DNA from: Gemella sanguinis ATCC 700632
Lineage (GTDB): Bacteria > Bacillota > Bacilli > Staphylococcales > Gemellaceae
Length of the DNA: 64,000 bases
Direction of reading: 5' to 3'
Assembly: GCF_000701685.1 (NCBI RefSeq)
Contig: NZ_JNJO01000009.1
Coordinates: forward strand, 1 to 64,000
The translations under genes were made by a program, and so were the position numbers. The notes below the pieces were generated by a model. It saw nothing but the letters and a program-made list of their open reading frames with translations, did not search any database and was not told the origin of the DNA. Each line of letters begins with the position of its first letter. Positions within the stretch are counted from its first letter, which is position 1. Positions 1 through 64,000 of the stretch are shown in pieces.

Positions 1-248
1 ATTCTTTTTATTGTTTCTCTCATAGATTTTATTCCATAAAAGTCTTTTAAAAATACCAGTTTAAATAATACAACAGGATCTAGACTATTTCTCCCTGTCG
101 TATGGCTATAGTATTTTTCTGTTAAATCATAAATAAATTTAAAATCGATAGCTTTATCTACTTTTCTTAAAAAATGGTCTTTAGGTACTATTTCTGATAG
201 TGTCATTAGTATTATTTCATCTTTTATATTTTCTACTTTATTAAACAT
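1..248 (-). CDS. IS1182-family transposase, N-terminal part (runs off window)
   Basis: The first 82 codons of a transposase are present; the rest lies beyond the left edge. The reading starts MFNKVENIKDEII and contains IVPKDHFLRKVDKAI and SLDPVVLFKLVFLKDFYGIK, the conserved N-terminal DUF772-type region of IS1182/IS4-like transposases, which precedes the DDE catalytic domain. The ATG at 248 follows a strong ribosome binding site (AAAGGAGG) and an extended -10 box (TGGTATAAT) around 272-280. The gene faces out of the window. Whether the copy is intact cannot be judged. The family call rests on recognisable N-terminal motifs only. Confidence 0.85.
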   Translation of the reverse strand, partial: MFNKVENIKDEIILMTLSEIVPKDHFLRKVDKAIDFKFIYDLTEKYYSHTTGRNSLDPVVLFKLVFLKDFYGIKSMRETIKR

Positions 249-304
249 ACTAAAACCTCCTTTGTATACTTATATTATACCATTTTAAAGGTTTTATTTC
301 AGTT

Positions 305-336
305 AAAAAAGGCTGTTGACTTATTTGTCAACAGCC
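305..336 (-). terminator. Rho-independent terminator after the vanZ-like gene
   Basis: Read on the - strand, a 10-bp perfect GC-containing stem with a 6-nt loop (311-336) is followed by six T residues (305-310). It lies 35 bp after the stop of the vanZ-like gene, and also insulates the transposase promoter from readthrough. Confidence 0.8.
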
Positions 337-339
337 TGA

Positions 340-368
340 GGATTAACTAAAATATTTTTAGTTAATCC
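340..368. repeat. 13-bp perfect inverted repeat
   Basis: GGATTAACTAAAA (340-352) pairs perfectly with 356-368 across a 3-nt loop. It lies directly after the vanZ-like stop codon and next to the 305-336 terminator, forming two tandem hairpins. On the + strand it is followed by TTTT, so it could terminate transcription leaving the IS. Confidence 0.6.
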
Positions 369-370
369 TT

Positions 371-904
371 TTATAATATTACATAATATATTTCATAGAT
401 AATATAAACAGTAAATATTATTAATAAAAAGTTAGTAAATATTCTTAAATTATTTTTTAATAAAAGTGACAAAAAGTTAATAAACAAAACACCAATTATA
501 GCGCCTAATGTGTTAGTAATTAAATCTGTTATATCAGGAAAACCAATTTTAAATATATATTGAGTACTTTCATAAATAAAACTTAACAAGAATCCTAAAA
601 TTATAGCGCTAATACCTGAGCGCTTTGGATTTAAAACCTTAATATATATACTAAATGGAATGAAAAATACTATATTTAAAAGTACTTCCATTGGATCGAA
701 ATTACCATTTCTAAATGGAACTAAATTAATAGATCTCCATGTAACACCTGGATGAAGTAATAGTTTTGGATTATCTAACCAACTAAGATTACTACTTTTT
801 AATAAAGACCAGTCCATTTTTGCAACTATTACCCAAGTTAATATAAAAAGATATATAAAGAATAAGGATAAAGATAATTTCTTACTGTTTAAAAATGCTT
901 TCAT
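371..904 (-). CDS. VanZ-like membrane protein
   Basis: A 177-residue integral membrane protein of the VanZ-like family. Features are an N-terminal transmembrane segment (about 10-28), then after a short extracytoplasmic loop the family signature (LVPFRNG, LLNIVFFIPFSIY) and two to three further helices with the conserved acidic stretch IYESTQYIF and DITDLITNTLGAIIG. VanZ itself gives low-level teicoplanin resistance; most homologues have no proven function, so no resistance role is claimed. The ATG at 904 has an upstream AAAGGA. It is on the opposite strand to the following lipoprotein genes and ends in a strong terminator. Confidence 0.85.
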   Translation of the reverse strand: MKAFLNSKKLSLSLFFIYLFILTWVIVAKMDWSLLKSSNLSWLDNPKLLLHPGVTWRSINLVPFRNGNFDPMEVLLNIVFFIPFSIYIKVLNPKRSGISAIILGFLLSFIYESTQYIFKIGFPDITDLITNTLGAIIGVLFINFLSLLLKNNLRIFTNFLLIIFTVYIIYEIYYVIL

Positions 905-1000
905 AATATCTTTCCTTTCTAATTTACATTATATTGTTCGATTTTAGCATAAAAGACTAAAACCAACTTAAATTATATTTTTAATACATTAAATAATTAA

Positions 1001-1029
1001 TATTAATTAATAACTGACTATGTTATAAT
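1001..1029 (+). promoter_or_regulatory. Extended -10 promoter for first lipoprotein
   Basis: TGTTATAAT at 1021-1029 is a consensus extended -10 element; the -35 region (TATTAA, 1001-1006) is poor. Transcription would start about 30 nt before the AGGAG ribosome binding site of the gene at 1066. Confidence 0.5.
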
Positions 1030-1065
1030 TACTATATTAATATATATTTTAGGAGTTTTCAAGTA

Positions 1066-1443
1066 ATGTATAGATTAAAAAAAATATTAACTTTAAGTAT
1101 ATTTACTATATTTTTAATTTTTATATCCGGGTGTGACAATTCTAAAAATTTACTTCTTGGTGAATGGAACGCAGAAAAAGATGTTGATGTAAATGATATT
1201 GTAAAATTTGATAATGATAAAATGACAGTAAATGGAAAAGAATATAATTTTAAGATAAAATCAATTGAGAAAAAGGATGATGCTATTTACTATAAAATAG
1301 AAAAAGATGGTGAGTTATTTACAGTTTTATTCTTATTTAAGGAAGATAGGAATATTGCTTATATGCTTCAGCCTTATAAATCAGATAATTTAACAGAAGG
1401 TAAATTAATTTATAATATGCGTAAAGTTAGTAATAAAAACTAA
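1066..1443 (+). CDS. Small lipoprotein, unknown function (copy 1)
   Basis: A 125-residue predicted lipoprotein. The signal peptide has charged residues (RLKK), a hydrophobic core and the lipobox ISGC, with the lipid-modified Cys at residue 23. The mature part opens with a GEWNAE motif and a short beta-rich domain (VKFDNDKMTVNGKEYNFK), resembling small extracytoplasmic lipocalin-like lipoproteins. No enzymatic motif is seen. It is a clear paralogue of the next gene: they share VKFDNDK, VNGKEY, IYYKIE, and MLQPY/MIQPY. ATG at 1066 follows AGGAG. Function is not recognised. Confidence 0.8.
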   Translation: MYRLKKILTLSIFTIFLIFISGCDNSKNLLLGEWNAEKDVDVNDIVKFDNDKMTVNGKEYNFKIKSIEKKDDAIYYKIEKDGELFTVLFLFKEDRNIAYMLQPYKSDNLTEGKLIYNMRKVSNKN

Positions 1444-1567
1444 TTATATTATGTATAAACTATCTCATGTTAAAGTAAAAGATTATTATAGTTTGATTAG
1501 ATATGACGGATAACTTACACTTAATATGATATAATAAAAAATAAAAAAATTCTAGGAGAAAAAATTG

Positions 1568-1975
1568 ATGAATAAATATATAAAAATAATATCTTATATT
1601 TTATTAACAATCTTTTTAATTTCTTTATCAGCATGTAGTAAGTCTACAAATTTAATTGAAGGAGAATGGAAAGCACAAACAGGTGCAATGAATAATGAAA
1701 TTGTAAAATTCGATAATGATAAAGTAACAGTAAATGGTAAAGAATACGACTACAAGCTAAAATCTAAAGAGAATAAAGGAGATCTAATATACTATAAAAT
1801 TGAACAAAATGGAGAAACGTATACTATTATTTTTCCAGATAAAGATAAAAATATAGCAATAATGATCCAACCTTATTCTCAGAATGATGACTTATATGGT
1901 AAGGTACTTTATGCAATGAATAAGAAAGATCAACCTAATTATAAAGAATATGTTAAAAAATATATTAGCCAATAA
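1568..1975 (+). CDS. Small lipoprotein, unknown function (copy 2)
   Basis: A 135-residue predicted lipoprotein, tandem paralogue of the gene at 1066. The lipobox is LSAC and the mature protein starts after it with GEWKAQ. The central block (IVKFDNDKVTVNGKEYDYK) is nearly identical to copy 1, and the C-terminus carries an extra 11 or so residues (YKEYVKKYISQ). AGGAG at 1554-1558 serves ATG 1568; an in-frame TTG at 1565 is possible but less likely. An extended -10 (TGATATAAT) ends at 1535, so the copy has its own promoter. The pair looks like a local duplication that has diverged. Confidence 0.8.
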   Translation: MNKYIKIISYILLTIFLISLSACSKSTNLIEGEWKAQTGAMNNEIVKFDNDKVTVNGKEYDYKLKSKENKGDLIYYKIEQNGETYTIIFPDKDKNIAIMIQPYSQNDDLYGKVLYAMNKKDQPNYKEYVKKYISQ

Positions 1976-1982
1976 CTAATTA

Positions 1983-2067
1983 AGAATAAGATTTTTAAAT
2001 CGTCTATAAAAGTAAAATATTATGACTTTTATTCTAAAATCGATTTAAATATTCTTATTCTTTTTTG
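1983..2067 (+). terminator. Long hairpin terminator
   Basis: GAATAAGA...AAATCG at 1983-2002 pairs imperfectly with CGATTTAAATATTCTTATTC at 2041-2060, with a further inner AAAAGT/ACTTTT stem, followed by TTTTTT. It ends the lipoprotein transcript before the apt promoter. Confidence 0.7.
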
Positions 2068-2088
2068 TTTCATAATCTATACTTATAT

Positions 2089-2096
2089 GGTATAAT
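2089..2096 (+). promoter_or_regulatory. Extended -10 box for apt
   Basis: TGGTATAAT ending at 2096 is an extended -10 element with no good -35. It would start a transcript about 32 nt ahead of apt and possibly read on into the peptidase and trmB. Confidence 0.55.
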
Positions 2097-2134
2097 AACT
2101 ACGTTAAGAAAACTTTTAGGAGATTAATAAATAG

Positions 2135-2647
2135 ATGAATTTAGAAAAATATATTTCAATCGTGGAAGATTGGCCAAAAGAAGGTATTAGCTTTAAAGAT
2201 ATTACTACATTAATGGCAGATGGAGAAGCGTATAAATATGCAACTGATCAAATAGTGAATTATGCTAAAGAAAGAAAAGTTGATGTTGTAGTAGGTCCTG
2301 AAGCTCGTGGATTTATTATAGGTTGTCCTGTGTCTTATTCACTAGGTATAGGCTTTGTTCCTGTAAGAAAACCAAATAAATTACCTCGTGAAGTTATTAG
2401 CTATCAATATGACTTAGAATATGGTAGTAACACTTTAACAATGCATAAAGATGCTATTAAACCAGGTCAACGAGTATTAATTACCGATGATTTATTAGCA
2501 ACTGGTGGAACAATTGAGGCAACTATAAAATTAGTAGAAGAATTAGGAGGAATTGTAGTAGGTATAGCGTTCTTAATCGAATTAGATGGACTAAATGGTA
2601 TAGACAAACTACAAGGTTATGACGTTCTTACATTATTAAAAATGTAA
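2135..2647 (+). CDS. apt: Adenine phosphoribosyltransferase
   Basis: Salvages adenine with PRPP to AMP plus pyrophosphate in the cytoplasm. The 170 residues match the usual length of bacterial Apt. Family features: the N-terminal [12 protein letters not shown], the adenine-pocket region VGPEARGFI (about 53-61), RKPNKLPRE flexible loop, and the PRPP-binding motif [13 protein letters not shown] (114-126) with two adjacent Asp residues. ATG 2135 follows AGGAG. It is first in a likely + strand group with the M16C peptidase and trmB. Confidence 0.96.
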
Positions 2648-2667
2648 TCTACTATATCAAATAATAT

Positions 2668-5535
2668 ATGACATTTGAACTATTAGAAAAGAAATATCTA
2701 AAAAATATAAATACTGATGCTTATTTATATGAGCATGAAAAAACACAAGCAAAACTTGTATTTCTAAAAAATGATGATATAAATAAAAGTTTTAGCATAA
2801 GTTTTAAAACTGTTCCTTACAGTGATAATGGTATTTTTCATATTTTAGAGCATTCTGTTTTATGTGGTTCAGCGAAATATCCTGTAAAAGAACCTTTTGT
2901 AGAATTACTTAAAGGTTCTTTTAATACATTTTTAAATGCTATGACATTTCCTGATAAGACCATGTATCCAGTATCTTCTAAAAATGAAAAAGATTTAGAA
3001 ATTTTAATGGATATATACTTAGATGCAGTATTCAATCCGAATTTAAAAAATAATCCGAATATTTTGGCACAAGAAGGTTGGCATTATCATCTAGAAGATA
3101 AAAAAGATGAACTTATTTATAAAGGTGTTGTTTATAACGAAATGAAAGGTGCTTACTCTTCTGTAGATGAAGTATTAGATCAGTATGTAACTGAACATTT
3201 ATTTAGTGATACTTCTTATAAATATTCATATGGAGGGAAGCCAGAAGCCATCCCATCTATTACTCAGGAAGAGTTTCTAAGTACATATGATTATAACTAC
3301 CATCCAAGCAATAGTTATATTGTTCTATATGGGGATATTAATGTAGAACAATATCTTAATCATATTGATAGTTACTTGAATAATTATGAATACAGAGACT
3401 ATTCTAGTTACAAACTTAGTAGGCAAAATACTTTTACAAATGAAATAAAAAGACATGAATACTTCAATGAAGATGTAAAAGATAAATCTTATGTAGCATA
3501 TAATTACATACTTGGAGACAGTAATAAATTCAGTGAAATTGAAAATATTGATATAATTGATGATATTTTATTGGGTAGTAGTAATACTGAATTTAGAAAA
3601 TTCTTTATTGATAATGGTATTTGTGAAGATGTCTACAGTTATTTACAAAAAGATAGAAAAGAAACTGTATACTCTATTATCTTTAAATATGTTAATGATG
3701 ATAAACTAGCAGAATTAGATATATTATATAAAAATTTACTTGCTAAAATTATAAATAATGGATTTGATTATGAACAGGTTCAAGCATCTATTAACAAAAA
3801 GAATTTCAGTATAAAAGAAGAAGTAAATAAAACATCATCGCCAAAAGGGGTATCTTATGCTATAAGATTATTACGTACATGGTTGTATGACGATAGTGAT
3901 ATCTTTAATGCATTTGATTTAGATAGTATGATTGATAGTTTACAACAAAATTGTGATAGAAAAAATTATGAGAATTTAGCTAAACAGTTTATCTTAGACA
4001 ATAACAAACAGGTAATAATTCACTTAATACCTACAACTGTTAAAGAAAATAGAGAAAAAGACTTGGTAGAATATAAAAATTCATTATCAGATGATCAAAT
4101 TGAGAAAATTATAGAAGATACTAAAAAATTGCAAGAATGGCAAAATACTCCTGATAAAAAGGAGGATTTAAATAGAATTAAATGTGTAGAAGCAAGTGAT
4201 GTTGTATTGAAAAATCCATTTGCTGAAACTTCATTTGAGAAAGTAGAAGATATTAATTTTGCACACTTTAATACTGTAACAAATGGTATTTCATATTCTA
4301 AATTCTTGTTTGATATTACGGATTTCACTATTGAACAAATTCAATATTCTTCTCTATTAACTTATTTATTATTTAATTTTAATACTAAAAATAAAACTGA
4401 AGCAGAAATTATTAAGGATATAGGATTTAATCTGGGAGGCCTAAGCTCATATATTGATGTAATAAGAAAGTATCAAAGCGAAGAATGTGAAGTTAAGTTT
4501 ATTATAACTGCTAAAAACTTAGTCGAAAAGGTTAAAGAACTAGCAAGTATTTTAGAGGAGACAACACTAAATGTTGATTTTAGTGATAAAGATGCTTTAT
4601 ATAATGTCCTTTTAGAAATTAAGTTAATGTTAGAAAGTAAATTTAAAAATGCTGGACATGGATTCGTTGCAAGAAGAATTAGCAGCTATTTCAACCCTCA
4701 AAGTAAATTAGCTTCATATCATAGTGAATATGAGTTCTACTTGTTTATATTAGACCTATTAAATAATTTCGAAACAAAATCTAGTGAAATTATTAATCAA
4801 TTAAATATAGTTTCAAATTTAATATTTAGTAGTTTTAGAGTATTAATTAATTTTGTAGGTAGTGAAGAAGAATATTCAAATTATAAAAAAGACATATCAG
4901 CTTATACGGACAAGTTATATAATGATACTGAAAAGCAAGATGGGTTTACACTAAATTTTGAAACTCCAGGATATTCAGAAGGATTTTATTTTGATTCTCT
5001 GGTACAGTATGTAGGATTAGGTTACAACATAGATAATTACTCTGGTAGTCATCTTGTTTTAAGACATATTTTAAGTTTAGATTATTTATGGAATAATATC
5101 CGAGTGAAAAATGGTGCATACGGAGCAGGAGCCATATTTAACGCATTTGGTGACTTTAATTTATGGTCTTATCGTGATCCAAACTTAAAAGAAACACTTG
5201 ATATTTATTACAATATAGATAAATATGTTAAAAATTTTACTTCTGATAATAAAGAAATGAATAAGTATATTATTGGTACATTAAATACATTAGATGTAAT
5301 TATGTCTCCAAGTGCGTTAGCAACATACTCTTTAAATTTATATCTTACTAATTCACCATTTTATAAATATGATGAAATTGTTGAAGAAATAAAAAATACA
5401 AATGTTGATGATGTTAATAAACTTTCAAGTAACTTTATTAATATGAAAGATAAAGCATATGTATGTGTGCTTGGATCAAAAGAAAAAATATTATCTAATT
5501 CAGATTTATTTAGCAAAACAATAGAAATTAAGTAG
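2668..5535 (+). CDS. M16C zinc metallopeptidase (PreP/falcilysin-like)
   Basis: A 955-residue pitrilysin-family peptidase of the two-halves-in-one-chain M16C type (mitochondrial presequence protease, falcilysin), which degrades peptides inside a closed chamber. The inverted zinc motif HILEH gives ligands H58 and H62 and catalytic E61; the third ligand is E158 in VVYNEMKG. A C-terminal Arg/Tyr region typical of the second half is present (NIRVKNGAYGAG). No signal peptide is seen, so it is probably cytoplasmic. The start is unusual: the ATG 21 bp after apt lacks a clear Shine-Dalgarno sequence, yet the N-terminus (LLEKKYL, YLYEHEKT) aligns with family starts from memory. Confidence 0.9.
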   Translation: MTFELLEKKYLKNINTDAYLYEHEKTQAKLVFLKNDDINKSFSISFKTVPYSDNGIFHILEHSVLCGSAKYPVKEPFVELLKGSFNTFLNAMTFPDKTMYPVSSKNEKDLEILMDIYLDAVFNPNLKNNPNILAQEGWHYHLEDKKDELIYKGVVYNEMKGAYSSVDEVLDQYVTEHLFSDTSYKYSYGGKPEAIPSITQEEFLSTYDYNYHPSNSYIVLYGDINVEQYLNHIDSYLNNYEYRDYSSYKLSRQNTFTNEIKRHEYFNEDVKDKSYVAYNYILGDSNKFSEIENIDIIDDILLGSSNTEFRKFFIDNGICEDVYSYLQKDRKETVYSIIFKYVNDDKLAELDILYKNLLAKIINNGFDYEQVQASINKKNFSIKEEVNKTSSPKGVSYAIRLLRTWLYDDSDIFNAFDLDSMIDSLQQNCDRKNYENLAKQFILDNNKQVIIHLIPTTVKENREKDLVEYKNSLSDDQIEKIIEDTKKLQEWQNTPDKKEDLNRIKCVEASDVVLKNPFAETSFEKVEDINFAHFNTVTNGISYSKFLFDITDFTIEQIQYSSLLTYLLFNFNTKNKTEAEIIKDIGFNLGGLSSYIDVIRKYQSEECEVKFIITAKNLVEKVKELASILEETTLNVDFSDKDALYNVLLEIKLMLESKFKNAGHGFVARRISSYFNPQSKLASYHSEYEFYLFILDLLNNFETKSSEIINQLNIVSNLIFSSFRVLINFVGSEEEYSNYKKDISAYTDKLYNDTEKQDGFTLNFETPGYSEGFYFDSLVQYVGLGYNIDNYSGSHLVLRHILSLDYLWNNIRVKNGAYGAGAIFNAFGDFNLWSYRDPNLKETLDIYYNIDKYVKNFTSDNKEMNKYIIGTLNTLDVIMSPSALATYSLNLYLTNSPFYKYDEIVEEIKNTNVDDVNKLSSNFINMKDKAYVCVLGSKEKILSNSDLFSKTIEIK

Positions 5536-5547
5536 AAAGGTATATAA

Positions 5548-6198
5548 ATGAGAGTTCGTAATAGAGCAGATGCTAGAGAGCGTCTTGAAAATAGTCCGGT
5601 TGTTTTTTTACAACCTAAGGACAATAAAGGAAAGTGGAGAGAAATATTTGGAAATAATAATCCGATACATTTAGAAATTGGTAGTGGTAAAGGAAAATTT
5701 ATTCATACTCTTGCAGAAAAGAATCCTAATATAAATTTTATAGCTATGGAAGCACAACCTACAGTTCTAACATTCCTATTAGATAAAGTAGAAGAAACAC
5801 ATAGAGAGAATTTAAAACTAATTTCTGGAAATGCTGAAGACTTATTAGAGTATTTTGCAGATGAAGAGGTTGATCAACTTTACTTAAATTTTTCAGATCC
5901 ATGGCCTAAAAATAGACATGAAAAACGTCGTTTAACTTATCATACTTTCTTAAGTCGTTATGAAGTAATCTTAAATGGAGATAAAAAGATAGTTCAAAAA
6001 ACGGATAACCAAGGTTTATTTGAATATAGCTTGATGAGTTATGTGAAGTATGGGTATATCTTTAATAAATTATCTTTAGATTTAACTAATAGTGTTTATG
6101 AAGAAGATAATATTCATACTGAATATGAAGATAAATTCATTAAAAAAGGTAATAGAATTTATATGGTAGAGGCTATAAAAGTAAAACAGAATATTTAG
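5548..6198 (+). CDS. trmB: tRNA (guanine-N7-)-methyltransferase
   Basis: Forms m7G46 in the variable loop of tRNAs using S-adenosylmethionine. The 216 residues are the usual length. Visible: N-terminal MRVRNRADA, the SAM-binding motif LEIGSGKGKF (about 42-51), and the signature FSDPWPKNRHEKRRL (about 115-130) that carries the catalytic Asp. ATG 5548 has AGAAAGG upstream and sits 12 bp after the peptidase stop, so it is probably cotranscribed. The stop codon lies inside a long perfect palindrome (see 6197-6224). Confidence 0.96.
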   Translation: MRVRNRADARERLENSPVVFLQPKDNKGKWREIFGNNNPIHLEIGSGKGKFIHTLAEKNPNINFIAMEAQPTVLTFLLDKVEETHRENLKLISGNAEDLLEYFADEEVDQLYLNFSDPWPKNRHEKRRLTYHTFLSRYEVILNGDKKIVQKTDNQGLFEYSLMSYVKYGYIFNKLSLDLTNSVYEEDNIHTEYEDKFIKKGNRIYMVEAIKVKQNI

Positions 6199-6224
6199 TT
6201 TACATAAATTTAATTATGTAAACT
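6197..6224. other. dif-like 28-bp palindrome (11-6-11)
   Basis: AGTTTACATAA (6197-6207), a 6-bp spacer ATTTAA, then TTATGTAAACT (6214-6224) form a perfect inverted repeat; the full stem is 14 bp (6194-6227). It has no T-tract on either strand, so it is not a normal terminator. The 11-6-11 geometry is that of Xer dif sites, and the right arm is identical, from memory, to the XerD arm of Bacillus and Staphylococcus dif. It lies 3.2 kb from a xerS gene. The site role is inferred. Confidence 0.4.
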
Positions 6225-6267
6225 AAATAGGATTTATATTATTTTTATATAGAATGGCCAATATATC

Positions 6268-6296
6268 TTGATTTTAAAAAAAAATTTAATTATAAT
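6268..6296 (+). promoter_or_regulatory. Sigma-A promoter of efp
   Basis: TTGATT (6268-6273), 17-bp spacer containing an A/T tract, TATAAT (6291-6296). The predicted start is about 30 nt before the efp ATG, with AAAGGAG between. Confidence 0.75.
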
Positions 6297-6330
6297 AATA
6301 TTAGTATAAATTAAAGGAGAAATAGAAATA

Positions 6331-6888
6331 ATGATATCAGTTAATGATTTTAAAACTGGAGTAACTATTGAAGTTGATGGTAACATTTGGAAAGTAATGG
6401 AATTCCAACACGTTAAACCTGGTAAAGGAGCTGCATTTGTTCGTTCTAAATTAAGAAACATGCGTACAGGTGCTGTTAACGATAAAACATTTAGAGCTGG
6501 TGAAAAAGTAGCTAAAGCTCAAATTAATAACCAAAAAATGTCATATCTATATTCTACAGGTGATGCATATGTATTCATGGATAATGCTACTTATGAACAA
6601 ATCGAAGTTCCTGAAGCACAATTAGAACATGAATTAAACTTCTTAAAAGAGAATATGGAAGTATCTATTTTAATGTTTGGTGATGAAATTTTAGGTATTG
6701 ATTTACCTACAACTGTAGAATTAGAAGTTACTGAAACTGAACCTGGAGTAAAAGGTGATACTGCTCAAGGTGCCACAAAAGCAGCTACAGTAGAAACAGG
6801 TTATACTCTACAAGTCCCTCTATTTGTTAAAGAAGGTGATGTATTAGTTATTAATACATCTGAAGGTACATACGTATCTAGAGCATAG
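6331..6888 (+). CDS. efp: Translation elongation factor P
   Basis: Relieves ribosome stalling at polyproline stretches by binding between the P and E sites. The 185 residues form three beta-barrel domains; the N-terminal KOW-like domain (1-65) carries K32 in [10 protein letters not shown], the lysine modified in Bacillus-type EF-P. The C-terminal domain ends with the family block [17 protein letters not shown]. The gene has its own promoter, a good AAAGGAG site and a strong terminator, so it is monocistronic here. Confidence 0.97.
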
Positions 6889-6900
6889 TATATAATATTT

Positions 6901-6932
6901 GAACTCTCTATTTCGGTGGAGAGTTCTTTTTT
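6901..6932 (+). terminator. Terminator of efp
   Basis: GAACTCTC / GAGAGTTC stem (6901-6926) with a 10-nt loop, followed by TTTTTT. Confidence 0.9.
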
Positions 6933-6957
6933 CACCTAAAAAAATAAGCTAAAATCT

Positions 6958-6986
6958 TTACTTATACGTTTAAATGATGTTATAAT
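6958..6986 (+). promoter_or_regulatory. Promoter of the GntP-type permease
   Basis: TTACTT (6958-6963), 17-bp spacer, extended TGT before TATAAT (6981-6986). The -10 box covers an in-frame TTG at 6986, which rules that codon out as the start of the following gene. Confidence 0.6.
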
Positions 6987-7015
6987 TGCCTAATGTATTT
7001 TTGAAGGAGATTATA

Positions 7016-8416
7016 ATGAAATTTGAAAAAGTATTAATTAGTATAGGTCTAATTTTTTATATTATAATTGCTAGTATGCTTGGTATTTATTCATATAAAT
7101 TATTATTAGTTTTTTTTGGTATAAGTACTTTAATATTTTTAATAACTAAATTAAATTTTGAACCTTTTTTATCTATATTAATAGTTGCAATTGTTCTAGG
7201 GGTATTTTTAGGATTATCTCCTAATGTACTGATAGATTCTATAGAGAAGGGGACAGGTTCTCTTTTAGGTCATTTATCATTGATTTTAGGTTTAGGAGCT
7301 ATGTTTGGAAAAGTTTTAGAAGAATTAGGAGCTGTTGAAATAACAGCAAAAAAAATGATAAGCATATTTGGAATTAAGAGAATTCAACTAGGCTTACTAA
7401 TAGCAGGAATGTGTATAAGTTTCTCATTATTTTTTGATGTAGCGTTTATATTAGTTATACCAATAATATTAGCTGTAGCTAAAGAGCTTAAATTAGAAAA
7501 AATATATCTTGCTTTACCTGCTAGTATAGGTATTTTAACTATACACGCATTATTTCCACCGCATCCAAGTCCAAGTATAATAACAAAAACATTTAATCTT
7601 AATATGGCGGAAGTATTTTTCTATGGTTTAATTGTTGCTATACCAACAGCTTTAATAGGTGGTTTACTACTTACAAATTCTAATATTATAAAAACAAATG
7701 GAATTAATAGAGATTTACAAAATAAAGCTAGTATTTTTGAGATTAATAATAAATATATGAGTTCAACTTTTGCTATTATATTGATGCTACTCCCTGTATT
7801 ATTAATAACTATACCTACTATAATTTTGGGGGTAACTAACCTACCTGAATTAATTAAATCGACACTGATTATAATTAGTAATCCAGTAGCAGCTTTACTT
7901 ATAAGCTTACTTATAGCAATTGTAAAATTAATGACATCTAAAAAACTAAGAATTACTAGTATAGTGCCTTTGTTAAGCGAATCTATAAAAACAATTGCTG
8001 TTGTACTGTTAATTAACGGTGCTGCTGGTGGCTTAAAACAAGTGCTTGTTGATTCAAAAGTTACTGATGAGATAGTTAGACTTACAAATGGATTACATTT
8101 ATCCCCTATTGTAATAAGTTTTTTTGTAGCAGCGATATTAAGAATTTCCTTAGGAAGTGCAACTATTGCAGCTATAACAACTCTAGCTATAGTTGAACCA
8201 CTTGTGCAAAATATAACATATTCAGCAGTATTTATTATGTTAAGTATTGCATCAGGAAGTATGTTTTGCTCACATGTAAATGATCCAGGTTTTTGGTTAT
8301 TTAAACAATATTTAAATTTAGATTTTAAAACAACCTTTAAAACTTGGACTTTAGGTACCACAATATCTTCATTAATAGCGTTTATTATAATATTAATAAT
8401 TACTTCGCTTACATAA
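7016..8416 (+). CDS. GntP-family permease (gluconate/organic acid:H+ symporter)
   Basis: A 466-residue membrane protein with about 12-14 hydrophobic segments. Family marks are an early GSLLGHLSLILGLGAMFGK block, FPPHPSP in the middle, ISLGSATIAAITTLAIVEP, and near the C-terminus GSMFCSHVNDPGFWLFKQY, which matches the GntP signature HVNDxGFW. GntP proteins import gluconate or other sugar acids; the substrate here is unknown because no catabolic gene is adjacent. The ATG at 7016 is chosen because AAGGAG sits 8 nt upstream and the earlier TTG lies in the promoter. It stands alone with its own promoter. Confidence 0.88.
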   Translation: MKFEKVLISIGLIFYIIIASMLGIYSYKLLLVFFGISTLIFLITKLNFEPFLSILIVAIVLGVFLGLSPNVLIDSIEKGTGSLLGHLSLILGLGAMFGKVLEELGAVEITAKKMISIFGIKRIQLGLLIAGMCISFSLFFDVAFILVIPIILAVAKELKLEKIYLALPASIGILTIHALFPPHPSPSIITKTFNLNMAEVFFYGLIVAIPTALIGGLLLTNSNIIKTNGINRDLQNKASIFEINNKYMSSTFAIILMLLPVLLITIPTIILGVTNLPELIKSTLIIISNPVAALLISLLIAIVKLMTSKKLRITSIVPLLSESIKTIAVVLLINGAAGGLKQVLVDSKVTDEIVRLTNGLHLSPIVISFFVAAILRISLGSATIAAITTLAIVEPLVQNITYSAVFIMLSIASGSMFCSHVNDPGFWLFKQYLNLDFKTTFKTWTLGTTISSLIAFIIILIITSLT

Positions 8417-8445
8417 ATTTATTTTAAATAATATCTATTTTTTAC

Positions 8446-8474
8446 TTGCTATTTATGTAAAGGTATGTTATATT
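8446..8474 (+). promoter_or_regulatory. Promoter of rpmB
   Basis: TTGCTA (8446-8451), 17-bp spacer, extended TGT and TATATT (8469-8474). The predicted leader is about 55 nt and ends in AAAGGAGG. Confidence 0.65.
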
Positions 8475-8533
8475 ATATCTTGTGTATGTAGTAAATGTTA
8501 TGAATAAACTATTTCCAAAAGGAGGATTAATTC

Positions 8534-8722
8534 ATGGCAAAAGTTTGTTACGTAACTGGACGTAAAGCTCGTTCAGGAAATACTCGTTCACACGCGATGA
8601 ACGCATCAAAAAGAAAATTCAAAGCTAATCTACAAAAAGTAACAATTTTAGTAGATGGACAACCTAAAAAAGTTTGGGTTTCTGCTAGAGCTTTAAAATC
8701 TGGAAAAGTTGAGCGTGTATAA
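8534..8722 (+). CDS. rpmB: 50S ribosomal protein L28
   Basis: 62-residue L28 of the large subunit. The sequence begins [16 protein letters not shown] and is strongly basic, with the conserved [16 protein letters not shown] block and C-terminal [14 protein letters not shown]. The N-terminal CxxC zinc pairs of some L28 proteins are absent; a single Cys remains. AAAGGAGG precedes the ATG. It is monocistronic, with its own promoter and a GAAA-loop terminator. Confidence 0.97.
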
Positions 8723-8740
8723 TAAATAACGATAAACTTT

Positions 8741-8771
8741 AAGCTATCTAAGGAAACTTAGATAGCTTTTT
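8741..8771 (+). terminator. Terminator of rpmB
   Basis: A 12-bp perfect stem (AAGCTATCTAAG / CTTAGATAGCTT) closed by a GAAA tetraloop and followed by T residues. Confidence 0.92.
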
Positions 8772-9311
8772 ACATTTTTTTAATAAAATAAGTTAAAAAA
8801 TATACAAAAAATTAAAAAAAGCCATTTAAATTGATTCTAAGCGCTCTATATTGTTTTTGGATAAATAGTACTAAAAAAATTTTTAGAAAGCTTATACGGC
8901 GTTTTACGAGGTCAAAAATCAAGTGCTAACTTAAAATATATGTAATATTAGAAAGAAGGTCTAATATATAATTAATAGATAAAGTAAAAGTTATATTTTG
9001 AAGTTTTATATTAAAAATATATTAAATTAAAAAAAGGGATAAGATATTAAACAATGTAATTAATTATTCAAATAGAGTATGAAGTTAAAAATTGTTTTGA
9101 ATATAAATTATCTATTGATTAAATATAGGAACTAGAGTAATCAAAAATGTTATATAAAACAAAGAATATATAAATGTAGTTTTCAATAAGTAATTGATAA
9201 TTAAATTGTTAAAGTATATAATTTTTTGAAATTAATAATATAATTATAGATAGAAACAATATAAATGTATTTCTAAATTAATATTAGTTTAAATAGGTAG
9301 TATACAAAGTA
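8772..9311. other. AT-rich gene-free region upstream of xerS
   Basis: No credible gene on either strand in about 540 bp (684 bp from rpmB to the xerS ATG). Seen here: a less AT-rich island (about 8838-8935) with stop-broken frames, perhaps a decayed transposase tail; an 8-bp inverted repeat ATATTAGA / TCTAATAT at 8945-8967; and TATAATTTTTTGAAA at 9217-9231, resembling the right half of the streptococcal difSL site but one base shorter. In streptococci difSL sits just upstream of xerS, so a recombination site could be here. No site is proven. Confidence 0.45.
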
Positions 9312-9340
9312 TTGATTAAGATTATGAAATATGGTATAAT
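9312..9340 (+). promoter_or_regulatory. Promoter of xerS-like gene
   Basis: TTGATT (9312-9317), 17-bp spacer, extended TGG and TATAAT (9335-9340). A perfect palindrome, ATACATA then TTA then TATGTAT (9356-9372), lies just past the likely start point in the leader and could bind a repressor or the recombinase itself. Confidence 0.75.
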
Positions 9341-9406
9341 ATATTTGTTCGTATAATACATATTATATGTATAAATAAATAGTAGAAGGAGAATCCAGTA
9401 ATACCA

Positions 9407-10453
9407 ATGAATCAGCGTGATTATTATAAAAATAAAATAAATAAAATACTTCCCGAGTTTCCAGATTATATAGATGATTTTGTTGATACATATTATGATA
9501 CTTTATCTCCACTTACATTATATAGATACTTGGAAACATACAAAAACTTTCTTTCATGGACTATTCGCGAAACTATTTCATCTGCTGATAATATTAAAGA
9601 TGTTGAATTAAGTGTCCTTGAAAATATATCTAAAAAAGAAATGGAAAGTTATTTTAAAAGCTTAGCACGTGAGCAAGTTAATGGTAAATATAGATCACAA
9701 ACTACAGTTAATAATTATAAGGCTGCTATGAGATCCTTATATAAGTTTTTAACTGTAACTAGTGAAACTGAACAAGGACGAGCATATTTTGAACGAAATG
9801 TAATGTTAAAAATACCTATTACGCGTGTAAAAGAAACTTTATCCTCAAGATCAAAAAAAATATCTGAAAAGATATTTCTTGATTCTCAAGATGAAGAATT
9901 TCTTAATTTTGTTGAAAACGAATATGAACAAACTCTTTCAAAACATGCAAAAAGTTTCTTTTTACGAGATAAAAAGCGTGATTTAGCTATACTTACTTTA
10001 TTTCTTAAAAGTGGAATTCGTGTTAATGAACTAGCTAATTTAAAAGTTAAAGATGTAGATTTTCTTAATAGTGAAATAAATGTTATTCGTAAAGGAAATA
10101 AAACAGATACAGTAATAATTACCCAATCAGCATTAGATAAACTTAATGACTACCTTTCTTCATTAGGATTTAAATTAGAACGTGAAGATTATGTTTTTAT
10201 CAATAAAAACAAAAAAGGACTATCAATAAGAGCAATACAAAAACTTGTAATGAAATACACAGATGCATTTAATGTACCTATGTCCCCTCACAAACTTCGT
10301 CATAGTTATGGGACAAAACTAGCACTCAAAACTAACGGAAATATTCCAATTATTATGACTCAGATGGGACACTCTAACAGTGATACTTCAATGCTCTATA
10401 TTAATGAATCTAAGAAAATTATTAAACAATCTATAGATAAATTAGACGATTAA
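9407..10453 (+). CDS. xerS: XerS-type tyrosine recombinase (chromosome dimer resolution)
   Basis: A 348-residue tyrosine recombinase resembling streptococcal XerS, which alone resolves chromosome dimers at difSL with FtsK. The N-terminal SAM-like domain (about 20-120) includes the XerS-like phrases LYRYLETYKNFLSW and LSVLENISKKEME. The catalytic domain has the full set: R205 (GIRVNEL), K229 (RKGNK), H295 and R298 (PHKLRHS), H322 (MGHSN) and Y331. The AAGGAG site is 15 nt from the ATG, longer than usual, with no better start. It has its own promoter, sits at the point where gene polarity reverses, and lies 2 kb from ftsK, all fitting a terminus function. Confidence 0.85.
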   Translation: MNQRDYYKNKINKILPEFPDYIDDFVDTYYDTLSPLTLYRYLETYKNFLSWTIRETISSADNIKDVELSVLENISKKEMESYFKSLAREQVNGKYRSQTTVNNYKAAMRSLYKFLTVTSETEQGRAYFERNVMLKIPITRVKETLSSRSKKISEKIFLDSQDEEFLNFVENEYEQTLSKHAKSFFLRDKKRDLAILTLFLKSGIRVNELANLKVKDVDFLNSEINVIRKGNKTDTVIITQSALDKLNDYLSSLGFKLEREDYVFINKNKKGLSIRAIQKLVMKYTDAFNVPMSPHKLRHSYGTKLALKTNGNIPIIMTQMGHSNSDTSMLYINESKKIIKQSIDKLDD

Positions 10454-10502
10454 AAGAATATGGTTCACATAATGTTATTTATGTAAACCATATTCTTTTT
10501 TT
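10452..10502. terminator. Bidirectional terminator between xerS and grpB-like gene
   Basis: A 19-bp stem with one mismatch (10454-10472 with 10479-10497) followed by seven T residues on the + strand and preceded by AAAA. It begins at the xerS stop codon, and the stop codon of the convergent gene lies across its loop. Its core repeats the palindrome found at 6197-6224. Confidence 0.85.
10462..10489. other. Second dif-like 28-bp palindrome (inside terminator)
   Basis: GGTTCACATAA (10462-10472), spacer TGTTAT, TTATGTAAACC (10479-10489). From memory it matches the E. coli dif consensus at about 20 of 28 positions, including the whole CATAATGT and TTATGT core. It stands exactly at the strand switch. 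It is also a good terminator, so the resemblance may be incidental. Confidence 0.3.
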
Positions 10503-11017
10503 ATTTTGTTTATGAGTTCTGTTTTTCCATTAGTATAAGATTCTCTATCATATTTATACTTAATTTCAAGTTTTAGCTTTAGTTTCTCATAAGTTCTAGC
10601 TACTTCAGGATTTTTCAATAGTATCTCCTTAAACTTTACTTCATCAATATCCCCTTTTTTTCTTATGTGCAGATGAAATACTTTTGTTAGAAAACCGTTC
10701 GGACCATATCCTTTAACAAAAAATGCTCTATTATCCTCTTTCCAGCGTAATTCCCATTCTTTTGAGAGAATAGTTATTATATTATCAAAACTATTATTAT
10801 CATTGGTTTCTATTATTATATCAATAATATTTTTTGAATATATATTTGGTATTGCTGTACTTCCAATATGGTATACTTTTATTGAGAAATCTTTCAAAAC
10901 ATATAATAACTGATTTTTTTCTTCTTCATACCAAGTTATCCATTCTTTATTAAATGGTACAAGTTCTATAGGATATTTCTTTTTGAATTGTTTATTTTTA
11001 AATATATTTGTTTCCAT
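10475..11017 (-). CDS. GrpB-like nucleotidyltransferase-fold protein (UPF0157)
   Basis: A 180-residue GrpB/UPF0157 protein. The family core is visible: IELVPFNKEWITWYEEEK, then YHIGSTAIPNIYSKNIIDI with the nucleotidyltransferase-like GS and Asp residues, and HLHIRKKG. Members share a fold with nucleotidyltransferases and are sometimes fused to dephospho-CoA kinase; the reaction is not established. ATG 11017 has AAGGAG just upstream. It is the first - strand gene beyond xerS and converges on it. Confidence 0.85.
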   Translation of the reverse strand: METNIFKNKQFKKKYPIELVPFNKEWITWYEEEKNQLLYVLKDFSIKVYHIGSTAIPNIYSKNIIDIIIETNDNNSFDNIITILSKEWELRWKEDNRAFFVKGYGPNGFLTKVFHLHIRKKGDIDEVKFKEILLKNPEVARTYEKLKLKLEIKYKYDRESYTNGKTELINKIKKEYGLHK

Positions 11018-11030
11018 AATTTCTCCTTAA

Positions 11031-11069
11031 TATAAAAATGCTAGGATAGGAAACCCTACCGCTAGCATT
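11031..11069 (-). terminator. Terminator of pgsA
   Basis: AATGCTAG / CTAGCATT outer stem with an inner GGTAGGG / CCTATC stem (11037-11069), followed on the - strand by TTTTTATA. The hairpin overlaps the pgsA stop codon. Confidence 0.85.
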
Positions 11070-11640
11070 ATTTAAATACATGAATAGAATTCTTAAAATA
11101 CTCTATTCCTGATAAAATTGTCAATATTACTGATATCCATAATATTATATAATCCAATTCAAAATTCCATGTGTTGAATATCGGATTACCTAATAAAATT
11201 AATACTATTGCAACAAGCTGGCTAATAGTTTTTAATTTTCCTAGCATACCAGCTGGGATTACTTCCCCCTTCTCTACTGCTAGTAATCGTAGTCCAGTAA
11301 CTGCGAATTCACGAGCTATAACAACTACAACCATCCAACTATGCATAAGCCCAAGTTCAACCATTACAATAAAAGCACTACCTACAAGAAGCTTATCTGC
11401 TAAAGGATCTAGGAATTTTCCCATATTTGTAATTAAGTTATACTTTCTAGCTAAGTAACCATCAATAAAATCTGTAATCGCAGCAACAATAAATATTAAC
11501 GCAGCAATAAAAATATTTAGTTTAACAGGTCTTCCATTTATAATAGATACAGTACTATCTCCCATATTAAAAAGGAGACAGAATATAAATACTGGAATTA
11601 GAATTGTTCTGAATAAAGTAATTCTATTTGGTAAATTCAT
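11068..11640 (-). CDS. pgsA: CDP-diacylglycerol-glycerol-3-phosphate 3-phosphatidyltransferase
   Basis: Makes phosphatidylglycerol phosphate, the committed step to phosphatidylglycerol and cardiolipin, in the membrane. The 190 residues carry the CDP-alcohol phosphotransferase motif DxxDGxxARx8Gx3Dx3D in full: DFIDGYLARKY, then MGKFLDPLADK. Several hydrophobic helices and an N-terminal MNLPNRITLFRTILIP typical of PgsA are present. It has its own promoter (11682-11710) and terminator. Confidence 0.96.
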   Translation of the reverse strand: MNLPNRITLFRTILIPVFIFCLLFNMGDSTVSIINGRPVKLNIFIAALIFIVAAITDFIDGYLARKYNLITNMGKFLDPLADKLLVGSAFIVMVELGLMHSWMVVVVIAREFAVTGLRLLAVEKGEVIPAGMLGKLKTISQLVAIVLILLGNPIFNTWNFELDYIILWISVILTILSGIEYFKNSIHVFK

Positions 11641-11681
11641 TGAAACTAATACCCTTCTATAACAATTTTTATTTCTATTTA

Positions 11682-11710
11682 ATTATATCACAAAGTAAAT
11701 TTGTGAACAA
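11682..11710 (-). promoter_or_regulatory. Promoter of pgsA
   Basis: On the - strand TTGTTC (11705-11710), 17-bp spacer, extended TGA and TATAAT (11682-11687). Confidence 0.7.
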
Positions 11711-11732
11711 TAGTAATTAATATTTAAAAACA

Positions 11733-11768
11733 TAAAAAAAAGAGAAAATAAAAATATTTTCTCTTTTA
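11733..11768 (-). terminator. Terminator after the gene at 11810
   Basis: On the - strand AAAAGAGAAAATA pairs with TATTTTCTCTTTT, followed by further T residues. Confidence 0.8.
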
Positions 11769-11809
11769 AAGTAAGTTATAAAAATTAATAATTTAATTAG
11801 CTATGTTTA

Positions 11810-12481
11810 TTATCTACTTCTAGTTGTTCTTCTAGTTGTTGTTGATTGGCTTCTAGTTGTAGCTTGTTGCTGATTAGACTGATAAGTTTGAGGTTGTACT
11901 TCTTGAGTATAGTTATAGTTTTGGCTTTGTTGAATTACTGGTTGTGAGACAACATTATTATTTAATGCAGTATCAATTTCTACTATGATTTCATTTGCTT
12001 GTTCTTCATTTTCATATATATCTATAGCATTTTTTGTTACAAAAGATTTTAATTCTTCTAATTTATTTTTTGAAGATTCTACTTTTTGAGCATCTGATAA
12101 AGCTTGACTATCTAATGTATTCTCTTTTATTGTATTCTTAATTGAACTTTTTAGTTCTTCTTTCATTTGAGATATAGTATCATTATATTTTGAGCTTATT
12201 TCATCATCTTTTGAATCTAATATTTCATTTTTATCATTAATCAATTTTTTAAAGATCTCAAACTTTTTATTAAGATCATTTTCATTTTTGAAGCTTGTTG
12301 AACTATTAGTAATTAATGTTATTTTGCTATTTTTAGTAGTATCTACGGGAGAATTATTTATTTCTATTTTTTGATTACTGTAGCTCTTTTGCTTATGATA
12401 AGCATAAGTAGATAATCCTGTAACTATTAATAACATTATTACATTCAATACTATTATAATTTTGTTATTTTTCAATATCAT
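11810..12481 (-). CDS. Membrane-anchored coiled-coil protein, unknown function
   Basis: A 223-residue protein with an uncleaved-looking N-terminal membrane anchor (about 8-28), a long Lys/Glu-rich probably helical middle (60-165) and a low-complexity tail rich in Gln, Thr and Arg (about 180-223) ending TTTRRTTRSR. The topology suggests that most of it lies outside the membrane and that the basic tail may touch wall polymers. No family is recognised. It follows ftsK on the same strand by about 60 bp with its own ATG preceded by AGAGAGG-type bases, and ends in a terminator. It might be cotranscribed with ftsK. Confidence 0.6.
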   Translation of the reverse strand: MILKNNKIIIVLNVIMLLIVTGLSTYAYHKQKSYSNQKIEINNSPVDTTKNSKITLITNSSTSFKNENDLNKKFEIFKKLINDKNEILDSKDDEISSKYNDTISQMKEELKSSIKNTIKENTLDSQALSDAQKVESSKNKLEELKSFVTKNAIDIYENEEQANEIIVEIDTALNNNVVSQPVIQQSQNYNYTQEVQPQTYQSNQQQATTRSQSTTTRRTTRSR

Positions 12482-12542
12482 TTACCTCTCTATTAATATA
12501 AAATATTTACTGTGTAGGTGAATAGAATTTTAGATAGATATT

Positions 12543-14807
12543 TTATTCATAGTCTTCTGCAAATTCTTTTTCTAAAAATACCTTTCTAGGCTTACTACCA
12601 TCTACAGGTCCGATATAACCATCTTCTTCTAGCATATCAATTATTCTTGCTGCTCTATTATACCCTATTTTGAATCGTCTTTGCAATAATGAAGAAGAAG
12701 CTTTTTGAGTTTTTGCAATAAATAAAAGTACTTCTTTATATAAAGGATCAGCTTCATCTGCTGAAGAGCCGCCACTTTGTGAGCTAACCTCACTAGGTGT
12801 CATATTTGGATCATATTGAGCTTCTGATTGACTTTTTACAAAATCAACTACTTTTTCTACCTCATCATCTGATAAGAAAGCACCTTGAATTCTGACAGGT
12901 TTACTTGAATCAGCTGATAAGTATAACATATCTCCTTTTCCTAATAGTGTTTCCGCCCCAGACTTATCTAATATAGTTCTTGAATCGACACTGGAACTTA
13001 CAGCAAATGCTATTCTAGAAGGAATATTAGTTTTTATCACACCAGTGATAACATCAACAGAAGGTCTTTGTGTTGCTATAATCATATGTATTCCTGCTGC
13101 ACGAGCTTTTTGGGCAATACGTGCTATAGATTCTTCTACTTCTTTAGATGATACCATCATAAGGTCAGCTAATTCATCAATAATTACAACTATATAAGGC
13201 AATTCTTTGTAATCAGGATCTTTTTCTGCTATTTTATTATACCCTTCAATATTTCTTACTCTAGTTCGAGCAAATTCTCTATAACGACTTTCCATCTCTA
13301 ATACTACTTTATGAAGAACATCTGCAGCTTTTAGAGGATCTGTTACAACAGAAGTTAGTAAGTGAGGAATTCCATCATAGATAGAAAGTTCTACCATTTT
13401 AGGGTCAATCATTATAAGTTTTACTTTATCAGGTTTATTTTTTAATAAAATACTTGTAATAATTGTATTTACACAAACAGACTTCCCACTACCTGTTGAA
13501 CCAGCAATAAGTAAATGTGGAGTCTTATCAATTCTTGTAAACATAGCTTCACCAGATACATCTTTACCTAAGGCAACAGATAATGGAGAATTATCTTTAT
13601 CATTTACAAATACTTCTTTCATTGTAACTAATTCATTTACTGTATTTGGTATTTCGATACCAATTAATGATTTTCCAGGTATTGGTGCTTCTATTCTTAC
13701 ATCTTTTGCTGCAAGGTTTAAAGCTATATCATTACTTAAATTAACAATTTTACTGACTTTTGTTCCTGGAGTTGGTAAAATTTGGAATTGTGTAATTGAA
13801 GGACCTACAATAGCTTTAACTATTTTTACTTCAATACCAAAATTGTTAAATGTACTTTGTAATATTTTAGATTTTTCTACAATGTCTCCCTTAGTAACAG
13901 TTTGTTTTTTTGTTGGATTATTAAGTAAAGTTATTGGAGGCAGAACGTAGTTATCATACGATTCTTCATTTACTTCAATTTTATCAATTTCTTGAGCAGG
14001 CTCCTCTTTTATCTCTTGTATAATTCTTCTCTTAGTAGGACGTGAAGGTACTATTTCATCAGTATTTTCCTCTTCGGGAAACTCTCTAATATCAACTACT
14101 AATTCTTTATCTTTAATATCATTATATCTTTGCTCATTAGAATTTTCATTATTTAAATCTTCAGTATTATTTATTTCAAATTCAGAAGCTTCAATATTAC
14201 TTTCTTTTTCTTCAACATATGTATCACGTTCAAAAGCATTAGATACATAATATTTAATCTTAAGTACAAAACTTCTATAGTTAATATTTAAGTATAGAAC
14301 AATTATTGTTATAATTGCTGAAATAACAATAAGTAGTGAACCATAGTAAGAAAGTAAGTAAATTAGAAGTTTAACAGGATAGTATGAAATTATCCCACCA
14401 CCATATAAAGATACTTTGTTATTATAAATATCACTAAATGAAATATAGTTAGTATCTTTATTACCTATTAAAACTAGCTGAAATAAGAAATCTATTAAAA
14501 TAAATACACTGGCAACTAATATTGGAGATTTTAATTTTTTATCTAAAATATAATATATAGGTATTGCAATAATAATTAAATAAAAAATATAGCTAAAACT
14601 TCCGAATAAATATTTAAAAAAAGAATCAAAAAATCTACCGATTATTCCCATTTGTAAAACAGATAGTATTACAATAAGTATAGAAATAACAAAGTATAAA
14701 GACCTATACGCTTCTTTAGACAAAGTAGGTATATTATTTTTTTTCTTATTTGTCTTTTTTGTATTTTTTTTCTTAGTACTCTTTGTTTTTTTTGTTTTAT
14801 TACTCAA
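12543..14807 (-). CDS. ftsK: DNA translocase FtsK/SpoIIIE
   Basis: Septal DNA pump that clears chromosome from the closing septum and activates Xer recombination at dif. About 754 residues: a basic N-terminus, four membrane helices (about 30-180), an acidic linker, then the RecA-like motor with Walker A AGSTGSGKS (about 430-440) and Walker B IDELADLMM, and the C-terminal gamma winged helix (LLQRRFKIGYNRAARIIDML) that reads polar DNA motifs. The start is set at TTG 14807 because AAAGGAG lies 7 nt upstream; longer in-frame starts would be buried deeper in the ferredoxin gene. It overlaps that gene by 8 bp and closes a seven-gene operon next to the putative terminus. Confidence 0.95.
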   Translation of the reverse strand: MSNKTKKTKSTKKKNTKKTNKKKNNIPTLSKEAYRSLYFVISILIVILSVLQMGIIGRFFDSFFKYLFGSFSYIFYLIIIAIPIYYILDKKLKSPILVASVFILIDFLFQLVLIGNKDTNYISFSDIYNNKVSLYGGGIISYYPVKLLIYLLSYYGSLLIVISAIITIIVLYLNINYRSFVLKIKYYVSNAFERDTYVEEKESNIEASEFEINNTEDLNNENSNEQRYNDIKDKELVVDIREFPEEENTDEIVPSRPTKRRIIQEIKEEPAQEIDKIEVNEESYDNYVLPPITLLNNPTKKQTVTKGDIVEKSKILQSTFNNFGIEVKIVKAIVGPSITQFQILPTPGTKVSKIVNLSNDIALNLAAKDVRIEAPIPGKSLIGIEIPNTVNELVTMKEVFVNDKDNSPLSVALGKDVSGEAMFTRIDKTPHLLIAGSTGSGKSVCVNTIITSILLKNKPDKVKLIMIDPKMVELSIYDGIPHLLTSVVTDPLKAADVLHKVVLEMESRYREFARTRVRNIEGYNKIAEKDPDYKELPYIVVIIDELADLMMVSSKEVEESIARIAQKARAAGIHMIIATQRPSVDVITGVIKTNIPSRIAFAVSSSVDSRTILDKSGAETLLGKGDMLYLSADSSKPVRIQGAFLSDDEVEKVVDFVKSQSEAQYDPNMTPSEVSSQSGGSSADEADPLYKEVLLFIAKTQKASSSLLQRRFKIGYNRAARIIDMLEEDGYIGPVDGSKPRKVFLEKEFAEDYE

Positions 14808-15036
14808 TATTCTCTCCTTTCTCTTTCCCATTCTCAATAAATATCGCCTCTGTTGGACAATTTTCATATGCTTCTATCACAAGACTTTTGAATGATTCAG
14901 GAATTTCCTTTTTAAATTGATTATTATCTATATGGCAAAATGCTATGCCATCTTCATCATAATCATATACATCTGGACATATGGCGTTGCAGTTACCACA
15001 TGCGATACAATTTTCTCTTATTATTTTAGTCTTCAT
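14800..15036 (-). CDS. fer: Small [4Fe-4S] ferredoxin
   Basis: A 78-residue single-cluster ferredoxin of the Bacillus Fer type, a low-potential electron carrier. Cluster ligands are visible as CIACGNCNAICP (residues 11-22) with the remote Cys in NCPTEAI near residue 59. The protein is acidic apart from its ends, as usual. It overlaps rdgB upstream (11 bp) and ftsK downstream (8 bp), indicating translational coupling. Its redox partner is not in the window. Confidence 0.93.
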   Translation of the reverse strand: MKTKIIRENCIACGNCNAICPDVYDYDEDGIAFCHIDNNQFKKEIPESFKSLVIEAYENCPTEAIFIENGKEKGENIE

Positions 15037-15610
15037 TATCTTGTTCTCTTAAATAATTTGAAAATTTCTTTAATGACTCGCTTCGATGACTAATTGAGTT
15101 TTTTTCTTCACTAGTAATTTCTGCAAAAGTCTTATCTAATTCTGGTACATAAAAAATGGGATCATAACCGAATCCATTATCCCCTCTTTTTTCAAAGATA
15201 ATTTCACCATGACACTCTCCTCTGAATGTTTTTTCAACTCCATCAGGTGTAACATAAGCGATTACAGAAACAAATTTTGCCTTAGAATAATTACCATCTA
15301 ACTCAAAAAGAACTTTTTCAATATTTTTTTCATCAGTTTGTTCTTTAGAATATCTAGCTGAAAAAACACCAGGTCTACCATCTAATAAATCAATAGCTAA
15401 TCCACTATCATCAGCAATAGCAGTTTTTCCTGCAAACTTCGCTATTGTTCTGGCTTTAATTAGTGCATTTTCTTCAAATGTGTTTCCATTTTCTTCTATT
15501 TCATCAGTAAAACCTATTTCATTTAAAGTTAAAATATTATAATTATTTAAAATACTCTTAATTTCTTCAACTTTATGTAAGTTATTTGATGCTAATATTA
15601 ATTCTTTCAT
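15026..15610 (-). CDS. rdgB: XTP/dITP diphosphatase (non-canonical purine NTPase)
   Basis: Hydrolyses dITP, XTP and ITP to monophosphates and so keeps deaminated purines out of DNA. The 194 residues have the HAM1 family start LILASNNLHKVEEIKSIL, the substrate/metal region TAIADDSGLAIDLLDGRPG, and GFGYDPIFYVPE followed by EITSEEKNSISHRSE. AGGAGAT precedes the ATG. It lies between murI and the ferredoxin gene, the common murI-rdgB order of Firmicutes. Confidence 0.96.
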   Translation of the reverse strand: MKELILASNNLHKVEEIKSILNNYNILTLNEIGFTDEIEENGNTFEENALIKARTIAKFAGKTAIADDSGLAIDLLDGRPGVFSARYSKEQTDEKNIEKVLFELDGNYSKAKFVSVIAYVTPDGVEKTFRGECHGEIIFEKRGDNGFGYDPIFYVPELDKTFAEITSEEKNSISHRSESLKKFSNYLREQDNED

Positions 15611-15621
15611 AATAATATCTC

Positions 15622-16416
15622 CTATACTTCAACAATTTCAGATTTTATATTCTGTTTTAACCATTTTGAAGCTATATTATCAAAATTTTCACTTTTTGCT
15701 GATATGAAAAATTTGTGTTCAGTTTTATTAACTTTACTTTGATGTAATTTAGAGTACCCTAATACAGTACTTACTTCACGAGCGGCTTCTCGCCCAGATG
15801 AAATAACTTTAATTCGATTACCATAAAATTCTTCAATATTATTTTTTAACATAGGATAATGTGTGCAACCTAATACAACAGTATCCATTCCTAAACCTAT
15901 AGTGTCATTCAGTGTTTCTTTTATAATATTATCAGCTTCTTCTTTATTTAAATACCCCTCAGATTCGATAAATGGTACAAAGCTAGGACAGGCTTTATCA
16001 TATACAACTATATCAGAATTAATATTCTGTATTTCAATATCATAAACTTCTGATGTAGTAGTAAATTTAGTACCAAGAACCAATACTTTGTTATTTTCAG
16101 TTGCCTGAATAGCACGACGAGCTCCAGGTTGAACAACACCAATTATTGGTAAATCATATTTTCCTTGAAGATATTCAAGCGCAGCAGCTGTAGCTGTATT
16201 ACACGCAAGGATTATCATTTTAACACCTTGATTAATAAGGTACTTAATTGCTTTTTCCGTATTAATAATTATTTCATCTTTCTTTTTATCACCATATGGA
16301 CAATTTTTCACATCTCCAAAATAGTAAATAGTTTCATTAGGTAGTTGTCGCATTATTTCTCTTGCAACTGTTAGGCCTCCTACTCCACTATCAAAAACGC
16401 CTATTGCATTATTCAT
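15622..16416 (-). CDS. murI: Glutamate racemase
   Basis: Converts L-glutamate to D-glutamate for peptidoglycan. The 264 residues show the N-terminal IGVFDSGVGGLTVAREI, the first catalytic Cys in ILACNTATA and the second in LGCTHYP, with YFGDVKNCPYG between. It overlaps the end of recO by 8 bp. Its product is the D-Glu that MurT-GatD, encoded later in the window, amidates once it is in lipid II. Confidence 0.96.
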   Translation of the reverse strand: MNNAIGVFDSGVGGLTVAREIMRQLPNETIYYFGDVKNCPYGDKKKDEIIINTEKAIKYLINQGVKMIILACNTATAAALEYLQGKYDLPIIGVVQPGARRAIQATENNKVLVLGTKFTTTSEVYDIEIQNINSDIVVYDKACPSFVPFIESEGYLNKEEADNIIKETLNDTIGLGMDTVVLGCTHYPMLKNNIEEFYGNRIKVISSGREAAREVSTVLGYSKLHQSKVNKTEHKFFISAKSENFDNIASKWLKQNIKSEIVEV

Positions 16417-17161
16417 TAAAATCCTCTTTCTTATTAGAACCTAATAATTCCTCTAGTTCTAGTATTTTTTTATATGATTTAGCTACAATTCCCACATACT
16501 CCTTTAAAAGTATATTAAAGAATGAAAATAATTTAACCAAATCAGAATCGCTAATATCTAAGTTTTGTAAAAATTCGATATTATTTATACTTAGATAATA
16601 AATTAATTTAACAAGATTATTATTTATTCCATAAATAGATTCATCAATGTTAAATCTATCAACAAAGCTATTTTTTAGAAAGCTATACCCAACATAATCA
16701 TAATCTGTTTTCTGATATTTAAATAAAAAACCTTGATTTTTTAAAATATATAATAAAAAATAGCTGCACACTAGTTTTTCAGAGGTTCCTTCCTCAACTA
16801 AGTCTAGTGATCTTTTTAAAAGTCTATACGATACTGGTGCGTTAAAAGCAATATAATTAACAAATTCCAATAAGTTTGATATATAACTATTTTTTAGCAC
16901 ATCATACACAATATTACTATAAGGATTTTCAATTTCAAGGTTAGTAATTTTATTCATACCGTTGGTAGGAAAATAGTTTATTGAAACCTCATAAGGTGAA
17001 CTAACTTTTAACTTTTTTTTACTTTTATAAACATTCTCATAAAAGAAGCTTTCAATATTACCTTGCTCAGTTAAAATATGTAATATTTCATGATAATCCT
17101 TATATCTTATTTTTTTTATAATAATACCTTTTATAAAATTTCTGTTATTCAAAAACATCAT
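16409..17161 (-). CDS. recO: DNA repair protein RecO
   Basis: RecF-pathway mediator that loads RecA on SSB-coated DNA. The 250 residues have an N-terminal OB fold ([23 protein letters not shown]-like, about 8-80) followed by the all-helical C-terminal domain. The CxxC zinc motif present in some RecO proteins is missing. Divergence is high, but the position directly after era and overlapping it by 17 bp is the usual era-recO arrangement and supports the call. The start could be either of the two Met codons. Confidence 0.88.
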
Positions 17162-18053
17162 CTCTATAACCTAAATCTCGTATTTGATTAGGTTTTGATC
17201 TCCAATTATCTATAACTTTTACCCATAATTCAAGAAAAACTTTCTCTCCAAGAAGTACTTCTATATCTCTTCTAGCTCGAGAGCCGATTTCCTTAATCAT
17301 TTTACCTTGTTTACCAATAATCATACCTTTTTGAGATTTTCTCTCCACAACTATGGTAGCAATAATGTTCTTTTTCTTACCCTCTTGTTTCTCAATTCTA
17401 TCAATAACAACTGCAATAGAATGAGGAATTTCTTGATCAGTTAACTGTAATACTTTTTCTCTTATAAACTCTGAAATTACAAAGTATTCTGGAGAATCTG
17501 TAATTACATCATCTGGATACATTTTAAAGCTAGGTTGTAAGTATTTTTTTGTAGTACTTAGTAGATTATCAACATTAATGGATTTTAGAGCTGAAATAGG
17601 AACTATTTCAACAAAATCATATAGTTCATTATAAAATGTAATAATTTCTAATAATTTTTCTGGAGTTATTAAATCAATTTTATTAATTAATAAAAAAGTA
17701 GGAACTTTAAGTTCTTTTACAATATTGATTAAATGTTGATCCCCAGGACCAAATTTTTCACTAGCATTAATAATTAAATATACAATTTCTGATTCTTGAA
17801 TAGCACTACTTGCTAATTTCATCATATAATCACCTAATTTATGTTTAGGTTTATGAATACCAGGAGTATCTATAAATACGATTTGTGAATCAGAATCTGT
17901 ATAAACACCATTTATTATATTTCTAGTTGTTTGGGGTTTATCAGACATAATTGCAATTTTTTGCTTAAGAATATTATTTAATAATGTTGATTTTCCAGCA
18001 TTCGGACGTCCAATAATAGTAACAAAACCTGTTTTTATTTGTTCATCAAACAT
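17145..18053 (-). CDS. era: GTPase Era
   Basis: Ribosome-biogenesis GTPase that binds the 3' end of 16S rRNA. The 302 residues contain G1 [10 protein letters not shown] (15-24), G3 [11 protein letters not shown]4 NKID and a C-terminal KH domain with [20 protein letters not shown]. It follows ybeY by 2 bp with AGGAGAT upstream, and overlaps recO. The ybeY-era-recO order is shared by many Firmicutes. Confidence 0.97.
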
Positions 18054-18055
18054 AA

Positions 18056-18529
18056 TTATCTCCTTAATCCAAATTCTTCTAGAATTTTATCTTGTTTTTC
18101 AAACATTTCTTTCTCATCTTCTGGTGTCATATGGTCATAACCTAATAGATGTAGAAAGCCATGAACGGCTAAAAATCCAATTTCTCTATCGAAACTGTGA
18201 TTATAGTCTTCAGCTTGTTCCTTAGCTATATCTACACAGATTATAACATCACCAATTGAATTAATTTCGTCTTCTAAACCGATAATACTAATTTCAGATT
18301 CAACCTCATCGTTAAGGGCAAATGAAATTACATCGGTTGGAACATCTTTACCACGGTAATCTCTATTTATTTCTTGAATTTCTTCTTTATTCACAAATGA
18401 TAAAGACATTTCAGTAATATCCGTATTTACATTTTCATGTTTTGCTGCAGATTCTAACAGTTTCAATAACATATTTTTTGTACTGTCTTGTACTAAATTA
18501 TCATCGTCAATAATGTCTACAAAAGTCAT
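18056..18529 (-). CDS. ybeY: Endoribonuclease YbeY (rRNA maturation factor)
   Basis: Single-strand-specific metallo-endoribonuclease involved in 16S 3'-end processing and 70S quality control. The 157 residues end with the zinc motif [11 protein letters not shown] (H123, H127, H133). The conserved [18 protein letters not shown] block is intact. ATG 18529 is preceded by AAAGGAG. It heads the operon that runs through ftsK. Confidence 0.96.
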
Positions 18530-18615
18530 AACTTTCTCCTTTAATTTTTTAAAGATGCTAAGGGATAGTTTAAAGATAATAAATATAAATTAATCTAAAA
18601 ACTCTCCCCTATTAA

Positions 18616-19089
18616 TTAATTTAATGAACTAAAATTTTGTTGTCTTAATGCTTCATAAATTATCAATGCAGCAGTATTAGAAAGATTCAATGAACGAACC
18701 TTATCAGACATAGGTATTCTTAAACATTGATTATTGTACTTTTCTCTGAATTCTTTAGGTAAACCTTTAGTTTCACGTCCAAAAATGAAATAAATTTCTT
18801 CGTCATTTTTATTTGAAAAATCAAAATCTGAATAGTTTTTTTCACCAAATTTTGTAATTAAGTAATAATGTTTATCTTCAGTATTTTCTAAAAATTCTTC
18901 AAAACTATCCCAAACAACTAAATCAAGATCTTTCCAATAGTCTAGACCAGCTCTTTTAACTTGCTTATCATCAATTGAGAACCCCAATGGTCTTATAAGA
19001 TGTAATCTTGTGTTTGTACCAACACAAGTTCGTGCAATATTACCGGTATTTGCAGGGATTTCAGGTTGATATAAAACTATATTATTCAT
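18616..19089 (-). CDS. trmL: tRNA (cytidine/uridine-34-2'-O)-methyltransferase
   Basis: SPOUT-class methyltransferase that modifies the wobble base ribose of some leucine tRNAs. The 157 residues show the start IVLYQPEIPANTGNIARTC, the knot region IYFIFGRETKGLP, and LRIPMSDKVRSLNLSNTAALI, all diagnostic of TrmL/CspR. The ATG lies 6 bp after the ffh stop and has no evident Shine-Dalgarno sequence, so it may depend on translational coupling to ffh. Confidence 0.94.
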   Translation of the reverse strand: MNNIVLYQPEIPANTGNIARTCVGTNTRLHLIRPLGFSIDDKQVKRAGLDYWKDLDLVVWDSFEEFLENTEDKHYYLITKFGEKNYSDFDFSNKNDEEIYFIFGRETKGLPKEFREKYNNQCLRIPMSDKVRSLNLSNTAALIIYEALRQQNFSSLN

Positions 19090-19094
19090 ACTAA

Positions 19095-20447
19095 TTAGAA
19101 TGGAAGTTTGCCACCAAACATTCTTCCAAGTCCCTTTCTCTTAGATTTATCATTCATTAAACCACCGAACTGTTTCATCATTTTACGCATTTCTTCAAAT
19201 TGTTTAATAAGTTTGTGAACTTCACTTATTGGACGTCCACTACCTTGAGCAATACGTTTACGACGTGGAACATTAATGATATCAGGATTTTGTCTTTCTT
19301 CAATTGTCATTGATTTTATGATAGCTTCAATATATACGAATTGCTTTTCATCAACAGCATCAAGATTCATATTTTTCATTTTTCCCATACCTGGAATCAT
19401 ACCCAAGATATCTTTAATACTACCTAATTTTTTTACTTGTTCTAATTGTGATAAGAAGTCTTCAAAAGTAAAACTTTGTGTTAGAATTTTCTCTTGCATT
19501 TTTTTTGCTTCATCTTCATCAATTGAAGCTTGAGCTTTTTCTATTAGCGTAAGCACATCACCCATTCCAAGAATTCTAGATGCCATACGTTCTGGGTGGA
19601 ATAATTCTAAATCATTCATTTTTTCACCCATACCTACTAATTTAATTGGTTTTCCAGTTATAGATTTAATTGATAATGCAGCCCCACCACGAGTATCACC
19701 ATCTAATTTAGTTAATACTAAACCAGTGATGTCTAATTGTTCATCAAAAGATGTGGCTATATTTACAGCTTCTTGACCTATCATTGCATCAACTACAAGT
19801 AAAATCTCATCAGGATTTGATACTGATTTTATATCTTTAAGCTCATCCATAAGTAACTCATCAATATGTAAACGACCCGCTGTATCAATAATTACATAAT
19901 TATAATAGTTTTCTTTAGCAAATTCTAAACCTTCTTTTACGATATCAGCAGGATCTTTATCGACAAAGAAAACTTCAATGTCCAATTGTTTTCCTAAAGT
20001 TTTTAACTGCTGAACTGCTGCTGGACGATATACGTCTGCTGCAATAAGAAGCGGTTTTTTCTTCATTGTTTTTTTAGCTTTTAAAGCAAGCTTACCCGCT
20101 GTAGTAGTTTTACCTGCCCCTTGCAGCCCAACCATCATTACTGTTGTAATTTTTCCGCCTTGATTTAGTTCTACGTTTGTACCACCTAATAGTTCAACTA
20201 ATTCTTCATTAACAATTTTTACAATTTGTTGTGCAGGGGTAAGAGATTTCATTACCTCTGTTCCAACAGCACGCTCACTAATTTTTTTTACAAATTCTTT
20301 AACAACTTTAAAGTTAACATCGGCTTCTAATAGTGCTAGACGAACTTCTCTCATCATTTCCTTTACATCAGATTCAGATACTTTACCTTTACCTGTTAGC
20401 TTTGCAATTGTATTTTGTAATCTTTCTGATAAATTTTCAAATGCCAT
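19095..20447 (-). CDS. ffh: Signal recognition particle protein Ffh
   Basis: SRP54 GTPase that, with 4.5S RNA, delivers nascent membrane proteins to FtsY. The 450 residues are the N domain (1-95), G domain with GLQGAGKTT (107-115) and DTAGR, TKLDGDTRGGAA, then the Met-rich M domain (about 300-435) with MIPGMGKMKNMN and RRKRIAQGSGR. It lies 12 bp after ylxM, as usual in Firmicutes, and shares its promoter. Confidence 0.98.
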   Translation of the reverse strand: MAFENLSERLQNTIAKLTGKGKVSESDVKEMMREVRLALLEADVNFKVVKEFVKKISERAVGTEVMKSLTPAQQIVKIVNEELVELLGGTNVELNQGGKITTVMMVGLQGAGKTTTAGKLALKAKKTMKKKPLLIAADVYRPAAVQQLKTLGKQLDIEVFFVDKDPADIVKEGLEFAKENYYNYVIIDTAGRLHIDELLMDELKDIKSVSNPDEILLVVDAMIGQEAVNIATSFDEQLDITGLVLTKLDGDTRGGAALSIKSITGKPIKLVGMGEKMNDLELFHPERMASRILGMGDVLTLIEKAQASIDEDEAKKMQEKILTQSFTFEDFLSQLEQVKKLGSIKDILGMIPGMGKMKNMNLDAVDEKQFVYIEAIIKSMTIEERQNPDIINVPRRKRIAQGSGRPISEVHKLIKQFEEMRKMMKQFGGLMNDKSKRKGLGRMFGGKLPF

Positions 20448-20458
20448 ACAACACTCTC

Positions 20459-20782
20459 CTAATTTTCTAGTTTTATTAATTGATCGACGTAAGAAAGTAT
20501 TCCTTCGTCACTAGTACTTTTTCTTAACTCATTTAACAAGAATAATCTCTCATTATTCAATTTTATTAAGTTTAATTTCTCTTCATACTGCTCTAATTCA
20601 GTAATTGTTCTTTTTATATTATTAGAAACAGCTTGTTTTGAAATATCATAATTCTCTGAAATTTCTGTTAGCGAAAAATCATTGAAATAATAATCATTTA
20701 GATATTGTTTTTGTTTTTCACTTAATAATTCAGAATAAAAATCGTAGAGTTGTGAAATTTTAATAACTTGTTCTATTTCCAC
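20459..20782 (-). CDS. ylxM: UPF0122 helix-turn-helix protein YlxM
   Basis: A 107-residue sigma-region-4-like protein. A helix-turn-helix is visible in YNDFSLTEIS-like sequence (about 30-55: DFSLTEISENYDISKQAV). In streptococci YlxM stimulates SRP assembly and GTPase activity; the position directly before ffh fits. Own promoter at 20822-20850. Confidence 0.92.
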   Translation of the reverse strand: MEIEQVIKISQLYDFYSELLSEKQKQYLNDYYFNDFSLTEISENYDISKQAVSNNIKRTITELEQYEEKLNLIKLNNERLFLLNELRKSTSDEGILSYVDQLIKLEN

Positions 20783-20821
20783 AATTTTCCTCCAATTTAA
20801 AATATAAATCTACATCCTTAT

Positions 20822-20850
20822 ATTATACGATAAAACCTTACTTTTTTCAA
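20822..20850 (-). promoter_or_regulatory. Promoter of ylxM-ffh
   Basis: On the - strand TTGAAA (20845-20850), 17-bp spacer, TATAAT (20822-20827). Confidence 0.78.
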
Positions 20851-20905
20851 TCTTTTGCCCCTTAATATGTCCGGTTTAATAGCTTTACAGAAGAAATTAA
20901 TAAGT

Positions 20906-20945
20906 AAAAAAAGATAAATTATTTGTTAATTATAATTTATCTTTT
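20906..20945 (-). terminator. Terminator of priA
   Basis: A 14-bp perfect stem, AAAAGATAAATTAT with ATAATTTATCTTTT, followed on the - strand by T residues. Confidence 0.85.
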
Positions 20946-20956
20946 CTCGTAATTTT

Positions 20957-23317
20957 TTAAATATAATCTAATGCAGAATTGTCAATTGAAATAGAAATTT
21001 TTTCAGTTGTAAAACTCTCTGAAAAGTAGTTATTTATATATTTTAATAATAAGTGTAGTTTGTTATATTCAGTATCTTGGTATTTAATGATAATGTTAAA
21101 TTTATATTCGTTGTTAACTTTATAAAACATACTTTTATTTGGACCTAAAATATCTAATGTATTTTGTTTTTCATTTAAGAAATTATATATAGTTTTTGCA
21201 GCAAATTCTGTTTTTTGTTCATTGTTCCCTTTTATAGTAATGAAGGATATTTTACAAAAAGGTGGATAATCTAATAATCTTCTACGATTCAATTCATATT
21301 TATAAAAATTTACATAATCGTGATTAATTGAATAATCTATAATATTACTTTCAATATTAGTTTGGAATATTACCTCACCAGTTTTATTACTTCGTCCTGC
21401 CCTTCCAGCTGTTTGAACTAATAATTGGAATAGTTTTTCATTTGCTTTAAAACTAGGTATTGAAATTAGACTATCTATTGATAGCACACCAACAAGTGTA
21501 ATATTTGGAAAATCAAGCCCTTTTGAAATCATTTGTGTACCTAAAAGTATATCTGATTTTTTATTTTTAAAATTAGTTAATAATTTTTCGTATGCTCCCT
21601 TTTTGTTAGTTGTATCGGAATCCATTCGTGTAATACGTATTCCAGGAATATGCTCCAAAAGGTATTCTTCAACACGTTGTATTCCATAATTACCAGAAAC
21701 TAATTCAGGCTTATTGCAGCATTTCTTTATATTAGAAACGTATTTTTTGTAACCACATAAGTGACAACGTAGAGAATTGTCATGTTTGTGATAGTTTAAA
21801 CTAATATCACAATTTTCACATTTATATATATGACCACAAGAAAAACATCTTATAAAATTAGTATAACCTCTCTTATTCATCAGTAGAAGAACCTGTTCAT
21901 TTCTTGAAACCTTCTCTTTTATTTTATTTAATAATTCATTTGAAATAACTTGGTTTTTATCATCTACATGTGAAATAGAAATTTTAGGTAAATTATTGTT
22001 ATATCTTTGTGTTAAAGTTAGCAAATTATTGTTATTATTATTTTTAAAATAATAATATAAATCTATAGTAGGCGTTGCACTAGCATAAAGAACAGTACAT
22101 TTATTATATATACCACGTTTTTTGGCGATATCTTTTGTGTCGTAACGTGGAGATTCTGTTTGTTTATAACTATTCTCATGTTCTTCATCAATAATAATTA
22201 ACCCTAAGTTTTCAAAAGGAGCAAAAACTGCCGATCTAGTACCTAAACAAATATTAACTTTACCATCTTTAATTTTTTTCCATTCATGATACTTATCTTT
22301 AGGAGATAATCTAGAATGAATTACTGATATATTATTACCAAAAATATTTCTAAATTTTTTTTCAATTTGAGGAGTAAGAATTATTTCAGGAACAAGGACT
22401 ATTGAATTTTTATTTGATTTTAAAGCCTCTTCTACAAGTCTTATATATATTTCTGTTTTTCCTGAACCTGTAACACCGTGTAGTAAATATTCATTAAAAC
22501 TATTTTTGTTAAAGTCTTTTAAAATATGATTAAGAACTCCTTGTTGCTTTTCATTTAGTTGTACATTATTTGATAAGATTTTATTATCATAATTAGTTTT
22601 AATTTCTTCTTCTAATAGTTTAATTGAATTATTCTCTATAAGTTTTTTTACAACATTATCCCCAATAGATAATACTTCTTTAACTAAAGATTTCTTAATT
22701 TTTTTATTTTTTACTAAATAATTAATTAAAGTTGTTTGTTTTTTAGTGAATTTCTTTTCTTTATAGTCATTCAAGATGATATATGTTTCGGTATCTGCTT
22801 TTATTTCTTTATTTTTACTAATAAGTTTTATAGCCTTTAATGAAATTAATTGGCCTATTTGTTCTTTAGTGAATATTTTTTCAAATTTTTTCTTTTCAAT
22901 TAGTTTATTGTTATTAAAATACTTAGCATAATCAATTAATAATGTTGTATTTGGGTCTAATAATTCATAATACTCAATATACTTATTTTTAAATATTGTT
23001 GGAATAATTGTTTCAATAGCTTGTATTCTTGTACAAAATAATTCCTCTGACATTACTTTGGAAAGTAAAATCATTTCTTTAGTAAGAACAGGGAAATCAT
23101 CTTTTACTTTTTTTATATATTTAAAATTAGAAATATCTGTTTTTCCTTCATATTTTTCAAAAGTATCAATTACATAACCTTGTACAATTCTCATACCGAA
23201 TGGTACTTCTACTCTAAAGCCTATAATATTTTTATTTTTTAATTCATTTGGAATTTTATAATAGAAACTTCTATTAACGTTATAGTTACTTATATCAGTA
23301 ATTACTTTCGCAAACAT
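20957..23317 (-). CDS. priA: Primosomal protein N' (PriA replication restart helicase)
   Basis: Superfamily 2 helicase that reloads the replisome at stalled forks. About 786 residues: N-terminal DNA-binding domain, helicase with LHGVTGSGKTEIY and IIDEEHE, a zinc-binding insertion (CFSCGHIYKCENC, RCHLCG), then QMISKGLDFPN and TAGRAGRS. The last zinc pair is unusual: adjacent cysteines (KKCCNK) replace the usual CPxC. The start is ATG 23317 because AGGAGGGG precedes it; nine earlier in-frame codons would cover that site. It stands between coaBC and ylxM with its own terminator. Confidence 0.96.
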   Translation of the reverse strand: MFAKVITDISNYNVNRSFYYKIPNELKNKNIIGFRVEVPFGMRIVQGYVIDTFEKYEGKTDISNFKYIKKVKDDFPVLTKEMILLSKVMSEELFCTRIQAIETIIPTIFKNKYIEYYELLDPNTTLLIDYAKYFNNNKLIEKKKFEKIFTKEQIGQLISLKAIKLISKNKEIKADTETYIILNDYKEKKFTKKQTTLINYLVKNKKIKKSLVKEVLSIGDNVVKKLIENNSIKLLEEEIKTNYDNKILSNNVQLNEKQQGVLNHILKDFNKNSFNEYLLHGVTGSGKTEIYIRLVEEALKSNKNSIVLVPEIILTPQIEKKFRNIFGNNISVIHSRLSPKDKYHEWKKIKDGKVNICLGTRSAVFAPFENLGLIIIDEEHENSYKQTESPRYDTKDIAKKRGIYNKCTVLYASATPTIDLYYYFKNNNNNNLLTLTQRYNNNLPKISISHVDDKNQVISNELLNKIKEKVSRNEQVLLLMNKRGYTNFIRCFSCGHIYKCENCDISLNYHKHDNSLRCHLCGYKKYVSNIKKCCNKPELVSGNYGIQRVEEYLLEHIPGIRITRMDSDTTNKKGAYEKLLTNFKNKKSDILLGTQMISKGLDFPNITLVGVLSIDSLISIPSFKANEKLFQLLVQTAGRAGRSNKTGEVIFQTNIESNIIDYSINHDYVNFYKYELNRRRLLDYPPFCKISFITIKGNNEQKTEFAAKTIYNFLNEKQNTLDILGPNKSMFYKVNNEYKFNIIIKYQDTEYNKLHLLLKYINNYFSESFTTEKISISIDNSALDYI

Positions 23318-23351
23318 TTTTTTCCCCTCCTTTCTAAGAAACATAAACTAA

Positions 23352-23384
23352 GAGTGGAATAAATCAGATTGATTTTAACCACTC
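23352..23384 (-). terminator. Hairpin between coaBC and priA
   Basis: GAGTGG / CCACTC outer stem with an inner TAAATCA / TGATTTTA pairing; the following T content is modest, so this may be a weak terminator or an attenuator for priA. Confidence 0.5.
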
Positions 23385-23411
23385 CTAAAATTTATCAAGT
23401 AACTTTATTAA

Positions 23412-24584
23412 TTAAATAATTGTATTTAATATTTCTTTAGCAATAGATTCTTTACTACTTTTTTCAATTTTTCTTACATTCTTATTTTTATCAATAATAT
23501 AAACTTCGTTATCATCACTACCAAAGCCTATATCATTCTTCGAAATGTCATTAGCTACAATGTAGTCAAGATGTTTTTTTTCAATCTTTTCCATAGCATA
23601 TTCTAATAATGAATTTGTTTCTGCAGCAAAGCCAATAACTATTTGATTATCTCTTTTATTTTCACCTACGTACTTTAATATATCCGGTGTACGTTTAAGT
23701 TTAATAGATAAATCACCATCTTGTTTCTTTACTTTTTTATCGAATACTTCAATTGGTGTGTAGTCTGAAACTGCGGCTGCTTTAATAATAATATCACAAT
23801 CTAAAAAATTATTTTTTACTACATTATACATATCTTGAGTACTTACTATTTTCTCAACAGTTATATTTAGGTGTTGAGGTTTTGTATCTACTCCAGTTAC
23901 TAGTATTACTTTCGCACCTCTTTTAGCACATTCATTTGCAAGTGCAATTCCCATCTTACCACTAGAAGGGTTCGTAAAACATCTGAATGGATCAATGAAC
24001 TCTTTTGTAGGCCCAGCTGTTATTAATACTTTTTTATTTAAAAGCTCATTATTGCTTTCGAATAGAACGCTACTAATAATAGTATCTGTAGAAGGAAATT
24101 TTCCTTTTCCTACATCACCACATGCTAATAATCCTGATGCTGGTTCTATTAGATTAAATCCTAATCTTGAAAGTTTTTTAATATTTTCTTGAATTATAGG
24201 ATTTTCATACATAGCAGTATTCATTGCGGGAAAAATAAAAACTTTATTAAAGTTTCTAACTGCTAACATTAAAGATGAGGCTAAATCATCAGCCAGACCA
24301 TTTGCAAATTTTGAAATTAAGTTAGCAGTTGCAGGTGCTACAATAATTTTATCAGCCCATTTTCCTAAATCAATATGTTGTATTTCTTCTTCATTAATTT
24401 CAGTAAACGTATCTGTATAAACTTTATTTTTAGTTAATGTTTGAAATGGAAGTTCCGTAACGAATTGTTTGGCATTATTTGTTAATATTACTTTAACATT
24501 ATGACCTTGTTTTACTAATTGACTAGTAAGATCAATAGCTTTATATGCTGCAATTCCTCCTGAAACTATTTGTAATATATTCAT
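23412..24584 (-). CDS. coaBC: Bifunctional phosphopantothenoylcysteine decarboxylase/ligase
   Basis: Two steps of coenzyme A synthesis in one chain: CoaB joins cysteine to phosphopantothenate, CoaC decarboxylates the product. The 390 residues divide into an N-terminal flavin CoaC domain (1 to about 180) with IVSGGIAAYKAIDL, VAPATANL and PAMNTAMY, and a C-terminal CoaB domain starting at VLITAGPTKEFIDPFR, with GKMGIALANECAKRGA and the IVANDIS segment. ATG 24584 is preceded by AAGGAG. It lies downstream of gpsB. Confidence 0.96.
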   Translation of the reverse strand: MNILQIVSGGIAAYKAIDLTSQLVKQGHNVKVILTNNAKQFVTELPFQTLTKNKVYTDTFTEINEEEIQHIDLGKWADKIIVAPATANLISKFANGLADDLASSLMLAVRNFNKVFIFPAMNTAMYENPIIQENIKKLSRLGFNLIEPASGLLACGDVGKGKFPSTDTIISSVLFESNNELLNKKVLITAGPTKEFIDPFRCFTNPSSGKMGIALANECAKRGAKVILVTGVDTKPQHLNITVEKIVSTQDMYNVVKNNFLDCDIIIKAAAVSDYTPIEVFDKKVKKQDGDLSIKLKRTPDILKYVGENKRDNQIVIGFAAETNSLLEYAMEKIEKKHLDYIVANDISKNDIGFGSDDNEVYIIDKNKNVRKIEKSSKESIAKEILNTII

Positions 24585-24618
24585 TATATGCTCCTTATTT
24601 TATATGCTAGAAATGAAA

Positions 24619-24942
24619 TTAGAAAATATCATTATTTTTTCCACCAGGTCCAAATACAGCGATTTCTAATTTTGATAAACGTTTTAATATATCAACATTA
24701 GTGACTTGAACAGGTTTTTCTTCTCTTGAAGAATTTTTAAGAGCCTCTACTTTAATTTTTAAATTTTGGTTTTCTATTTCTAATTCTTTTAGTTTAGTTA
24801 ATAATTTATCTAATTTCATATAGTCTTCAATAATTAAATCTAAATAATCATTAACATCATCTTCACTATATCCTTTTGTTCTGCTTTTTTTAAATTCTTT
24901 TTCATAAATATTTTTTGCTGTTAAATTTAATTCTATACTCAT
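24619..24942 (-). CDS. gpsB: Cell-cycle protein GpsB (DivIVA-like)
   Basis: A 107-residue cytoplasmic adaptor that coordinates penicillin-binding proteins at the septum. The DivIVA-like N-terminal domain has ELNLTAKNIYEKEFK and KGYSEDDVNDYLDLIIEDY, followed by a coiled coil (about 45-70) and the short C-terminal LKRLSKLEIAVFG. ATG 24942 is chosen for its AAAGGAG; a longer reading would overlap rsmE. Confidence 0.93.
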   Translation of the reverse strand: MSIELNLTAKNIYEKEFKKSRTKGYSEDDVNDYLDLIIEDYMKLDKLLTKLKELEIENQNLKIKVEALKNSSREEKPVQVTNVDILKRLSKLEIAVFGPGGKNNDIF

Positions 24943-24955
24943 TTTATTACTCCTT

Positions 24956-25705
24956 TTATTCAAATTCTGAAAAATATGCAATACAACTTACTAAATAAAG
25001 AGGTGCCGTTTCTGCTCTCAAAATCCTCTTACCTAAGCTTACCATTTTAAATTCAGATTTAGTTAAAATACTAATCTCATTTTCTGATATTCCGCCTTCG
25101 CTTCCGAAAACTGCTATAATTGATTTATTATCTAAATCATCTTTTAATAAAGCTTTTAAATTTTCATTATTTTTATTTTGTGATTCTTTTTCATAAGCTA
25201 CAACTTTATAATCCATATTAGTTGTAGTATTGATTAATTCCTGTAAATTATTAACATAACTCAGTGTAGGAATTATATTACGTTTAGATTGCTCAGCAGC
25301 TTCTTTTAATATCTTATCCCATCTTTTTAATTTTGAATTTATTTTATCAGACTTAATTTTTGCGATATTTCGTTCAGAGTTAAAAAGAATAATATTAAAA
25401 ACACCAAGTTCTGTTAGCTTTTGTAGAAGGTATTCTATTTTATCATTCTTTAGTGGTGGAATCGCTACAGTTATTTTAGTTTTAAGCTCATTAGATTCTT
25501 CAACTTTCTCAAATGGTTCAACAATTACTCTATCGATATTGTTGTCTATAATATTGCATACATATTTTATCTCATCGTTAAATACGATAAATACCTTATC
25601 ATTTATATTTTTTCTCATTACTCTCACAATATGATTGCTGTCTTCTTTAGATAGTTCATACTCTGAGTTTAAATTAAAATTCTTATTTACAAAATATTGT
25701 TGCAT
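24956..25705 (-). CDS. rsmE: 16S rRNA (uracil-1498-N3)-methyltransferase
   Basis: SPOUT methyltransferase for m3U1498 in the decoding region. The 249 residues have an N-terminal PUA-like domain (HIVRVMRKNINDKV) and the C-terminal knot with VAVFGSEGG-like IIAVFGSEGGISENEI and VSLGKRILRAETAPL. ATG 25705 lies 5 nt after AGGAG; an upstream GTG would overlap that site. It precedes gpsB by 13 bp. Confidence 0.95.
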   Translation of the reverse strand: MQQYFVNKNFNLNSEYELSKEDSNHIVRVMRKNINDKVFIVFNDEIKYVCNIIDNNIDRVIVEPFEKVEESNELKTKITVAIPPLKNDKIEYLLQKLTELGVFNIILFNSERNIAKIKSDKINSKLKRWDKILKEAAEQSKRNIIPTLSYVNNLQELINTTTNMDYKVVAYEKESQNKNNENLKALLKDDLDNKSIIAVFGSEGGISENEISILTKSEFKMVSLGKRILRAETAPLYLVSCIAYFSEFE

Positions 25706-25855
25706 AAGCACTCCTATATCTTTATCTTTATATATAATTTTACATTAGAATTTATATTAATGCAATAGCTACTCCAATCTCATTTATTAAATAATTATTA
25801 AGTAAAACAACAGTACGTTATTTAAATTTAAATTCAATGCTATAACGCATAATAA

Positions 25856-25890
25856 TACCCCTCTTACTGGTTTGTTCAGTAAAAGGGGTA
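25856..25890 (-). terminator. Hairpin after mltG
   Basis: TACCCC / GGGGTA and TTACTG / CAGTAA stems with a short internal bulge, in the 216-bp gap between mltG and rsmE. The T-tract is interrupted (TTATTAT), so termination strength is uncertain. Confidence 0.6.
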
Positions 25891-25921
25891 CATATCAGAT
25901 TTTTATTAATCTCTTTTTTTA

Positions 25922-27052
25922 TTAACTTCCAGAAGGAATATATCCTTCGATATGTTTTTTAGCTAACTCTTCATGTTCAGCATATGTTTTTGAGAAATAT
26001 CCTTTGCCATCTTTTGTAGCATGTAAGAAATATAAATAATCTGTTTTTTCAGCATTATTTAGTGCTTCAAATGAAATTGTACTAGTCGAAGCTATTGGAC
26101 CAGGAGGTAAACCTACAGTTGTATATGTGTTATACGGTGAATCTTCTGTTAGTTCTTTTTGAGTAGGAGCTCCAGTCAATTTATCTGCTGCATAGTTTGC
26201 AGAAGGGTCTGTTTGTAGTTTCATACCTTTTGCAAGTCTATTTAAGAATACACTAGCAATTAGTTTATTTTCATCTGTTTTTGTAGATTCTTTTTCTAGA
26301 ATACTAGCCATTGTGATATATTTGTGAATTGAAATTTGAGTTTTCTTACCATTTATATTCCAAGTTTTATTTGTATTTTTATACAATGGAACAATTTTAT
26401 CATTCGCAGCTTGAACCATTTTTGTTATTAGGCTTTCTACAGTCTCGTTATCGTCTATGTTATAAACTGCAGGATATAAATAACCTTCTAATGCATATTT
26501 AATATTTTTACCATAAACTTCATCAGTAATTAATTCAGGGAATTGTTCTTGTAATTTCTTAATAAAATCAGAATCATTAACCTTTTCTAAAAATTCTTCA
26601 GAACTTAGTTTTGTATTCTCAAGATTTTTAGAAATTTTAAGGATACTATCACCTTCTATAACTGAAAATGTCTTTCCGGTTCTTGCATTATCTTTTGAAG
26701 TTAATTCTTCAATTATTTGTGCAAGACTCATACTTGGTTTCAAGTTGAAGTTTCCAATATAAAATCCAGAATTTGAATTCAATCTTGTGTAAATTTTAAA
26801 TACAGTTTCATTTTTTATTAGCCCTTTACTTTTTAGTTCTTGAGCTATTTTTGCACTTCCATAATTTTCTTTTACTTCTATTCTTACATCATTATTGTTA
26901 TTTTTATCAACAGGAGTTGTCATGTAATAGAAAAACGATAATGCAGCTATAGCAATAGCTAGTATTACAGTAAAAATAATAGGTAAAATTGAAGTTTTTC
27001 TTTTATTTTTTTGTCTTAGTTCTTCTCTACGCTTTAATTTTTCTTCGTTCAT
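25922..27052 (-). CDS. mltG: Endolytic murein transglycosylase MltG
   Basis: Membrane-anchored enzyme that cuts nascent glycan strands and sets their length. The 376 residues: cytoplasmic basic N-terminus (KLKRREELRQKNKRK), one membrane helix (about 22-45), a LysM-like region, and the YceG domain with the catalytic Glu in ITMASILEKES and the block LQTDPSANYAADK, then LPPGPIASTSTISFEAL. It follows the DUF1292 gene by 3 bp, as in many Firmicutes. Confidence 0.95.
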   Translation of the reverse strand: MNEEKLKRREELRQKNKRKTSILPIIFTVILAIAIAALSFFYYMTTPVDKNNNNDVRIEVKENYGSAKIAQELKSKGLIKNETVFKIYTRLNSNSGFYIGNFNLKPSMSLAQIIEELTSKDNARTGKTFSVIEGDSILKISKNLENTKLSSEEFLEKVNDSDFIKKLQEQFPELITDEVYGKNIKYALEGYLYPAVYNIDDNETVESLITKMVQAANDKIVPLYKNTNKTWNINGKKTQISIHKYITMASILEKESTKTDENKLIASVFLNRLAKGMKLQTDPSANYAADKLTGAPTQKELTEDSPYNTYTTVGLPPGPIASTSTISFEALNNAEKTDYLYFLHATKDGKGYFSKTYAEHEELAKKHIEGYIPSGS

Positions 27053-27055
27053 TCT

Positions 27056-27361
27056 TTACTCGCTTTCGTCATAATAAAAAGTATCAAGTACTTCTGAAAT
27101 CATATCATACTCTTCGTCAGTTTCTACAGGTTCGAATCTAATTCTCTCGTCATCTTCTTCTACACATACCATAGGGAAGATACTTATTTCATCTTCGTCA
27201 ATTGTTTCTTCTTCAGCAAAAATATAATATAAATTATTATTTGTTGGATTAGTAAATTCTAATATTTTACGATACTCTTTTTCTTCTCCTTCTAGAGTGC
27301 TTAGAGTATAAATCTCTTCAGTATTATCTATACTAATTTTTTTTAAATCTTTTTCTTCCAT
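27056..27361 (-). CDS. DUF1292 protein (YrzB-like)
   Basis: A 101-residue, very acidic cytoplasmic protein. Its core (VCVEEDDERIRFEPVETDEEYDMI) matches DUF1292/UPF0473. The biochemical role is unknown, but the gene is conserved in the ireB-ruvX-DUF1292 cluster of Firmicutes, which is the arrangement here. Confidence 0.9.
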   Translation of the reverse strand: MEEKDLKKISIDNTEEIYTLSTLEGEEKEYRKILEFTNPTNNNLYYIFAEEETIDEDEISIFPMVCVEEDDERIRFEPVETDEEYDMISEVLDTFYYDESE

Positions 27362-27393
27362 TTTTTTATCCTCCGTAGAATATTTATTTTAAT

Positions 27394-27822
27394 TTAATTT
27401 AATTTGTCTAAATAAGTTTGTAATATTAAAACGGCAGCCATTTTATCTATTACATTTTTTCTTTTTTTTCTAGAGACATTAGCTTCAAGAAGTACTCGCT
27501 CTGCCCCCATAGTTGTAAGTCTTTCATCTTGTAGGATGATTTCAACTGACTTAATTTTTTTCTTAAGAACTTCAACAAAATATAAAGTAGCTTCACCTCT
27601 AAAACCAATACTATTGTCCATGTTTTTGGGTAAACCGACAATAATTTTTCCTACATTATGTTTATTTACCAGCTCTTTAATTCTCTTTATTTTGAAATCC
27701 TTTATTTGCTCATTAATATTTATTGTTTCGATTCCTTGGGCTGTTAAACCTAATAGATCACTTACTGCAACTCCAATAGTTTTAGATCCATAATCCAAGC
27801 CCATTATTCTTTTTTCTAACAT
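27394..27822 (-). CDS. ruvX: Putative Holliday junction resolvase RuvX (YqgF)
   Basis: RNase H-like nuclease; in other bacteria YqgF acts in 16S pre-rRNA 5' processing and possibly on junctions. The 142 residues show the fold's first Asp in [32 protein letters not shown], the second acidic residue in ILQDERLTT and the last in [17 protein letters not shown]. Its ATG directly abuts the ireB stop; CAGGAG inside ireB serves as binding site. Confidence 0.95.
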
Positions 27823-28077
27823 TTAAGACTCCTGTATAAAAAAGTACAATAGAAATTCTAATATATCATCCATTTCTATTAATCTAATTTGTTCTCTGGC
27901 ATGATTATCACGAGGAATATAAATTGGATCAGCTGTTTTTATATATCCCATAAGTTGATTAATAGGGTCATATCCACGTTGTTTTATTGTAGCTACAACA
28001 TTTTTTAATATATTATGAATATCATTTTTGTCATAAAAATTACTATCAAACAATCTAGTTTCATCAAAATTTGTCAT
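27823..28077 (-). CDS. ireB: IreB family regulatory phosphoprotein (UPF0297)
   Basis: An 84-residue cytoplasmic protein; in Enterococcus IreB is phosphorylated by the IreK kinase and limits cephalosporin resistance. Sequence hallmarks: TRLFDSNFYDKNDIHNIL, RGYDPINQLMGYI, DPIYIPRDNHAREQI. ATG 28077 follows GGAGG at the proper distance; five earlier codons would overlap that site. The kinase gene is not in this window. Confidence 0.93.
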   Translation of the reverse strand: MTNFDETRLFDSNFYDKNDIHNILKNVVATIKQRGYDPINQLMGYIKTADPIYIPRDNHAREQIRLIEMDDILEFLLYFFIQES

Positions 28078-28092
28078 AATTATTACCTCCAA

Positions 28093-28932
28093 TTATGCTA
28101 ATTCAATTAAAATTCCTACAGCATTTTCTCCAGTATGTGTTGAAATAATAGGTGTTGTAACAAAAATATCTTTGTCTTCAACATAGTAGTTAAAATTATC
28201 TTTTATTTCCTGTCTTATTAAATTGACATATTCATCAGAAATTGCATGTGGTAATGAAATTTTTTTAATTTCACGGTCACCAATTACATCCCTCATGTGA
28301 TTAATTAAAGAATGTACTAGTTTCTTCTTACCTCTTACTTTATCAATAGCAATTAGTTCAGTTTCTTTTAATTGAGTTAAAACTTTAATATTTAACAAAT
28401 TACCAATAAGAGCTGAGGCTTTACTTAAACGACCACCCTTAACTAAATTATCAAGGTTATCTATTGTTACAAAAGTATATATATTTTTTACCTGCTCTCT
28501 TAAGTTATCTGCAACTACATCTAAAGAAATATTATTATTTATTTGTTCAATTGCAGATTCTAATAAGTATACCATACCTCTAGTAGTTGTTTTAGTGTCT
28601 ACAACATATATATTATTAAAATCTGAACTTGCTGCAAGTACTGAATTATATGTACCACTTAAAGCTGAAGATATAGTTAAAACTAAAATTTTATACCCTT
28701 CTTTTGTCCATTTTTCAAATGCTTCTATATATTTTCCAATAGCAGGTTGGCTTGTAGAAAATTCCTTTGCAGTTCTCATTCTAATTATATATTCTTCATT
28801 TCCGATTGTTCTATAATCGTACTCTTCTCCGTCAATATTTATTGTAAGTGGTATAACCTCAAGATTGTATTTTTCAATTTCATCTAAGGTTAAATCACTT
28901 GAAGAATCAATGATAATTTTAACCTTTTCCAT
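28093..28932 (-). CDS. DegV family fatty-acid-binding protein
   Basis: A 279-residue DegV/FakB-type protein. FakB proteins present fatty acids to the FakA kinase for phosphorylation before PlsX/PlsC use. Seen: IIDSSSDLTLDEIEKY, the lipid-binding STSQPA, SSALSGTYNS and a C-terminal STHTGENAVGILI. The specificity is unknown. AAAGGGG precedes the ATG; it follows folA by 2 bp. Confidence 0.92.
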   Translation of the reverse strand: MEKVKIIIDSSSDLTLDEIEKYNLEVIPLTINIDGEEYDYRTIGNEEYIIRMRTAKEFSTSQPAIGKYIEAFEKWTKEGYKILVLTISSALSGTYNSVLAASSDFNNIYVVDTKTTTRGMVYLLESAIEQINNNISLDVVADNLREQVKNIYTFVTIDNLDNLVKGGRLSKASALIGNLLNIKVLTQLKETELIAIDKVRGKKKLVHSLINHMRDVIGDREIKKISLPHAISDEYVNLIRQEIKDNFNYYVEDKDIFVTTPIISTHTGENAVGILIELA

Positions 28933-28934
28933 CT

Positions 28935-29438
28935 TTAATCCCCTTTTCGTCTTTTATAGTGCATAAAAACATAATTATGCTCATTATTTTCATCTTTTGT
29001 AAATTCTTGGCGAGCTATTAATTCCCAATCTTCTTCTGAAAAATCAGGGAATTTTGTATCAGCTTCTACTACCGTATCAACTTCAGTAATAAACATTTCG
29101 TCGCATCGATTTAGGTACTGATTGTAAATTGTTCCTCCACCAAATATGAATACTTTTTCTGTTTCTGTATTATCAAAAACTCTATCATCACTATATATCT
29201 CTATATTGTTATAGTCTTTAGTATATTGTTTTACAGAATCAACATTTCTTGTTAGTACCCTATTAATTCTATTAGGAAGTGGTCGTCCAATGCTTTCTAA
29301 TGTTTTTCTACCCATTATTATAGTTTGTCCCGTAGTAAGTTCTTTTACACGTAACATATCATTTTTTAAACGCCAAGGAATTGTATTCTCATTTCCTATA
29401 GATTTGTTCTTATCATAAGCTACTATTAATGATAACAT
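28935..29438 (-). CDS. folA: Dihydrofolate reductase
   Basis: Reduces dihydrofolate to tetrahydrofolate, regenerating the cofactor that ThyA oxidises. The 167 residues have the family start SLIVAYDKNKSIGNENTIPW, the Asp in WRLKNDMLRVKELT, IMGRKTLESIGRPLPNR and VFIFGGGTIYNQY. AGGAGG precedes ATG. thyA is directly upstream, so the pair is probably cotranscribed. Confidence 0.96.
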   Translation of the reverse strand: MLSLIVAYDKNKSIGNENTIPWRLKNDMLRVKELTTGQTIIMGRKTLESIGRPLPNRINRVLTRNVDSVKQYTKDYNNIEIYSDDRVFDNTETEKVFIFGGGTIYNQYLNRCDEMFITEVDTVVEADTKFPDFSEEDWELIARQEFTKDENNEHNYVFMHYKRRKGD

Positions 29439-29449
29439 AGTTGTACCTC

Positions 29450-30382
29450 CTAAACTGCAATAGGTGCCTTAATAAACGGATGCGATTCATAGTTTACAAG
29501 TTCTACATCCGAAATTTTCAAGTCAAAAATACTTTGAAACTCATTAATTTTTAAAGATGGTAAATCATAAGGTGTTCTAGAAATTTGTTCATTTACTTGA
29601 TCAAAGTGATTGTTATAAATATGTGCATCACCTAAAGTGTGAACAAACTCACCTACTTCTAGATTACATTCTTTTGCTATTAAAATAGTTAGTAATGAAT
29701 ATGAAGCTATATTAAAAGGTACACCTAGGAAAACATCTCCGCTACGTTGATATAATTGACAACTTAACTTACCATCACTAACATAAAACTGGAATAGAGA
29801 ATGACAAGGAGGTAAAGCCATTGTGTCAACCTCAGCTGGATTCCAAGAAGAAACTATTAATCTTCGTGAAGATGGATTTTCTTTAATTTGTTCAATTACA
29901 TTTTTCAATTGATCAACACCGTTGAAATTTCTCCATTGTTTACCATAAACATTTCCTAAATCACCATATTTATTTGAGAATTCATCATCAGTTAATATTT
30001 TTTCTTTGAAAAATTTCATTTGTTCTTTATACTCTTTGGCAAAATCTTCATCAACTAATGTTCTATGTCCAAAATCTGTCATGTCAGGTCCATTATATTC
30101 ATCGCTTTCAACCCATTTTTTAAAGGCCCATTCATTCCAGATATTATTATTATTTTGTAATAAGAATCTAATATTTGTATCACCTTTTATAAACCAAAGT
30201 AATTCTGACCAAACTAGATTGAAATTTACTTTTTTTGTTGTTAATAATGGGAATCCATTGTTAAGGTCGAACTTCATTTGATAACCAAATATACTTTTTG
30301 TTCCAACACCAGTTCTATCCTTTTTCTCTATTCCATTATCTAAAATATGTTTACATAAATCTAAGTATTCTTTGTCTGCCAC
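29450..30382 (-). CDS. thyA: Thymidylate synthase
   Basis: Methylates dUMP to dTMP using methylene-tetrahydrofolate. The 310 residues belong to the longer Firmicutes ThyA type with an insertion in the first third. The catalytic Cys is in [12 protein letters not shown], with [10 protein letters not shown] and [17 protein letters not shown] nearby. Start is GTG 30382 with GGAG upstream. folA follows by 11 bp. Together with tdk (38.7 kb) the window encodes both thymidylate routes. Confidence 0.96.
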
Positions 30383-30394
30383 TTTATTTCTCCA

Positions 30395-30784
30395 TTATGC
30401 TTTATAATTATTTTCTTTCAAATATTTAATTAACTCTTTGATCTTTTCTAAAGAATTTTTTCCGAAATGATGTTCAATACCTTCTACTTCCTCATAAATT
30501 TTATCTTCTTGAACACCAATAATTCTTAGAAAATCTTCTAATAATTCATGTCTAGTAAGAGCATATTCACCCATTTTTCTTCCGTTTTCTGTAAGAGCAA
30601 TGCCTCTATACTTTTCATAAACTATATAGCCTTCTACATCTAGCTTCTTTAGCATTTTTGTAACTGTAGAAGGATATACCTCTAACTTTTCTGCAATATC
30701 TGCACTTCGTGCATATCCTTTGTTCTTAACCAAAGAATATATTACTTCTATATAGTCTTCCATAGTTGGAGTTGTTTTTGTCAT
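30395..30784 (-). CDS. mntR: MntR-like manganese-dependent repressor (DtxR family)
   Basis: A 129-residue DtxR-family regulator of the short MntR type without the SH3-like domain. The winged helix (about 1-70) has MEDYIEVIYSLV, GYARSADIAEKLEVYPSTVTK and the C-terminal dimer/metal region HELLEDFLRIIG and VEGIEHHFG with the expected His/Glu ligands. It would repress Mn uptake; no Mn transporter lies nearby. AGGTAATAT serves ATG 30784. Confidence 0.88.
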   Translation of the reverse strand: MTKTTPTMEDYIEVIYSLVKNKGYARSADIAEKLEVYPSTVTKMLKKLDVEGYIVYEKYRGIALTENGRKMGEYALTRHELLEDFLRIIGVQEDKIYEEVEGIEHHFGKNSLEKIKELIKYLKENNYKA

Positions 30785-30795
30785 ATATTACCTCC

Positions 30796-31572
30796 TTATA
30801 AAATTACAAATGGTGATTTTTCAACTTTAGATTGCTCAACTACTATATTGAGTTCTCTAATATAGTCTTGTAGTAACTCTTTAACAAGATGTTCTGAAAA
30901 ATGACCGATATCAATAATATTCTTTTTCATTTCTATAGCATCTAATGCAGCATGATAACCAACATCTCCTGTTAAATAAATATCGACATCAGGAATTGAA
31001 TAGATAAAATCTGCTCCACTTCCTCCAAGAATAGCTACTGAATGAATTTTTTTATTATTACCTATAACTGCTGAGACAGTTTCAAGTTTAAATTGGGCCT
31101 TTAAATATTTTATAAATTCTTCTAAATCCATCTCTTTAGATAATTTTCCAAATCTTCCTAGACCAGAATTATGATCTAGTTCATGTTCAAACAATACATT
31201 AATTTCTTCTAATTTCAACTTCTTAGCTAAGAAATCATTAAGACCTAATGAAGCGGAATCAAGATTAGTATGAAATGATATAACAGAAATATTATTTTGA
31301 ATTAAGTTTCTTATTATATTAGATTTAAAATCATCTGTAAAGTTTAATGATTTTAATGGTTTAAAAATCAAAGGATGATGCGATACAATTAGATTTATAC
31401 CATTTTTTATTGCTTCATCTACTACATCGGTAGTAACATCTAAACAAACTAAGACTTTATTAACTTCATCATTATAGTTACCTAACATTAATCCAACATT
31501 ATCCCATTTTTCTGCCAATTTAATATCGGCAAGACGGTTTAAATGATCAAAAACATTTTTTACTTTTACCAC
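30796..31572 (-). CDS. Nif3-like dinuclear metal centre protein (GTP cyclohydrolase I type 2-like)
   Basis: A 258-residue Nif3/YqfO-type protein. Metal ligands lie in LIVSHHPLIF, SFHTNLDSA and IDIGHFSEH. The central insertion (about 125-230) is partly kept (HSVAILGGSGADF). Proposed roles in the family vary, and no reaction is assigned. The start is GTG 31572, 6 nt after AAAGGAGGG; an ATG 30 bp upstream would place that site inside the gene. An extended -10 (TGATATAAT) lies at about 31606-31613. Confidence 0.88.
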   Translation of the reverse strand: MVKVKNVFDHLNRLADIKLAEKWDNVGLMLGNYNDEVNKVLVCLDVTTDVVDEAIKNGINLIVSHHPLIFKPLKSLNFTDDFKSNIIRNLIQNNISVISFHTNLDSASLGLNDFLAKKLKLEEINVLFEHELDHNSGLGRFGKLSKEMDLEEFIKYLKAQFKLETVSAVIGNNKKIHSVAILGGSGADFIYSIPDVDIYLTGDVGYHAALDAIEMKKNIIDIGHFSEHLVKELLQDYIRELNIVVEQSKVEKSPFVIL

Positions 31573-31795
31573 ATCTAGCCCTCCTTTAATATTTATCATC
31601 ATTTAATTATATCATTTTAAAAAAAAAATTGCCATAATGACACTTATTTGTAATGAAATTAACATATAGTAATAATCAATTGAAATATTGTATTTTTGCA
31701 TTTTGATTATCGTTTTAATAATTTCAATACTCTAGACATTTTGATTATTATATATTATTATAATTATAATTATAAAGTATTTTTAGGAGTTATTT

Positions 31796-34123
31796 ATGCA
31801 AGTTGTAGAGGGGTATTTAAATAAGGTTATTTTTCATAATGAAGAAAATAATTACTATATATTATCAATATTTTTAAATAATAATTACGACTTTATTGAA
31901 GGTGATTATCTTAGTGTTGTTGGTACATTTGATGATATTGAATTTATAGAAGATGAACTTTATATGTTTAAAGGTCAAATTGTTCATCATAGAAAATATG
32001 GAGTTCAACTATCTGCGATAATAGTTGAACCGGTAATACAAAAAGATAAAGACGCTATTATTTCATATTTATCTAGTTCTATTTTTCAAGGTATCGGTAG
32101 AAAAACAGCTGAGCAAATAGTTGAAAGCTTAGGAGTTGATGCTCTTGATAAGATATATGAGGATAAAGAATCACTTTATAATTTAAAAGGTATTACAAAA
32201 CAACGAAAAGATACAATCTACTCTACAATTATTTCTAATAAACAAACACAAGATATTATATTAAAGTTAAATGAATATAATTTAAGTAATAATTTAATAT
32301 TAAAAATTTATAATTATTATAAGCATAATACCTTAAAAACAATTTCTGAAAATCCATATACACTAGTTAGAGATATAAAAGGAATTAGTTTTAAAACTGT
32401 AGATAAAATAGCTGAACTGAATAATATAGATCCTAATAATTGTAATAGAATTATTTATGGCTTTATATACACAATAAGCACATTTTGTTTTTCAACTGGT
32501 AATACATATATTAAAAAAAATACTTTACTTTATAACACATTTAACGTATTATATGCATCTAGAAAAGTTGCTATAGAAAAAGATGATATATTAAATGCTT
32601 TAAATTATTGTTTGGAAGTTGGGAAATTAATTGAAATAGAGAATAAAGTATTTTTACCAGAAATTTATTATTCTGAGTATTTTATTTACAACGATATAAA
32701 AAATCGTTTATCTAAGCCAAATAATCTTGAAATAAGTGATAAATTACTTAATAAATACATTAAAGAAGTTGAAGATGAACTTAATATAGAATATGACATT
32801 GTTCAAATAGAAGCAATAAAAAATTCTGTTTTAAACAATTTTTCAATTCTAACAGGTGGACCAGGAACGGGTAAAACTACAATTATATTGGCTGTTATAA
32901 AAATTTTTCAAAAAATTAAAAATTATAGTTTGGTTGAATTACAAGATGAAAACAAGAATATCTTAACATTATGTGCTCCTACAGGTAAAGCAGCAAAGAG
33001 AATGACAGAAAGTACAGGTTTCTTTGCTTCTACAATCCATAAAGCTATAGGTTGGACAACTGAAGATGAAAACATGGAAGAGTTTGTTAGTGACAAAAAA
33101 ATTAAATCTGAACTAGTAATTATAGATGAAGCTAGTATGATTGACGTATTTCTCATGCACAATCTTTTAAAAATAATTGATTCTAACTCTAAGATAATAC
33201 TCGTAGGTGATAATGATCAGTTACCTTCTATTGCTCCAGGAAATGTACTTAATGATTTAATTAATTCTAATGAAATTTCTACAGTAAAATTAAATAGAAT
33301 TTTTAGGCAAAGTGAACATTCAAGTATAATAAATATTTCGCATTCAATTAAAAATAATATCCCGTTTGATGTACTTGAAAATTTTGATGATAAAGAATTC
33401 TTGTTAGCTTTAAAAAATGATTTATTAAAAGTTATAACAACTACATATAGTAATTTACTAGAAATTTCAGATAAAGAAAAAATTCAAATATTAGCTCCTA
33501 TCTATAAAGGTATTTGTGGTATAAATGAAATTAATAAAACTATTCAAGATCTTTTCAATAAAAATGAATTATTAATAGAATATGGAGAATTAATTTATAA
33601 AGCAGAAGATAGAGTTATGCAACTTGTAAATAGACCAGAAGATAATATATTTAATGGTGATATAGGATATATATATGATATTTACAAAGAAAATGGCAAA
33701 TATAAAATAATTATTGACTATGATAACAACCTTGTAACCTATGAGAAGCAAGATTTAAATCAAATAACACTCTCTTATGCCTGCTCTATTCATAAGGCCC
33801 AAGGTTCAGAATTTGATAATATTATAATTCCATTTATAGATAATTATAATTTTATGTTAAATAAAAATCTCACTTATACTGCAGTTACTCGAGCCAAAAA
33901 CAAATTGATTTTATGTGGAAATCCTAATGTGTTTTATAAATCAATAGAACCGAATAATACTGTAACAAGACAAACAGCTTTGTGCTGGTTTTTCACAGCG
34001 AATAACAATTTAGATAAAACAGAAATTATCCTTGAAGAAGATTATATTTTAAATTATCAAAATATTAACAATATAGACCCTATGATTGGTATGGAGGATA
34101 TTAAACCTTCAGACTTTTTATAA
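31796..34123 (+). CDS. recD2: RecD2-type ATP-dependent DNA helicase
   Basis: 5'-3' superfamily 1B helicase of the kind found without RecBC, linked to replication fork repair. The 775 residues: N-terminal OB-like region, helix-hairpin-helix region (SSSIFQGIGRKTAEQIVESL), Walker A LTGGPGTGKTT (about 352-362), LCAPTGKAAKRM, Walker B VIIDEASMID, VGDNDQLPSI and the last motif LSYACSIHKAQGSEF with TAVTRAKNKL. It is one of few + strand genes right of the terminus, divergent from the Nif3-like gene, with AGGAG before ATG. Confidence 0.95.
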   Translation: MQVVEGYLNKVIFHNEENNYYILSIFLNNNYDFIEGDYLSVVGTFDDIEFIEDELYMFKGQIVHHRKYGVQLSAIIVEPVIQKDKDAIISYLSSSIFQGIGRKTAEQIVESLGVDALDKIYEDKESLYNLKGITKQRKDTIYSTIISNKQTQDIILKLNEYNLSNNLILKIYNYYKHNTLKTISENPYTLVRDIKGISFKTVDKIAELNNIDPNNCNRIIYGFIYTISTFCFSTGNTYIKKNTLLYNTFNVLYASRKVAIEKDDILNALNYCLEVGKLIEIENKVFLPEIYYSEYFIYNDIKNRLSKPNNLEISDKLLNKYIKEVEDELNIEYDIVQIEAIKNSVLNNFSILTGGPGTGKTTIILAVIKIFQKIKNYSLVELQDENKNILTLCAPTGKAAKRMTESTGFFASTIHKAIGWTTEDENMEEFVSDKKIKSELVIIDEASMIDVFLMHNLLKIIDSNSKIILVGDNDQLPSIAPGNVLNDLINSNEISTVKLNRIFRQSEHSSIINISHSIKNNIPFDVLENFDDKEFLLALKNDLLKVITTTYSNLLEISDKEKIQILAPIYKGICGINEINKTIQDLFNKNELLIEYGELIYKAEDRVMQLVNRPEDNIFNGDIGYIYDIYKENGKYKIIIDYDNNLVTYEKQDLNQITLSYACSIHKAQGSEFDNIIIPFIDNYNFMLNKNLTYTAVTRAKNKLILCGNPNVFYKSIEPNNTVTRQTALCWFFTANNNLDKTEIILEEDYILNYQNINNIDPMIGMEDIKPSDFL

Positions 34124-34156
34124 AAAAACTTGGAAATATTATTTTCCAAGTTTTTT
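34123..34156. terminator. Bidirectional terminator
   Basis: AAAAACTTGGAAA / TTTCCAAGTTTTT stem with a short AT loop and A/T runs on both sides, between recD2 and the convergent lipoprotein gene. Confidence 0.88.
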
Positions 34157-34157
34157 C

Positions 34158-34916
34158 TTATATATTAGATAATTCACGAGCTAATCTATCTATATCATTA
34201 ATGTGTAAGAATACAGAATTTATTGAAGAACCATTTTTAGTTGATAGAGATTTATCTACAACAGTTATTACTTCAGGTATTAATTTTTCTATTGATGTTA
34301 ATCTATTATTTAATTCATTAAGTTTATCATAATCTGTATTATTGTTAGATAATGACTTTAGAAAATTAATTTCATTTAAAACACGTTGTTTTAATTCCGA
34401 GAATTTATTTCCCTTTTCCCCTAAATCTCTCCCTTTAGTTAAATCAGTTTCAATAGAACCAACTAGCTCATCCATAGTAATAACGTCTTTTGAAAAATCT
34501 TTAATTTTACTTTTAATAAAATCATTAGAGTATTTCTTTTCAGTGATATTATAACTTAGTTCATCAATATTATTAGTCTTAAATGTTAAAGTGTTATTGT
34601 TCTTAGTTAAAATCTCTATTGTTAAATCTTTATTATCAAATTTTTCAGATGTAAGACTATTATATGATAATTGTTCCCCTTTAAATGAATTAATTTTTAA
34701 TGATTTTAAAATTGACTTAAAATCTTCTTCATTAATAACTTCATCCTTAATTGTAATAATTAATTTATTATTTTTGGTATCAAATTCAGTTTTTTCAAGC
34801 TGGTTAATCTGTACTGAATTAGTTAAGTTTTGAAGTTGATCATTTGTATTGGACTTATTAGAACTACAACCTTGCAAAAAAAGCAAGGTTGTAATTAATA
34901 TTAATATTTTTTTCAT
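34158..34916 (-). CDS. Lipoprotein of unknown function
   Basis: A 252-residue predicted lipoprotein: MKKILILITTLLFLQGC with the lipobox LQGC (Cys 17). The mature protein is Asn/Lys/Ser-rich, with a beta-type half (30-125) and a helical C-terminal half (130-252) having coiled-coil character and ending LHINDIDRLARELSNI. No family is recognised. It lies 13 bp after gpmA without its own obvious promoter. An 11-bp perfect hairpin lies inside the signal-peptide codons (34865-34893). Confidence 0.75.
   Translation of the reverse strand: MKKILILITTLLFLQGCSSNKSNTNDQLQNLTNSVQINQLEKTEFDTKNNKLIITIKDEVINEEDFKSILKSLKINSFKGEQLSYNSLTSEKFDNKDLTIEILTKNNNTLTFKTNNIDELSYNITEKKYSNDFIKSKIKDFSKDVITMDELVGSIETDLTKGRDLGEKGNKFSELKQRVLNEINFLKSLSNNNTDYDKLNELNNRLTSIEKLIPEVITVVDKSLSTKNGSSINSVFLHINDIDRLARELSNI
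34865..34893. repeat. Perfect hairpin within lipoprotein signal-peptide codons
   Basis: TACAACCTTGC (34865-34875), seven A residues, GCAAGGTTGTA (34883-34893). In the mRNA of the - strand lipoprotein this is an 11-bp stem with a U7 loop over codons 8-18. It could slow translation or protect the message from decay; it could also be chance. Confidence 0.6.
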
Positions 34917-34929
34917 GAATTAATATATA

Positions 34930-35616
34930 CTAAAATAATTCTGGAGCTGAAATAATATTTAAATTCTCGTCAATTTCAAATACTAAAGGTGTACCTGTTG
35001 GTAAATTTAAATCAAGAATTTTTTCATCAGAAATATTTAATAAATATTTAATTAATGCTCTTAAACTATTTCCATGGGCAGAAATAAGAACATTTTTACC
35101 AGCTTTAATTTGTTTAGAAATATCACTTTCCCAGTATGGAAGTACACGATCAATTGTAAGTTTTAAACTCTCTCCAGTTGGAATTTCATTTTCTGGTATT
35201 TCTTTGTATCTATCAATATTACCTGGATACATAGGACTATCTTTCTCAACTTGAGGAGGAGCTACATCAAAACTTCTTCTCCAAATATGAACTTGTTCAT
35301 CTCCATATTTTTGAGCAGTTTCAGCTTTGTTTAATCCTTGAAGTGCTCCATAGTGTCTTTCATTAAGTCTCCAGCTTTTATATACTGGAATCCATAATAA
35401 ATCTAATTCTTCTAAGAATAAGTTTAATGTTTTAATTGCACGTTTTTGATATGAAGTATAAGCTACATCAAAAGTTAATCCTAATTCTTTAAGACTTTGA
35501 CCACCTTTAATAGCTTCTTGTCTACCTTTATCTGTGATATCTACATCAACCCATCCTGTAAATCTGTTTTCAAGATTCCATTGACTTTCACCATGTCTAG
35601 TTAATACTAATTTCAT
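34930..35616 (-). CDS. gpmA: 2,3-bisphosphoglycerate-dependent phosphoglycerate mutase
   Basis: Glycolytic interconversion of 3- and 2-phosphoglycerate. The 228 residues start [14 protein letters not shown] with the phosphorylated His (H8), then [26 protein letters not shown] and the second His in [21 protein letters not shown] lies upstream of the ATG, with two TATAAT boxes around 35645-35665. Confidence 0.96.
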
Positions 35617-35727
35617 TAAGAAATCCTCCTAGTGTTATAATTATACAGTTAATTATACAATACTTTTTGAAATTAGTACATACTTTTTATATTAAAAAAT
35701 TATGATAACGATAAATTGTTATTATTA

Positions 35728-35753
35728 AACAGTTTTTGTAATAATAAACTGTT
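35728..35753. repeat. Inverted repeat between small gene and gpmA
   Basis: AACAGTTT (35728-35735) and AAACTGTT (35746-35753) form an 8-bp perfect stem with a 10-nt loop. It may terminate the 37-codon gene transcript; no strong T-tract follows. Confidence 0.4.
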
Positions 35754-35776
35754 GATACAATCTTCTTAATATTTTA

Positions 35777-35890
35777 TTAATAAACTTTACGATTAACTTT
35801 ATTTTTCTTAATGATTTTAACTTTGTTTGTTTCGAAGAAAGTAAAAACTTTCGCTAAAATTACTAATACTATTAACCAATATATAAACAT
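35777..35890 (-). CDS. Putative 37-residue single-pass membrane peptide
   Basis: A short frame starting ATG at 35890 with GAAGG at a proper distance. It reads MFIYWLIVLVILAKVFTFF, one membrane helix of about 18 residues, then a basic tail with many Lys and Arg ending NRKVY. This layout is typical of real small membrane peptides (toxins, regulators), but coding cannot be proven from one sequence. It is divergent from the S24-type repressor gene at 36086, and the intervening region carries repeated TACG-containing half-sites, so it may be the repressor's target. Confidence 0.45.
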   Translation of the reverse strand: MFIYWLIVLVILAKVFTFFETNKVKIIKKNKVNRKVY

Positions 35891-35904
35891 AATAATACCT
35901 TCTT

Positions 35905-36040
35905 TCTTTTTATACGTAAAACTTAATTCCATTTCGTATATATATATTAACATACGGAAAACCGAAAATCAAGTAAAAAATTCATATTTCTTAATTTTTT
36001 TTATTAAATTAAATATACTCTTGATTTTTAATACGGATTA
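35905..36040. promoter_or_regulatory. Candidate operator region of the S24-type repressor
   Basis: Four related half-sites lie between the divergent genes: TATACGTA (about 35911), CGTATAT (about 35935), CATACGGAA (about 35951) and AATACGGAT (36030-36038). The last falls inside the spacer of the repressor's own promoter, as expected for autorepression. Inference from position and repetition only. Confidence 0.4.
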
Positions 36041-36049
36041 CTTTATAAT
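36021..36049 (+). promoter_or_regulatory. Promoter of the S24-type repressor
   Basis: TTGATT (36021-36026), 17-bp spacer containing AATACGGAT, TATAAT (36044-36049). Confidence 0.75.
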
Positions 36050-36085
36050 AATATATAGAATAAACAAAGGATAGGATTGCATTAT

Positions 36086-36733
36086 ATGACTACAACATTT
36101 AGTATTAGATTTAAACAATGTTTAAAAGAAAAAAATATTAAACAAGCAGAACTTGCTCGTTCAACAAAAATCACACCCTCTTCTATTAGTGATTGGTCTA
36201 AAGGTAAATACGTACCTAAACGTGATAAATTATTAGCTATTGCTGAATTTCTAGAAGTTAATCCAGACTGGCTAGTTGGGGAAAGTGATAATATGGAAAT
36301 TACTCCTCTCCCTACTTCAACTAATAATCATATTAATGAAGATACAGAAGAATTAATAGATAACATTTCTAAACTTCCTATACTTGGTACAATTTGTGCT
36401 GGTGATGGTGTTTATATTGAAGAAGAGTATGATGAACATATTTTTATTGATCAAGGTATGCGTGCGGATTTTGCTTTACGTGTTAAAGGTGATAGTATGA
36501 TTGAAGCTGGTATCTTTGATGGTGATTTGGTATTTATTCGTCAACAAAGCTCAGTACGTAATGGTAAAATTGCTGCTGTACGTCTTACTGAATGGAATGA
36601 GGCATCTTTAAAGAAAATATTCGTAAAAAATGATAATGTCATTTTATATCCGTGTAATCCAGAGTTTGAACCTATTGTAACTAGAAATGTTGAGATAATT
36701 GGTGAATGTGTGGGAGTCTATAGAGAGTTATAA
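36086..36733 (+). CDS. XRE/S24-type self-cleaving transcriptional repressor (HdiR-like)
   Basis: A 215-residue two-domain repressor. Residues about 5-65 are an XRE helix-turn-helix (KQAELARSTKITPSSISDWSK); about 90-215 are a LexA/CI-like S24 peptidase domain. A likely cleavage bond is Ala-Gly in ICAGDG; the Ser nucleophile is in VKGDSMIEAG and the general-base Lys in NGKIAAVRL. Such proteins (HdiR in Lactococcus) cleave themselves with RecA during DNA damage. No phage genes are adjacent, which fits a stand-alone stress regulator. ATG 36086 follows TAGGA; an upstream TTG is less likely. Confidence 0.88.
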   Translation: MTTTFSIRFKQCLKEKNIKQAELARSTKITPSSISDWSKGKYVPKRDKLLAIAEFLEVNPDWLVGESDNMEITPLPTSTNNHINEDTEELIDNISKLPILGTICAGDGVYIEEEYDEHIFIDQGMRADFALRVKGDSMIEAGIFDGDLVFIRQQSSVRNGKIAAVRLTEWNEASLKKIFVKNDNVILYPCNPEFEPIVTRNVEIIGECVGVYREL

Positions 36734-36754
36734 CAAGAATAAATCTGTAATAGT

Positions 36755-36796
36755 AAAAGAAAGAAGATAAGATGAACCTATCTTCTTTCTTTTATT
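36755..36796. terminator. Bidirectional terminator
   Basis: A 15-bp perfect stem, AAAAGAAAGAAGATA with TATCTTCTTTCTTTT (36755-36793), 9-nt loop, followed by TATTTATT. It separates the repressor from the convergent prmC and overlaps the prmC stop. Confidence 0.85.
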
Positions 36797-37637
36797 TATT
36801 GTATTCTAAATATGCAATTCTATCTTTACCATTGATATCTTTGTAAACAGTTGTAATAAAATTATTACTTTTACCTAATTCTAAAATTTTTTCTTTTTGA
36901 TCATAGCCAATTTCTAAAAAAATGGTTCCATCATTTTCTAAATACTGATTAGCATTTTCAATAATTTTCCTATAAAAATATATTCCATCTTCTTCTGCAA
37001 ACAATGCTAAGTGTGGATCATAGTTTAAAACACTATCTTTAATTGTTATTTTATCTTTGTAACTAATATAAGGTGGATTAGATATTATTAAATCAAATTT
37101 TCCAGAAATATTATCAAACAAATCAGATTTAATAAAAGTAATGTTTGCATTATTATTATTTGCATTCTCTATAGCTATTGATAATGCTTTTTCACTTATA
37201 TCACTAGCTACTATTTCAGTATATTTTTCAACAATTTCTTTCTTAAGCGTTATAGCGATTATTCCACTACCCGTACATAAATCTAATATTCTAAAAGAAT
37301 CTTTTTTTGATTTTTTTATATACTCTAAAACCTTATATATTAATTCTTCAGTCTCTATTCGAGGAGATAAAACATCTTTGGTAACTTTAAATTTTCTATC
37401 ATAAAAATAATCAAAACCAACTAAATGACTTAATGGTGTATCTTCATTTATATTTTTATTTATTAAATCAAAATATCTATTTTCTTGTTCAACTGATAAC
37501 TCTTCTGATAATTTATTGGAAAATTGTTCCGCCGTTTCATCAAGCATATACATTAATAAAAATTTAGCTAATGATTCTTCTTTGTCTTGCCTTCTTAAAA
37601 GAAGACAAGCTTTTAATATAGCTTGTCTTCTGTTCAT
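36792..37637 (-). CDS. prmC: Release factor glutamine methyltransferase
   Basis: Methylates the Gln of the GGQ motif in release factors RF1 and RF2. The 281 residues: helical N-terminal domain (1-90), SAM site ILDLCTGSGIIAITL, and catalytic NPPY in DLIISNPPYISYKD. Its ATG overlaps the prfA stop codon (TAATG), so the enzyme is coupled to its substrate RF1. Confidence 0.96.
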   Translation of the reverse strand: MNRRQAILKACLLLRRQDKEESLAKFLLMYMLDETAEQFSNKLSEELSVEQENRYFDLINKNINEDTPLSHLVGFDYFYDRKFKVTKDVLSPRIETEELIYKVLEYIKKSKKDSFRILDLCTGSGIIAITLKKEIVEKYTEIVASDISEKALSIAIENANNNNANITFIKSDLFDNISGKFDLIISNPPYISYKDKITIKDSVLNYDPHLALFAEEDGIYFYRKIIENANQYLENDGTIFLEIGYDQKEKILELGKSNNFITTVYKDINGKDRIAYLEYNK

Positions 37638-38725
37638 TATAGTTCTTCACCTTTATTAAGTTCTGCCATTTTTTCTGCTTGTTCAGCAATACGTAATGCT
37701 TCTAGAACCTCATCAAGTTTCCCTTCCATAATTTGATCAAGTTTTTGAATAGTTAATCCTATTCTATGATCAGTTACACGGTTTTGAGGATAGTTATAAG
37801 TTCTAATACGTTCTGAACGATCTCCAGTACCAACTTTAGATTTACGTTCTGCATCAAATTTAGCTTGTTCTTCTTGTTGATATTTATCATAAACACGAGC
37901 ACGAAGAACTTTCATAGCTTTCTCTTTATTCTTAATTTGAGAACGTTCATCTTGCATAGATACAACTACTCCTGTAGGAATATGTGTTAAACGAACAGCT
38001 GACATTGTTGTATTTACTGATTGTCCTCCTGCTCCACTAGAAGCAAATGTATCTACACGGATATCATTCTCATTAATTTCTATTTCAACTTCTTCAGCTT
38101 CTGGAAGAACTACCACTGTAGCTGTAGAAGTATGGATACGTCCACTTGATTCTGTTGTTGGTACACGTTGAACACGGTGAGCTCCACTTTCAAATTTCAT
38201 TTTAGAATATACATCTTCACCTGAAATTATAAAAATTGCCTCTTTAATACCACCTATCCCAGTTTCTGATCTTTCTAGTACATCAACTTTCCAACCTTGA
38301 GACTCTGCAAAACGAGTGTACATTCTTAATAAATCACCAGCAAATAGTTGAGCTTCATCTCCACCAGCTGCACCACGAACCTCAACAACAACGTTTTTAC
38401 CATCATTTGGATCCTTAGGTAATAATAGTATTTTTAATTCTTCTTCCATAGGTGCAAGAGTTGGTTCTAATTCTTTTATCTCCTCTTGCATCATTTCTTT
38501 CATTTCCTTATCTTCTTCAATTTCAAGAAGTTCTTTTGTGTCTTTTATTTGTTGAACAATATCCTTATACTCTCTAAAAACTGATACAGTTTTTTCAATT
38601 GAACGTTGTTCTTTAGAGTATTCCATAAGTTTTTTTGTATCACTTACAACATCTGGATCACTTAATAATTCATTTAACTTTTCGTAGCGTTCTTCCACTA
38701 CTTCAAGTTGTCCTAAAATTTCCAT
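37637..38725 (-). CDS. prfA: Peptide chain release factor 1
   Basis: Terminates translation at UAA and UAG. The 362 residues contain the GGQ motif in [16 protein letters not shown] that enters the peptidyl-transferase centre, and the codon-recognition region [23 protein letters not shown] precedes ATG. The order tdk-prfA-prmC follows that of Bacillus and streptococci. Confidence 0.97.
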
Positions 38726-38740
38726 TATATCCTCCTACTT

Positions 38741-39319
38741 TTATCTTTCTATTTCGTGACAATGACGACATCTAGCTTCATATGATTCGCTAGCTCCTAT
38801 CACTACAATAGGATCATCATATTTTGCTGGTTTTCCATTTATTAATCTTTGACTTCTACTTGCTTCTTTTCCACACTTATTACATACTGCATGCAATTTA
38901 GTTACCATTTCACTAATAGCCATAATTTCTGGCATTGGATGAAATGGTTCTGCTTTAAAATCCATATCTAAACCTGCAACTATAACTCTTATTCCGTCAT
39001 CAGCTAATTTATTAATAATTTTTACTATATCATTATCAAAAAATTGTATTTCGTCAATTCCTATAATATCATAATTTGTATCTTTAACAAAGTTTAAAAT
39101 ATCAGATGACTTTTCTATACTTATTGAATCATAGCTATTACCATTATGTGTAGAAACTCGATTTTCATCATATCTATTATCTATACTCGGTTTAAATAAT
39201 AATACTTTTTGTTTGGCAATAACGCCTCGTTTTATTCTTCTTAATAATTCTTCGGATTTTCCTGAAAACATACTACCGCATATGCATTCAATCCAACCAA
39301 ACTTTCTATTTTCTACCAT
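38741..39319 (-). CDS. tdk: Thymidine kinase
   Basis: Salvages thymidine to dTMP. The 192 residues have P-loop [14 protein letters not shown], the Asp-Glu pair in [11 protein letters not shown], and four zinc Cys in [14 protein letters not shown] and RCRHCH. GGAG precedes the ATG. prfA follows by 15 bp. It is probably read from the rpmE2 side or its own weak promoter. Confidence 0.96.
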
Positions 39320-39375
39320 TTTCTAATCTCCTAAAGAACAATACTAAATTTTAAAATTTTTAGTATACATAGAAT

Positions 39376-39410
39376 AAAAACAGACAATCCAAATAGATAT
39401 GCCTGTTTTT
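39376..39410 (-). terminator. Terminator of rpmE2
   Basis: AAAAACAG / CTGTTTTT with an inner partial stem, followed by further T residues on the - strand. Confidence 0.75.
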
Positions 39411-39415
39411 GTTTT

Positions 39416-39661
39416 TTACTTGATACCGTATTTTTTGTTGAAACGTTCGATACGACCATCTGCTTGAGCAAAACGTTGACGTCCTGTGTAGAATGGGTGT
39501 GTGTCTGAACTGATTTCAACTTTTAATAATGGGTATGTATTTCCGTCTTCCCACTCGATAGTTTCTTTAGATGGTTTAGTAGAACCACTTAAGAATTTGA
39601 AACCACTAGTAGTGTCCATAAATACAACTTTACGGTAATCTGGATGAATTCCTTCTCTCAT
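39416..39661 (-). CDS. rpmE2: 50S ribosomal protein L31 type B
   Basis: An 81-residue L31 of the zinc-free type B: it starts [20 protein letters not shown], contains [17 protein letters not shown], and lacks the CxxC motifs of type A. In many bacteria the two types swap according to zinc supply through Zur, but here the promoter element is shared with rpsP (see 39783-39809), which argues for another control. AAGGAGA lies before ATG. Confidence 0.96.
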
Positions 39662-39739
39662 TATTATCGTCTCCTTCTGCCCTGAACGCTTTTAATACGA
39701 ACAGAGTTATTTTTAAGTGATTTAATCACATACCTTATT

Positions 39740-39768
39740 ATTATAAATAATTATAAGGAAAAAATCAA
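39740..39768 (-). promoter_or_regulatory. Promoter of rpmE2
   Basis: On the - strand TTGATT (39763-39768), 17-bp spacer, TATAAT (39740-39745). Confidence 0.78.
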
Positions 39769-39782
39769 GTACTTTTATTAAT

Positions 39783-39809
39783 AAATGTAAACTTTTTTTG
39801 TTGACAGTT
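39783..39809. promoter_or_regulatory. Shared palindromic upstream element, rpmE2 copy
   Basis: TGTAAAC (39786-39792), seven T, GTTGACA (39800-39806), an inverted repeat with one mismatch. Its edge is exactly 17 bp upstream of the -35 box. The 27-bp stretch matches the rpsP copy at 25 positions. Probably a regulator site or strong upstream promoter element. Confidence 0.6.
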
Positions 39810-39858
39810 AAATATAATTATTAGCTTTTTAGAATTACTATAAGCGAACCCTATTCTG

Positions 39859-40689
39859 TTATTTTATATAATCTGTTGCAACATCTTCTCCAAACCATTT
39901 ATTTGATATTTCTTGAAATTTACCTTCTTTATAAAGTTCTTTAAAGGCCTCATTAACTTTCTTTACTAATGTTGTATCTGCTTTTCTAGCACCTACAGCA
40001 AATGAATCACCTTCAAATCCTGCATTAATTATATTATAATCTTGTAGTTTATTTTGTTGTTTTAAATAATAATTAGCATATACCCTATCTATAAGTAATG
40101 CATCTATTCTATCATTTTCTAAATCTATTAGAGCTTCATTAAAGCTTTCATACTGTGTTGCGTCATTATTTTTCACAATATTTTTTAAGATTTCTGGATT
40201 ACTATTAAATGAATCATACCCAGAAGAACCATTTTGAGCCCCTAAAACTTTATCTTTTAGCTGCTCTTTATTTACTATATTTTTTGATTTTTTTGTTACA
40301 ATAACTTGTTCATTAATCATATATTCATCAGAAAATAAAACGGTTTTTTCTCTCTCTGAAGTTTTAGAGTATCCATTCCAAATTAAATCTATATTACCAT
40401 TTTTTAATTCTGTTTCTTTTAAATCCCAATTTATTGCTTGCCATTGAACTTTTATATTATATTTTTTAAAAACTTCATTTGCAAGATCAATATCAAAACC
40501 AATATTTTTTCCAGATTTATCTTGAAATCCCATTGGTACAAATGTATTATCAAAACCTATAACAATTGTTTTCTGATTTTCAAAATCATTCCAATTATCT
40601 TTTTGAGGTTTATCTTTTCCACCAGAAGCACAACCAGTTAGTATCAATAGAAAACTTAGTAATGTAATAATTAATTTCGATATTTTCAT
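39859..40689 (-). CDS. Amino-acid ABC transporter substrate-binding lipoprotein
   Basis: A 276-residue extracytoplasmic binding protein of family 3 (polar amino acids). Signal peptide with lipobox LTGC; then TIVIGFDNTFVPMGFQDKSG and GKNIGFDIDLANEV, the hallmark start of glutamine/histidine/cystine binders. The ligand cannot be named. It is last in the permease-ATPase-binding protein operon and reads AGGAG before ATG. Confidence 0.93.
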   Translation of the reverse strand: MKISKLIITLLSFLLILTGCASGGKDKPQKDNWNDFENQKTIVIGFDNTFVPMGFQDKSGKNIGFDIDLANEVFKKYNIKVQWQAINWDLKETELKNGNIDLIWNGYSKTSEREKTVLFSDEYMINEQVIVTKKSKNIVNKEQLKDKVLGAQNGSSGYDSFNSNPEILKNIVKNNDATQYESFNEALIDLENDRIDALLIDRVYANYYLKQQNKLQDYNIINAGFEGDSFAVGARKADTTLVKKVNEAFKELYKEGKFQEISNKWFGEDVATDYIK

Positions 40690-40701
40690 GATGCTTCTCC
40701 T

Positions 40702-41331
40702 TTATTTCGGTTCGACTTTCAAAATATCATCTGCAATATTTTCAGCAAACTGTAAATCATGTGTTACTACAATTTGAGTAACACCAAGTTTTTTATTTTG
40801 TAATATTAGCTTTTCCACTTCCAAACGAAGTTCAGGATCTAAAGCACTTGTTGGCTCATCATAACCAATTATCTTAGGTTCAATCATCATTGCACGTGCT
40901 AAGGCAACCCTTTGCTTCTGACCTCCAGAAAGAGAATGTGGATAACTTTTACAATGATTTTCTAATCCTAATTGTTCTAATAATTTGATAGCCTTTGATT
41001 CTGCTTCATCCTTTTTTATTCCCATAGTTTGTACAGGAGATATAACTAAATTTTCTAACACAGTCATATGAGGGAATAATTGAAAGTCTTGAAATACGAA
41101 ACCAAGAAGATTTCTTTTTTCTAACTCATTTAAAGGAAGATTTTCTCCGTTAAATATTATCTCTCCAGAGTCTATTGACTCCAACCCTGCTAACATACGA
41201 AGCAATGTAGTTTTACCACCACCAGAAGGTCCTACTATTGCTAGAATTTTATTTTCCTCTACTTTTAAATTAAAGTTTGATAAAATCTCTTTATCTTTAA
41301 ATTTTTTACTAATATTTTTTAACTCTAACAT
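40702..41331 (-). CDS. Amino-acid ABC transporter ATP-binding protein
   Basis: A 209-residue polar-amino-acid ATPase (GlnQ/HisP type), a little short for the family. Walker A GPSGGGKTT, Q-loop FVFQDFQLFPHMTV, signature LSGGQKQRVALARAM, Walker B IIGYDEPTSALDP and H-loop VVTHD are all present. AGGAGG lies before ATG; 5 bp separate it from the permease gene. Confidence 0.95.
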   Translation of the reverse strand: MLELKNISKKFKDKEILSNFNLKVEENKILAIVGPSGGGKTTLLRMLAGLESIDSGEIIFNGENLPLNELEKRNLLGFVFQDFQLFPHMTVLENLVISPVQTMGIKKDEAESKAIKLLEQLGLENHCKSYPHSLSGGQKQRVALARAMMIEPKIIGYDEPTSALDPELRLEVEKLILQNKKLGVTQIVVTHDLQFAENIADDILKVEPK

Positions 41332-41336
41332 AGTTC

Positions 41337-41981
41337 TTACCTCCTATCGTAATTATAACATTTTTCTACACGTTTAGAAACAACCGTTACAATACCAATT
41401 AAAATTAAATATATCATACCTGCTACAAACATTGGAAGTAAGCTAGCATCTCTGTTTGCTGCAGTTCTACTTGCTAATATTAAATCACTAATACCTAAAG
41501 CATAAACTAATGATGTATCTTTTACTAAACTCATTATTTCATTAAATACACTAGGTAAAACTATTTTTATTACTTGTGGTAATATTATGAAGCGTATAGT
41601 CTGAAATTGATTGAATTTTAATACTTTTGCTGCCTCATATTGACCTTTAGGAATAGAATTAATTCCACCTCTAAATATTTCAGCAAAATATGCAGCATAA
41701 TTCAATGTAAAAGCAATTATTGCAGCTGGTAATCTATCAAAACGAACTCCTACAGTTGGTAAAACATAATAAATAAAAATTAATTGTAGAAGTAAGGGTG
41801 TACCCCTCATTATCCAAATATATATATTTATAAAGTAATTTAAAATTGTTATGTTAAATCGCATAATAAATGCAATTATAATACCAAGAGGAATAGATAA
41901 TATTAAAACAAGAAAAAAAACTTCTAATGTTATTAAAGTACCGTTTAATAAACTTGGCAATATTTCTATTAAATATTCCAT
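41337..41981 (-). CDS. Amino-acid ABC transporter permease
   Basis: A 214-residue HisM/GlnP-type permease with about five membrane helices. The EAA loop for ATPase contact is EAAKVLKFNQFQTIRFIILP; the family N-terminus ends with IMRGTPLLLQLIFIYY. First gene of the three-gene importer operon. AAAGGAGG precedes ATG. The promoter overlaps a CodY-like site, suggesting starvation control. Confidence 0.94.
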   Translation of the reverse strand: MEYLIEILPSLLNGTLITLEVFFLVLILSIPLGIIIAFIMRFNITILNYFINIYIWIMRGTPLLLQLIFIYYVLPTVGVRFDRLPAAIIAFTLNYAAYFAEIFRGGINSIPKGQYEAAKVLKFNQFQTIRFIILPQVIKIVLPSVFNEIMSLVKDTSLVYALGISDLILASRTAANRDASLLPMFVAGMIYLILIGIVTVVSKRVEKCYNYDRR

Positions 41982-42017
41982 AAAATCCTCCTTTTTTAGT
42001 TAATATGTATTTTTGTA

Positions 42018-42046
42018 ATTTTACCATTGTTTCATAATTTTTTCAA
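42018..42046 (-). promoter_or_regulatory. Promoter of the ABC importer operon
   Basis: On the - strand TTGAAA (42041-42046), 17-bp spacer, extended TGG and TAAAAT (42018-42023). Confidence 0.7.
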
Positions 42047-42050
42047 TACT
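42036..42050 (-). promoter_or_regulatory. Possible CodY box
   Basis: On the - strand AGTATTGAAAAAATT agrees with the CodY consensus AATTTTCWGAAAATT at about 11 of 15 positions and covers the -35 box of an amino-acid importer, a usual CodY target. AT richness makes chance matches common. Confidence 0.35.
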
Positions 42051-42074
42051 TTTCAAATAGTATTAAATTTTAGA

Positions 42075-42104
42075 TAAAAAAAAAAAAACGCTTTTAAAAG
42101 CGTT
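42075..42104 (-). terminator. Terminator of rpsP
   Basis: AACGCTTTT / AAAAGCGTT stem (42087-42104) followed on the - strand by a run of about 13 T residues. Confidence 0.93.
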
Positions 42105-42109
42105 CTTTA

Positions 42110-42382
42110 TTATTTGTTTAATTTAGAATCGTGGAATTTTTTCATAATTCCTTCTTTAGATAATAAACTTCTAACTGTGTCAGAAGGTTGTGCTCCATTA
42201 CCTAACCATTTTAATGCTAATTCTTCATCGATTTTAACTTCAGCTGGATCTTTTACAGCGTTGTAAGTACCGATAGTTTCGATAGAACGTCCATCACGTG
42301 GAGATCTTGAATCAGCAACAACGATACGGTAGAAAGGTGATTTTTTAGCACCTAATCTTTTTAAACGGATTTTTACTGCCAT
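42110..42382 (-). CDS. rpsP: 30S ribosomal protein S16
   Basis: A 90-residue small-subunit assembly protein: [35 protein letters not shown] and [15 protein letters not shown]. In many Firmicutes rpsP is followed by rimM-trmD, but here it is monocistronic with its own strong terminator. A consensus promoter about 110 nt upstream gives a leader longer than needed for ribosome binding. Confidence 0.97.
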
Positions 42383-42494
42383 TTTATTTGTACTCCTTAT
42401 GTTTCAACTTTTTATTTTAATTTAGTGTGTGTGTTTATGAAGTGTTTAATGAAAAAGTTGAATCTATAACGCTAAGTTTTCTAAGCTAGATATT

Positions 42495-42523
42495 ATTCTA
42501 TCATTAATAAAAGAGTATGTCAA
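42495..42523 (-). promoter_or_regulatory. Promoter of rpsP
   Basis: On the - strand consensus TTGACA (42518-42523), 17-bp spacer, TAGAAT (42495-42500). Confidence 0.85.
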
Positions 42524-42537
42524 TACTTTTTAACTAA

Positions 42538-42564
42538 AAATGTCAACTTTTTTTGTTGACACTT
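42538..42564. promoter_or_regulatory. Shared palindromic upstream element, rpsP copy
   Basis: TGTCAAC (42541-42547), seven T, GTTGACA (42555-42561), a perfect inverted repeat. It begins exactly 17 bp upstream of the -35 box, the same spacing as in rpmE2, and matches that copy at 25 of 27 positions. Confidence 0.65.
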
Positions 42565-42699
42565 ATAATAACTATTATATAGTCTTTTATAAAGAATGTA
42601 AAGAAATAATATTTATAAAATTATACTTAGTATAATAGCTGATTTTAATATTTAATAACTAAAAATAGATGGATATATAATCCACCTATTTCTTATTTT

Positions 42700-43296
42700 T
42701 TAATCTTCTAATACCTTTTCAATTTCATTTAATACTTGTTCTTTTCCAATTTTTGTAACTGAAGAGAACGGTATTATAGCCATATTATTTGTTAGGTCTA
42801 GTTCTTTTTTAATTTTAGATAAATTTCTAGATAGTTCATTTTTAGATATTTTATCAATTTTCGTTAATACTACTACAAATGGAATTTCATAATAATTTAA
42901 AAATTCATTCATTTCTATGTCGTCTTGTGAAGGTTTATGTCTACTATCTATTAGATGTAAAACAAAACCAAGATTTTGGCTATTCGTAAAGTACTCTACT
43001 ATCATATCATATAGTTTTTCTTTTTCTGATTTAGATAACTTAGCATAACCATATCCAGGTACATCAACTAATACCAGTTTATCATCAATATCAAAGAAAT
43101 TTAGTGTTCTTGTCTTACCTGGTTTAGAAGAAACACGTGCATAATTTTTTCTCTCTAAAATCGTATTAATGAAAGATGATTTCCCAACATTCGATCGACC
43201 ACACATAGCCACTTCAGGTTTCTCATGTTCTGGATATTGTTTTTTTGAAACTGCACTAATTAATAAATCAACATTATGTGTATTTAATTTTCTCAT
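42700..43296 (-). CDS. engB: Ribosome-biogenesis GTPase EngB (YsxC/YihA)
   Basis: GTPase for late 50S assembly. The 198 residues: G1 CGRSNVGKSSF, the switch region KPGKTRTLNFFDI, G3 LVDVPGYGYA and G4 VLTKIDK. It follows lon by 2 bp; the clpX-lon-engB order is shared with Bacillus. Confidence 0.96.
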   Translation of the reverse strand: MRKLNTHNVDLLISAVSKKQYPEHEKPEVAMCGRSNVGKSSFINTILERKNYARVSSKPGKTRTLNFFDIDDKLVLVDVPGYGYAKLSKSEKEKLYDMIVEYFTNSQNLGFVLHLIDSRHKPSQDDIEMNEFLNYYEIPFVVVLTKIDKISKNELSRNLSKIKKELDLTNNMAIIPFSSVTKIGKEQVLNEIEKVLED

Positions 43297-43298
43297 TT

Positions 43299-45596
43299 TT
43301 ATTCTCCGAATACTATATTAAATACTTCTTGTATATTGTTTACAGAATGTATTGTAAGTTTATCTAAGATTTCTTTAGGTATGTCTATTAAATCTTTTTT
43401 ATTTTTTGTAGGAATAATTATTGTATTAATATTCATTTTTTCTGAACTCAGAATTTTTTCTTTAACACCACCTATTGGTAATACTTTACCATGTAGTGTC
43501 ATTTCTCCGGTCATTGCAATATTATTATCAACTGCTTTTCCTGTTAATGCAGAATACACAGAAGTTGTAATTGTTATTCCTGCTGAAGGTCCATCTTTAG
43601 GAACAGCTCCTTCTGGAACATGTAGATGTATATCTATCTCAGAAAAATTAATATTATCAATTCCTAATTCTTTTGAATTAGAACGTAAATATGAAATTGC
43701 CATCTGAGCAGATTCTTTCATAACATCTCCTAATTTTCCAGTTAAGATTATTTTACCAGAACCTTTAGAAATACTTGTTTCAATTTCTAATGTATCTCCA
43801 CCTACAGAAGTATAAGCTAGACCATTTACTAGGCCTACTTCTGGTTTTGTATTTTTATCTTTTAAGCTATATTTTTCTGGACCACAGTACTCTTCTAAGT
43901 TATTTATTCCAACTTTTACTATTTCAGAACCTTTTAGAATTTTTAAGGCTGCTTTTCTACATATTGATCCAATTACTCGTTCTAAGTTCCTAACCCCTGC
44001 TTCATAAGTATAACAATTTATAATTTTATTAATAGCTTGTTTTGAAAAAGTTATTTGTTTTGAGTTTAAACCATTTTCTTTAATTTGCCTTGGAATTAAA
44101 TATTTTACTGCAATATTCTCTTTTTCTTTTACAGTGTAAGACTCTAATTCTATTACTTCCATACGATCCCTTAAAGGTGCTGGAATTAAAGATAAATTAT
44201 TTGCGGTTGCAATGAATAAAACTTTAGATAAGTCAAATGGAATATCAAGATAATGATCAACAAATTCGTTATTTTGAGCTGGATCAATAACTTCAAGCAT
44301 TGCAGATGATGGATCACCCTTTATATCAGAAGTCATTTTATCAATCTCATCTAACAAAATAACAGGATTTTTTGTTTTTACTTTCTTTAATGATTGTATA
44401 AGTTTTCCAGGTAAAGCTCCTAAATATGTTCTTCTATGTCCTCTAATTTCTGCTTCATCTCTAACTCCTCCAAGTGAAATACGTACAAAACTTCGTCCCA
44501 TAGATTTAGCAATTGACTTCGCTAATGAACTTTTACCTACGCCAGGAGGTCCTGATAAACAAAGAATTGGTGATTTCATATCATCTCGAAGTTTTTTAAC
44601 TGCAAGGAATTCAAGTATTCTTTCTTTAATTTTTTCAAGTCCATAATGATCATCATTTAATATTTTCTCAGCATTAACTATATCAATCTCGTCTTCAGTT
44701 AATGAATTCCAAGGTAAAGCAATTACTGTATCAATGTATGTTCTAATAATTGAATGTTCTGGACTCATAACTGGCGTTTTTTCTAAACGATCAACTTCTT
44801 TTAGTAAAAGATTTTTATCATTTTCTGAAAGATTAATTTTTAAGATTTCTTGACGAAGTGACTCTATATCATCTTCCTCTGGAGAAATTTGTTTTAATTC
44901 ATCTTGAACAACTTTCATTTGTTCACGTAAAAAATACTCTTTTTGTTGAGTATCTATATTAGTTCTTACTTTATCATCAATTTCTCTTTTGAATTCATGA
45001 CCTAATAAGTAGTAACTAATACTCTTATCTATAAAGCTTGCTTTTTTCTCTAAATCTAATATAAATAAGACACGTTTTCTAAGTGTTCTATCCATTGGAA
45101 AGTACTTAATATTTTTATTAATAAATTTTTCTAAATCATCTGTTTTAAAATAATCAATGTCAAAACTTTCTTTACTTAAATAAGTTTTAAACTTATTTTC
45201 TAATTCTTTTAAAACAGCTTTTTTATCAAATCCATTATCTATTGTTTCTTTAATATTAATATCTAAATATTCTACTTGATTATCATTGTAAACACCACTT
45301 CTAACCTCAGCTACTCCATAACAATGATATTCATATTTGTCATTTTTTTTATCTATTGTCAACTGACCATAAGTACCGAAGAATACGTTGAATCCATCAG
45401 TATCAAACATATCATCTTCAGAAAATTCTTCATCATAAGCATCAATAGGTTTTCTTTTGTTAGTTATAAAAACCGATATTTTATCTTTTTTTAATTTTTT
45501 TATAGTTTTTAAAAACTTTTTGTCCGTTACTTCAATTGTATATGTATTAGTTGGAAAGAATATTTCTCTATTTTCTAATAAGTAATATTTTGTCAA
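43299..45596 (-). CDS. lon: ATP-dependent protease Lon
   Basis: Cytoplasmic AAA+ serine protease. The 765 residues: N-terminal substrate domain, coiled coil (about 180-280), AAA+ with Walker A SGPPGVGKSSLA (about 345) and Walker B PVILLDEIDKM, and the C-terminal protease with the catalytic Ser in PKDGPSAGITI (about 673) and Lys in IGGVKEKILSS. Start is TTG 45596, 7-8 nt after AGAGGAG. It lies 23 bp after clpX. Confidence 0.96.
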   Translation of the reverse strand: MTKYYLLENREIFFPTNTYTIEVTDKKFLKTIKKLKKDKISVFITNKRKPIDAYDEEFSEDDMFDTDGFNVFFGTYGQLTIDKKNDKYEYHCYGVAEVRSGVYNDNQVEYLDINIKETIDNGFDKKAVLKELENKFKTYLSKESFDIDYFKTDDLEKFINKNIKYFPMDRTLRKRVLFILDLEKKASFIDKSISYYLLGHEFKREIDDKVRTNIDTQQKEYFLREQMKVVQDELKQISPEEDDIESLRQEILKINLSENDKNLLLKEVDRLEKTPVMSPEHSIIRTYIDTVIALPWNSLTEDEIDIVNAEKILNDDHYGLEKIKERILEFLAVKKLRDDMKSPILCLSGPPGVGKSSLAKSIAKSMGRSFVRISLGGVRDEAEIRGHRRTYLGALPGKLIQSLKKVKTKNPVILLDEIDKMTSDIKGDPSSAMLEVIDPAQNNEFVDHYLDIPFDLSKVLFIATANNLSLIPAPLRDRMEVIELESYTVKEKENIAVKYLIPRQIKENGLNSKQITFSKQAINKIINCYTYEAGVRNLERVIGSICRKAALKILKGSEIVKVGINNLEEYCGPEKYSLKDKNTKPEVGLVNGLAYTSVGGDTLEIETSISKGSGKIILTGKLGDVMKESAQMAISYLRSNSKELGIDNINFSEIDIHLHVPEGAVPKDGPSAGITITTSVYSALTGKAVDNNIAMTGEMTLHGKVLPIGGVKEKILSSEKMNINTIIIPTKNKKDLIDIPKEILDKLTIHSVNNIQEVFNIVFGE

Positions 45597-45619
45597 AACG
45601 AACTCCTCTCTACCCTAGT

Positions 45620-46831
45620 TTATTTTAATAGTGGTTTAGTTTTATTTAATACATTTTCACGTGTTATTATACATGTTTTAATGTTTTCTTTACTTGGTAT
45701 ATCGTACATTACATCTAGAAGTAATTCTTCAATAATAGAACGTAATCCACGAGCTCCAGTTTTTCGCTTAATAGACTCACGAGCAATCTCTACTAAAGCA
45801 TCTTCCTCAAATATTAAGTCTACATTATCAAGACTGAATAAGTACTGATATTGTTTAATTACCGAGTTCTTAGGCTCTGTTAAAACTCTAACTAAGTCAT
45901 TTTCATTAAGTTCTTCTAAGTAACAAATTACAGGAATACGACCAATAAATTCTGGAATAATTCCAAATTTTACTAAATCTTCATGTTTAACTTTCGAAAT
46001 TATCGCATCAGTATCATTTAATTCATCACTTTTTGAAAACCCAATAACTTTTTCTCCTAAACGACGTTTTATGATTTCTTCAATACCTGAAAAAGCTCCA
46101 CCAATTATAAATAGAATATCTTTAGTATTGATTTTTATCATTTCTTCACCAGGGTGCTTTCTTCCACCTTGTGGGGGAACACTTGCTATTGTACCTTCAA
46201 GTATTTTAAGAAGTGCCTGTTGCACACCTTCACCAGAAACATCACGTGTAATAGATACATTTTCACCTTTCTTTGCGATTTTATCTATTTCATCAATATA
46301 AATTATTCCTTTTTCTGCTTTTTCAATATCGTAATTTGCATTTTGAATTAGACGTAATAAAATATTTTCAACATCTTCTCCTACATAACCTGCTTCGGTT
46401 AATGTAGTAGCATCAGAAATAGCAAACGGAACATCTAACATTTTTGCTAATGTTTGTGCAATTAGTGTTTTACCTGAACCTGTACTACCGATTAATGCAA
46501 TATTACTTTTTTGTAAATCTATATTTTCGTTGGTTTGTTTTGCTTTAATACGTTTATAATGATTATAAACAGCTACAGCTACTGATTTTTTAGCTTTATC
46601 TTGACTTATAACATACTCATTTAAGTGTGTCATAATCTCATGTGGTTTTAATAAGTTAAAATCTGGTTCATTTGTAGCATTTCTATACTCTAATTCTTCT
46701 TCAATAATATCTGAACATAACTCTACACATTCATCACAAATAAATACATCATTACCAGCAATCATTTTAAAAACTTCATTAGAGTTTTTTCCACAGAAAG
46801 AGCATCTAATATCTTTTCTATCATTAACCAT
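45620..46831 (-). CDS. clpX: ClpX ATPase of the Clp protease
   Basis: Unfoldase partner of ClpP. About 403 residues: N-terminal zinc domain with [11 protein letters not shown] and ICDECVELC, Walker A GSTGSGKT (about 111-118; the usual second residue Pro is Ser), [11 protein letters not shown], the pore loop GYVGED, and the ClpP-binding IGF loop in EKVIGFSKS. Start is ATG 46831, after GAGAGG; nine earlier codons from a TTG overlap that site. An extended -10 (TGATATAAT) lies near 46910. Confidence 0.96.
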
Positions 46832-46997
46832 AATTGTGCCTCTCATCCTTTTTTTCAATTATATTAATATTGTAAATTTTAGTAAATCTCCAAAAATCAT
46901 ATCATCATATTATATCATATTTACATTTAATTTTCTAGTAGATAAGTTTAAAAAACCTTATAATAAAGGAATTCTTAAACGATGATATTTATATTTT

Positions 46998-47045
46998 TAA
47001 AAAAACTGAGATATAAAATTTAAATTAAAACTTTATGTCTCAGTT
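46998..47045 (-). terminator. Terminator after the CPBP gene
   Basis: AACTGAGA / TCTCAGTT outer stem with inner AT pairing, followed on the - strand by seven T residues. Confidence 0.8.
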
Positions 47046-47052
47046 AACGTTA

Positions 47053-47903
47053 TTATTTATTATTATTAATTTTTCTAAACATTTGAATATATAATCCTAC
47101 ATATAGCAAAATTCCAATAATTATAAGATATATTGTAGAAATTATACTACCTTCTATACCGAAACTCCCACCAGTTAACAAGATATTTTCTGAATTAAAT
47201 GTTAAGTTAAAAATAGTGTCAGAGATTTTAATACCACTAACATAACCACCCATAATAACTCCTAAAATGATATTCCAAGCACCATGAAGGCTCCTACTAT
47301 CCAAATATTATCTGTATACCAAAAAATCAATGAAAGTACAACACCGAATATATAAATATTAACTGATGAAATATATGATACAGACGGATTTTTTATGTGA
47401 AATATAAGGAAAAACAATGAATTTATATATACTCCCCACCATTTACCCTTTGAAGCGGCAATTCTATTCATCAAGTAACCTCTAAAAATTAACTCTTCTA
47501 TAAAACCTTGAATACAAAATAAAAAGATTACAACTGCTACAATTTTATAATTACTATCTTTTAATATATTAAAACTTACATTTGTTAATAAAAATATAAT
47601 TCCTACAATTAAAATCAAAGATAATAGAGCAAGGCTAAATCCTGTTATTACACTTTTTAATATTTTACTATTTTTGAAACCAAGAGTTTTAAGTGAATTA
47701 TTTTCGAAGTATCTTACAAATAAAATGATAAATATTAAACTTGAAATATATGATGTTAAGTTAGCTATAAGTTTATCTTGAATATGTGGATTTAATATAA
47801 AATCAAAAGTAATACCTTGGATAAATGATGCAATAATACAAACAATAAATGCATACCACCAGGTAATTACATTACTTTTCTTCAGTAATTCTAAACTATA
47901 CAT
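47053..47903 (-). pseudogene. CPBP (Abi/CAAX-like) membrane protease, single frameshift
   Basis: Two overlapping frames form one CPBP intramembrane metalloprotease of about 284 residues. The first (47903 to about 47262) carries motif 1 EELIFRG and motif 2 FHIKNP, and ends after TDNIWIVGA. The second (to 47053) resumes with motif 3, HGAWNIILG, and two further membrane helices. One base missing near 47286-47290 (CCTTCATGG where CCTTTCATGG would restore the frame) explains the break. The family acts in bacteriocin immunity or protein processing. It may be a true pseudogene, a phase-variable T run, or a sequencing error. Confidence 0.85.
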
Positions 47904-48038
47904 AATTCCTCCATAAATTATAATATAATTTATTCTATTTCAAAATCAATATATTGTCAAACCGAGAATTAAATTTTTATACTTTTAAGCCTATTAATTT
48001 AATGATATAATTATTTTATAAACCTTAGGAGGTAACTC

Positions 48039-49280
48039 ATGACATTTTTTTCAAAGCTTGGTGAAAATATAATTCTACCACAAGACGTTTTAATACAATC
48101 AAAAGAAACTGCTGCAGTCTCAGGTGCAATAAATGCGACGATTGGAATAGCTACAAAAAATAAAAAAGCCTTATTTCTACCATCAATAGATAAAGTGATA
48201 AAGGAGATTAATAATTCAGAATATCTACCCTACTCACCTACACCTGGATTGCCAGAAATGAGAAATTTATGGAAAGAAAAAATAATTAGTGATAATCCTA
48301 AAATTAATAAAGAGCATCTAAGTCTTCCAATGGTTACAACTGGTATAACACAAGGTATAGATATCGCAGCGAATTTATTTAGTAGTGAAGGTGATGCATT
48401 ATTATTACCAAGTTTATTTTGGCAAAATTACGCACAAATCTATTCTATAAAATTAGGAAATAAAGTTTATACATATAACCAGTTTAACGAGAATAATACC
48501 TATTATTTAGAGAACTTCAAAGAAGTACTTTATAGTATAAAAGAAAGTAAAATATCATTAATTCTAAATTTCCCTAATAATCCAACAGGTTATACACCAT
48601 CAACAGAAGAACTAGATGAATTAACTATAATTATTGATAGATTTGCTAAAGAGAACCCGGAAAAACAAGTCATTATTATATGTGACGACGCTTATTTTGG
48701 ACTTTTCTTTGAGGAAAACCACAAAACTCCTTCTCTAAGTTCTATTTACAAATTGGAAACTAATTCAAATTGTCTTATTGTAAAATTAGATGGTATAACA
48801 AAAGAGTATTATGGATGGGGGCTTCGAATTGGTTTCATTACCTACTATACTGGAAATGATAATTTACGTGAACATCTTTTAGAAAAAACTCAAGGTTATT
48901 TAAGAAGTACAACATCTTCACCGTGTAATTTATCACAACAAATAGCAATACGTTTATTAAAAGATAAAGATACGTATATCGAGAAAAAAGACAATGATAA
49001 AATTATCCACGAAAGATATATAATATTAAAAAAATCACTTGATGATTATAAATTAAGTGATAGTGTTACTGTCTTACCTTTTAATTCAGGATACTTCTTT
49101 ACAATAAAAATGCCATCAAGAATTAATGCGCATGATTTTAGATTGAAATTTTTACACGATTATAAATATGGTGTTTATTCTATGGATAATGAACATATTA
49201 GAATTGCATTCTCGTGTTTAGATAAAGAATTAATACCAGATTTAGTAAAAAACTTTAAACTTTGCTTAAATGAATTTTAA
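48039..49280 (+). CDS. PLP-dependent class I/II aminotransferase
   Basis: A 413-residue fold-type I aminotransferase. Seen: YSPTPGLPEMRNLW, NFPNNPTGYTPS with the conserved Asn, the Asp-x-Tyr in CDDAYFGLFF, and the PLP lysine in KLDGITKEYYGWGLRIG. The phosphate-binding Arg (RIAFS) near the C-terminus binds substrate carboxylate. The substrate is unknown and no amino-acid pathway genes are adjacent. It is an isolated + strand gene with AGGAGG before ATG and a shared bidirectional terminator. Confidence 0.88.
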   Translation: MTFFSKLGENIILPQDVLIQSKETAAVSGAINATIGIATKNKKALFLPSIDKVIKEINNSEYLPYSPTPGLPEMRNLWKEKIISDNPKINKEHLSLPMVTTGITQGIDIAANLFSSEGDALLLPSLFWQNYAQIYSIKLGNKVYTYNQFNENNTYYLENFKEVLYSIKESKISLILNFPNNPTGYTPSTEELDELTIIIDRFAKENPEKQVIIICDDAYFGLFFEENHKTPSLSSIYKLETNSNCLIVKLDGITKEYYGWGLRIGFITYYTGNDNLREHLLEKTQGYLRSTTSSPCNLSQQIAIRLLKDKDTYIEKKDNDKIIHERYIILKKSLDDYKLSDSVTVLPFNSGYFFTIKMPSRINAHDFRLKFLHDYKYGVYSMDNEHIRIAFSCLDKELIPDLVKNFKLCLNEF

Positions 49281-49283
49281 AAC

Positions 49284-49322
49284 AAAAAGGAAATTACACT
49301 TTTACGTAATTTCCTTTTTTTA
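49284..49322. terminator. Bidirectional terminator
   Basis: AAAAAGGAAATTAC / GTAATTTCCTTTTT stem with an 8-nt loop, flanked by A and T runs, between the aminotransferase and the convergent gatD. Confidence 0.9.
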
Positions 49323-50051
49323 TTATTTAATATTTTTCTTTAATAATTCAACCATATGAGAATTTGCATTTAATTCAATTTCATTATTTAACTCAATAAA
49401 ATCATAATTACCATACTTATTATCTAAAGCAGCTTTAATTAAATAATCAGTAACATTAGGATTTTTAGGTAGTATAGGACCATGTAAGTAAGTACCTATT
49501 AAATTATTGTATAAAATACCTTCTTTTTTATCCTCATCATTATTACCATATCCAACTATAACATTTCCTAATGTTTCATAGTTATGATATGTTCTTCCAC
49601 CATGATTTTCAAAACCAACAATATTACCAAATTTATCAGATTCTACTAAAATATTTCCAATTAATCTAGGTGCATCTTTTATTGATTCTGTGTAAAAATC
49701 AAGTATATTTAAACCGGGTAATTTATCTCCGTCTACAGTTTTATAGTATTCTCCTAAAAATTGATATCCTCCACAAATTGTCAGTGCTGGTATACCATCC
49801 TCTATCGCTGATTTAAATTCATTTTTTATCTTGCTGAATTGTTCAGTTGCTATACATTGTTCCCTATCAGATCCTCCTCCAATAAAAAACATATCGCAAT
49901 CAGACAGTTTAATACCATCAGTAGAAGTAATATTCTCAACTTTCAAGTCTATTCCACGCCATTCACATCTTTTCTTCAACGCTATTACATTACCTATATC
50001 ACCATATAGATTTAATTTATCTGGCATAAAATGATATAATTTTAATTCCAT
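49323..50051 (-). CDS. gatD: Lipid II isoglutaminyl synthase, glutaminase subunit GatD
   Basis: Supplies ammonia from glutamine to MurT, which amidates D-Glu of the lipid II stem peptide. The 242 residues belong to CobB/CobQ-type amidotransferases: nucleophile Cys in [11 protein letters not shown], catalytic His in [12 protein letters not shown], and [11 protein letters not shown]. Start is ATG 50051, directly after the murT stop with GGAG inside murT; 11 extra codons upstream are discounted. Confidence 0.95.
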
Positions 50052-50052
50052 A

Positions 50053-51357
50053 TTAATTATTCTCCAATTCCTTTTGAGTTGCAATTAAAGCTGTATAATT
50101 CGGTATAACTAATGCATACTTTTCTTGGTAATTTTTCAGTTGCTTAACAGCATCCTTTATTTCTTTTCTAACAACAACATTAGCATTGACATCACTGTAT
50201 TTTATTCGTAAGGCTAATTCCTCAGCTCTTTTTCCTGAACAAATAATATTTTTGATGTTCTGATTTTTCATTATATTAAAATCAGTATCCCATATCCATG
50301 ATATATCGATTCCATCAGCTCCATTATCATTTAAAACTAATAAATAATTTATTTGTTCTTTAATTGGGTTACCAATAGCTAAAGAAGCATTTAAACCTGC
50401 AGGATTTTTAGCAAGGTTAAGCAGTGCCATTGAACTTTCAGATATCTTTATACTTTGCATACGACCGTTTTTCGGAGTATAGCTACCCAGTCCATTTTTA
50501 ATTAAATCATTGTCTAGATTTAACTCCTTAAGTAATGAATATGCTGCTAAAAGATTATATATATTATAATCTCCTGCTAGTCTTGTATTAAAACTATCTT
50601 CATTATTTATCGAAAGCTCTATAAATGGTTCGACTTTTGCTTTAGTAACAGTATACTTAGTTTCTTGATGTTTAAAATCACAATTTTCACAATGATAGTA
50701 TCCTAATTGACTGTAATGAACATGATCATAAGTCAATTCAGTTCCACAACTAGGACAGAATTTTGACTCTGAAATACCATAATCAGTAAAATTATACGCA
50801 TCTTTATCAATTCCAAAATAAATATTATTATTACCATATTTAGAAAGTCTTGTAACAAAAGGGTCATCACTATTAAGAATTAGTTGGATGTTTTTACCTT
50901 CCAATTGTTCACCTATTGTTGCTATAAGAGTATCAATTTCTCCAAAACGATCTATTTGGTCTCTAAAGAAATTATTAATAACAAACTTCGTAGGAGTAAT
51001 GTATTGCATTACTCTTTTTATTGAACCTTCATCTATCTCAATAACTGCTAATTTAGTATCATTTTTTGATTGGATTGCAAAAGTAGATATAATACCATCT
51101 AACATATTTGCTCCTTCAAAATTATTTATAAAATTAATACCTGCCTCTTTTAAAGTATGACCAATTAAATTTGATGTAGTTGTTTTACCGTTTGTTCCAG
51201 TAACAAAAACAATTTCATCATATTGTTTAGACAGTTTAATCAATATATCCTTATCAAGTTTTCTTAGAACTTTACCAGGTAAGTCAGTTCCTTTTTTTCC
51301 TATTAATTTACTTGTATTTCTAGTTAATTTTGCTAAATTTTTATAAAATGATAGCAT
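50053..51357 (-). CDS. murT: Lipid II isoglutaminyl synthase subunit MurT
   Basis: Mur-ligase-like partner of GatD; ATP-dependent amidation of D-Glu. The 434 residues: P-loop [15 protein letters not shown] (about 53-67), an inserted zinc ribbon (CPSCG, later CENC), and the C-terminal domain with DUF1727 features ([29 protein letters not shown]). gatD follows after 1 bp. Amidation is needed for efficient cross-linking in Gram-positive cocci. Confidence 0.95.
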
Positions 51358-51380
51358 AATTTCTCCTTCTTTTTAAAAAA

Positions 51381-52097
51381 TTAAAGGCTATTTTGTGTAG
51401 TGTCAAATTTATAACCTATTCCCCAAACTGTGATAATCATCTTAGCCACTTTAGGCGAAATCTTATCAATTTTCTTTCTTACTCTTTTTATGTGAGTATC
51501 TACTGTTCTTAAATCTGTGTAAAAGTCATAATCCCATACAGCTCTTAGTATTTCAGTTCTTTTAAATGCTTTATCTGGTGATTTAGCTAAAAACAGAAGT
51601 AAATCAAACTCTTTTGGAGTAAGAAAAATTTCAGAATCTTCTACAATAACTTTATGTGCATTAACATCAATTATTAGTCCAGGGAATACTAGCACATCTT
51701 TTGTATATAATTCAGGTGTATAGAAGACGCTTCTTTTTGTTCTTTGTAAAATAGCATTTACTCTAAGCATTAGTTCTCGAGGACTGAATGGTTTAATTAC
51801 GTAATCATCAGCACCCAATTCAAATCCTTCTACTCTACTTTGTTCATCAGCTTGAGCAGACATAATTATAACAGGAGTTGCTTTTGTTTTTCTTAATTCA
51901 GCTAATATTGTTTTTCCATTTAACATCGGTAAATGAACATCTAGAAGAACACAAGAATAATCCATATATTTTAATCTTTCTAAACCATCTTGTCCATTAG
52001 TAGCTTCATCAACTATATATCCTTCTTTTTCAAGATACATTATCAATAATTTTCTAATTCTTTCTTCATCATCAATAACTAAAACTCTTTCTGCCAT
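51381..52097 (-). CDS. OmpR-type response regulator (SrrA/ResD-like by position)
   Basis: A 238-residue regulator: receiver domain (3-118) with acidic pocket VIDDEERIR, phospho-acceptor Asp in VLLDVHLPMLNG, MSAQAD and Lys in YVIKPFS; winged-helix output (about 140-232) with FLTPKEFDLLLFL and VDTHIKRVRKKI. In staphylococci the gene after rluB is srrA, followed by the kinase srrB. Here the next gene is murT and no kinase exists in the window, so it appears orphan. Confidence 0.9.
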   Translation of the reverse strand: MAERVLVIDDEERIRKLLIMYLEKEGYIVDEATNGQDGLERLKYMDYSCVLLDVHLPMLNGKTILAELRKTKATPVIIMSAQADEQSRVEGFELGADDYVIKPFSPRELMLRVNAILQRTKRSVFYTPELYTKDVLVFPGLIIDVNAHKVIVEDSEIFLTPKEFDLLLFLAKSPDKAFKRTEILRAVWDYDFYTDLRTVDTHIKRVRKKIDKISPKVAKMIITVWGIGYKFDTTQNSL

Positions 52098-52117
52098 CTT
52101 ACATCACTTCCTATTTT

Positions 52118-52849
52118 CTATTTTTCTCCATTATTCGCTTTATTAATTAATCTTTTAACTTCATGAATTGTTAAAACTCGGTATTCACCCTTTTTAAGAC
52201 CTTCTAATGTCAAATCCTCTATTGCTTCACGTTTTAATTTTAAAACTTCATAACCTAGTGTTTCAAACATACGACGAATCTGTCTATTTTTACCTTCATG
52301 AATTGTTAATCTAACTAAAGTATTTGAACTTTTATTTTTATTTTTTACAATATTAACTTCAGCAGGTGCAGTTTTATAATTATCAATTCTAACACCTGAA
52401 CGTAAAATTTTTAAATGTCTATCTTCTAGTTTTCCACTAATTTTTGCTATATATGTCTTTTTAATTTTATGTCTTGGATGTGTTATAAGATTTATAAATT
52501 CCCCATCATTTGACATAATCAATGCTCCTGATGTATCGTAATCAAGACGACCCACAGGAACAACTCTTTCATTAACTGATTCAAAAAAGTCTTTTACACA
52601 AGTTCTATCTTTTTCATCTGACATAGATGTAATTACTTTTTCAGGTTTGTAGAAAAGATAATATCTTTTATTTTCTTTTAATAACCTTACTCCTTCTACA
52701 ATTATAATATCGCTAGGTTCTGCTTTTACACCTAGTTGATTAACTACAGTTCCATTAACTGTTACTTTTCCATCAAGTATTAACTGTTCTGCTTTTCTTC
52801 TTGATGTATAACCTGAAGCAGCAATTAATTTTTGCAATCTCTCAGCCAT
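52118..52849 (-). CDS. rluB: 23S rRNA pseudouridine synthase RluB
   Basis: Isomerises a uridine in helix 89 of 23S rRNA. The 243 residues: S4 RNA-binding domain (1-60; RLQKLIAASGYTSRRKAE), the catalytic Asp in VGRLDYDTSGALI, and RLTIHEGKNRQIRRMFE. GGAGG precedes ATG. It follows scpB by 9 bp in the usual scpA-scpB-rluB order. Confidence 0.95.
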   Translation of the reverse strand: MAERLQKLIAASGYTSRRKAEQLILDGKVTVNGTVVNQLGVKAEPSDIIIVEGVRLLKENKRYYLFYKPEKVITSMSDEKDRTCVKDFFESVNERVVPVGRLDYDTSGALIMSNDGEFINLITHPRHKIKKTYIAKISGKLEDRHLKILRSGVRIDNYKTAPAEVNIVKNKNKSSNTLVRLTIHEGKNRQIRRMFETLGYEVLKLKREAIEDLTLEGLKKGEYRVLTIHEVKRLINKANNGEK

Positions 52850-52858
52850 TATTTCCTC

Positions 52859-53407
52859 CTAATTTTCCAAAAAGTTATTTAACTCATTATTATCTAGTAC
52901 GTTAGATTTAGGGAGCTTATCTAAGCTTTCTAAACCGAAAACATCTAAAAATAAATCAGTTGTTTCATATAATTTAGGTTTACCTATAGTATCTAATGTT
53001 TTATTCGAAACTATAAGTTCCTTAGCGACCAATGAATGAATTATTGAATCACTACTAACACCTCTTATTTTATCTATTTGCACTTTAGTAATAGGTTGAT
53101 TATACGCTATTATTGCTAAGGTTTCAATAGACGCTTTAGATAACTTAACGAGATTTTTTGAAGATATAACATGTTTGATTTTATCATATGCTTTATCTTC
53201 AACTAATAATTTATAAGTTGTCCCAAAATTTTTAACAACTAAATAACTATCATTTTTATTATATTCTTCTGTAAAAATATTTAATATATTTTCAGCTTCA
53301 TGCTGCTCTAAATCCATAAAATTAGACACAAACTCAATACTAAGTCCTTCTTCACCCTTTATAAAAAGTAAAGCTTCTATCATTTTTTTTGTTTCATCTA
53401 ATAACAT
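52859..53407 (-). CDS. scpB: Segregation and condensation protein B
   Basis: Winged-helix dimer of the Smc-ScpA-ScpB condensin. The 182 residues have IEALLFIKGEEGLSIEFV, LSKASIETLAIIAYNQPITK and IRGVSSDSIIHSL typical of ScpB. It lies 2 bp after scpA. Confidence 0.94.
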   Translation of the reverse strand: MLLDETKKMIEALLFIKGEEGLSIEFVSNFMDLEQHEAENILNIFTEEYNKNDSYLVVKNFGTTYKLLVEDKAYDKIKHVISSKNLVKLSKASIETLAIIAYNQPITKVQIDKIRGVSSDSIIHSLVAKELIVSNKTLDTIGKPKLYETTDLFLDVFGLESLDKLPKSNVLDNNELNNFLEN

Positions 53408-53409
53408 AC

Positions 53410-54114
53410 TTATTTTTCCTCTACAATATATTCTAATGATAATTCATCCTTGTTATTACTACAAAATATCTGTTGATCTTTAATCATTGTAAGAATACTT
53501 ATAAATACAAGTACTAACTCATACTTTTCTGTATAACTATCTACTAATTCATTAAATAAGATTTTTTTATTATTTTGAAATTTTAAAAGAAGATCTTCTT
53601 TAATTTTTTCTAAAGATATTTCTCTTTTATAACTTATAATGCTTTGATCATTATTATTATTATCGAAAGTTTTTAAAATATTTTCCATAGCATGAAGTAA
53701 TTTATTTGAAGAGATATTTAAATTTCTTAAATCAACTTCCGTTTCAATATCAATACTTTCTTTTTCTAAATATTGGGCTCTACTTTGATGTAGAGCCTCT
53801 AATTTTTGACTTAATTCTTTATAGTTTTTATACTCAATTAATTGTTGAACTAGATCATCTTCAACTATATCTTGCTCATCGTTATTAAAAACAGGAAGTA
53901 AACTTTTACTTTTAATATGAATTAATGTTGCTGCCATAACTATGTATTCTTCAGCATTTTCCAATGAAAATTCATCATTATTATTTATATAATCTAAATA
54001 GCTTTCTGTTAATTTTGCTATTGGTATATTATAAATGTCTATTTCCATTTTTTCAATTAAATGAAGTAGTAAATCTAAAGGACCTTGAAAAACATCCAAA
54101 TTGACATTATACAT
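53410..54114 (-). CDS. scpA: Segregation and condensation protein A (kleisin)
   Basis: Kleisin that bridges Smc heads. The 234 residues start with the signature VFQGPLDLLLHLIEKMEIDI, then YIVMAATLIHIKSKSLLP; the C-terminal winged helix (about 170-225) includes VLVFISILTMIKDQQI. The gene follows the XerD-like gene by 15 bp, as in staphylococci and streptococci. Confidence 0.95.
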   Translation of the reverse strand: MYNVNLDVFQGPLDLLLHLIEKMEIDIYNIPIAKLTESYLDYINNNDEFSLENAEEYIVMAATLIHIKSKSLLPVFNNDEQDIVEDDLVQQLIEYKNYKELSQKLEALHQSRAQYLEKESIDIETEVDLRNLNISSNKLLHAMENILKTFDNNNNDQSIISYKREISLEKIKEDLLLKFQNNKKILFNELVDSYTEKYELVLVFISILTMIKDQQIFCSNNKDELSLEYIVEEK

Positions 54115-54129
54115 TACTTAAATTTTCCT

Positions 54130-55035
54130 TTATTTCATTGCTTTTCTAGGATGATTAGAAAACATCCTTTTTATTGCTTTTGTTTTTTTCAAACTTTTTA
54201 TATATGATTTTAAACTATGTATATTTTTTAAACCTAAAATCTCTTGAACATCTTGAATTGGTACATTATCTTCTAACAAATGAACAGCTAAAGAATTTCG
54301 AAAATTCATTGTATTTAATTCTTTAGTTAAATCAAGTTCTTTTTGACGTTTTTTAAATATTTTCCAATATCCTTGTCTACTTATTCCTTCACCATCATGG
54401 TTTAAAAATAATTTACTTTCTTCAGAAATTGGAACTTTATGTTTTTTTAATGCATCCAAATAATTGCGGATTGCTTCAATTGATTCTGTATTCAAAGCTA
54501 CTGTTCTATAGCCATCCTGTTTTCTATACTTGATATAACCGATTTCTAAGTTAACATCTTTCATTTCTAAATTAATACATTCTGTAGGTTTAATCCCTAT
54601 TGAGTATGACAATTCGAATATTGCTTTATCTCTAAAATCATTTAAAGTAAGAGTATCAATATCTAATATTTGTGCAATCTCATCTCTAGTAAAAATAACT
54701 AAATCATGTTCAGCATCTTTTGTAATTTTTATATCAATCTGTGGTTTATCTTTAATAATATTTTTGTCAAAAAGATATTCGCTATATACGTGTACAGTTG
54801 ATACTGTTCTAGCAAGTGTAGCAGCTGAATATTTATTATCTCTTAAATATTCCATATAGTTATTAATACAAACCTCTGTTAACCATGAGCGAATATCATC
54901 GCAGTCATAGCCATTGCTATCAAGATAAATAAATAATTTTCTCAAATCACGTTCATATGATTTTACTGTGTTTGATGAAAAATGTTTTTTATCAATTAGA
55001 TAATTTTGAAAATCTTTAAAATCATTTTTGTTCAT
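54130..55035 (-). CDS. XerD-like protein, tyrosine-recombinase fold with altered catalytic residues
   Basis: A 301-residue XerD homologue. The N-terminal core-binding domain (1-95) is good, but the catalytic domain is degenerate: the first Arg is Lys (GIKPTEC, residue 149), the His of HxLR is Met (MNFRNS, 243), the next His is Leu (LGLKN, 269). Arg246 and Tyr278 remain. It holds the place of xerD in the staphylococcal cluster before scpA; streptococci have a similar XerD-like protein there. It is probably inactive as a recombinase and may serve Smc-ScpAB or another structural role. AGGGGG precedes ATG. Confidence 0.88.
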   Translation of the reverse strand: MNKNDFKDFQNYLIDKKHFSSNTVKSYERDLRKLFIYLDSNGYDCDDIRSWLTEVCINNYMEYLRDNKYSAATLARTVSTVHVYSEYLFDKNIIKDKPQIDIKITKDAEHDLVIFTRDEIAQILDIDTLTLNDFRDKAIFELSYSIGIKPTECINLEMKDVNLEIGYIKYRKQDGYRTVALNTESIEAIRNYLDALKKHKVPISEESKLFLNHDGEGISRQGYWKIFKKRQKELDLTKELNTMNFRNSLAVHLLEDNVPIQDVQEILGLKNIHSLKSYIKSLKKTKAIKRMFSNHPRKAMK

Positions 55036-55094
55036 AAAAATACCCCCTTAGTATTTTACAAATACTATCCCCTTATTATAAATATTATACTTAA

Positions 55095-55123
55095 ATTATA
55101 TCATCTATGCTACTTTATGTAAA
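55095..55123 (-). promoter_or_regulatory. Promoter of the xerD-like-scpAB-rluB-RR-murT-gatD operon
   Basis: On the - strand TTTACA (55118-55123), 17-bp spacer, TATAAT (55095-55100). No terminator is seen between this point and gatD, so about 5.8 kb may be one transcript. Confidence 0.7.
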
Positions 55124-55168
55124 TGTATTTGAATGATTTATACTCATTAATTTAATTATATTTTCAAA

Positions 55169-55236
55169 ATAAAAATACTTTAAAAATAAGCTTTAGAAAT
55201 AAATTATTTCTTAATCACGATATTTTTAAAGTATTA
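55169..55236 (-). terminator. Terminator of the YoaK-like gene
   Basis: A long AT-rich hairpin: outer AATACTTTAAAAATA / TATTTTTAAAGTATT and inner AGAAATAA / TTATTTCT, followed by T residues on the - strand. Confidence 0.75.
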
Positions 55237-55241
55237 TAATA

Positions 55242-55943
55242 TTATTTTTTTCTACCGAACTTATTTTTAATGCCTCTCACAAAGAATAAATTAATTATTA
55301 TTATAAATATAGGAACTAAAATAGCTTTATGAGAGTAATACTTAGATGATGCTGCACCTAAAATTACTCCAAATAAAAATACTAATATAACTATTAGATA
55401 AATAAAAAGAGGATCCTTACTTTCTTTTTTCTTTAAAAACATATATTTATATAGATGTTCCGTCATAGATCGTAAGTTACCAGTACAAAAAACACTTGCA
55501 AATACTAAGTTGTTTACTTTCCTGAATCCGTCATATTGAATAGCACAAATAAATGATATTACAATTGGACGTATATCAATACCAAATATAGAGTGTTTAA
55601 GAAAAATAAATAATAAAGCCAGTGATTGAGTAACTAATAACATATATATATGTTTAAATATTGATAGTTGTTTATATTTATTTTCTATAATTTTACTTAC
55701 CAATACTCCTAAAACAAAAGAAATGATTGGAACTAAATAATGTATAACATCAGATAATTTCCCTTCAATTATATCTACTCCCACAAATATTAAGTTTCCA
55801 GTTTGCGCATTCGCAAAAATTCCACCACAATTCACATAAGTATATGAATCAAAAAATCCTCCTATTACAGTCAACAATAGACAAAAAGCCAATTGTTCAT
55901 GAACAGGTAAGTTTTTGTTAATTAAAGTCTCTTTAAATTTCAT
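55242..55943 (-). CDS. YoaK-like membrane protein (DUF1275)
   Basis: A 233-residue membrane protein with six predicted helices and a basic C-terminal tail. The DUF1275 signature is clear: GGFFDSYTYVNCGGIFANAQ and TGNLIFVGVDI. Some relatives are linked to transport-like roles, but none is established. The Shine-Dalgarno sequence is 15 nt from ATG, longer than usual. It follows the Nudix gene by 29 bp and is probably cotranscribed. Confidence 0.88.
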   Translation of the reverse strand: MKFKETLINKNLPVHEQLAFCLLLTVIGGFFDSYTYVNCGGIFANAQTGNLIFVGVDIIEGKLSDVIHYLVPIISFVLGVLVSKIIENKYKQLSIFKHIYMLLVTQSLALLFIFLKHSIFGIDIRPIVISFICAIQYDGFRKVNNLVFASVFCTGNLRSMTEHLYKYMFLKKKESKDPLFIYLIVILVFLFGVILGAASSKYYSHKAILVPIFIIIINLFFVRGIKNKFGRKK

Positions 55944-55972
55944 AATAAAAAATATTTATCCTCCAATCTTTC

Positions 55973-56857
55973 CTAATCAAAAATTGTTTCCCAATCTTCT
56001 ATATTGTTATAACAATCAAAACACATTTTAATTTGATCAATTGTAGTTCTATTAGATGATAATTCAGGAAGGTTATCTAATGAGAAAAATTTTGCATCTA
56101 ATGTTTCAGTATTATCTTTGAAATAATGATCAATGTACTCACATAATACAAATATTTTCACCATACCATAAGGGAAATTAACATTATGGTGTCTATTATA
56201 ATCGAAGACAGCTATTATCTTATTTGGATTTACAATCGCCCCAGCTTCTTCACTAGCTTCTTTAATTATATTTTCCCTAACACTACGGTTAACATCTTGA
56301 TAACCACCAGGTAATGCCCATTTCCCGTCAATTTTTTCCTTAACTAATAATATCTTATTATCTTTTATTATAGCACCTCTATTTTCAACTTTTGGTGTTT
56401 GGTATCCTATTTCACCAGCGAAATTAATTTCGACTTTTTCAGGAGAAATATTGTACTTATAAGCCAGCATCTCACATGAAATCTCTCTTATTCTTTTAGA
56501 TCTTTCTCTATCAAATTTATCTTTACTATAAGCCAAAGAGCATTGAGCTAAAAACTGTAATTCTTGTGCCCAGTTTTTCCAAACATTATCTTCATAAACT
56601 TTTACTACGTCTTCTATTCTTTTTATAAATATAGCATCTTTTACATCAAGAAAATCATAATCCGTTTGTAATAAAAATACATTAACAAGATTTTCACTTA
56701 AGTTATTTTTATCAGCAGTTAAATATAAAGTATTTTGCTCTATACCTGTATTGTTTTCACAAAATTCAAAGTTAATTCCATTATTTAAAAAGATATTTTT
56801 TATGTCTTCTGTAACTCTGTATTCTAATGCAGAATCAATTAATAATTTTTGATACAT
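55973..56857 (-). CDS. Nudix hydrolase with N-terminal Nudix-associated domain
   Basis: A 294-residue protein. Residues 1-90 match nothing recognised; about 90-135 are the Nudix-associated helical segment (WAQELQFLAQCSLAYSKDKF); about 150-285 are the Nudix domain. The box reads LPGGYQDVNRSVRENIIKEA then SEEAGA: the first Glu of Gx5E is Arg, a feature of this DVN-type subfamily, while the metal-binding Glu pair is kept. Close relatives are annotated as ADP-ribose or similar pyrophosphatases; the substrate is unknown here. GGAGG precedes ATG at 13 nt. Confidence 0.85.
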   Translation of the reverse strand: MYQKLLIDSALEYRVTEDIKNIFLNNGINFEFCENNTGIEQNTLYLTADKNNLSENLVNVFLLQTDYDFLDVKDAIFIKRIEDVVKVYEDNVWKNWAQELQFLAQCSLAYSKDKFDRERSKRIREISCEMLAYKYNISPEKVEINFAGEIGYQTPKVENRGAIIKDNKILLVKEKIDGKWALPGGYQDVNRSVRENIIKEASEEAGAIVNPNKIIAVFDYNRHHNVNFPYGMVKIFVLCEYIDHYFKDNTETLDAKFFSLDNLPELSSNRTTIDQIKMCFDCYNNIEDWETIFD

Positions 56858-57011
56858 AAATATAATTGCACCTCCAATATTATCATTTAATTATATCACA
56901 TATAAAGAAATTTTTTCTACTACATTCTTATAAATTACATATAATTTTAAAGGATATATCTATACATATTCCCTTTACAATAATTTGTATATAAAAAATA
57001 TAATAAACTTC

Positions 57012-57040
57012 TTGTAAGAATTTCTTATTAGTTGTATAAT
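57012..57040 (+). promoter_or_regulatory. Promoter of the DUF2929 gene
   Basis: TTGTAA (57012-57017), 17-bp spacer, TATAAT (57035-57040), 34 nt before ATG with AAAGGAGG between. Confidence 0.75.
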
Positions 57041-57074
57041 TAAAGTTGTAAGTTATCATAAAGGAGGGGTTATC

Positions 57075-57272
57075 ATGAAATATATTATTTCTTTATTTTG
57101 GGCATTTATCTTCTCATTTATTGCAATATTTATTATTTCATCAATATTAGGAAGTAATGGACTATCAGGAGAAAATATGGTTCGTGACTGTTGTATTCTT
57201 TCTATAATATTTACAGCTTTTGTTGCTATATTAGAAGCAATTGGATTTGACAAAAAGCGCAGTGAAAATTAA
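57075..57272 (+). CDS. Small membrane protein of DUF2929 type (YjzD-like)
   Basis: A 65-residue two-helix membrane protein: MKYIISLFWAFIFSFIAIF, then a short loop with SGENMVRDCC and a second helix (42-58). The pattern matches the DUF2929/YjzD family, whose role is unknown. AAAGGAGG lies before ATG and it has its own promoter and terminator. Confidence 0.78.
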   Translation: MKYIISLFWAFIFSFIAIFIISSILGSNGLSGENMVRDCCILSIIFTAFVAILEAIGFDKKRSEN

Positions 57273-57289
57273 TAATAAATAGTTTATAG

Positions 57290-57332
57290 AAAGTAGGTAT
57301 TGTAGTTATTTACACTATTACCTACTTTTTTA
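57290..57332 (+). terminator. Terminator of the DUF2929 gene
   Basis: AAAGTAGGTA / TACCTACTTT stem with a loop of about 20 nt, followed by TTTT. Confidence 0.8.
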
Positions 57333-57349
57333 TATAGGAGTGTTAAATA

Positions 57350-57823
57350 ATGGATATAATGTTAGCTACAATGTGTTATATTGATAAAGGTGATAGCTTT
57401 CTTATGTTAAAACGTAATAAGAAAGAAAATGATATACATGAAGGATTAACTATAAGTGTTGGAGGTAAATTCGAACCTGGAGAAAGCCCTGAAGATTGCA
57501 TAATCAGAGAAGTAAAAGAAGAAACAAATTTAGATATAATATCTCCAAAGTTAAGAGGTATTATTACTTTTCCTTCTTTTGATGGAGAAAAAGATTGGTA
57601 TACGTATGTTTTTACTGCTACAGAGTATACTGGAAGTATGTTTGAAGACTGTAATGAGGGAGAATTAGTCTGGGTGAAAAAAACAGAAATACAAAATATA
57701 AAAACCTGGGAAGGAGATTATATTTTTCTTGATTGGCTTGTAAAAAATAAACCCTTTTTTTCAGCAAAATTTAATTATAAAAATAATAAATTTATCGATT
57801 ATACCGTTACTTTTTATGAATAA
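57350..57823 (+). CDS. Nudix hydrolase (MutT/8-oxo-dGTP-type)
   Basis: A 157-residue single-domain Nudix enzyme. The box is complete: GGKFEPGESPEDCIIREV then KEETNLDI. The N-terminal MCYIDKGDSFLMLKRNKKEND and later DWYTYVFTATEYTG place it with the 8-oxo-dGTP diphosphatase-like group that cleans the nucleotide pool; the substrate is not proven. AGGAG precedes ATG; the thioesterase gene follows 11 bp later. Confidence 0.88.
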   Translation: MDIMLATMCYIDKGDSFLMLKRNKKENDIHEGLTISVGGKFEPGESPEDCIIREVKEETNLDIISPKLRGIITFPSFDGEKDWYTYVFTATEYTGSMFEDCNEGELVWVKKTEIQNIKTWEGDYIFLDWLVKNKPFFSAKFNYKNNKFIDYTVTFYE

Positions 57824-57834
57824 AGGAGATAAGA

Positions 57835-58218
57835 ATGAATATTCAATTAGATAAAGTTTTTGAAGAAAGTTATATTGTTAAAAATGAGAATAGTGCTAAA
57901 AATATGGGAAGTGGTGATTTAGCCGTACTTTCAACACCTAGTTTAGTTGCATTTATGGAAAATGCTGCAAAAAACTATTTAAATGAATTTTTACCTGAAG
58001 AAATGGGAAGTGTTGGAAGTAATATAAATATTGCTCATATTGCTCCTACTCTTATAGGAAATTCTATTACTGTTAGAGGAAAAATTACTGAAGTAATAAA
58101 AGAAAAAATTATTAAGTTCTCAATAGAAGCATATGAAAAAGATAAAAAAATTGGTAATGCAGAACATACTCGTGTTATTATAAATAATACGAAATTTTTA
58201 GAAAAACTAAATAGTTAA
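57835..58218 (+). CDS. Hotdog-fold thioesterase (FlK-like)
   Basis: A 127-residue single hotdog domain. The motif STPSLVAFMENAA contains the Thr/Glu pair of fluoroacetyl-CoA-thioesterase-like proteins and GSNINIAHIAPT the catalytic-His region. These enzymes hydrolyse short acyl-CoAs; the substrate is unknown. AAAGGAG precedes ATG and it is probably cotranscribed with the Nudix gene. Confidence 0.87.
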   Translation: MNIQLDKVFEESYIVKNENSAKNMGSGDLAVLSTPSLVAFMENAAKNYLNEFLPEEMGSVGSNINIAHIAPTLIGNSITVRGKITEVIKEKIIKFSIEAYEKDKKIGNAEHTRVIINNTKFLEKLNS

Positions 58219-58222
58219 AACC

Positions 58223-58259
58223 AAAAAAGCTACAGGATTTACACTCTGTAGCTTTTTTG
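58223..58259. terminator. Bidirectional terminator
   Basis: AAAAAAGCTACAG / CTGTAGCTTTTTT stem with a 10-nt loop between the thioesterase gene and the convergent codY. Confidence 0.93.
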
Positions 58260-58300
58260 TTGTATTTATTAAATACTATTTAATTTTGTACAAGTTACAA

Positions 58301-59083
58301 TTAAAATTCATTTGAAAAAATTAATTCTAAGAAATATTCTTTTAGAACTTTTATATAAGTTCCTTTCATACCTAAAGATTTAGATTCTATAATACCAGCA
58401 CTCTCAAGTTTTCTAAGTGCGTTAACTATAACAGAGCGAGTAATACCTACTCTATCAGCTATTTTACTTGCTATAAGTAATCCTTCAGTACCATCTAATT
58501 CTCTAAAAATATGTTCAATAGCTTCTTTTTCAGAATATGAAAGTGAGTTTATAGCCATATTCACCATGTCTTTATCACGAGCAATATTTTTCTCTTTGTC
58601 TTGTTTCTCATGCATTATTTCTATACCAACAACTGTTGATGCGTATTCAGCTAATACTAAATCATCTTCATTAAAATCACTTTCCATTCTACCGATAACA
58701 AGAGTTCCTAAACGTTCTCCACCACCTCTTATCGGTAAAACTACAGTATATGTATTTCCTTCAAAACGTTCTTCTTCTTCTTCTGGAAAAATCGAAAGGG
58801 GATTTTGAAATGGAATATTTACTTTTGTAGCATATACTTTTAATGTAGCATCTAAATAAGCTTTTGGTACTTTTCTATCACGTATAATTTTTTCCATACG
58901 CTCATTCGAATAATCAATTATTGAATCATATCCAAGTATATTTCCTTCTGTATCTAGGATATAAACAACAGAATCTAATATTGGACTAAGTCTCATGGCC
59001 ATTGACTCGAAGTCTACATTTTCATGTCTTCCTTCTTGTAATATTGTACTAATTTTTCTTGTTTTTTGTAATAAACTTGCCAT
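58301..59083 (-). CDS. codY: Global repressor CodY
   Basis: Senses GTP and branched-chain amino acids and represses nutrient-uptake and biosynthesis genes. The 260 residues: GAF domain (1-155; LLQKTRKISTILQEG, ILDSVVYILDTEGNILGY), and a C-terminal winged helix (ASKIADRVGITRSVIVNALR). AAGGAG precedes ATG. A 13/15 CodY box overlaps its own promoter, so autorepression is likely. The amino-acid importer at 40-42 kb is a plausible target. Confidence 0.97.
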   Translation of the reverse strand: MASLLQKTRKISTILQEGRHENVDFESMAMRLSPILDSVVYILDTEGNILGYDSIIDYSNERMEKIIRDRKVPKAYLDATLKVYATKVNIPFQNPLSIFPEEEEERFEGNTYTVVLPIRGGGERLGTLVIGRMESDFNEDDLVLAEYASTVVGIEIMHEKQDKEKNIARDKDMVNMAINSLSYSEKEAIEHIFRELDGTEGLLIASKIADRVGITRSVIVNALRKLESAGIIESKSLGMKGTYIKVLKEYFLELIFSNEF

Positions 59084-59115
59084 TTTTTTCTCCTTACAAA
59101 AATACTTCCTGAATC

Positions 59116-59144
59116 ATTATAACACTTTTTTCAGAAAATTGTAA
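59116..59144 (-). promoter_or_regulatory. Promoter of codY
   Basis: On the - strand TTACAA (59139-59144), 17-bp spacer, extended TGT and TATAAT (59116-59121). Confidence 0.75.
59126..59140 (-). promoter_or_regulatory. CodY box in codY promoter
   Basis: On the - strand AATTTTCTGAAAAAA matches AATTTTCWGAAAATT at 13 of 15 positions and lies across the end of the -35 box and the spacer, positioned to block polymerase. Confidence 0.7.
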
Positions 59145-59163
59145 GACTTTTTTATAAAATTTT

Positions 59164-60468
59164 TTAATCAATTTTGAAATTTTCTAAAATTTCTAATGAT
59201 CTATTAGCGTATCTTTCATACTTTTCTTTTTTATCTTTAATACGTTCAGGTAATGGCTTAATTATACCGAAGTTTGCGTTCATTGGTTGAAAATTCTTAC
59301 TAGTATTATCAACTATGTAATTTGCCATTGCTCCTATCATAGTTTCCGTAGGAAAAATTATTTGTTTATCTTCTTGATTGTATAATGCATTTAATGCAGC
59401 TACGATACCTGAAGCAGCACTTTCTACATATCCCTCTACTCCAGTCATTTGACCTGCAAAATAAATATTTTTTTCTTCTTTTAATTTATATGTTTTTTCT
59501 AATAATTGTGGTGAATTTAAATATGTATTTCTATGCATAACACCATATCTTACAATGTTCGCATTTTCTAATCCTGGTATCATATTAATAATACGTTTTT
59601 GCTCTCCCCATTTTAAGTGTGTTTGGAATCCTACGATATTATATAGAGTACCTTCACTATTATCCTGTCTAAGTTGCACTACTGCATAAGGGCGTTTATC
59701 TGTTTTTGGATCTTCTAACCCAACAGGTTTCATAGGACCGAATAATAAAGTTTTTTCTCCTCGTTTAGCCATCTCTTCAAATGGCATACACCCTTCAAAG
59801 TAAATCTCTTTTTCAAACTCTTTTAATGGAGCTGCCTCTGCAGTAATTAATGCATTATAAAAATTAAAAAATTCATCCTTTGTCATAGGACAATTTAAAT
59901 ACGCGGCTTCTCCTTTATCGTATCTTGATTTTAAGTAAACTTTATTCATATCAATTGAATCTTTTTCTATAATAGGTGCAGCCGCATCATAGAAGTATAG
60001 CCCTTCTTGTTTAGTATAAGTTCTTATATCTTGACTCAATGCATCAGAAGTTAAGGGACCAGTTGCAACTACAACTGGAATATCACCTTTTGGAATCTGT
60101 GTTAATTCTTCCTCTATTACATTAATATTTGGATGATTTTTTATAGTTTCTGTAATCATCTCAGAAAACTTATCTCTATCAACTGCTAATGCTCCACCAG
60201 CAGGTACTTGTGTGGCATCTGCACATCTTATAATTAAAGAATCTAATCTTCTCATTTCCTCTTTTAAAAGGCCAACTGCATTTGTAATATTATTAGCACG
60301 TAATGAATTTGAGCATACTAATTCCGCAAAATTTTGTGTCTTATGAGCTGGAGTCATTTTTTTTGGTCGCATTTCATATAAATCAACATTAACTCCTCTT
60401 TTAGCTAATTGCCAAGCAGCTTCACTTCCTGCTAGCCCAGCCCCTATTACTATTACTTTTTTTTCCAT
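59164..60468 (-). CDS. trmFO: Methylenetetrahydrofolate-tRNA-(uracil-5-)-methyltransferase TrmFO
   Basis: Folate/FAD-dependent enzyme forming m5U54 in the T loop of tRNAs. The 434 residues: FAD site [19 protein letters not shown] at the N-terminus, [14 protein letters not shown], the active-site Cys in [12 protein letters not shown], and [23 protein letters not shown] precedes ATG. It follows thiI by 17 bp. Confidence 0.97.
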
Positions 60469-60485
60469 TAAATCTCTCTCTTTCT

Positions 60486-61727
60486 TTATAATAAATCTGA
60501 AAAATCTTCTTTAACTACTTTTTGTTCACTTATGTCTTTAGTTATTACTTGTCCATTTCTATCAAATAAATATGTTTTAACTGATGATAATGTTTCTTCA
60601 ATTAACTCTGAATAATCATCTCGTGCTTCATACTGTTTTATTTTTTCTAATCTTGGTCGAGTTTTTGGAGCTTTAGGAGTAAATATTGTACAGCAATCTT
60701 CAAACGGTAAATTCGAGATTTCTAATGTATCAATATCTTGAGCTATTTTTATTATATCTACTTTATCCATAGTTAATAAAGGTCTCAAAACAGGTAGATT
60801 AGTTACCTCATTTATACAATTCATTGATTCTAAAGTTTGACTGGCAACTTGGCCTAATGATTCTCCAGTTGCAATAGCTAAACAACCTTCTTTATTTGCT
60901 ACTTCTTCAGCTATACGCAGCATAAATCTTCTAGTAGATGTCATAGTATAATTTGATGGTATTCTTTTTACAATTTCAGTTTGTAATTTTGTAAAATTAA
61001 CAACATGAAGTTTAATTTTACCAACAACTTCACTAAGTTTAATTGTTAAATCAAATATTTTTTGAAGTGCTTCTTGTGATGTAAAAGGAGGAGATTGGAA
61101 ATGAATCATTTCTACTTCAACACCTTTTACTTGTAAAGTATGAGCAGCAACTGGCGAATCTATTCCACCAGATAGTAATAACAAGGCTTTTGATGATGTA
61201 TTAACAGGGAAACCACCAACACCTTTAATAAAATCTGTGAAAATAAAGATTCCTTCACTTCTTACTTCAACATTTATAATGAAGTCTGGTTGTTTTACAT
61301 TAACTTTTAAGTTCTTATAATTAATAAGGACATGGCTACCAAAAATATTATTTAACTCGTTGGTATGAAATTCGAAGTTTTTATTTGGTCTTTTTGTCTG
61401 TATTTTAAATGTATATTCCTTATCTAATTTAGTTTGTAATAAATTATCAATTACTTTTTTGGCATCCTCTACATCTAATTTAGCACGTAAAACAGGTGAA
61501 AAATTATGTATTCCAGGAACCTTTTTTAATTTAGACATTATTTGTTCTACATCTTTGTTACTATCTAAATGTATATACATTCTGTCACGTTTAGTTTGAA
61601 TATGAAAGCCTTCTAATCCTTTAAGATTATAACGTATATTTTTTGTAAGTTTTTTTAAAAATTCATTTCTATTACCAGATTTTAGTGTTAGTTCACCGTA
61701 TCTAATTATAATATGACTATATTCCAC
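60486..61727 (-). CDS. thiI: tRNA 4-thiouridine sulfurtransferase ThiI
   Basis: Adds sulfur to U8 of tRNA and serves thiamine synthesis. The 413 residues: N-terminal ferredoxin-like and THUMP domains (about 1-165), PP-loop [15 protein letters not shown] (about 182-196), and a C-terminal region with [16 protein letters not shown] and EDCCTIF. The rhodanese domain of E. coli ThiI is absent, as usual in Firmicutes. Start is GTG 61727 with AGAGG; it overlaps the cysteine desulfurase gene, its sulfur donor, by 11 bp. Confidence 0.96.
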
Positions 61728-62868
61728 TTTCTATTACCTCTCTAAATTTTTTATTGTATTCTTCTTTAAACACTTCAACAAATGTCTTTATTTCCTCTAG
61801 TTTAGTTTTATAAGAAAAACTAACTCGAATACTTCCTTCTATATTTTCTTTTGATAATCCTCTAGCATATAAAGCTTCATTCAGATGAAATGTTTTTGAT
61901 GAGCAAGCACTTGTTGTTGAAACCATTATTCCACGTTCATTAAGAGAATTTATAATAGCTTCTCCTTTTATCTTAGGTAGACTAATATTTATTATTGAAT
62001 CTACGTAATTATCATCTAATGGAGAATTAATAACAACGTGGTTTATACTGTGAAGTTCATCAATTATTAATTTTTTGAATTCCCTATGTTTCTTTAAAAC
62101 ATCTGGTGTTATTTCATATGACAATCTAAGTGCTTTTGCTAAACTTACTGCTCCTGCTACATTAACTGTTCCACTACGAAGACCATTTTCTTGACCTCCT
62201 CCAAATGTAATATTATGAACTGTTCTTCTTGATTTAAGATAAAGAACTCCTACGCCTTTTATACCATGAAATTTATGAGCAGAAATAGAATAGCTATCAA
62301 TATCGGATAAGTTAATTTCTTTTTTTAAAACACCTTGAACACCATCAACATGAAAATGAACTTTTGGATACTCTTTTAAAAGTTCAACTATTTCTTTAAT
62401 CGGTTGAACTCCTCCATAAACATTATTTACGTGCATTACACTAAGTAAAATTGTTTCTTTCGTAATGAGTGATTTTAGATGATTTAAATCTATTAAACCA
62501 TTACTATCTACATTAAGATAATCTAAAATAAATCCTCTTCTTTCTAGTTCTCTATATGTCTCCAAAACAGAAGGATGTTCTATTTTTGAAACTATTATTC
62601 TATTACCAAAGTCTTTTTTATGCTCCAGTGAACCTATAATAGCTATATTATTACTTTCTGTTGCACATGAAGTAAAATATATTGTTTCTTTTTCTACTTT
62701 TAGTATGTCTGCTACTTGTTTACGTGCAGCATCTAATAATTTATTAGTTGTCTTTCCAAATTTATTAATACTAGCTGGATTCCCATAATAATTATCATTG
62801 ACTTCAACAAAAGTTTCCAATACTTCTTTATAAGGTTTTGTTGTCGCACAATTATCTAAATATATCAT
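61717..62868 (-). CDS. Cysteine desulfurase (IscS/NifS-type, ThiI partner)
   Basis: PLP enzyme releasing persulfide sulfur from cysteine. The 383 residues: MIYLDNCATTKPYKEVL, CATESNNIAI, the PLP lysine in SISAHKFHGIKG (about 201), and the active Cys in STTSACSSK (about 324). ATG 62868 is set by GAAGG upstream; six earlier codons are discounted. The overlap with thiI matches the nifZ-thiI pair of Bacillus. Confidence 0.94.
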   Translation of the reverse strand: MIYLDNCATTKPYKEVLETFVEVNDNYYGNPASINKFGKTTNKLLDAARKQVADILKVEKETIYFTSCATESNNIAIIGSLEHKKDFGNRIIVSKIEHPSVLETYRELERRGFILDYLNVDSNGLIDLNHLKSLITKETILLSVMHVNNVYGGVQPIKEIVELLKEYPKVHFHVDGVQGVLKKEINLSDIDSYSISAHKFHGIKGVGVLYLKSRRTVHNITFGGGQENGLRSGTVNVAGAVSLAKALRLSYEITPDVLKKHREFKKLIIDELHSINHVVINSPLDDNYVDSIINISLPKIKGEAIINSLNERGIMVSTTSACSSKTFHLNEALYARGLSKENIEGSIRVSFSYKTKLEEIKTFVEVFKEEYNKKFREVIESGI

Positions 62869-63001
62869 TTTCGACACCTTCCCCAATTTTATTTAAATTA
62901 AAATTTATTTTTTACAAATTACTATAAAAGTATATAACAAATATTAGGTTTAATCAATAAAAACCAATCATAAACAAATATTCATAATTTAATAAATTCA
63001 T

Positions 63002-63054
63002 AAAAATAACGACCATTAAAAAGTCAAGTTTGAATTATAACTTTTAAAGGTCGT
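63002..63054 (-). terminator. Terminator of the thioesterase-plsC group
   Basis: ACGACC / GGTCGT with inner AAAAGT / ACTTTT pairing, followed on the - strand by TATTTTTA. Confidence 0.75.
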
Positions 63055-63070
63055 ATCATTTTTAGTTTAA

Positions 63071-63493
63071 CTAGTTGTTGTTTACAACATCTTTTAAAAT
63101 TTGATCCCATTTTGGTAAATATCTATCTACTCTTATGGCACGATCACTATCAGTTCCTAAAATATTATGTGATGTAGAAGCTAATATTACTATTACCCCA
63201 TCAACATAAAATTCATAAGAAAATATGGTTTTTATACCATTGTGTTTCTCAATCCATGTTTTGATGAAAATATCAGTGTTTTCGAAACGAATATTACTTT
63301 TAATTGAATATTTAACATCAATATCAGCATAGTATAAGTCATAATCAATTAATGAATCAATATCGATTCCTAAACCATTTAGATAATATTTTTTAGCTAA
63401 ATTAAGCCAATCATATATGTATTTATTATCTAAATAACCAGCACTATTAAAAAATTTTTTTTCTAATTTAAACTTTATAGTTTTTTCGTACAT
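63071..63493 (-). CDS. Acyl-CoA thioesterase-like hotdog protein
   Basis: A 140-residue single hotdog domain of the 4-hydroxybenzoyl-CoA thioesterase type: FNSAGYLDNKYIYDWLNLAK in the catalytic-helix region, and NIRFENTDIFIKTWIEKHNG. The usual catalytic Asp position is occupied within GYLDN. Substrate unknown. It follows plsC by 1 bp, so a link to acyl-chain metabolism is plausible. Confidence 0.82.
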   Translation of the reverse strand: MYEKTIKFKLEKKFFNSAGYLDNKYIYDWLNLAKKYYLNGLGIDIDSLIDYDLYYADIDVKYSIKSNIRFENTDIFIKTWIEKHNGIKTIFSYEFYVDGVIVILASTSHNILGTDSDRAIRVDRYLPKWDQILKDVVNNN

Positions 63494-63494
63494 A

Positions 63495-64000
63495 TTATTT
63501 CTCCTTTTCTATCAAATCAGAAATGCGTTGCATCAATATTTCAGTAATTTCATCATGGCTTTTCCCTTCTTCTTTCAAAGCATACGCATCTATTTCATCA
63601 CCGACTACTAATTTGATTCTAGAAAATAATCTAAAGTTTTTATTAGGGATTATTGCAAATGGAATTATCTTTGTTCTAGCCCTAGAAGCTATAAATGAAG
63701 CTCCATTATGCGATTCACCTAAATCTAAATCTTTAGAGTGTGATCGTGTGCCTTCTGGGAAAATTCCTACAACCTCTCCCTCTTTTAATAATTTAATACT
63801 TTGATTAATAGCCGTTCTGTCAAATGTACCTCTTTTAATTGGTATAGCACCTGTAGCTTTTAAAGTTTGTTTTATAAAAAATATTTTAAATAACTCTTCT
63901 TTAGCTATAAAACGTATTTCTTTGTTGAAAAATGCTGGGAACAACAATGGATCATGATTACTAAGATGATTCCCGGAAATAACAACACCTTTAGCATTTT
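63495..64000 (-). CDS. plsC: 1-acyl-sn-glycerol-3-phosphate acyltransferase, start beyond window
   Basis: The last 168 or so residues of a PlsC-type acyltransferase, which makes phosphatidic acid. The frame is open to the right edge and carries the catalytic HX4D motif NHLSNHDPLLF (about 63955-63975), then GAIPIKRGTFDR, and the acceptor-binding FPEGTRSHSKD. Internal start-like codons are ignored because the HX4D block lies before them. The N-terminus is outside the window. Confidence 0.93.
   Translation of the reverse strand, partial: NAKGVVISGNHLSNHDPLLFPAFFNKEIRFIAKEELFKIFFIKQTLKATGAIPIKRGTFDRTAINQSIKLLKEGEVVGIFPEGTRSHSKDLDLGESHNGASFIASRARTKIIPFAIIPNKNFRLFSRIKLVVGDEIDAYALKEEGKSHDEITEILMQRISDLIEKEK

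Follow-up and report, generated by a model that had tools for sequence, protein, structure and literature searches.

Xer recombinases and SMC complexes at the terminus

In Bacillus subtilis, XerD unloads SMC at the terminus (Karaboja 2021, as described in PMC12322038, PMC10945525, PMC8357415 and PMC9733580). Recombination and SMC unloading are hard to separate in this species, since one protein does both. Another related system is XerS, the site of which, difSL, is located immediately beside xerS (PMC5357621). Here, these systems are compared with a terminus region of Gemella sanguinis ATCC 700632, of which a stretch of 64,000 nucleotides (the window) was analysed. A 28-bp palindrome at positions 6197–6224 proved to be a real site, but not the recombination site of the chromosome.

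A symmetric site composed of two XerD arms

The palindrome, site A, lies in the gap between trmB and efp and reads exactly AGTTTACATAA-ATTTAA-TTATGTAAACT (no strand assigned, as for the other repeats and hairpins at sites A and B). The first-pass annotation had described it as two symmetric 11-bp arms around a 6-bp centre, and the sequence agrees at every position. The inverted repeat is longer than stated there, as it is perfect over 6192–6229 with arms of 16 bp (6192–6207 and 6214–6229) and overlaps the trmB stop codon. From dinucleotide shuffles of the window, 0.00 chance matches to the pattern of site A are expected. As RNA, the site has a strong predicted fold (−17.6 kcal/mol, z −5.4). 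The same annotation had argued that it is no ordinary terminator, as there is no T-tract; indeed, no T-run follows the stem and site A is missing from the listing of the terminator scan. An ordinary terminator was therefore rejected for site A, while site B, described below, does overlap one. A phage origin of the stretch 6150–6330 was rejected as well, as no match was found. The named relatives that share the gene order around site A are Gemella species.

Eight Bacillus and Staphylococcales genomes each have a single classical 28-bp dif, ACTTCCTATAATATATATTATGTAAACT or a near copy of it. Its right arm is TTATGTAAACT, except in genome G017, where it is TTATGTTAACC. The Gemella arm is identical to this XerD arm of Staphylococcaceae and Bacillus dif, as the first-pass annotation had proposed. 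Classical dif itself is absent from the four Gemellaceae genomes scanned (G000, G004, G008 and G011), and a retained classical dif was rejected for these four. In one Staphylococcales genome (G044:C1:1625931, L250), dif is accompanied at a distance of about 300 bp by an additional exact XerD half-site, TTATGTAAACT, which may represent an asymmetric XerD site. Separately, an exact GTTTACATAA-N6-TTATGTAAAC palindrome occurs in three genomes of Staphylococcales genus g7 (L159–L161, around 1501–1526). It has the core of the Gemella sites and is part of a DUF309-like reading frame close to xerD, with scpA on one side and deoB and xerD on the other.

When both arms of 20 sites are pooled, the consensus is T-T-A-T-G-T-A-A-A-C-T from the centre outward. 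The information content is high through position 11 (T in 33 of 40 arms) and drops at position 12. Conservation at positions 1–10 is partly caused by the choice of sites, because these positions were used to pick them, which does not hold for position 11. The 6-bp centre is present in all 20 sites, but the spacing was fixed by the scan. At sites A and B, the sequence of the outer stems varies and their complementarity tends to persist, so hairpin selection overlaps there. The core is also kept with little or no longer stem at sites C4, C6, C3 and A8.

Further copies around the terminus

A search for the 26-bp core with at most two mismatches yielded 21 matches in nine Gemella genomes. The palindrome is present in two or three copies per genome. 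Of these matches, 16 are located less than 8 kb from xerS on the same contig, and two in G005 appear to fit the same order, judging by the distance of their contig to the xerD-like gene. Three lie away from the terminus (G001:C34, G007:C7:379079 and G000:C1:69648). The last one (69648–69673, L003) has two mismatches and is situated off the terminus contig. The reversed-pattern control gave 0 matches in all 80 genomes of the core search. A dispersed repeat or uptake-type sequence was rejected, as all other matches are restricted to the terminus. G004, a genome in a single contig of 2.08 Mb, has its three matches all inside 7.1 kb. The chance of this is approximately 3e-5 under uniform placement, the genomes of these related species not being independent tests.

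The copies occupy three syntenic places in Gemella: A in the trmB-efp gap, B behind xerS and C at the 3′ end of ftsK. Near the terminus, the genome of the window has A and B only. Site B, GGTTCACATAA-TGTTAT-TTATGTAAACC (10462–10489), directly follows xerS; relatives also have copies behind xerS. It is overlapped by a terminator-like hairpin with a longer stem and T-runs on both strands (10452–10499), between the convergent xerS and GrpB-like genes. A search for site C at the 3′ end of ftsK (12543–14867, minus strand), which encodes a protein with a gamma domain, gave no match in the window. Syntenic counterparts of site A are present in the other eight Gemella species. The conservation near the terminus in relatives that the first-pass annotation had asked for is thus borne out, whereas its expectation that a dif is unique fails on the two or three copies. 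The pair G001 and G007 has weaker A sites, and a further copy in G007 is situated at a distance of about 51 kb.

In the window, GC skew is positive up to approximately 10 kb and mostly negative thereafter, with the flip at 9–11 kb. A relative with a complete genome of 1.76 Mb (G008) has positive skew until 850 kb and negative skew after 890 kb; its xerS gene, at 876 kb, falls between the two. Taken together, the two flips near xerS indicate that the window covers the terminus. A sister genus has the same XerD-like protein as Gemella, with lost catalytic residues, yet no clear symmetric site near xerS. One of its genomes, G011, has two exact XerD half-sites at about 4 kb or less from xerS, at least one of which is apparently coding. 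In a B. subtilis genome, no symmetric site with up to three mismatches was found. Elsewhere in the window, positions 1066–1975 contain two small lipoprotein-like genes in tandem, which are paralogues.

XerS and its candidate dif

The tyrosine recombinase XerS is encoded at 9407–10453 (plus strand; NF003462, 353.6 bits with a cut-off of 267). Its catalytic set R-K-H-R-H-Y is intact, and it does not have the recognition helix of XerD. Upstream, between the xerS promoter and the start codon, lies TTGTTCGTATAA-TACATA-TTATATGTATAA (9345–9374, plus strand), an imperfect inverted repeat with a 12-6-12 plan. This 30-bp block, TTRTTCGYATAATACATATTATATGTATAA, is near-invariant upstream of xerS in 12 Gemellaceae species from two genera. 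Except for the promoter and the block, the xerS upstream regions are mostly unalignable between species. The element at 9345–9374 is a better candidate dif than the palindrome. Ahead of the xerS promoter, the intergenic DNA is very AT-rich over roughly 500 bp (8780–9310) and lacks conservation among Gemella species.

A XerD-like protein encoded beside scpA and scpB

A xerD-like gene (301 aa; 54130–55035, minus strand) is located directly upstream of scpA (53410–54114, minus strand; PF02616), encoding the kleisin of the SMC complex, and scpB (52859–53407, minus strand; PF04079 and TIGR00281). This arrangement is found in all 13 Gemellaceae, comprising nine of nine Gemella and four sister-genus genomes. 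The protein does not reach the TIGR02225 (XerD) cut-off (184.9 vs 329.6 bits). Instead of the catalytic set R-K-H-R-H-Y, it has K-K-M-R-L-Y; compared to E. coli XerD, the changes are R148 to K, H244 to M (T in the sister genus) and H270 to L. In two Gemella species (L120 and L122), the nucleophile Tyr279 is replaced by His.

In XerD, the helix with R220-Q221 (E. coli numbering) contacts the XerD arm. It reads TRQGFWK in most XerD proteins and is kept as SRQGYWK in the protein of the window. Residues R220, Q221, W224, K225 and K228 are invariant among 22 XerD and XerD-like proteins; XerC and XerS differ there. The XerD-like protein is the likely reader of the palindrome. As the frame is open in 13 of 13 genomes, with 62–63% identity inside the genus, the gene is not a decaying pseudogene. 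An AlphaFold model predicts two domains (pLDDT 85, pTM 0.59). In Foldseek, it matches Xer and Cre recombinases best among PDB structures; the TM-scores are modest, at about 0.45–0.6, which is consistent with uncertain packing of the modelled domains.

A parallel in other Bacilli

A scan of 201 Bacilli genomes for clusters of symmetric sites revealed such clusters in one further family (f7), which appears to be Paenibacillaceae-type. Two of its genomes of 6.8 Mb, G083 and G255, have five symmetric GTTWACATAA-N6-TTATGTWAAC sites each, which fall inside 37 kb in the former and 26 kb in the latter. Under uniform placement, the chance of such clustering is 1e-9 to 4e-9. The array of G083 is situated approximately 90–130 kb past the skew switch, and the classical-dif pattern was not found in either genome. 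XerD of these genomes scores over the TIGR02225 cut-off and keeps the RQGFWK helix, but T, A, G or S has replaced the catalytic K172, and two of the proteins have K in place of R148. Xer-type genes with intact catalytic residues are present in or beside the arrays. In a second lineage, symmetric XerD-arm arrays near the terminus are thus accompanied by the loss of catalytic residues from XerD. The Paenibacillaceae-type case forms an independent parallel to Gemella, and streptococcal XerD-like proteins may be a further case. K172-less XerD over the TIGR02225 cut-off was listed for G083, G255, G138, G245, G235 and G124 (L254–L265). The dimer-resolution arrangement of these genomes, with active Xer paralogues near the terminus array, was matched to no described one.

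Proposed role and alternative explanations

It is reasonably probable that a recombination-dead XerD acts on paired-arm sites to unload SMC, while XerS resolves chromosome dimers. The palindrome at 6197–6224 would be one of a few symmetric double XerD-arm sites around the Gemella terminus, at which two XerD-like monomers would bind, facing each other across the 6-bp centre. We propose that the protein is unable to recombine because three of its six catalytic residues are lost. Bound to the paired sites, it would mark the terminus and take arriving SMC-ScpAB off the DNA, as B. subtilis XerD does. Dimer resolution would be passed to XerS, acting at 9345–9374.

The first-pass annotation had favoured another role, in which the palindrome is a symmetric dif-like site for a single recombinase, the 9407–10453 product, here identified as XerS. 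Its 11-6-11 plan, its place at the terminus and the presence of xerS 3 kb away agree with this role. However, there are two or three copies per genome, and if A recombined with B, efp, rpmB and xerS would be lost or inverted, yet the order of these genes is conserved. In addition, the recognition helix of XerS differs, and a separate near-invariant element, 9345–9374, occupies the usual place of difSL beside xerS. On copy number, the conserved order between the copies and this element, the role was rejected as very improbable. What stands of the earlier annotation is a real, conserved and terminus-linked site of two XerD arms; what is not supported is its assignment as the dif of the 9407–10453 product. 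Harder still to believe, if anything, is that the sites are what remains of a decaying mobile element or ancestral classical dif. The arms do equal the ancestral XerD arm and no classical dif is left in the four Gemellaceae genomes scanned, but the sites are near-perfect and syntenic at three places in nine species, unlike relics, and both arms are of XerD type, which a single dif cannot leave.

Ordinary RNA hairpins or terminators could also share the core by chance. T-runs accompany the long hairpin of site B, the predicted fold of site A has −17.6 kcal/mol and the complementarity of the outer stems is kept without sequence conservation. Nevertheless, the core and its 11-bp arm are conserved far beyond what pairing demands, even where there is hardly any longer stem. 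The core is also found almost wholly at the terminus instead of being spread over the terminators of the genome, and the T-run is missing at site A, making this explanation decidedly unlikely. Somewhat less unlikely, though still doubtful, is that the XerD-like protein binds the sites for another purpose, either to pause replication forks or to regulate the genes nearby. The same evidence for binding applies here, and three close sites where the forks meet would suit a fork trap. On the other hand, the sites are symmetric without obvious polarity, they are located at 3′ ends of genes and not at promoters, and the linkage to scpAB points to SMC.

Unloading of SMC by a XerD-like protein would have broader consequences. 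Evolution in Gemella appears to have split the roles, with XerS for dimers and a XerD that is devoid of catalytic residues but keeps the helix, the terminus sites and the place beside scpAB. The chances are about even that, independently in two or more lineages of Bacilli, XerD became a recombination-dead protein that serves only as an SMC unloader or road-block on symmetric double-arm sites, similar to MatP/matS, with another Xer enzyme resolving dimers. If true, a natural system would allow a direct test of the recombination-independent role of XerD, and short defined sites could be used to move SMC unloading around the chromosome. No description of this arrangement in Gemella was found in the literature searched.

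Comparison with known systems

With classical dif, the Gemella palindrome shares the right arm TTATGTAAACT, the 6-bp centre and the place at the terminus. Unlike classical dif, which has distinct XerC and XerD arms and a single copy per chromosome, it consists of two XerD arms and is present in two or three copies per genome. The catalytic XerC and XerD pair of classical systems is absent, Gemella having no match over the XerD cut-off. Like streptococci and lactococci, Gemella has XerS and a conserved element directly upstream. The candidate counterpart of the difSL of about 31 bp adjacent to xerS is the element at 9345–9374, the sequence of which differs from streptococcal difSL, and not the palindrome, which is 3 kb away.

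The XerD binding sites (XDS) of B. subtilis, as far as the papers cited above describe them, also resemble the Gemella sites. In both cases there is a XerD-family protein, with the DNA-reading residues of XerD in Gemella, as well as a XerD arm (consensus TTATGTAAACT), several copies concentrated at the terminus and a link to SMC. The Gemella protein differs in that it is without catalytic residues and encoded beside scpAB, and its sites are symmetric pairs of arms; B. subtilis XerD, unlike the Gemella protein, also recombines at dif. E. coli matS, bound by MatP, likewise consists of several short palindromes at the terminus, from which the SMC complex MukBEF is excluded (PMC10945525). Unlike the Gemella sites, matS sites are numerous and spread over hundreds of kb, and both protein and sequence are unrelated. 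If the proposed role is true, Gemella would possess a Gram-positive counterpart of MatP/matS that was built from a recombinase.
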